Virus record (IMG/VR): IMGVR_UViG_3300044237_000085
Span: 1 to 23,803 of that record
DNA length: 23,803 bases
Strand: one strand, 5' to 3'
Origin: a virus
Shown here: positions 1 through 23,803 of the stretch, in pieces
How the letters are laid out: each line of letters starts with the position of its first letter
How positions within the stretch are numbered: the first letter of the stretch is position 1
Translations under genes and position numbers: made by a program
The notes under the pieces: generated by a model
Told to the model about the DNA's origin: nothing
What the model saw: only the letters and a program-made list of their open reading frames with translations
The model's database searches: none

Positions 1-503
1 TGTAGCTCGCCGCCTCTAATCTTAAAATAGATATTTGTATTACAAGGAATATCTTTACTTGGGCTACCAAGATCATTAACAGGATCCCACATTTGTAATA
101 CAACCCGACGTGAGTCAGGGTCTCTTTCTAACATATTTACGACGTGCCAAAGCTGATCGTAATCAAACTGTTTTCTCCAACGATATCCGTATGAACCGTT
201 TAAAGTTTCATTATCGTCTGAAAATGCAGACATACCTGCATTAAAATGTTTTAGCTTCATTAAGTTGCGAGAACTACCTAACATCCATATCGCTTCATAT
301 AAATGAAAAAAAGGATTAGCGTCTCGTTCGGGATTAAACAGCACTCGCTGCCAAGGTTTGTTGTAGATAGTAGTTACTGGAGTACGACACTCCATCGTCG
401 GGCCATTACGACTTTCTTGTTCTCGATAATTTACTGGGGATCTAAATAAGTCGACCCCTCTTAATAAAGCGTCGTTTACATTGACGGCGCTAATTATTTT
501 CAT
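1..503 (-). CDS. Thymidylate synthase-like protein (possible dUMP hydroxymethylase), 3' part missing
   Basis: About 167 N-terminal codons are present and the gene runs off the left edge. Thymidylate synthase hallmarks are visible when translated: the fold segment YGYRWRKQ, the phosphate-binding arginine pair in DPDSRRVV followed by MWDP, and the catalytic cysteine at residue 154 in DIPCNTN. Family members transfer a one-carbon unit from methylene-tetrahydrofolate to C5 of dUMP or dCMP; phage relatives make 5-hydroxymethyl-dUMP or -dCMP instead of dTMP. The proximity of an aGPT-PPlase gene makes a dUMP hydroxymethylase attractive, but that is inference: the C-terminal residues that help decide substrate and product are outside the window. 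The ATG start has GGAG seven bases upstream and overlaps the preceding gene by 14 nt. An ordinary thymidylate synthase is the main alternative. Confidence 0.85.
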   Translation of the reverse strand, partial: MKIISAVNVNDALLRGVDLFRSPVNYREQESRNGPTMECRTPVTTIYNKPWQRVLFNPERDANPFFHLYEAIWMLGSSRNLMKLKHFNAGMSAFSDDNETLNGSYGYRWRKQFDYDQLWHVVNMLERDPDSRRVVLQMWDPVNDLGSPSKDIPCNTNIYFKIRGGEL

Positions 504-729
504 AAAGACTCTCCGTTTGTAATATAAGAATATGTTCGATCTGCAAACGATTTAAATGCAATCTGCCTGAGAAATACGCTGCCCAATGAATCGCGTTAAT
601 TGCGTCCCGCCAGGTGTTTGGAGTGCGTTTATCTTTTATAGAGTATTGTAAAAATGATCCATAACAATGCATGACAAAATCTATATCTTCGTTTTCTAGG
701 TCTATAATTAGTTGTTTAAGTTTTCCCAT
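490..729 (-). CDS. Small hypothetical protein (79 aa)
   Basis: I do not recognise this family. The reading frame lies between the aGPT-PPlase-like gene and the thymidylate synthase-like gene and overlaps both by 14 nt, which supports a real, translationally coupled gene. I chose the ATG at 729 because it follows AGAGGA closely; an in-frame ATG at 741 and a TTG at 750 would add 4 or 7 residues but have no visible ribosome binding site. The protein is soluble and mixed helical in appearance, with an Asp/Glu-rich stretch near residues 12-17 (LENEDID) and a Trp/His-rich middle (NTWRDAINAIHW). No transmembrane segment, signal peptide or metal motif is seen. Its position between two putative thymine-modification genes suggests a role in that pathway or in nucleotide metabolism, but nothing in the sequence proves it. 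Confidence 0.7.
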   Translation of the reverse strand: MGKLKQLIIDLENEDIDFVMHCYGSFLQYSIKDKRTPNTWRDAINAIHWAAYFSGRLHLNRLQIEHILILQTESLYENN

Positions 730-1621
730 TCTTCCTCTCATATTTTTCAATTAACGGTCGATCTTTTTGTGAATAATCGTATACGCTTCGTGTCCGACCT
801 TGTCCGTGTAATATCCGAGAGTATTTATCGAATTCACATAACCCGCCTTCGATCTCTCGCATCTCAAAAGGTTTATCAAACTGGCTCAAATCAATATTTT
901 CTGTACACCATTTATAAAGTACTTGCATCTCACCGTTCCAATCCCAACTGCGTCTACAAAAATCTAACGGTCTACCCGTCAATCTATTTAATCCTCGCAT
1001 CGCTCCTGGCCCAGCATTCGCCCACGAACAAATATCCTCAGCGTTTTCTAATAAATAGGTATGTCTTAGATCAGAAACTAGCTCGTAAGAAACGAATGGC
1101 CCGATATAAGGAAACCGAAGAAGGTAATGCCATGCGTCCGATAAAGATTTAAAATGTCCGAAGTCTTTTAGTATTCGCTCTCGTTCGACCCATATATGCG
1201 TAATACATTCAGCTACACCTGTTACTTTATCCATACGGTTAGGAGTTTTGACGATATACGCACCTGTAATCCATTTCGGTTGCTTTTTTACTTTTTCAAT
1301 AGCTTTTAGGCGATCCCATTCGATATGTAAGTTATGGTCGAGTAACGTATGTCCTGTTTCTATAAGATTAAAAAATCGAAAGATAACCGTCGCCATCAAT
1401 ACCTCTGGCTTATTGCGCAGCGGCTCTCGAATATGTTCTCTAAACCAACGGGTAGTCCGATCGTCTTCTCGGAAAACTTGACAGAATTTAAACTCTTGTA
1501 GTATCGGGTCGAGAGTCCAAGGCGGCTCTAACTTCTCTTCCTCTTTTACTCGACGTATTCGTTCACGTTCTTCGATCCAATAAACGTAACGGTCTACCTC
1601 TGCCGGTATAAAGTTAGTCAT
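716..1621 (-). CDS. Alpha-glutamyl/putrescinyl-thymine pyrophosphorylase (aGPT-PPlase) family protein
   Basis: A 301-aa protein that matches from memory the aGPT-PPlase / 5-hmdU DNA kinase helical-domain family, a DNA-glycosylase-like helical fold found in phages with hypermodified thymine. Visible family blocks in order: FCQVFREDDRTTRWF near residues 46-60, FRFFNLIET at 81-89, ITGAY at 118-122, a helix-hairpin-helix-like PYIGPFVSYELVSDLRHT at 171-188, WANAGPGAMRGLNRL at 200-214, and a C-terminal CEFDKYSR with a following GQGRTR at 262-278. In the proposed pathway, hydroxymethyluracil in DNA is phosphorylated and pyrophosphorylated, and an amine or amino acid then displaces the pyrophosphate. 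The start is set at the ATG forming TAATG with the methyltransferase stop; a GTG 21 nt upstream is possible but overlaps more. No P-loop kinase domain is fused to it. Exact reaction and clade are inferred. Confidence 0.8.
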   Translation of the reverse strand: MTNFIPAEVDRYVYWIEERERIRRVKEEEKLEPPWTLDPILQEFKFCQVFREDDRTTRWFREHIREPLRNKPEVLMATVIFRFFNLIETGHTLLDHNLHIEWDRLKAIEKVKKQPKWITGAYIVKTPNRMDKVTGVAECITHIWVERERILKDFGHFKSLSDAWHYLLRFPYIGPFVSYELVSDLRHTYLLENAEDICSWANAGPGAMRGLNRLTGRPLDFCRRSWDWNGEMQVLYKWCTENIDLSQFDKPFEMREIEGGLCEFDKYSRILHGQGRTRSVYDYSQKDRPLIEKYERKNGKT

Positions 1622-2481
1622 TAGATTTTTCTTAAAATCCACGCACAGTTATTAGAAACTTCTGGATAAAACGTAGCAGCAATTACTCGTAAAAACTGTC
1701 TACCGTAGCGTTGTTCGAGTAATTCGTATTGATCAGGCCACCAACGCCATTCGTGATCGTCTTCGTCTTGAGCCATCGCTTTTTTAAGTTTCGGTAACTG
1801 ACAAAAAGTGCCAACTACAGACTGTATTTTCCAGCCTCTAGTTTCATCTTCGAGTTCTTCTTTAAGCTCTTCGAAACCCCACTCGTAAACGTGGTCTTCT
1901 GGTAATTTATCGTTAGACCCGTCGTGGTTCGGAGTAGAAACGTAAATCAATCCTCCTGGACGCAATACACGATTAGCATCGTCGAGCCATGGTGCAATAA
2001 ACTCGCGTCCCATATGTTCGATTACTTCTGTAGTCCAAAAGAAATCTATAGAGTTATCGGGTAAGTCGAAGGTAGGGTTTACTGTAAGGTCTTGAATATC
2101 AATCTTGCCATTAAAATTAGCAAACCATGTAGAATCTTCAACAAGCCCAGTAAGGCTGCTATACCCTGCTTTTTCATTAAGGCACGCAGGGTCGATATCT
2201 ACGCCGCGATATGATCCGATAATGTCAGACTTTTTAACAGTGTAGGCTTTATATAAATTACGCAGAACCCATACTTCACCGCATCCTGCTTCTAATACAT
2301 CTATCGGTCGCCCTAGTTTTTTTGCTTCTTCGATACACAAGGTAGATATCTTGTCGTACCGAGTCATATGAGTAATTTCGTCTGGACGCCAATTACCTAA
2401 CATATTACCGCTGGCGATATCCATACGAGTGTTTTTACTATCGTTAATATTTTGGTCAAGCGTTTTTCTTATAGACGCCAT
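1621..2481 (-). CDS. Class I SAM-dependent methyltransferase (Methyltransf_11/25 type)
   Basis: A 286-aa protein with a Rossmann-type methyltransferase core: motif I VLEAGCGEV (residues 62-70), acidic motif II GVDIDP (93-98), the motif IV region DFFWTTEVIEH (146-156) and the post-motif LRPGGLIYVSTPN (173-185). It lacks the DPPY/NPPY and PC motifs of standard DNA adenine or cytosine methyltransferases, so the substrate is more likely a small molecule, protein, tRNA or an already modified group. The C-terminal third is rich in Asp, Glu and Trp. The ATG has a strong AGGAG six to seven bases upstream and is preceded by a 58-bp gap with a repeated leader element, suggesting its own promoter or leader. 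It is coupled (TAATG) to the aGPT-PPlase-like gene, so a role in tailoring modified thymine is plausible but unproven. Confidence 0.85.
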   Translation of the reverse strand: MASIRKTLDQNINDSKNTRMDIASGNMLGNWRPDEITHMTRYDKISTLCIEEAKKLGRPIDVLEAGCGEVWVLRNLYKAYTVKKSDIIGSYRGVDIDPACLNEKAGYSSLTGLVEDSTWFANFNGKIDIQDLTVNPTFDLPDNSIDFFWTTEVIEHMGREFIAPWLDDANRVLRPGGLIYVSTPNHDGSNDKLPEDHVYEWGFEELKEELEDETRGWKIQSVVGTFCQLPKLKKAMAQDEDDHEWRWWPDQYELLEQRYGRQFLRVIAATFYPEVSNNCAWILRKI

Positions 2482-2508
2482 AAGATTCTCCTTTCTACGG
2501 GTTACTAC

Positions 2509-2538
2509 TTTACCTTATACTTTTTACCAAAGTAAAGG
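2509..2538 (-). promoter_or_regulatory. Repeated leader element (copy 1), imperfect inverted repeat
   Basis: In the 58-bp gap before the methyltransferase gene, the + strand reads TTTACCTT, then 14 nt, then AGTAAAGG. The outer arms can pair (CTTTACCTT with AAAGTAAAG, one mismatch). A closely similar element sits at 7298-7332, at almost the same distance (about 24-28 nt) upstream of the first gene of the leftward operon. On the minus strand it offers a -35-like TTTACT and, 18 nt later, a weak -10-like TAAAGT. It could be a phage promoter, an operator or an RNA leader. Confidence 0.4.
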
Positions 2539-2539
2539 A

Positions 2540-4033
2540 CTAAATCTGGAAATACTTTTGTGTTTGAGGTTCTATCAAAAACAAATTCTGTTTTGCTCTA
2601 GTTAGCCCTACATAAAAAACTCTGGACTCGTCGTCAGGGTTAGCTTGGTAAGACTTATAAATTCGGTTTGATATATCGGTTAGTAAAATTACATTTTCTG
2701 CTTCGCCTCCTTTAGCTGCATGAATCGTCGATAGTTTAATACGAGGCTCTTTAGTAATTTTTTCTCCCCGTCTAAGCATCGCTCGGATATAACTCCGTTC
2801 AGATACAGAGATACCGTCGAAAAGGTCGTACCAATATTCTTGTTTAAGTTCAGGTATATACGATTGCGCTTCTTCAAATGAGATATTACTATCAAAGTCG
2901 TTTCTTTCTAGGGAGGTAGGTACGCTAACCCGCATATAATTTAAGACTTTGATAAGATCTACGAGGGGTATCTCGCCGCCTTTGCGTAAAGTCTCCCAAT
3001 CACGTACCGCTTTTACTTTCTTTTCGGATACTGAGTTGCGGTTTTTGGTTTTATAAAACCATCCTTCTGACCGACAGTGTTCTTCGATACCGTTTAGCAA
3101 GTAATTAGTCCGTGCTAATACTAACCAGTCTCCTGTTTCCATATCTATAGATTCGTAAGACTTTTCCCACGATACATGGCCTGCTTCTTTTCTAGGGTTC
3201 CAAGTCTTTTGTACCCGTGAAGCTACTTGTCCGATACAACGCTCGGCTAAAGTGTGGATAGATTTAGGGATTCTATAGGACTGTTTAAGAACCATCGCAT
3301 CTTTAGAATTACGAATCAAATAATCTACGTCAGCGCCAGCCCACCGATAGATAGCTTGGTCATCGTCTCCTGCGATATAAATACGATCAGCTGATTCACA
3401 TAACTTACGAACGACCGCCCACTGTAACGGAGATAAATCTTGCGCCTCATCTACGAACATAACGTCTAATCTAGGAGCGCGACCACGATCTAAAAACAAC
3501 TGCAACATATCGGTATAGTCGATAAGTAATCTGTCGTTTTTAAATAATCGCAAACCGTTAGCGAATCGTTCTAAGGCAAACCAACCTACGACATCATCAG
3601 ATTCATGCCACTGCGTTTCTAAACTAACTTGTCGCATCCTCGCTAAGTTTTCTATGAACATCAGCCGGTCATCTTTCGATATACCTGAGACGTGTCCATC
3701 ATCCGAACTAATAGAACCTGTTAGTCGTAAGTTTAGTTTTTGGTTTAAATCGTTAAGGTCTCTAGCTCCCATTACGCTATCTTTCGATAATCCTAGTTGG
3801 AAAAAACATAGCGAATGTAATGTTCTAAAAAACGGCAGTTGGTTATTAGTAATCCCGAATCTCGACATCGCTCGGCTTTTACCCTCTTGCACCGCTTGTT
3901 TGGTAAACGTAAAGAACCCTATATCTTCTGGGCAAGTGCCTCGATCTAATTCTTCTTCTAACAAACCTAGTAGCGTGCTGGTCTTTCCAGTTCCAGGAGG
4001 GCCGAGGATTATTTGTGCATCTGACTTTAGCAT
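2540..4033 (-). CDS. UvrD/Rep-like superfamily 1 DNA helicase
   Basis: A 497-aa SF1A helicase that would unwind duplex DNA 3' to 5' using ATP. Motifs seen in order: Walker A GPPGTGKT (residues 11-18), motif Ia FTFTKQAV, Walker B VDEAQD (194-199), motif III GDDDQAIYRWAGA (222-234), motif IV QSYRIP (251-256), motif V STIHAAKGGEAENVILL and motif VI FYVGLTRAKQNLF near the C-terminus. The protein is about 200 residues shorter than bacterial UvrD, mainly because the 1B and 2B insertions are reduced, which is usual for phage versions. The start ATG overlaps the primase stop (TAATG), pointing to coupled production of a primase-helicase pair. It could serve replication fork unwinding, recombination or repair; the window has no other leftward helicase. 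Confidence 0.92.
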   Translation of the reverse strand: MLKSDAQIILGPPGTGKTSTLLGLLEEELDRGTCPEDIGFFTFTKQAVQEGKSRAMSRFGITNNQLPFFRTLHSLCFFQLGLSKDSVMGARDLNDLNQKLNLRLTGSISSDDGHVSGISKDDRLMFIENLARMRQVSLETQWHESDDVVGWFALERFANGLRLFKNDRLLIDYTDMLQLFLDRGRAPRLDVMFVDEAQDLSPLQWAVVRKLCESADRIYIAGDDDQAIYRWAGADVDYLIRNSKDAMVLKQSYRIPKSIHTLAERCIGQVASRVQKTWNPRKEAGHVSWEKSYESIDMETGDWLVLARTNYLLNGIEEHCRSEGWFYKTKNRNSVSEKKVKAVRDWETLRKGGEIPLVDLIKVLNYMRVSVPTSLERNDFDSNISFEEAQSYIPELKQEYWYDLFDGISVSERSYIRAMLRRGEKITKEPRIKLSTIHAAKGGEAENVILLTDISNRIYKSYQANPDDESRVFYVGLTRAKQNLFLIEPQTQKYFQI

Positions 4034-5538
4034 TATAGCGGCGAGTCGTTAAATTCTGGCAGGGTATGAGATTCAATTTGTGTTTGAAACTCAGGTATAT
4101 GCCAGACGTTTACACCCTTACCTTTTATATTGAAGAAATGCGCTTCGCCTCCCATATTTTTGAGCTTCGCCGTAAGTTTATTTCTAGGGTAATCCCTAAA
4201 GTTTTTACGGTGTAAAAAGTCCATTAAATCTGCTAATCTAAAATACGTTCTAGTATTTTCGTTCCAAGGTTTACCAAGTAATAATTCGTCACGTTCTCTA
4301 GCAGGGCGTTCTGTACAAAAAGTTTCTAACAATTCGTTAAAGTGACCTTCGGTAGACGAATTTGTTAAATTATCTAATAGTTGTTGAATAATAGTTCTCC
4401 ATACGTTATCCCGTACTTTCGGTGGGATAATATTTAAACTGTCCATACATTTACGTTGGAACCGAGTCTGGTTTAATAATTCTTCTGTTTCTAACTCAAG
4501 CCTACCGCCCTCGACATCTAAGAACCAGATAGGTGGGTCACTGTTTTGTTTTGTCAAATTACTAAATAACGGCGTCCCTCCTGACGCACCTATCCCATAC
4601 TTTCGGGTACGGCATAACGGACTATTACAATGTCCAGCTATCGGCTGATCGTTACATTTATAAAAGTAATCTTTTTTCTGTACTTGTTTGGCTACACCTA
4701 ATACTTCTTGCGCACTAAGTGGCGGGTTAAAGTGTTTATGATTAATCTGTTCTATACGTTTTTCCCAATCGTCTGGAAATTTCTTACGCAAGAATACACC
4801 TACGTTAAACAATCCAGAGTTACGCATACCTTTCGGAAAGCCTTGCGCTATCAGGTGTTCTAAACACGGAGGAGAATGGTCTAACCATTCTGAATCTTCA
4901 ATAATCGGGGTAACTTCTAGTTTTTCTAAATCTTCTTCTGTAAGGATAATATCATCACAATACTCTAGAAATTTCTCAGGAGTTAATACCGCTCCCGTAC
5001 CGCTAAATCCGTAGCTAGTAGCGTCCTCACCGCCGAAATACGGCATCTGTAACGGACTACCCCTATCCCCTCGCTCTAATAAAAGTTGGGTTTGTTTTGG
5101 AAATACTTCTGATTGTCCGAAACCTATCGCCGCTGATACCTGTCGCAATTTACGTTGCATAAGGGAACACGGGACAGGGTCGAATACAAATAAAAATATA
5201 TGAGCGCCACCGCTTTTAGATCGCGTTACGACCATAGGCAACTTAAACTTTTTTATCTTTTTTGATAGCCCTTTTAAATCTAGAGGATAGTCGTCTATAT
5301 CTATAGCGCCCCAAACACACATATTATTTTCGTCTATCGGAACGATTCCTAGGCTTCTTTCTCCTTTTAAATGCTCTGCCCAAATATTTATTAATTCTTT
5401 TTGATTAAGCGTTTGTGAAATTGTTACATACTTACCTTTTGCTTTACCGTCTTCTCTCGTTTCTTTCGTCGGGGTAAAGACACTATAACCGTGTCTCAAC
5501 CCCGCGAAACGGGCGGCAAATTGCTCCTGTATCGACAT
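4033..5538 (-). CDS. Archaeo-eukaryotic-type primase (TOTE-type AEP domain)
   Basis: A 501-aa protein with an N-terminal AEP fold. Motif I is AIDIDDYP (metal-binding D80, D82, D83), motif II is SKSGGAHIF (residues 107-115, with H113), and a downstream EVFPKQ (144-149) fits this primase group. It would make primers, and perhaps extend DNA, at the replication fork. After the catalytic domain there are four conserved-looking cysteines (C225, C295, C304, C309; the last in HCNSPLCR), which could bind zinc or an iron-sulphur cluster. The C-terminal 180 residues look like a helical, perhaps winged-helix, module typical of phage primases. The ATG has AGGG six bases upstream. The gene lies 17 nt after the SSB-like gene and is coupled to the UvrD-like helicase, which supports a replication role rather than a stand-alone defence system. 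Confidence 0.85.
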   Translation of the reverse strand: MSIQEQFAARFAGLRHGYSVFTPTKETREDGKAKGKYVTISQTLNQKELINIWAEHLKGERSLGIVPIDENNMCVWGAIDIDDYPLDLKGLSKKIKKFKLPMVVTRSKSGGAHIFLFVFDPVPCSLMQRKLRQVSAAIGFGQSEVFPKQTQLLLERGDRGSPLQMPYFGGEDATSYGFSGTGAVLTPEKFLEYCDDIILTEEDLEKLEVTPIIEDSEWLDHSPPCLEHLIAQGFPKGMRNSGLFNVGVFLRKKFPDDWEKRIEQINHKHFNPPLSAQEVLGVAKQVQKKDYFYKCNDQPIAGHCNSPLCRTRKYGIGASGGTPLFSNLTKQNSDPPIWFLDVEGGRLELETEELLNQTRFQRKCMDSLNIIPPKVRDNVWRTIIQQLLDNLTNSSTEGHFNELLETFCTERPARERDELLLGKPWNENTRTYFRLADLMDFLHRKNFRDYPRNKLTAKLKNMGGEAHFFNIKGKGVNVWHIPEFQTQIESHTLPEFNDSPL

Positions 5539-5555
5539 TGCTCACCCTTGTAAAA

Positions 5556-6344
5556 CTAAAACGGTACGTCTTCGTCATTGTCCTCGACGTTAGTAACGAC
5601 ACCCTCTTGCTCATGTTTTACTTCAACTTCACCAGACCTAGCGGCCTTCATAAAATCTAAAGCTAACATTGCTAACGACATAGGGGTCGGTCTGCTCTTT
5701 TCTATAGATAAACCCATCCAGCTATATTGGTCGTTCGATTGTGGGATCGTAGTAAGGTTATAGATATAAGAAAACATCGGAGCCGCTACGGTATCACCTT
5801 TCGCATTTTTAACGCGAGCGTTATTAAGCATCGTATTCCAACGACGACTAAACCCTAGTTGAGATGACGTAAGACTAAGTAATACTTGTTCAGGTACAGC
5901 TTCATCTGCTACAAGAATACAATAATATTCCGCAGTTTCTACTATCTCATTATCGTTACCCCAGATAAAACGACCTTTATCGTTTTTAGTACACTCTTTG
6001 AGTACAGACGCAGAGTGTTCGTCAGATACAAAACCGCCACCTTTTTCTCTCGGAATCCATTCGATATACTTTTTCTTATAAGCACACGGGATAATCGCTA
6101 CGCCTTCTGTACCGTCATATACCGATTCGGTAACGGTATTAAACAAGTTGCCTTCTTCAGCCCCTTGTATATATTTACCGTCACTTTTCTTTAGTTGTGG
6201 GGACATTGATTGCAGCACCCGTAAAAACGGTATCGCGTAATCATCTGCCCCAGCTTCTTCCAACCCTGTACCCGCCGATAACAAATCGTCATCGAAAGGG
6301 ATAATGTCTGAGGACTGAGCCTCAACAACTTTCTTATTAGCCAT
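5556..6344 (-). CDS. SSB-like protein with acidic C-terminal tip (262 aa)
   Basis: The family is common in marine phages but I cannot name it with certainty. The main hint is the C-terminus: about 15 acidic, disordered residues ending DNDEDVPF, which closely resembles the DDDIPF tip that bacterial SSB uses to recruit partner proteins. The body (residues 35-230) has several beta-rich, aromatic segments (VAIIPCAYKKKYIEWIPRE, EYYCILVADE) compatible with an OB-fold, and a helical LTSSQLGFSRRWNTML stretch. It lies between the 193-aa protein (8-nt gap upstream) and the primase, where a single-stranded DNA-binding protein would be expected. AGGT precedes the ATG. An alternative is a recombination mediator or annealing protein. 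The assignment to ssDNA binding is inference from tail and context. Confidence 0.75.
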   Translation of the reverse strand: MANKKVVEAQSSDIIPFDDDLLSAGTGLEEAGADDYAIPFLRVLQSMSPQLKKSDGKYIQGAEEGNLFNTVTESVYDGTEGVAIIPCAYKKKYIEWIPREKGGGFVSDEHSASVLKECTKNDKGRFIWGNDNEIVETAEYYCILVADEAVPEQVLLSLTSSQLGFSRRWNTMLNNARVKNAKGDTVAAPMFSYIYNLTTIPQSNDQYSWMGLSIEKSRPTPMSLAMLALDFMKAARSGEVEVKHEQEGVVTNVEDNDEDVPF

Positions 6345-6352
6345 ATATACCT

Positions 6353-6934
6353 CTATTTGATTTTGGCGCGGGATCCGACGAATATCCCGAATAGGTCTGC
6401 AGGAAGGTCTTTCCCGCTCGTCATTTGTTCTTTCACAAAAGCGTTTAGCGTCTGTGGATGAACACTCTCTTTAACAGCAGGGTCTAACCCTTTCTGTTTG
6501 AGACTTTGAATAGCGTCATTAGCTTTATCGCCTTCGTCCTTACCGAAACGTAAGTTGACTTCGTGTTTGATAATGCCGCCATGATTATTAGATAAAAGCC
6601 ATGCATGGGCTGCTTGACGATTTTTTTCAGAGATATAACCTTTATAGAATTCGTTAATAGTTATTTTCGCACCATTAGTAAGTACAATCTCTTTGAGGTT
6701 AGCTGTTTGCATCGCCTCTGGTAAAGATTCTTCTTCGTACACTCGTAAGGCTTCTTTTTGTGTTTTTAATAACACTTCCGTTTCTTTAACTTCTTCTTGT
6801 AGTTTTTGTAACTGTTGAGCTATAGAACTAATTTTTGCGTACTCGCTATCGAGCGTCGTTTCGTTCCATTCCTCTTGAGAAGAAGTACCTGTTAGTTCTT
6901 CAAACGATAAAGTTTTATCTTCATCACTGGACAT
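6353..6934 (-). CDS. Conserved phage protein with N-terminal coiled coil (193 aa)
   Basis: I recognise the general pattern as a protein frequent in phage early operons but no function is known to me. Residues 1-30 are acidic and likely disordered. Residues 31-70 form a clear coiled coil (SIAQQLQKLQEEVKETEVLL), which suggests an oligomer. The C-terminal domain (78-190) is mixed, with LTNGAKITINE, an NHGGIIKHEV turn, and VHPQTLNAFVKEQM before DLFGIFVG. No catalytic or metal site is obvious. GGAG lies eight bases before the ATG, and the gene overlaps the upstream 116-aa gene by 11 nt and precedes the SSB-like gene, so the three probably act together in DNA replication or takeover of the host. 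Confidence 0.8.
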   Translation of the reverse strand: MSSDEDKTLSFEELTGTSSQEEWNETTLDSEYAKISSIAQQLQKLQEEVKETEVLLKTQKEALRVYEEESLPEAMQTANLKEIVLTNGAKITINEFYKGYISEKNRQAAHAWLLSNNHGGIIKHEVNLRFGKDEGDKANDAIQSLKQKGLDPAVKESVHPQTLNAFVKEQMTSGKDLPADLFGIFVGSRAKIK

Positions 6935-7274
6935 ATAAATCTCCTAAATCAGTTTCGTCAGGGTAGGTATTTCCACGAATAGAAAAAGCTACTGGGTAGT
7001 AAGTCATATGCTGACGATCCCATTTTAAAACTCTATATCTACCGTTTTTCTGTGCAGCTATCGCGCAACAAATTCCTATTGCTGCGGGGTCGCCCATTAA
7101 CAATAAATAATCGTCGTCATTAAAATCTAGTAGTTTTCTTTTGAGCCTGTTAACTTCAGGGCCAGTAGATAACATAAGATTGGTTTTTGCTGGTAGCAAA
7201 AGTTCTAAGTCGCCGTACTTATGAGCAGGGACTAAATTACGTCCAGGAACTTCTTGGACTACATACACTGTCAT
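6924..7274 (-). CDS. Conserved phage early protein (116 aa), first gene of leftward operon
   Basis: A 116-aa protein of a family I have seen in marine phages without assigned function. It opens with a beta-rich YVVQEVPGRNLVPAHKYGD, has a basic helix (NRLKRKLLDF), and then LLLMGDPAAIGICCAIAA, a stretch that resembles a nucleotide- or ligand-binding loop followed by a helix. The end is RVLKWDRQHMTYYPVAFSI. There is no transmembrane segment. A strong ribosome binding site (AAAGGAGA) lies just upstream, and the ATG is the first start codon after the divergent intergenic region, so this is probably the promoter-proximal gene of the replication operon. Confidence 0.8.
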   Translation of the reverse strand: MTVYVVQEVPGRNLVPAHKYGDLELLLPAKTNLMLSTGPEVNRLKRKLLDFNDDDYLLLMGDPAAIGICCAIAAQKNGRYRVLKWDRQHMTYYPVAFSIRGNTYPDETDLGDLYVQ

Positions 7275-7297
7275 TTCTAATTTCTCCTTTATAGACG

Positions 7298-7332
7298 TTT
7301 ACCTTAACCTAGCGCCTTTTCGAGAGTAAAGG
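7298..7332 (-). promoter_or_regulatory. Repeated leader element (copy 2)
   Basis: The + strand reads TTTACCTTA near 7298 and AGTAAAGG at 7325-7332, the same arms as in the element at 2509-2538 but with a 19-nt instead of 14-nt spacer. It lies 24-58 nt upstream of the 116-aa gene start. The similarity continues toward the gene through the ribosome binding site (TCTCCTTT on the + strand in both leaders). It is likely a shared transcription or translation signal of leftward genes. Confidence 0.4.
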
Positions 7333-7464
7333 GCTATCTCCTATTAGCTATCTAGAAATTTTATTTTTTATAAAAAAATTTATAAATCGCTTTAATAGAC
7401 TAATACCTCTAATAGATTCAATGTTAAGTGCTTGTTCTTACTAACGATTTCATAGAGAGGAAAA

Positions 7465-7481
7465 CTAATAGGAACTATTAG
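7465..7481. promoter_or_regulatory. Perfect dyad CTAATAG-GAA-CTATTAG, operator candidate
   Basis: Two inverted copies of the heptamer that recurs through the intergenic region are separated by 3 nt, giving a perfect 7-bp arm dyad. It lies about 90 bp upstream of the SNF2 start and about 190 bp upstream of the leftward operon. A dimeric DNA-binding protein site is the simplest reading. Confidence 0.45.
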
Positions 7482-7495
7482 AAGTATTAAGAGGC

Positions 7496-7512
7496 GTCCC
7501 GTAAAACGGAAC
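7496..7512. promoter_or_regulatory. Imperfect dyad GTCCCGT-AAA-ACGGAAC
   Basis: Seven-base arms with one mismatch flank AAA. The 9-mer TAAAACGGA inside it (7502-7510) recurs at 7585-7593 just inside the SNF2 gene, where it is part of a second dyad, AAACGG-AG-CCGTTT (7587-7600). The two sites bracket the start codon of the helicase gene, as a regulator pair might. Confidence 0.35.
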
Positions 7513-7536
7513 AATTTATTTATTTTCTAAATTCTA

Positions 7537-7542
7537 TATACT
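7537..7542 (+). promoter_or_regulatory. Possible -10 box TATACT for the SNF2 gene
   Basis: TATACT lies 28 bp before the TTG start and 15 bp before the ribosome binding site, within very AT-rich sequence. No convincing -35 hexamer is found at the usual 17-bp spacing, so this could be an activator-dependent or phage-specific promoter, or chance in AT-rich DNA. Confidence 0.3.
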
Positions 7543-7570
7543 TACTATTAGAACTTAGAAAGGACTAGCT

Positions 7571-9016
7571 TTGAAATACCAATTTAAAACGGAGCCGTTT
7601 GCGCACCAAAAAACTGCACTATTACGTTCATGGAACAAACCTAATTATGGTTTTTTCATGGAAATGGGTACAGGTAAATCAAAAGTATTAATAGATACGA
7701 TCGGTATTTTGTACGGTAAAGGTGCAATTAATGCTGTTGTTATCGTAGCGCCGAAAGGCGTATATCGGAACTGGTCTACGAAAGAGATACCTGACCATAT
7801 GCCTGACTATATAGATACACATATCGCGGTATGGTCGCCTGCACCCCGCAAACAAGAAAAAGCAGATTTAGTAAAACTATTTCATACTGATTTAGATAAA
7901 CTCAAAATATTTTTAATCAACGTCGAAGCGTTTAGTACACCGAAAGGTGTAAAATTTACTGAGAATTTTATCCTCAGTCATCAAGTATTGTTCGCGGTAG
8001 ATGAATCTACAACGATTAAAAACCCGAAAGCCTCTCGCACGAAAGCGATTACGAAACTAGCTAAAAATACAAAATACCGACGCATCCTTACTGGGTCACC
8101 AATTACACAATCACCGCTAGATTTATATAGCCAAACAGAAGTTTTAGATACAAACCTTCTTGGCTATACCTCTTTTTACTCTTTCCAAAACCATTACGGT
8201 GAAGTAGTTAATCGTTATTTCGGTGGTCGGACTGTACGACAAGTCGTTGGGTATCGGAACTTAGACGAACTATCACAAAAATTAGATAGTTTTTCTTACA
8301 GAGTTTTAAAAAGCGATTGTCTAGACCTGCCGGAAAAACTTTATATCCGTCGGGATGTAACCCTTACTGCCGAACAAAAGAAACTTTACAGTGAATTAAA
8401 AGAGTTAGCGATTACTGAACTAGCTAATCAAGAAACCGTTAGTGTTACGAATGTACTCACGCAACTACTTAGGTTACACCAAATAGTTTGCGGTCATATT
8501 AAAAGTGACGACGGCATAGAAACGCCGATTAATAATAATCGTATCGACGAACTTATCGAAGTTATTGCAGAAATGCAAGGTAAAGTAATTATTTGGGCGA
8601 ACTATCGCCAAAACATTTTAGAGATAGTAGAAACGCTACAAGGTTTGTTTGGTGCGGATGCAGTAGCTTCTTATTTCGGAGATACAACTCCTGATGAACG
8701 AGAGCGTGTAATTAAACAATTCCAAAACCCTGATTCACCGCTTAGGTTTTTCGTAGGTAATACGCAAACAGGGGGTTACGGGATTACGCTTACCGAAGCG
8801 CAAAACGTAATTTATTACTCGAATAATTTCGATTTAGAAAAACGCTTACAATCAGAAGATAGAGCGCACCGTATCGGCCAAAAGAACAACGTAACTTATG
8901 TTGATCTCGTTGCTAAAGATACTGTAGACGAAAAAATCGTAACGGCTCTGCGTAATAAACTTGATCTCGCCCAAGAAGTCTTAGGCGATGATAAATGGGA
9001 AGATTGGTTAACTTAA
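7571..9016 (+). CDS. SNF2/DEAD-like superfamily 2 helicase (481 aa)
   Basis: A phage-type SNF2 helicase, an ATP-driven DNA translocase. Motifs: MEMGTGKS (Walker A, GTGKS at residues 33-37), VIVAPKG (motif Ia), AVDEST (Walker B, D144-E145, with Ser-Thr in place of the usual Ala-His), LTGSPI (173-178), IIWANYR, GGYGITLTEA and the C-terminal SEDRAHRIGQ that carries the arginine finger. No accessory domain is fused, so it is a minimal core. The start is TTG: an in-frame stop lies at 7556-7558, AGAAAGGA is six bases upstream, and the next ATG (residue 30) would delete the Q-motif region and abut Walker A. It is the only rightward gene here and its stop overlaps the end of the virion operon by 9 bp. 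Roles may include replication restart, recombination or transcription switching. Confidence 0.9.
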   Translation: MKYQFKTEPFAHQKTALLRSWNKPNYGFFMEMGTGKSKVLIDTIGILYGKGAINAVVIVAPKGVYRNWSTKEIPDHMPDYIDTHIAVWSPAPRKQEKADLVKLFHTDLDKLKIFLINVEAFSTPKGVKFTENFILSHQVLFAVDESTTIKNPKASRTKAITKLAKNTKYRRILTGSPITQSPLDLYSQTEVLDTNLLGYTSFYSFQNHYGEVVNRYFGGRTVRQVVGYRNLDELSQKLDSFSYRVLKSDCLDLPEKLYIRRDVTLTAEQKKLYSELKELAITELANQETVSVTNVLTQLLRLHQIVCGHIKSDDGIETPINNNRIDELIEVIAEMQGKVIIWANYRQNILEIVETLQGLFGADAVASYFGDTTPDERERVIKQFQNPDSPLRFFVGNTQTGGYGITLTEAQNVIYYSNNFDLEKRLQSEDRAHRIGQKNNVTYVDLVAKDTVDEKIVTALRNKLDLAQEVLGDDKWEDWLT

Positions 9017-9406
9017 CAGTGCTCGTAATTCATCAGCTGCTTGTTCTACAGCCATTAGAGCTTGTTCAGGTGAACCCGATATTTGTAACGCAGAAGTCGC
9101 TATACCAGTAGCTACGTCTTGAGTAGAAAAACTATCTTCCATTTCGTCAGGCATCATCGGTTCTTCTTCCATAGCCATAAGTTCACCTAATCTATCATCT
9201 TCCATAGGCGGTTCTTCGGCCATCATTGAGGGTGGAGGCATAGGTGGTTTAGGGCCAGCCGCAGCGGGAGGCGGAGGCATCGGCATAGGAGGCCTCCCAC
9301 CGGCAGGAGGAGGGGGGATTGGGGAACTACCGGCAGGAGGCATTGGACTAGCGCCAGCTCGTAATTGATCTAAACGATTCGGCGGGTTATTCATTGGAGG
9401 TATCAT
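9008..9406 (-). CDS. Pro/Met-rich low-complexity protein, last gene of virion operon (132 aa)
   Basis: I do not recognise a domain. Residues 1-60 are made almost wholly of Pro, Met, Ala and Gly (MPPAGSSPIPPPP, RPPMPMPPPP), residues 61-95 are acidic and Met-rich (MAMEEEPMMPDEMEDS), and residues 96-132 form a likely amphipathic helix pair (EQALMAVEQAADELRALL). The protein is predicted to be disordered with one folded tail. AAGGAA lies seven bases before the ATG, three bases after the stop of the upstream gene. Its place at the end of a series of internal-virion-type genes suggests a virion or assembly role. The 3' end overlaps the convergent SNF2 gene by 9 bp. Confidence 0.7.
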   Translation of the reverse strand: MIPPMNNPPNRLDQLRAGASPMPPAGSSPIPPPPAGGRPPMPMPPPPAAAGPKPPMPPPSMMAEEPPMEDDRLGELMAMEEEPMMPDEMEDSFSTQDVATGIATSALQISGSPEQALMAVEQAADELRALLS

Positions 9407-9408
9407 AT

Positions 9409-10770
9409 TTAATTCCTTGGTACGTTAGGCCGGAAAGCATTTTGGAACGGTTGTACGTTTGTATCGAAATTTGTTAAATCCATTATACCATTAGAAACTT
9501 GACCGCCCATATTTCTTTTATCAGGGTTATACGACATACCGCCAGTAAACGGATTATTATACATCCCGCCCATAAACGGCTGATTTCTTTCGTTATATTC
9601 TTCAGGGCTAAACGGTTCGTTAAATTCACTATAACTCGGCGTAAATGTTTTTAAATACGAGGTAAATGGGTCTGCGCCTTGTGCTTCGCGCTGTCCTTCA
9701 ATAAGGCTCGCCATCGGACTACCTCCCGGAAGGAACGACGTACCCGAATCAAATTGTGAAGTAGACCCTGTTCGTGGGCCGGTAGGCGCGGACGCTGCAT
9801 AAAAGTTTTGTACTTCTTGTTTTGCATCAGAGATTTGTTGGTTTACTGCATCAGCTTCATATTGTGACGTTACGTTAGCATATTGACTTTCTAAATCTGC
9901 AATACGTTTAGTTAATGCATCAATCGTTGTACTAGAATCTTCAGGTAAATACGCTTCTAATTGTTCAGGTGTTAAATAGTTTTGAAATAAACTTTCTAAT
10001 CCTTGTATATCTTCTTGGGTTGCGTAAGTCGACATGTCGAGACCCGCTAACCCTTGTTGAACTAATTCATTAATTTGTTCTTCGGTTAGTGATGCTGCGA
10101 TACCTTCTGCATCCGTAGCTTCATCGACTTCTTGACCGATAATTTCTCTTATTTGGTCTTCAGTAAGTAACCCTTGACTAAAAAGTTGCGCTAATTGATC
10201 TTCAGATAATTGATAATTACCAATTAAAGTTTGGACTTGTTCTTCTGATAAAGTCCCGTCTTCAATTAACCTTTGTATTTCTGCGCCGGTTAATTGGCCT
10301 GTACGAAACCGCTCATCGAAATCATCTGAATCTTGGGGACTCGGCCCACGATCCGTAGGTTCTTCTTCTTGTTGTTGCGGAGGGGTAAAAGTATCGAAAT
10401 CAGGTTCACTAGCTTCCCAAGCTGCGAAGTCTTTATCATATTGTTTCTTTTTTCTATTATACAGTATTGTCGGCCCGATACCCCCTGACGGTCTGCGTGG
10501 AGCTTCTGGTTTCGATTGTTGCCAAAGTGCGTAAGCGTCTGCAAAAGTTGTCGGTTGTGCGGTACTCGTATAAGGGATCGTAGAAGTATCATTAGTAGAA
10601 ACAGGAGCCGATGTAGTGGACGTATTCACGTTACCCGTCGCCCGAGCGATCTCGGGATTATTACGCATAAACGCTTCTAAATCGACATCGCCACCCCTGC
10701 TCATTTGGGCGGGTTCGATTTCAACCATATCTAGATCAGGTAGCGGTGGTTCAAATATCTTAATTTTCAT
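9409..10770 (-). CDS. Putative virion protein with 14-residue helical repeats (453 aa)
   Basis: Family not recognised. The N-terminal 150 residues are low-complexity (Ser/Thr/Pro/Gln, acidic). Residues 159-214 hold four tandem 14-residue units of the form L-[ST]-x-[ED]-Q-[ILV]-x-x-L-[IF], with a fifth at 227-240, followed by further helices (NYLTPEQLEAYL) and a coiled-coil-like segment near 284-325 (KRIADLESQYANVTSQYE). The C-terminal 110 residues are Asn/Gly/Phe-rich with FMGGM, FTGGM and RNMGGQV. The ATG overlaps the end of the 1139-aa gene by 11 nt. Neighbours are all large, repeat-rich proteins of internal-virion type, so a structural or ejected protein is likely; a scaffold or assembly factor is the alternative. 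Confidence 0.75.
   Translation of the reverse strand: MKIKIFEPPLPDLDMVEIEPAQMSRGGDVDLEAFMRNNPEIARATGNVNTSTTSAPVSTNDTSTIPYTSTAQPTTFADAYALWQQSKPEAPRRPSGGIGPTILYNRKKKQYDKDFAAWEASEPDFDTFTPPQQQEEEPTDRGPSPQDSDDFDERFRTGQLTGAEIQRLIEDGTLSEEQVQTLIGNYQLSEDQLAQLFSQGLLTEDQIREIIGQEVDEATDAEGIAASLTEEQINELVQQGLAGLDMSTYATQEDIQGLESLFQNYLTPEQLEAYLPEDSSTTIDALTKRIADLESQYANVTSQYEADAVNQQISDAKQEVQNFYAASAPTGPRTGSTSQFDSGTSFLPGGSPMASLIEGQREAQGADPFTSYLKTFTPSYSEFNEPFSPEEYNERNQPFMGGMYNNPFTGGMSYNPDKRNMGGQVSNGIMDLTNFDTNVQPFQNAFRPNVPRN
10051..10296 (-). repeat. Coding tandem repeat, 14-residue (42-nt) units
   Basis: Within the 453-aa protein, units QLTGAEIQRLIEDG, TLSEEQVQTLIGNY, QLSEDQLAQLFSQG and LLTEDQIREIIGQE follow one another without gaps, and SLTEEQINELVQQG comes 12 residues later. 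They are diverged at the DNA level, so the periodicity is conserved as protein. The pattern looks like short helix-turn units, perhaps a solenoid. Confidence 0.8.
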
Positions 10771-13700
10771 CGTCGAACATCCTAGAAAATAAGTCAGCGA
10801 TACCTTCTACCGGCCCTTGCAATGCTTTTATCGCCCTGTCATAAGTATCTTCACTAGTTTCAGAACCAATATCTACTTCTCTAGCTACGGCTAACGCACC
10901 AAGAAACTTATAAAAATCTCGACGAGAAATTTCATTTGCCCTATTTTTAAGGAGTGCGTCAAGTTTAGTTGGATCAGCTAAAACTTCTAGTAGGTCACTT
11001 TTCGCTTGATCACGATACCCCATCATTAAAGCAGTAACTTGCCGACCTGTTTGCGTCAGTGGGGGGATAAAAATTCTTTGAGTAAACGAAATCTCTTGTA
11101 AAAAATCATCTATTGTTTGATTAGCTGCTGGGCCTTGAGACATAGGACTTCTTGCTGACCTTCGTACCCCACGATCTAAAATTTGTGCTAACATTCGCAA
11201 GTTTTTCGCAAACTCTAGTCCTTCTTCTTTACCAAGTAGAGGGCCAAAGATTTGGCCTAATTCGGAACTACCCTCTTGTCCACTTCTTACGCCACTTTGT
11301 ATAAAATCAATAAAACGGTTTACGTCTAACCCTCCAGAAAACATCGTGTCTCCTGCGGTTCTAGTCGTTTCAAAGTTCTTTTGGAAAAAGTCTCTAGTTA
11401 GTGCTATAACATAAGGCCGTAATTTGGGGTTTTGTTTAATTAGTTCTCCAAACTCTCGACGAGACATCTCTGCTGCACCAGTTAATCGTGCACTACGGCC
11501 TTGTAATAAGAAGTCGCTAATAAATTCAGCGGGAGATTTGCCTAATTTCTTTTCTAATTCCAATAATTCTTCAGCTGCTTCAGCAGTATCTTTTAGAGCC
11601 TGCTCTTGAACTTCTTGAAAATTAGTTAGCTTTAAAAACTGAGCTTCAGGAAATAACGCTTTTAATTGATCAGAATTCTTTTCTAAAAATTTAGCATAGG
11701 CTTTATTTTGTTCTGCTAACGGTAAGCTGCCCATAGACTTACGCATATTCTCGATAACTAACTGACGCAAGTTTTGCATACGGACGATAGAATCAGGTAG
11801 CTGATAGATCTGATCTAATAACTGAGTAATTTGCTTAGGGCTAGAAGATAAAACGAAATCGGCTATTTCCGAGGGTTCTTTATCTACTAATTCACGAATA
11901 AATCTTCGCTCAATAGCCTGATTAGCCTGACGTAACCTAGCTTGAGCTTCAATTAATGGGCCAGCTATTTCTTGTACTTTTTCTCCAAGCACTTTAGCAG
12001 TAGGCGCTTCAATCCCTTCAGCTGCTAATTGTTTACGCGCCTGAAAAGTAATTAAATCATCTATTTGCGCTTCTACTGCATCGCGCAATTTCATCGCTAC
12101 TTCTCTAACTCCTCGGTCAGAGCTTTCCATAAACAAACTGTTTAATGCGTTTTGCATTCCTGCTAACTGTCCGAAATTTAAATCAGCCTGCTTTAAAAAC
12201 TTGTTTCCTCCTGGGCCAGTTTCCATCCTAACGCCGAGTAATTGTTTTAGGATGCTGACCCCGTCTCGCATCGGGATCATACTTTTAATTACATCCGACG
12301 CTTCGACTTCGCCTAAAGTACGCATAATCGCGTCTTTATCTTCGCCAGCGTTAAATGCTGCGCGAAAAGCTGGAATTATTTGCGTCGCTGAATCAGTTTT
12401 ACGATCGTATTTAAGACCTGATAACGCATCTATTTCTCTAGCTACTGAATCTTTTGCAGCGTTATACGCTTCGTCAGATTGAGCTAAAAATTCAGGACTA
12501 TTACGTTTAAAAATCAAACTTCCTGATTCTTGGTCTCTCGTAAACGTAGAACCTAGCTCATCAATCGTAAGCATTTGCTCAGGAGGCTGTTCAGGTAAAA
12601 CTTCGTCTAGTTTTGCGCCTTCTTCGATATCGCGGATCTTGAGTTTCGCAGCTTCCGCAGCCTGTGCTGCGTAATCGTCCTGTTGTTTCTTTAAAAACTC
12701 ACGAAAATCTGTATATGAAATACCCTTTAGTTCAGGGGCGTTTTCAGTAAGCTCCTGCCAAAAATTAAATGCAGCATTTTCGTTATTATTAACGACGTCT
12801 TCGTAGGCTTGTCTGCCTTTAGCAGTAGTAGATAGCTGTGAAAATAATTCTATCTCTAACGATTTTAAGAAATCGTCTTGAGTAAGTTCCCCTGCTGTTG
12901 GGCGATACTTTGCTACTGAGTCTCCTACCGCACGAGCCGCTTGCCGAGTTCTTTCCGCTAATTCTTGGGATGTAAATTCTTCGCCAGTTCCTTTTGTTTT
13001 AACTTTAGCGATAGACGCTCGTAATCTATCTATTACTGGCTGCGGGATATTAGAGCCTGTTATAGTTTTCCATACCTGACCTAGTGTTGCCATTGTCGTA
13101 CCAACAACAGCTGCACCAGCTCCACCTAAAAGAGCAGCCAGCCCTGCATCTTCGAAAGCTCGTTCGATAGATACATCATTAATACCTTTAGCATTGCCGT
13201 AAGCTAATTGTGCAAATCTTCCTATACCTGCGGAAAGCCCAGCAATTGCAACTGTACCTGCTCCACGACCGGCTTTACGACTAAGCGTTGTTTGTTCGAC
13301 ACCTTCACCGATTAATTTACCTAAACCTTTTAATCCGACAGCTTCAGCAACTAGAGCACCCATCTCCTGCCCTAATGCTGTAATTAATCCTTCTGTTCCA
13401 GCTTCTAAACCAAACTGAGGACGTAAAGGTACGAACCTGCCGTTAGTAGACTCATCACGGATCGCGAGTCCCATACTTTTATCGCGAGGATTGATATATC
13501 TAAATTCAGCGTTAGGTGATTCTTGTTCTAATAACTTTTCAGCTTCGAACGGCGTTATATTAATCGGAAAGAAAAATGCTTTAACGCGCCAAGGAGAATT
13601 TTTATCAATAGAACCACTAGGGAACTGGCCTTGCATATATTTTCTGTAAAAACTTTGGTCGCCCTGATAAATTACATCTGGATCTATGCCAAACGAAACA

Positions 13701-14179
13701 AGTTTTTGACGCTCCTCTTCATCGAGTATAGACTCAGTAAATCCGGAGTAATCCGTAGCATCTTCTTTAACAGGAAGTTGAACAGGCGCTGTTGCTCCCA
13801 TTCTTGCAGGAAACAGTCTACGTCGGGGTTGCGGTTCGGCTACCGTTTCTAAAGGTGCGGTATTTAAACTTAACCGAGTTTGTTCTACATCGTCTAGCGG
13901 TAAATAATGCAGTAAATACTTATTTACAGCATTAGCTATTTCTATATCGTCATCGTCCACAAGTGCAAGAGCTTGTTCGTCTCCTTGTTCCGCCTGTTGT
14001 TGTAAATATTCTGATTCTAAAAAAGAATTTAAACGGACAGGGTCGTTCTCGAAAATCTCACCAATGGTAAAGTTACCTTCCCCACCAACGGGAGCGGCAG
14101 TTAACTTTTCCTTAAAAGCATAGAACTGCGGAGTTTGCAAATACTCGTCTAAGACTTGGATACTTGGATTCTTGCTCAT
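10760..14179 (-). CDS. Very large putative internal virion/ejection protein (1139 aa)
   Basis: No known enzyme motif is visible; in particular I see no lytic transglycosylase or peptidase signature such as those in T7 gp16. Residues 258-292, 305-325 and 344-370 are Gly/Ala-rich and hydrophobic (GTVAIAGLSAGIGRF, AALLGGAGAAVVGTTMATL), which could insert into or span a membrane during genome ejection. The rest is mostly charged alpha-helix (residues 380-1139), with coiled-coil-prone stretches such as AEAAEELLELEKKLG. Size, helical composition and place among gp10-like and other structural genes resemble ejected core proteins of podoviruses, which form a conduit across the cell envelope. The ATG lies 15 nt after the stop of the 726-aa gene. 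Function is inference from composition and context. Confidence 0.75.
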   Translation of the reverse strand: MSKNPSIQVLDEYLQTPQFYAFKEKLTAAPVGGEGNFTIGEIFENDPVRLNSFLESEYLQQQAEQGDEQALALVDDDDIEIANAVNKYLLHYLPLDDVEQTRLSLNTAPLETVAEPQPRRRLFPARMGATAPVQLPVKEDATDYSGFTESILDEEERQKLVSFGIDPDVIYQGDQSFYRKYMQGQFPSGSIDKNSPWRVKAFFFPINITPFEAEKLLEQESPNAEFRYINPRDKSMGLAIRDESTNGRFVPLRPQFGLEAGTEGLITALGQEMGALVAEAVGLKGLGKLIGEGVEQTTLSRKAGRGAGTVAIAGLSAGIGRFAQLAYGNAKGINDVSIERAFEDAGLAALLGGAGAAVVGTTMATLGQVWKTITGSNIPQPVIDRLRASIAKVKTKGTGEEFTSQELAERTRQAARAVGDSVAKYRPTAGELTQDDFLKSLEIELFSQLSTTAKGRQAYEDVVNNNENAAFNFWQELTENAPELKGISYTDFREFLKKQQDDYAAQAAEAAKLKIRDIEEGAKLDEVLPEQPPEQMLTIDELGSTFTRDQESGSLIFKRNSPEFLAQSDEAYNAAKDSVAREIDALSGLKYDRKTDSATQIIPAFRAAFNAGEDKDAIMRTLGEVEASDVIKSMIPMRDGVSILKQLLGVRMETGPGGNKFLKQADLNFGQLAGMQNALNSLFMESSDRGVREVAMKLRDAVEAQIDDLITFQARKQLAAEGIEAPTAKVLGEKVQEIAGPLIEAQARLRQANQAIERRFIRELVDKEPSEIADFVLSSSPKQITQLLDQIYQLPDSIVRMQNLRQLVIENMRKSMGSLPLAEQNKAYAKFLEKNSDQLKALFPEAQFLKLTNFQEVQEQALKDTAEAAEELLELEKKLGKSPAEFISDFLLQGRSARLTGAAEMSRREFGELIKQNPKLRPYVIALTRDFFQKNFETTRTAGDTMFSGGLDVNRFIDFIQSGVRSGQEGSSELGQIFGPLLGKEEGLEFAKNLRMLAQILDRGVRRSARSPMSQGPAANQTIDDFLQEISFTQRIFIPPLTQTGRQVTALMMGYRDQAKSDLLEVLADPTKLDALLKNRANEISRRDFYKFLGALAVAREVDIGSETSEDTYDRAIKALQGPVEGIADLFSRMFDDEN

Positions 14180-14194
14180 AGTATCTGCGTCTAC

Positions 14195-16375
14195 TTAGTT
14201 TGTTACGCGGATGCGAGGTTGATACGGCGTTACTGTAGACCGTGTTTTACGACCAGTCGACCCAAGGTCAATATCGCTTTCGCCAACTAAATTAATCTGG
14301 TCTTCAGTAATACCGTAATGTGGGAAAATATCTTGCATATAACGGTTATATAAAAGTTCTCGACTTTTTAATCTTTCTAAAATCGGAACATAGCGGATAC
14401 GTCTATTTTCTTTATCATGTACAAATTGATATGCTGCGTTGTTTCCTGCAACCCTATTAATCGTTGTTAATACGTCTGCAGCAGCTTTTTCTTGTTCCTT
14501 CTCAGTCGAAGCAGGATCTGCTATTATCTGTAGAAGCTCCCTAGGAACTTGTAAAGAACCCACTAAATAAGCGTTAGTTCTTACAATATCGGGCTTAGTG
14601 TGTGATCTAGCTCGGTTTGCCAAATCTCTAAACGGCCCATCGTCAAAAGTTTGAAAACGTCCTTTAACAAAATTAGTCAGCTTTTTACCGACGAGTTTAG
14701 CGTTAGTATCGCCAAACCCTAGTTGTTCTAAGAAGTTAATTACGTCTTTATCTGAAAGAGACGTACCTGTTTGGCCATCTGCTGCTGCAGCAGCGTAAGC
14801 AAGCCGTAATTGACCTGCTGAAAGTAGTCCTCTTTTTACAATGATATCTTGAAAACTATCGTCGTCTAAATCTGCTTGTGTAAGTCGGTTACTAACGCCT
14901 TGGTCTTTTGCTCGGGATTGCACAACTTTTAAGGCAGTAATAAGTTCTTGTTTAGCTGCTTCTTTATCCTCGTCAGAAGCTGACTCACTGTTCACAATCT
15001 GACTAAAATTATTAGATGCAAGCAGTAACTTAGTTAGACTTACTGAAGATCCCGTATCTTGACCTTGATCATAGATAATTTTACCTACCGAACGATTAGA
15101 CGAAGTCTCAATTAGATTAAACGCCGAATTAATTTCTTTTCTCAATCTATCTAAAAATCCAGGAACACGACCTATATCAGTTAAAAGTTCCGGTTTCGTT
15201 TCCGCTTCCATAGCAATCGGAATAATTTCCGAAGCAATATTCGCTACTTCAAAAGTAGCTAATTCACGATCCAGCCTACCTTCAAATTGTTTTACAACCG
15301 CAGGGTCAGAGCCATCTAGTTGTTGTAATTCAGCTAGTTCTTGATCGTAAGGAACCCAATTATCACCGAATTCCGCTCTTAACGACTCAGTAGTGGTGCG
15401 TTCGTTATCGCCTCTGCGATTACGGGGATCTTTTAACAATATTCTAGAGTCTCGGCCCTCTGGGGTTTGCATAAATTGAATTTGCCCAAACCCTACCTGA
15501 CGATGCACTGTATCCCACAGTTTCACGTCTTTTGGTTTTCCTGGATCAGTGTCGTCTAAAGTAAGCGATTCACGAATAAAGTATTGCCCTTTAGGAACAG
15601 GTACTTCTGAACCATCTTCTCCAATAACGAAATCAACTGCAGCGTCCCCTTGACTAAGAACATAACGGGTAGATTGATCAGGAGAGATTAAAGCAGTACG
15701 CTTAATTGGTGCAAACGTACCATCGTCTTGTAATACTGCGCTATATGAAATCTTACGGGTAAAATTACCTACGTCTGCTAATTTTTGACCTCGCGCAGTC
15801 TCTCTTGCTAAATACGCTTTAAGTCTTTCTTGATCTAAAGCCCCTTCTAATTTCTTACCCGATTGTGCAGCAGAAATAAAAGAAGCAACAGAGCCGTCGT
15901 CTTCGTCTGCGAAAGCTAATGCAGGAGCGTAGGTCAGAAGTTCACTAAGACCTTTCCCTAATGTAGTTTTTTGTCGAGGTAATTTTGTTGACGGTAAAGC
16001 AGCCTCTACTCTTTGACGCAGTTTTGTTTGTTCTGCTAAATAAGGATCAGTAGGGATAGCTGTGCCAGTAGTCGGATCGACAATTCCAAATTCTTGTCTA
16101 ACAGCAGGGTCTGATTTAAATAGTTTATCTTCCAAACCTGGGATTTTTGCAAGACCCGCGAGTCCTGCTTCAGCTAAAAACGGCGAGGATGCGCCTAACA
16201 GCGCACCAAGGATCTGTTTTTTAGGGTCTTTTTCGTCGCGTTGTATTTGTGGACGAGGTGTAGGTGCAAATTGAACTGAACGTACAGGCGTAACTTTAGG
16301 TGCTTGAACTAAATTAGCAATACCCCCGCCACCGCCGCCGATATTAAAACCGAAATTACCTCGACCTTTAGCCAT
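14195..16375 (-). CDS. Large putative internal virion protein (726 aa)
   Basis: Family not recognised. The N-terminus has a run of six glycines (NIGGGGGGIANLV), then a Pro/Gln/Arg-rich linker and a short Ala/Leu-rich segment (QILGALLGASSPFLAEAGLAGL, residues about 54-75). The middle part (200-330) is mixed alpha/beta with repeated FAPIKRTALISPD-like and VPVPKGQYFI-like strands. The C-terminal half is helical and charged, with no catalytic motif. It lies 1 nt after the 493-aa gene and 15 nt before the 1139-aa gene, so the three are probably co-translated and may form one ejected complex. A tail or scaffold component is possible. Confidence 0.75.
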   Translation of the reverse strand: MAKGRGNFGFNIGGGGGGIANLVQAPKVTPVRSVQFAPTPRPQIQRDEKDPKKQILGALLGASSPFLAEAGLAGLAKIPGLEDKLFKSDPAVRQEFGIVDPTTGTAIPTDPYLAEQTKLRQRVEAALPSTKLPRQKTTLGKGLSELLTYAPALAFADEDDGSVASFISAAQSGKKLEGALDQERLKAYLARETARGQKLADVGNFTRKISYSAVLQDDGTFAPIKRTALISPDQSTRYVLSQGDAAVDFVIGEDGSEVPVPKGQYFIRESLTLDDTDPGKPKDVKLWDTVHRQVGFGQIQFMQTPEGRDSRILLKDPRNRRGDNERTTTESLRAEFGDNWVPYDQELAELQQLDGSDPAVVKQFEGRLDRELATFEVANIASEIIPIAMEAETKPELLTDIGRVPGFLDRLRKEINSAFNLIETSSNRSVGKIIYDQGQDTGSSVSLTKLLLASNNFSQIVNSESASDEDKEAAKQELITALKVVQSRAKDQGVSNRLTQADLDDDSFQDIIVKRGLLSAGQLRLAYAAAAADGQTGTSLSDKDVINFLEQLGFGDTNAKLVGKKLTNFVKGRFQTFDDGPFRDLANRARSHTKPDIVRTNAYLVGSLQVPRELLQIIADPASTEKEQEKAAADVLTTINRVAGNNAAYQFVHDKENRRIRYVPILERLKSRELLYNRYMQDIFPHYGITEDQINLVGESDIDLGSTGRKTRSTVTPYQPRIRVTN

Positions 16376-16376
16376 G

Positions 16377-17858
16377 CTACGCCCCTAATTTACGCGAAGC
16401 CATCGGGAAACGAGCGTTTACTATCCCGCCCATTCGTCTTTTTTGAGGTACTTGGAAACCCATTTTCCTAACAACTTCAGGTGCTTTATTAGCTAAAGAA
16501 GCTAAACCTTTATTTCCTTCAGGTATCGGTTTACCGCCTGTCGCCCCGCCGCTTTGCATCCCGAAAGTGCTATACCCAGTAGTACCGTATGGATTTTGTT
16601 GGGTTGCGCCAGAATAACCAAAGCCTCCAGCTAGAGGGCCAGCACCAGTTAAAAAATTAGCGTAACCAGACATTAACTGTTGCGGCATATTATATTGCCC
16701 AACAAAGTTTTGGTAATTTAAATCCATTAATGCTTGGTTTCTAGCTCGGTCCATCGCGCCGACGTTCATCATCGAAGAAACGTCTCCCTGTCGGAAACCT
16801 ACTTCTTGGCCAGCTAACCCTTGCATTGCGCCTGCAGCACCTGTTTGCGCTCCAGATAATTGACCTGTTAACCCTTGTAATTGTCCCGCTGTACCAGAAC
16901 CAAAACCGTATAGTTGCGAACCAGCACCAGTTAAAGCACCTGCTGTACCCATCCCAGCTCCGTAGCGTTGAGCACCTAAACCGCTTAATAACGAAGATAA
17001 ACCTGATTGTGCACCGCCTACTTGTGCGCCTAATCCTGATTGCAGCCCAGCGGCTTGTGCGTCTGCTGCTCGTTGCCGAGCAAACTCATTCATCGCTGCG
17101 TCGCGAGAACTACCGAACCCAGCACTACGAATAGCGCCAACTTCTTTCATCATCGCTCGGGTAGCGGCGTCTGTAGATTCTTGTTGACCAAGTCTAGACC
17201 TAGCGCCTCCGAAAGATCCTTGACCTACTTCAGAAGCAAACCGTGCGATATCGCCTTGCGCTTGTCCTTTTTGAATATCCGCAATCGTTTGTTGTACAAC
17301 CGCATCTTCATAAGGATCAGTATATTGACTAATACTAGAAGGGTCGAAATCTCTTTGACTTCGACGAATATCCCGACTCGCCCTATCTATAAACGGTTGT
17401 TGCGCTGTTACACTACGTCGAGCTGCTCGTTGCGCTCCTCTTAAATCACCTGTCAACCCTCGTTGAGCAGCTTGAGTCGCGCCTACCCCTGTACGAGTAT
17501 AATCTTCACCTTGTTGTTGTGCTCGTAATTGAGCAGCTTTAGCTTCTGAAATACCTCCAGCTTGCGTAGCTAATGCTTCTTCGGTTAATCCTTGAGCGCG
17601 AGCTAAATACGGAGCGTATGCGCCGATACCTGCGTCTGCAAGTTGCATCGCATATTGTTCTCTAGGAGAAAAATCTGCAATCCGTTCGCCAGTATAAGTA
17701 AACGGATTAGTATTCTCTCCACCTGGATTTTCTAATTGAGATTGGTAGTACTGTTGGACTTGTGGGAATAACCCAAAACCCCCAGACGACCCTGTCCCGA
17801 ATAACATATCATAAATACGTCGGTCGGGAGCTTGATAACTATATGCTGTTTCAGACAT
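16377..17858 (-). CDS. Gly/Ala/Gln-rich internal virion protein with 18-residue repeats (493 aa)
   Basis: The pattern resembles podovirus ejection proteins of the P22 gp7/gp20 kind in composition, without clear homology. Residues 85-270 are charged helices with a motif common in marine phage proteins, SFGGARSRLGQQES (215-228). Residues 263-352 hold five 18-residue units rich in Gly, Ala, Leu and Gln, for example YGFGSGTAGQLQGLTGQL. The end is Tyr/Phe/Gly-rich with RRMGGIV. Gly-rich helices of this kind can insert into membranes. I chose the ATG at 17858, which overlaps the upstream stop by 8 nt; a TTG at 17870 is possible. The gene is one of four consecutive ejection-type genes. Confidence 0.78.
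   Translation of the reverse strand: MSETAYSYQAPDRRIYDMLFGTGSSGGFGLFPQVQQYYQSQLENPGGENTNPFTYTGERIADFSPREQYAMQLADAGIGAYAPYLARAQGLTEEALATQAGGISEAKAAQLRAQQQGEDYTRTGVGATQAAQRGLTGDLRGAQRAARRSVTAQQPFIDRASRDIRRSQRDFDPSSISQYTDPYEDAVVQQTIADIQKGQAQGDIARFASEVGQGSFGGARSRLGQQESTDAATRAMMKEVGAIRSAGFGSSRDAAMNEFARQRAADAQAAGLQSGLGAQVGGAQSGLSSLLSGLGAQRYGAGMGTAGALTGAGSQLYGFGSGTAGQLQGLTGQLSGAQTGAAGAMQGLAGQEVGFRQGDVSSMMNVGAMDRARNQALMDLNYQNFVGQYNMPQQLMSGYANFLTGAGPLAGGFGYSGATQQNPYGTTGYSTFGMQSGGATGGKPIPEGNKGLASLANKAPEVVRKMGFQVPQKRRMGGIVNARFPMASRKLGA
16803..17072 (-). repeat. Coding tandem repeat, five 18-residue (54-nt) units
   Basis: Residues 263-352 of the 493-aa protein divide into RAADAQAAGLQSGLGAQV, GGAQSGLSSLLSGLGAQR, YGAGMGTAGALTGAGSQL, YGFGSGTAGQLQGLTGQL and SGAQTGAAGAMQGLAGQE. 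Eighteen residues equal five alpha-helical turns, so the units would present the same face along one helix or stack as hairpins. Confidence 0.75.
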
Positions 17859-18810
17859 TACGCTTACCAAAGTTTATTTTATCAAGAGCCGCGATCCCTT
17901 TTTCAAAATCGCCGCCGCCCATATTTTTTACGCCTTTTTCAGAAACGACATATTCTCTATCGCTTGCCCATATTGGAACTAAATCTTCTTTTGGCCCTCC
18001 TGGGCCATCGACTTCGCCGCCTTGTATAAACAATTTACGATTAAGTACAGAACCTTCTTCAGGTTTACCACCTGCAGCCATACCGATACGTTGTGTTCTA
18101 ACTTGCGAAGGTTGGAATCTTGGGCGGGGTGCACGGAAAGGCGTTCTACCGCGATCTTTATCACGACCGCCGATTGCTTGCCCAATAATTTTACCAACGT
18201 CGTTGCCTGATCTTTCTAAAACCCTAGCTACTTCAGGATTATCTTCTAAATACTTTTGGAACTTTTCTAAGCGAGTAGCCTCTGGGAGTAAAGGGTTATC
18301 AGTAGGGTTTATAGTTATCGGAGAGTTGACTGCATCGATGACCTCTGTGACAGATGCAGAAGCAGTCGGTTCAACTCCTGGAACTGCGGCTGCGTCAAGA
18401 GCGGCTAAACTTTCTGTCGCAGCTTCTCCACTAAGTTCCGTCGGAGCACTTGCGAAAACATCCGCGATACTACTACCAACATTACCTATTCCTTCTACAG
18501 CAGAAGAACCAAGCTTTGCGAGAAACTCAGCTAACCCACCAATAAACGCTTCTTTAGGCATTTCTTGTAACGGCGCGTCGACACGTTTACGGTATTCTTC
18601 GTTAAGTGCATTAACTAATCGTTCACCGCCGATATTACCGATACCTGTATTAGCACCATACGTTGCGTATTTATTAAGAATATCCATCGTAACGTCGCGA
18701 GGTAGCCCAATATCTTCGCCTTGCTCCATAAATTTCGTAGCGTTAGATTCTGGGTTCATCATCGAAGTAATCAACGAAGAACTTTGTTCGTCATCGAAAA
18801 GTCGTGTCAT
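17851..18810 (-). CDS. Putative virion protein with GEV/EYVV C-terminal domain (319 aa)
   Basis: The C-terminal region (residues 240-315) carries a pattern widespread in marine phage structural proteins: MAAGG, FIQGGEVDGPGGPKEDLVP, a degenerate SDREYVVSEKGV (often SDGEYVIPA elsewhere) and MGGGDFEKG. The N-terminal 1-85 is helical and acidic, 86-170 is Ala/Ser/Val-rich with a Gly-flanked hydrophobic helix (IGGLAEFLAKLGSSAVEGIG), and 215-235 is Arg/Pro-rich. Function of the EYVV-type domain is unknown to me; it is usually near ejection or tail genes. The ATG overlaps the stop of the DUF5824 gene (ATGA), and the end overlaps the 493-aa gene by 8 nt. Confidence 0.78.
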   Translation of the reverse strand: MTRLFDDEQSSSLITSMMNPESNATKFMEQGEDIGLPRDVTMDILNKYATYGANTGIGNIGGERLVNALNEEYRKRVDAPLQEMPKEAFIGGLAEFLAKLGSSAVEGIGNVGSSIADVFASAPTELSGEAATESLAALDAAAVPGVEPTASASVTEVIDAVNSPITINPTDNPLLPEATRLEKFQKYLEDNPEVARVLERSGNDVGKIIGQAIGGRDKDRGRTPFRAPRPRFQPSQVRTQRIGMAAGGKPEEGSVLNRKLFIQGGEVDGPGGPKEDLVPIWASDREYVVSEKGVKNMGGGDFEKGIAALDKINFGKRNV

Positions 18811-19097
18811 GATTTTTTCTTCTTAGCTGGCTTTTTCTTTTCTGTTTTCTTAGCAGCTTTACCGCCTTTCATAATATCTTTATCGACAGTAGCAGCTTTA
18901 CCACCTGTTAAAACAGAATTTACACGAGCCATAGCCCATTGGTGCTGTGAAGTTCCAGGACGGTGTCCTGTTTTATACGCAGCAAGCCCTCGTTTATAAA
19001 CGCGAGACAGTTGACCAGCGGTTACTTTTTTGCCTTTTTTACGAGCAGCTTCCGCTTTATTAGATAGAGCTTTTTTAGTTTTATCTGAAAGACTCAT
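18807..19097 (-). CDS. DUF5824 family protein with lysine-rich tail (96 aa)
   Basis: Matches from memory the DUF5824 family: the core LSRVYKRGLAAYKTGHRPGT (residues 30-49) followed by SQHQWAMARVNSVLTG is its signature. Function is unknown; members are common in phage structural regions. The last 20 residues are nearly all Lys and Ala (AAKKTEKKKPAKKKKS), histone-tail-like, which would bind DNA or neutralise charge in the capsid. The ATG overlaps the stop of the upstream lysine-rich gene by 4 nt (ATGA), and its own stop overlaps the next start the same way. Confidence 0.85.
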   Translation of the reverse strand: MSLSDKTKKALSNKAEAARKKGKKVTAGQLSRVYKRGLAAYKTGHRPGTSQHQWAMARVNSVLTGGKAATVDKDIMKGGKAAKKTEKKKPAKKKKS

Positions 19098-19321
19098 GAC
19101 TTCGTGCCAAACCTCTCTTTAAACCTGCGAGTATATTTAGACTCAATGGTTTTCCTACGCTTACCTTTTTTCTTATCAGTAGAAAATTTATAAGCTGAAG
19201 GATCGTCCATCGCCTTCTTTTTATTCCTAGCTATTTCTTTCTTGCGCTTTTTCTTTTCTTCCGCAGAAAGCCCAGCTAAGTATTTCGCAGGGACTTTAGG
19301 TTTTTTCTTCGTCTTTTTCAT
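19094..19321 (-). CDS. Small lysine-rich basic protein (75 aa)
   Basis: Roughly half of the residues are Lys or Arg, in runs such as EEKKKRKKEIARNKKK and DKKKGKRRK. The segment VPAKYLAGLSAEEKK matches a pattern seen in small proteins next to DUF5824 genes in marine phages. It has no signal peptide. A histone-like role in binding packaged or ejected DNA is plausible from charge alone. The gene sits 2 nt after the 111-aa gene and overlaps DUF5824 by 4 nt. Confidence 0.8.
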   Translation of the reverse strand: MKKTKKKPKVPAKYLAGLSAEEKKKRKKEIARNKKKAMDDPSAYKFSTDKKKGKRRKTIESKYTRRFKERFGTKS

Positions 19322-19323
19322 GA

Positions 19324-19659
19324 CTATAAAGCTACTACGATATTACCATTCGTAACAACTTGGACTGTGCCTACGCTCCCTGTTGCACTCAGCCCTGACG
19401 TACTTGGGGTCGATAAATTCTCCCAAATATTACCCAAATATACTTGAAGAACGCCTTCGGTAGTATTCCAAATAATATCTCCATCAGCAAATTGTCTTTG
19501 ATCACGTTCTGGGCTTGTAAACTGTGGGGTCGCACTAGGGTCAAAAGCATCTAAATTTATCTCTAATATCCGGACAAACCTGTTAAAAGTTTGCGCATCT
19601 ACTAGCCGCGAATAATACGGATTTAGTAAAGGCAATCTGCCCTGCAGCAGTTTTGCCAT
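19324..19659 (-). CDS. Conserved virion-type protein (111 aa)
   Basis: A family seen in marine phages next to the tail gp10-like gene, without known function. The N-terminal half is helical (YYSRLVDAQTFNRFVRILEINL), followed by FDPSATPQFTS and a beta-rich core GDIIWNTTEGVLQVYLGNIWENL (residues 61-83) that resembles a small adhesin or fibre-attachment fold. The C-terminus is Ser/Thr/Gly/Val-rich (VGTVQVVTNGNIVVAL). Both ends are coupled: its ATG overlaps the gp10-like stop (TAATG). A tail or head-tail connector accessory is the likeliest role. Confidence 0.8.
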   Translation of the reverse strand: MAKLLQGRLPLLNPYYSRLVDAQTFNRFVRILEINLDAFDPSATPQFTSPERDQRQFADGDIIWNTTEGVLQVYLGNIWENLSTPSTSGLSATGSVGTVQVVTNGNIVVAL

Positions 19660-21539
19660 TATCGTCTACCGTTAGGCTGTAAATCTAAACGTGTTGCACC
19701 TATAACAAACCCAACCCCTAATCGTGCTCCCGTATCCGCATCATCATCTGATTCAAACCGTACTGCGGCTTGCCTAGCCCTTGCACGAGTATCAATTTTC
19801 GTCGTAGACGCTGTAAATGCAGTCGTTTGATCGGTAGTTAAACTTTCTCCTGGAAAATTTCTAGCTTTTAAAACGACGTTTAACGTCTGTGTAGAACCAC
19901 TATCCCCTGTAAATTTAACATCAGGAATAAATCTACGAATAAATTGGAATTCTTCGCCATCTCCGATATCGAAATCTGCACTTTCGATAAATACGTTATC
20001 CATCGGGACACCGTCATCGTCGTGCCCTGTTTCGTGGGAGTAGATATAATTTCTATCGTCTGCAAATCCTGCGGCTCTTGGAAAAGCGACGATACCTTCG
20101 TCTAACCAAGCTGTTCTAGATAACTCTCCTATAGCCCACGTTCCTTCGACATAATTAAACACTACATATTTACTAATCGTAATGCTATTCGCAGCACAGT
20201 AAAACCAACCGACTTCATTAAATTGTTTATTTAAAAATCCAAAAACTTGGAATGCTTGTTCTGAATTAAGATCGTCGAATACAAAACTATGGACACTACA
20301 AGGTAAAGGAACTACTGACCCGTTATAAGTGTAAAAACCTTTTTTATCCATCCAATAAACGCCAGTAGGCGAATTAATCGCAGCGTTAGGCCCAATCAAA
20401 CTAACACCTTCGTTTACTAGCGTTAACCCGAAAGTATTCGGTGGGCCAATAAACTGCAAACTATATAAAGCTGCGTCTGTCCAAACTAATGTTTCTTGTC
20501 TAGCTCGTAACCCGCCGATAATTTCTGAACCTGCAGAACAACGAAGAGACCCTGCGGTATTAGTAGCTCGAGGTTCAAAATCTAACGGGTTTTCTTGATC
20601 AGAAAACGCGATTAATAAAGGATCTATAGCTCCTGAACGAACAGAACCGTCCATAGGATCTGCACCTAATACGATAACGTGTCTATCAATATCAGAAACT
20701 AAAACTTGTAAACCTAGCGTTGGGACTTGATTAGCGTTAGCGATACTTGATAAAGCTACGGCTCTTTGACTTGAGGAAGAAAAATCCCAGAAGAAAACGC
20801 CACCTGCTCTAACATTAACGATTAAATCTTCGCCAAAATTATCTATAGACCATAGTCGTAATTGATTATTAGCGGCTAACGAACTGGTAGACCCCCAAGT
20901 ACCTGACCCCCAAGCCCCAGCACTCCAACCTGTGCCGGAGACAAATACATCTAAGCCGACGCTAATTTGATAAGCTCCAATCGTAGAGCTACCTCCGTTA
21001 CCAGTATCAGATGAATTAGCTGTAACCGTAACGCCGTCCGTATCTTTTGCTGTAATTGTAAATGCGTTAGCGGAAGTAACAGCAGTAACTTGATATTCTT
21101 GATTTAAAACAGCCGCAGTAATATTACCGCCTAAAGAAGCAGCGCCAGAAAAAGTAACGAAATCGTTTAAATCTGCGCCATGAGCAGTATCTGTAACAGT
21201 AATAGTTGAAGAGCCATCTGACGCAGAAAAAGTAACATCTCCAGCACTTGTTGTAGATCTAATAGGAGTAATGTCGTTATAATTATCTCCTTCTTGCCAA
21301 TACAATTTAAATGTTGTACCTATCGCAAAAATACGAGTACCATTTAATGTAACGTATGCGTGAAGTTTTCTACCTTTTCCTTGTATAGATGAAGTGAGAT
21401 ATTTAACCCAGCCTCCTATTTTTTCGGGTAATCCTTTACGAAACCGAACTAAATTAGCATCAAACCAACCACCTTCAGCAGTATAGTCAGTACCTTCTTT
21501 ATTTATCCCAGGATTAAAAATAAATTTTTGTAAAGGCAT
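19659..21539 (-). CDS. P22 gp10-like tail/head-completion protein with inserted Ig-like domain (626 aa)
   Basis: The N-terminus (residues 9-45: NPGINKEGT, EGGWFDANLVRFRKG, EKIGGW) matches the packaged-DNA-stabilisation gp10 group of P22-like and marine podoviruses, which plug or extend the portal and form the short tail. Residues about 96-186 are a Ser/Thr/Val/Asp-rich beta domain of Ig/FCCH type (VTFSASDGSSTITVTDTAHG, VTSANAFTITAKD), which looks inserted. The rest is beta-rich, propeller-like, with a Trp/Gly repeat (WSAGAWGSGTWGS). The start is coupled to the endolysin stop (TAATG). T7 gp12-type tubular protein B is the functional parallel. Confidence 0.85.
   Translation of the reverse strand: MPLQKFIFNPGINKEGTDYTAEGGWFDANLVRFRKGLPEKIGGWVKYLTSSIQGKGRKLHAYVTLNGTRIFAIGTTFKLYWQEGDNYNDITPIRSTTSAGDVTFSASDGSSTITVTDTAHGADLNDFVTFSGAASLGGNITAAVLNQEYQVTAVTSANAFTITAKDTDGVTVTANSSDTGNGGSSTIGAYQISVGLDVFVSGTGWSAGAWGSGTWGSTSSLAANNQLRLWSIDNFGEDLIVNVRAGGVFFWDFSSSSQRAVALSSIANANQVPTLGLQVLVSDIDRHVIVLGADPMDGSVRSGAIDPLLIAFSDQENPLDFEPRATNTAGSLRCSAGSEIIGGLRARQETLVWTDAALYSLQFIGPPNTFGLTLVNEGVSLIGPNAAINSPTGVYWMDKKGFYTYNGSVVPLPCSVHSFVFDDLNSEQAFQVFGFLNKQFNEVGWFYCAANSITISKYVVFNYVEGTWAIGELSRTAWLDEGIVAFPRAAGFADDRNYIYSHETGHDDDGVPMDNVFIESADFDIGDGEEFQFIRRFIPDVKFTGDSGSTQTLNVVLKARNFPGESLTTDQTTAFTASTTKIDTRARARQAAVRFESDDDADTGARLGVGFVIGATRLDLQPNGRR
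20982..21254 (-). other. Ig/FCCH-like domain inserted in the gp10-like tail protein
   Basis: Codons for residues 96-186. The segment is enriched in Ser, Thr, Val, Ala and Asp with alternating hydrophobic residues, unlike the flanking Trp/Phe/Arg-rich sequence. Such domains are usual accessory decorations in tail proteins and are thought to bind cell-surface polysaccharide. Confidence 0.55.
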
Positions 21540-21958
21540 TACTGATATTCACCTGTACGGATCATTTCGGTTACTCTAACCGCACGATTACCTACCTGTT
21601 CTGCCCACCGGCTATCTAAAAACTCGTCTGCCGCGATATCAAACTGCTCTCTCGACATAGCTTCTAACGCTTTGATAAAACCTCGTAATCTAGTTAATCC
21701 GAGGTTAAAACAAATATCTATCATCGCATCTTGTCTAGCTTCTGTTAAAGCATTAAACCAAAAATATGTATCTTTAAGCTCTTCTTTAACTCGTTCAATA
21801 TCGTTTTGTAAAAGATAATCTATTTCATTATCAGATAATCCGAGACCAGATTCAGAAATATTCCTACCAACACCGATCGTTTCATAACCAGCAGAACATA
21901 AATAAACTTTAGATTTTACGCCTTCATGCCGTTTAATCATCTCGACTAGCTTACTCAT
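21539..21958 (-). CDS. Endolysin, GH24 lysozyme (T4-type)
   Basis: A 139-aa muramidase that hydrolyses the MurNAc-GlcNAc bond in peptidoglycan at the end of infection. The catalytic pattern E-x8-C-x5-T is present: E12 in RHEG, C21 in YLCSAG and T27 in YETIGVG; Cys replaces the Asp of T4 lysozyme, as in many family members. The C-terminal lobe has ARQDAMIDICFNLG (residues 74-87) and the usual FDIAADEFLDSRWAEQVGNRA. The N-terminus shows no signal peptide or SAR anchor, so export should depend on a holin. It follows the 3TM holin with a TAATG overlap, which fits a lysis pair. Confidence 0.93.
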   Translation of the reverse strand: MSKLVEMIKRHEGVKSKVYLCSAGYETIGVGRNISESGLGLSDNEIDYLLQNDIERVKEELKDTYFWFNALTEARQDAMIDICFNLGLTRLRGFIKALEAMSREQFDIAADEFLDSRWAEQVGNRAVRVTEMIRTGEYQ

Positions 21959-22341
21959 TACTTTTCTCTAGCTACTTGATTAACTTTTTCATATGAACGC
22001 ATAGCGCCTAAACCAAGCATTCCCATCATAACTGGGACGAGTAATGTTGTATCTACTTCTGGTACATCTATCCAGATACTAATTATATTAGCGATAATAG
22101 TGTTATAGAGTAAACCTAATGCACAAATCCACCCGATCGCAGGTCGCCATCCTGCGACAAACAAGCTCTTGTGTGCCGCTTCCATCTTATTAATTTCGAG
22201 CTGACCTTTAAGAGCTTCTTGAGCGTGGCGCTCTGACATGGTGGCGATTTCGTGAGCCAACGCATTCTTCTGATCTTTGTCCTCTATAAACTTATCTAGC
22301 AACCCTGTAACTGGGCCAATAAGTTGTCCTACTAAACTCAT
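21958..22341 (-). CDS. 3TM-type holin (GTA_holin_3TM family)
   Basis: A 127-aa inner-membrane protein with the AGWRPAIGW signature (residues 63-71) of the 3TM holin family. N-terminal 1-60 is a long amphipathic helix (KNALAHEIATMSERHAQEAL), with hydrophobic segments at about 69-90 and 98-115 and a basic C-terminus. Family members are associated with release of phage or gene-transfer-agent particles, making the membrane permeable to endolysin. It sits 3 nt after the EF-hand gene stop and is coupled to the endolysin. Despite the family name, the replication genes nearby point to a phage rather than a gene-transfer agent. Confidence 0.88.
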   Translation of the reverse strand: MSLVGQLIGPVTGLLDKFIEDKDQKNALAHEIATMSERHAQEALKGQLEINKMEAAHKSLFVAGWRPAIGWICALGLLYNTIIANIISIWIDVPEVDTTLLVPVMMGMLGLGAMRSYEKVNQVAREK

Positions 22342-22344
22342 GAT

Positions 22345-22671
22345 TTATTTCCTATTTGACCATGCTTGTGCACCAAAAAACGCAGCTAATATACCTGCAA
22401 CAGATACAAAATAGACTGCTGCCATATCGCCCAAAATAGACGCAGCTTGATTCATCCCGAAAAACTCACTAACAACTACAAGGCTTGGGTATAACAACAT
22501 TCCCCAGAGAGCAAACCAACTCATCGCCCTTTGAGCGTCAGCCCGTTCATGCCGTAAGCGTAGCTCCTGCAATTCTCTGCTAGTCTGCAATTCTTCATCG
22601 GTAACTACGCCGTCACCATCCGAATCGTATTCCGCATACTCGCTACCATCTTCTAAGCGTTTTGCTGCCAT
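22345..22671 (-). CDS. Membrane protein with single EF-hand calcium-binding loop (108 aa)
   Basis: Residues 16-27, DSDGDGVVTDEE, form a canonical 12-residue EF-hand loop: Asp at positions 1, 3 and 5, Gly at 6, Val at 8, Glu at 12. It is followed by a charged helix (SRELQELRLRHERADAQRAM) and two hydrophobic segments (about 51-69 and 82-101). I chose the ATG at 22671, which directly follows the upstream stop (TAA-G-ATG); an ATG at 22704 would overlap that gene by 32 nt and has no ribosome binding site. Its place just before the holin suggests a lysis role, perhaps a calcium-responsive holin, antiholin or membrane anchor. Calcium binding is predicted from the loop only. Confidence 0.8.
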   Translation of the reverse strand: MAAKRLEDGSEYAEYDSDGDGVVTDEELQTSRELQELRLRHERADAQRAMSWFALWGMLLYPSLVVVSEFFGMNQAASILGDMAAVYFVSVAGILAAFFGAQAWSNRK

Positions 22672-22672
22672 C

Positions 22673-22888
22673 TTAGTCCCAGAAGTTTGTATTCGGCGCT
22701 GCATATTTTGGAATGCAGTACGCTGTTATATTTTGTTGTGACGACATTCTGTTGTTTTGCACGATTCGGTATTTACCGCTTTCTACCATGTAAGCAAAGA
22801 AGTTACATCTATCGATTGATCGAAAGAAAAACTGCTCATTTAACTGAGCATTATCTACTACAACGATGAGCAAAAATGCCATAATCAT
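22673..22888 (-). CDS. Small secreted protein with two cysteines (71 aa)
   Basis: The N-terminus (MIMAFLLIVVVDN) is a short hydrophobic segment, a signal or anchor, followed by a soluble part with C28 (SIDRCNFFAYMVE) and C58 (ITAYCIPKYAAP). The spacing and the Cys-x-Phe-Phe and Tyr-Cys-x-Pro contexts resemble small periplasmic proteins I recall from marine phage lysis regions; the cysteines could form a disulphide. No lipobox is seen. The ATG overlaps the upstream stop (TGATG), and the stop is followed after one base by the EF-hand start. A spanin-like role is possible but not shown. Confidence 0.72.
   Translation of the reverse strand: MIMAFLLIVVVDNAQLNEQFFFRSIDRCNFFAYMVESGKYRIVQNNRMSSQQNITAYCIPKYAAPNTNFWD
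22827..22850 (-). terminator. Weak hairpin plus T-run inside the 71-aa gene
   Basis: On the minus strand TGCTCA-GTTAAA-TGAGCA forms a 6-bp stem with a 6-nt loop and is followed by G and five T residues. It lies inside a coding region (codons for AQLNEQFFF), so it may be an attenuator or RNA-processing site between upstream lysis accessory genes and the holin-endolysin-tail genes, or a coincidence. Confidence 0.2.
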
Positions 22889-23349
22889 CCATAAATCCTA
22901 ACAATAAACATAACAACTAAAGCAGCAATAGCTCCCCCAATTAACAAAGTAACTCCCCCCACTAAAATTTGATTTATTAGCCGATCTCGTTCTTTCTTTT
23001 TACGAGCAATCATCTTCAAGTGCGCTTGTCGGTCTAGCTCTTGCTGTTTTTTGGCTGCTTTGAAATCCTCTAATAATTGGGGATCTGCTACAAGTAGGAG
23101 GTCGTGAACCGACTGCCAGTGCCGCTCGTATTGCCTTTTCAACATTTGGAGCTTCAAAAGCTCGTTCTGCGTCAGAGGTTTAAACGTGCTTTGTCTGCGC
23201 TCTGCCTCAAAATTAGTAAGCCCTTCACCAAAGTCTGAGATCATTCCCATAACTTTGTGAACACCCTGCCCCGTCTCATTAGCCTGTGAGATCAAGCCAT
23301 TGATGGCAGACAAAGTGGCGGAAGCCGCTGCGATGCTTTCAATCACCAC
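22885..23349 (-). CDS. C-terminally anchored membrane protein (154 aa)
   Basis: A conserved-looking marine phage protein with unknown function. Residues 1-45 are a mildly hydrophobic amphipathic helix, 60-125 are strongly charged helix and likely coiled coil (LKLQMLKRQYERHW, AHLKMIARKKKERDRL), and 127-150 is one hydrophobic transmembrane segment at the C-terminus (ILVGGVTLLIGGAIAALVVMF). The tail-anchored topology would leave the coiled coil in the cytoplasm, unlike an inner-membrane spanin. The start is GTG, with AGGA about ten bases upstream; a second GTG follows directly. The place before the holin suggests lysis timing or membrane association. Confidence 0.78.
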   Translation of the reverse strand: MVIESIAAASATLSAINGLISQANETGQGVHKVMGMISDFGEGLTNFEAERRQSTFKPLTQNELLKLQMLKRQYERHWQSVHDLLLVADPQLLEDFKAAKKQQELDRQAHLKMIARKKKERDRLINQILVGGVTLLIGGAIAALVVMFIVRIYG

Positions 23350-23364
23350 CGCTTAACAATCCTG

Positions 23365-23550
23365 TTAGGCCAGTAGCTGAGGCAGAGCTACCGCGACAAT
23401 TACGGTGACATATACGCCCCAAATCATCATTTCAAGACGATCAAACCGTTTCGTACCAGATTCAAGGCGTCTTTCAATAGCCTCGTAGCGCACGGCACAT
23501 TCCCGCTCATGCGCTTCAATCTGGGCGATTGCCTTCTCAGTCGGTGTCAC
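23365..23550 (-). CDS. XhlA-like small membrane protein (61 aa)
   Basis: Residues 1-40 form a charged helix (HERECAVRYEAIERRLESG), probably a short coiled coil, and 43-60 a single hydrophobic segment (MIWGVYVTVIVAVALPQLL). This layout is that of haemolysin XhlA-type lysis proteins, which help a holin and endolysin; the resemblance is in layout only. The GTG start overlaps the upstream stop (GTGA). Confidence 0.72.
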   Translation of the reverse strand: MTPTEKAIAQIEAHERECAVRYEAIERRLESGTKRFDRLEMMIWGVYVTVIVAVALPQLLA

Positions 23551-23759
23551 TGGAGTTGACCAGAAACAACAGGCTCTTCATCGAGTGTAGCCACGTTGTC
23601 TTGTGCAGGGGCTTGCTCTTTAAGTTCAGCCATAAAGCGATCACGCATTGCGCCCATCTGGCTCATCGCTTCGCCAGTGACCATGCCGTTTTTGGCGGCT
23701 GCGTCGATTAGGTTTAATACGTTAGCTAGATCGTGAAGTTGAATATGCTTGGTTTCCAT
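23547..23759 (-). CDS. Small hypothetical protein (70 aa)
   Basis: Not a family I can name. The N-terminal two thirds are helical (QLHDLANVLNLIDAAAKNGM, GAMRDRFMAEL) and the C-terminal 20 residues are acidic and disordered. The ATG is chosen because it overlaps the stop of the upstream frame (TAATG); a GTG six bases upstream, closer to AGGAG, is an alternative and would add two residues. It is the first complete gene of the lysis cluster seen in this window. Confidence 0.68.
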   Translation of the reverse strand: METKHIQLHDLANVLNLIDAAAKNGMVTGEAMSQMGAMRDRFMAELKEQAPAQDNVATLDEEPVVSGQLQ

Positions 23760-23803
23760 TACCACGGTACTCCTGATGCGTCCACTGGGGTTGCTTTTTT
23801 GTT
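23759..23803 (-). CDS. C-terminal end of an unknown gene, cut by the window edge
   Basis: The last 14 codons before a TAA read NKKATPVDASGVPW. The stop overlaps the next ATG (TAATG), like most junctions in this operon, so it is probably the end of a real gene that begins outside the window. Too short to classify. Confidence 0.45.
   Translation of the reverse strand, partial: NKKATPVDASGVPW

Follow-up and report, generated by a model that had tools for sequence, protein, structure and literature searches.

A probable thymine-hypermodification cassette of marine HTVC023P-type podoviruses with a SAM methyltransferase instead of a 5hmdU DNA kinase

Gene order at the left end of the window

The window, i.e. 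the whole 23,803-nt (23.8 kb) stretch of an IMG/VR virus record that was analysed, carries the cassette at its left end on the minus strand. Read along this strand, the genes were arranged as primase, UvrD-like helicase, methyltransferase (MT), aGPT1, a 79-aa ORF and a thymidylate synthase (TS) homologue:

1..503, minus strand: TS homologue, N-terminal 167 aa with Cys154 (PF00303, phrog_5131), C-terminus past the window edge; predicted dUMP hydroxymethylase
490..729, minus strand: small ORF of 79 aa between aGPT1 and TS, kept in the nearest relatives
716..1621, minus strand: aGPT-PPlase1/HMUDK_hel protein (aGPT1), 301 aa from ATG (308 aa from an upstream GTG; PF18723); predicted 5hmdU-DNA recognition or base-presenting subunit
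1619..1623, minus strand: TAATG stop-start overlap coupling MT and aGPT1, as read from the sequence
1621..2481, minus strand: class I SAM methyltransferase (MT), 286 aa (PF13489/PF08241), in the slot of the 5hmdU-kinase gene; predicted metal-assisted 5hmdU-DNA O-methyltransferase
2540..4033, minus strand: UvrD-like helicase (PF00580), which flanks the cassette insertion site on its upstream side (context)
4033..5538, minus strand: AEP-TOTE primase (PF22548), which places the phage among HTVC023P-type relatives (context)

The TS homologue, the aGPT-PPlase protein and the SAM methyltransferase named in the original prediction were all found on the minus strand with profile matches, and its values for the catalytic Cys154 and the 301-aa length were exact. 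It had further described a leftward run with overlapping junctions. MT and aGPT1 share the TAATG; the 79-aa ORF between aGPT1 and TS, which overlaps both neighbours, had gone unmentioned. Pfam and PHROG searches with this ORF gave no match. Good ribosome-binding sites were observed ahead of the MT and TS genes. The MT-aGPT1-TS order was conserved in ∼80 related contigs, indicating that the arrangement is not due to chance.

The TS homologue as a predicted dUMP hydroxymethylase

The TS homologue matched PF00303 with 44.6 bits and phrog_5131 with E = 2.2e-58, and the cysteine of its PCN motif is residue 154. Compared with the E. coli enzyme, W80 was absent, W83 was replaced by F and H147 by N. 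In E. coli ThyA numbering, all compared TS homologues retained E58, C146 and R166 and had lost W80, and nearly all carried F or Y at position 83. Within the 79 MT+aGPT1 loci, W80 was missing and W83 was changed to F/Y without exception, and N147 (79/79) was a character shared with the TS of the aGPT1 loci with a TET-associated glycosyltransferase (TAGT) and of those with a kinase. Loss of the W80 shield is a known trait of hydroxymethylases.

It was reported that position 177 of the TS family decides between dUMP and dCMP, and that position 147 also separates the classes (PMC8670742). The window TS ends before position 177, and N177 was read from full-length relatives that are up to 95% identical in aGPT1. 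Where the position was present, N177 was found in 78/78 MT+aGPT1, 29/29 TAGT+aGPT1 and 37/37 kinase+aGPT1 loci. The TS of MT loci without aGPT1 showed T147 (76/76) and D177 (75/75). D177, the dCMP-type residue of the AXL3 cassette described below, was not seen among the relatives of the window; it occurred only in the set without aGPT1 and in L151, a divergent mixed case in which MT and a D177 TS stand together with a weak aGPT1 and a dNMP-type kinase.

These residues strongly indicate that the TS homologue is a dUMP hydroxymethylase making 5-hydroxymethyl-dUMP, and the loss of W80 together with N177 in full-length relatives makes 5-hydroxymethyl-dU (5hmdU) well supported. The proposal that the TS homologue serves as the 5-hmdUMP synthase and that, together with the aGPT-PPlase, it points to 5hmdU-based thymine hypermodification was therefore supported by the TS residues and by PF18723. 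Because N177 goes with the aGPT1 sets and D177 with their absence, aGPT1 would accompany 5hmdU, and the MT family would accompany 5hmdU where aGPT1 is present and 5hmdC where it is lacking.

Family and fold of aGPT1

The HMM search that had been named beforehand as a possible refutation placed the 301-aa protein within the aGPT-PPlase/HMUDK_hel families. PF18723 (HMUDK_hel, '5-hmdU DNA kinase, helical domain') was its only Pfam match, with E = 6.6e-42 and 144.2 bits against a cut-off of 25, covering profile positions 4–278 of 281. The protein was homologous to M6 gp55, Pam3_50 (aGPT-Pplase1) and Ab18 ORF13. It was found that 41 columns were common to the MT-, TAGT- and kinase-associated members, and that nine substitutions were fixed in the MT class.

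The AF2 model of aGPT1, computed like that of MT from an input alignment of IMG/VR rows only, was all helical with a pLDDT of 91.6. In the Foldseek search the DNA-bound archaeal 8-oxoguanine glycosylase MjOgg was nearest, with a probability of 0.99 but an E value of 0.09, and the PaMx11 5-PmdU glycinyltransferase (PUGT) was matched with a probability of 0.80 (E range of both matches, 0.09–0.4). These fold neighbours give weak support to a DNA-binding, base-presenting role of aGPT1.

Search for the kinase and the amino-acid:DNA transferase

In M6, Pam3 and Ab18, a P-loop kinase lies directly before aGPT1, and an amino-acid:DNA transferase (AADT) is found nearby. It had been suggested that the set in the window continues to the left with such a kinase. 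Using the window aGPT1 as query, we found 80 close IMG/VR loci, and essentially all relatives with flanks exhibited the order UvrD-(PF03013 gene)-MT-aGPT1-small ORF-TS-Pam3_54-like-PolA; the UvrD-MT-aGPT1-TS-PolA order was seen in 68 loci having both flanks. Beyond the left window edge, the relatives showed the TS remainder, the Pam3_54-like gene and then PolA, which does not agree with a kinase in that direction.

PF18748 (kinase) and PF18724 (AADT) were silent in all 30 relative records searched. The Ab18 kinase scored only 16.5 bits with PF18748, making this a weak test alone, and a 24-sequence kinase profile was therefore built. With it, no P-loop 5hmdU DNA kinase (HMUDK_HMUD1) was detected in 24 relative records of 42–84 kb, several of them near full length (cultured or complete relatives, 57.6–61.5 kb) and the IMG/VR records not certified complete, while the controls were recovered in 6/6 cases. 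A 14-sequence AADT profile likewise gave 0/24 with 5/6 controls. The AADT-positive controls were M6, Pam3, Ab18, L178 and L208; the sixth, L212, carries a kinase without a transferase. In the same searches, M6, Pam3, Ab18 and the IMG/VR control loci scored E = 1e-49 to 1e-132. A kinase or transferase within the window or leftward of it was rejected on the gene order of the relatives and the profiles silent in the 24 and 30 relative records. Two neighbouring genes were considered as kinase candidates and rejected: the ∼166-aa gene before MT in many relatives was identified as PF03013, pyrimidine-dimer-glycosylase-like, and the ∼192-aa gene before UvrD as an AlkB-like 2OG-Fe(II) oxygenase (PF13532).

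The original prediction of an aminated thymine of the PhiW-14/SP10 type was not borne out, as kinase and AADT were absent from the 24 relative records with positive controls. A classical M6/SP10-type route could still be imagined, in which 5hmdU would undergo phosphorylation and receive an amino acid, kinase and transferase are encoded elsewhere or are too diverged to be recognised, and MT methylates the attached amine. It would be in line with the company of aGPT1 and kinase in M6, Pam3 and Ab18, and with a family name (PF18723) taken from the kinase pathway. But the silence of both profile sets in the 24 and 30 relative records and the TAGT-bearing sister phages, which have aGPT1 without a kinase, make this route quite unlikely.

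The cassette resembles the M6/PaMx11/Pam3 systems in its TS type (C146, N147, no W80, N177), in the aGPT1/HMUDK_hel family and in its location near PolA. In contrast, those systems have a P-loop 5hmdU kinase directly upstream of aGPT1, where the window group has MT, and an AADT together with PLP, radical-SAM or FAD enzymes, none of which was present in the window group. We regard the cassette as a new form of thymine hypermodification in phages, distinct from the PhiW-14/SP10 type.

Insertion site and exchangeable partners of aGPT1

The window primase was 42% identical to that of DSL-LC04 and 38% to that of 023Pt_psg01. In DSL-LC04 the UvrD-like helicase is directly followed by PolA, and the helicase-PolA gap of DSL-LC04, 023Pt_psg01 and HTVC027P was empty or contained nothing beyond small ORFs. 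The same gap was occupied by MT-aGPT1-TS in the window group, by aGPT1-TAGT-TS-nuclease in a sister group and by MT-kinase-TS(D177) in others. In podoviruses of the HTVC023P type, the cassette sits in a swap site bordered by the genes for the helicase and DNA polymerase A. The sister marine phages (L217–L248) share the backbone, the insertion site, aGPT1 and the N177 TS with the window group, but carry a glycosyltransferase (TAGT, PF20691) and a PD-(D/E)XK nuclease in place of MT. TAGT itself was detected in none of the 24 window-group records (controls 4/4).

For uncultivated pelagiphages, TS with aGPT1 and a glycosyltransferase were noted at the helicase-PolA region (PMC9599517). These HTVC023P-type phages, whose TS and aG/PT-PPlase1 were called 'partner genes', probably belong to the same wider group and have the same two genes near PolA, although the main text of that report names neither a methyltransferase nor a missing kinase.

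A wider aGPT1 scan was made together with six-frame profile searches; antisense long ORFs can mask kinases in GC-rich contigs. Among ∼154 aGPT1 loci whose partner could be identified, MT was found in 81, a kinase and/or AADT in 43–44 and TAGT in 30. No aGPT1 locus held two of these three partner classes; L151 is the divergent mixed case described above. For ten further aGPT1 loci no partner was visible, and contig ends cut several of these. The MT+aGPT1 loci grouped essentially as a single long-stemmed clade, so that the locus counts are not independent and reflect a single replacement event rather than 80 independent ones. We consider it quite likely that MT replaces the kinase in the 5hmdU pathway. 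The original prediction had named the methyltransferase without assigning it a role; this is the gene that occupies the kinase place.

Family and putative metal site of the methyltransferase

MT matched Methyltransf_23 and Methyltransf_11 (PF13489/PF08241) with 39.5 and 34.6 bits. When a profile from 53 MT-family members was searched against PDB, HEN1 small-RNA 2'-O-methyltransferases ranked top (E ∼3e-11), and the EVIEH and H-x-x-E motifs of MT aligned with those of Hen1. HEN1 binds Mg2+ via E796, E799, H800 and H860 (PMC10781085). E152, E155 and H156 of MT matched E796, E799 and H800, respectively, and H197 matched the bacterial/human counterpart of H860. The four putative metal ligands were present in every examined MT sequence reaching them, a conservation that is unbiased for the 80 loci obtained with aGPT1 as query and partly by construction for the distant MT set, which was retrieved with patterns containing the ligand motifs.

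The E-x-x-E-H part is also carried by UbiG-type O-methyltransferases; the motif fits O-methylation generally and proves no nucleic-acid substrate. Since HEN1 and UbiG both methylate hydroxyls, the comparison points to O-methylation by MT. Beyond the profile relation and the E-x-x-E-H ... H metal site, MT differs from HEN1 in having no RNA-binding domains, in extra residues conserved towards both termini (D34, H38, R41, N278 and W281), and in its phage base-modification context. Furthermore, HEN1 binds a vicinal diol, whereas 5hmdU has one hydroxyl. The AF2 model of MT had a pLDDT of 87.8, and its top Foldseek matches were generic class I and small-molecule methyltransferases.

The genomic context points to base modification rather than 2'-OH methylation of RNA 3'-ends. 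MT might also be a passenger beside TS and aGPT1 with no part in base modification, such as a HEN1-like enzyme acting on RNA ends or another host-directed methyltransferase, and its nearest solved relatives do methylate RNA ends or small molecules. Such a role is very improbable in view of the constant placement of MT next to a pyrimidine hydroxymethylase, seen in two types of cassette and across unrelated phage groups, and of the rarity of the gene outside phages: it was found in only 4 contigs among 84,980 bacterial/archaeal genomes. One of these, from a Maricaulis MAG, shares the phage backbone of the window group, and the two that have both flanks showed the full TS cassette.

Proposed pathway

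Taken as a whole, the locus probably serves thymine hypermodification in a marine podovirus of the HTVC023P type, with a SAM methyltransferase standing where M6, Pam3 and Ab18 have their 5hmdU DNA kinase. The TS homologue would convert dUMP to 5-hydroxymethyl-dUMP, and, as in known hmU phages, the phage PolA, whose gene adjoins the cassette in relatives, would build 5hmdUTP into DNA. The all-helical, DNA-glycosylase-like aGPT1 may bind the DNA and present 5hmdU, as suggested by its fold and by its constant pairing with an N177 TS. The HEN1-like MT, translationally coupled to aGPT1, would hold a divalent metal on E152, E155, H156 and H197 that deprotonates the 5-hydroxymethyl hydroxyl, and would pass the methyl group of SAM to 5hmdU, giving 5-methoxymethyl-2'-deoxyuridine. 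We consider the chances even that 5-methoxymethyl-dU is the exact product. The literature covered, short of most subscription papers, named no methoxymethyl pyrimidine in phage DNA, and this absence is weak evidence. The data suggest that the phage DNA contains a methylated base not yet described, which could protect the virus by blocking host nucleases.

If this is true, it would mean a new DNA base chemistry in a widespread marine phage group, aGPT1/HMUDK_hel would be recast from a kinase part to an exchangeable base-presenting module, and the occurrence of TS and aGPT1 without a kinase in HTVC023P-type phages would be explained.

The AXL3-type branch

The cultured phages AXL3 and PW916, as well as many IMG/VR contigs, carry a distant MT branch (21–27% identity) in MT-MazG-kinase-TS(D177)-dCMP deaminase cassettes, and the adjoining TS homologue had D177 in 75/75 loci. 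This cassette has a homologous MT with the same four putative metal ligands and an adjoining hydroxymethylase in common with the window group, but its hydroxymethylase is of the dCMP type (D177, T147), aGPT1 is lacking and nucleotide-pool genes are present.

The pool genes beside the distant MTs (MazG, dNMP-type kinase, dCMP deaminase) would suit an MT that acts on the nucleotide (5hmdUMP or 5hmdUTP) or on another base position, with aGPT1 having a separate task such as excising or guarding 5hmdU; the 5hmC carbamoyltransferase likewise uses a triphosphate (PMC8670742). However, the MT of the window group is translationally coupled to aGPT1 with no pool genes alongside, and the aGPT1 fold appears related to those of DNA-acting enzymes, so we regard these alternatives as unlikely. 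The preferred reading remains methylation of 5hmdU in DNA.

Of 37 enzymes, 35 failed to cut AXL3 virion DNA, and the only ones that did cut recognise sites made up of A/T alone; the nature of the modification was left open by the authors (PMC7504290). This restriction pattern fits a modified cytosine and the D177 TS. We put forward tentatively, with chances slightly short of even, that a natural O-methylated hydroxymethyl-pyrimidine exists, as 5-methoxymethyl-dU in the phages of the window group and as 5-methoxymethyl-dC in AXL3-type phages, and that aGPT1 is a general 5hmdU-presenting module with interchangeable kinase, glycosyltransferase or MT. The sister MT in the cultured, restriction-resistant AXL3 makes the O-methylation idea testable on existing material.

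Additional genes around the cassette

Several genes accompany the methyltransferase (MT), PF18723 (aGPT1) and thymidylate-synthase homologue (TS) genes in the window and in related contigs (L numbers):

Window 490-729: conserved small ORF, flanked by aGPT1 and TS and overlapping each of them
Window 7571-9016: SNF2-family helicase, on the strand opposite to the surrounding leftward gene run
L005:8662-9162 and L041:8616-9098: PF03013 pyrimidine-dimer-glycosylase-like gene, between UvrD and MT
L043:5444-6022 and others: AlkB-like 2OG-Fe(II) oxygenase, PF13532

No family match was found for the small ORF, and the SNF2-family helicase was kept in relatives. The PF03013 gene (MNIFVTDP..., ~166 aa) occupied the UvrD-MT interval in 43 of 68 relatives; it was absent from the window (UvrD-MT interval 2482-2539) and its nearest relatives. 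The AlkB-like gene, observed in the primase-helicase interval of many relatives, might provide an additional base-oxidation or repair step.

Sister and mixed loci

In the sister marine phages L217-L248, aGPT1 was paired with a TET-associated glycosyltransferase (TAGT, PF20691), and a PD-(D/E)XK (Cas4-like) nuclease followed TS; these phages are predicted to carry glycosylated 5hmdU. One TAGT-type locus, in L240 (8791-9775), had two further genes between aGPT1 and TAGT: a cupin-like ORF and one for an FkbM-family methyltransferase (PF05050), which perhaps methylates the sugar. The sole mixed locus was L151:4924-8639, where a divergent PF18723 protein (108.9 bits), MT, a P-loop kinase and a D177 TS were found on one contig.

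Contig L253 (NZMJ01000039.1, Maricaulis MAG) exhibited the order primase-AlkB-UvrD-MT, with genes of the same phage type as in the window group; its alphaproteobacterial bin weakly hints at the host.
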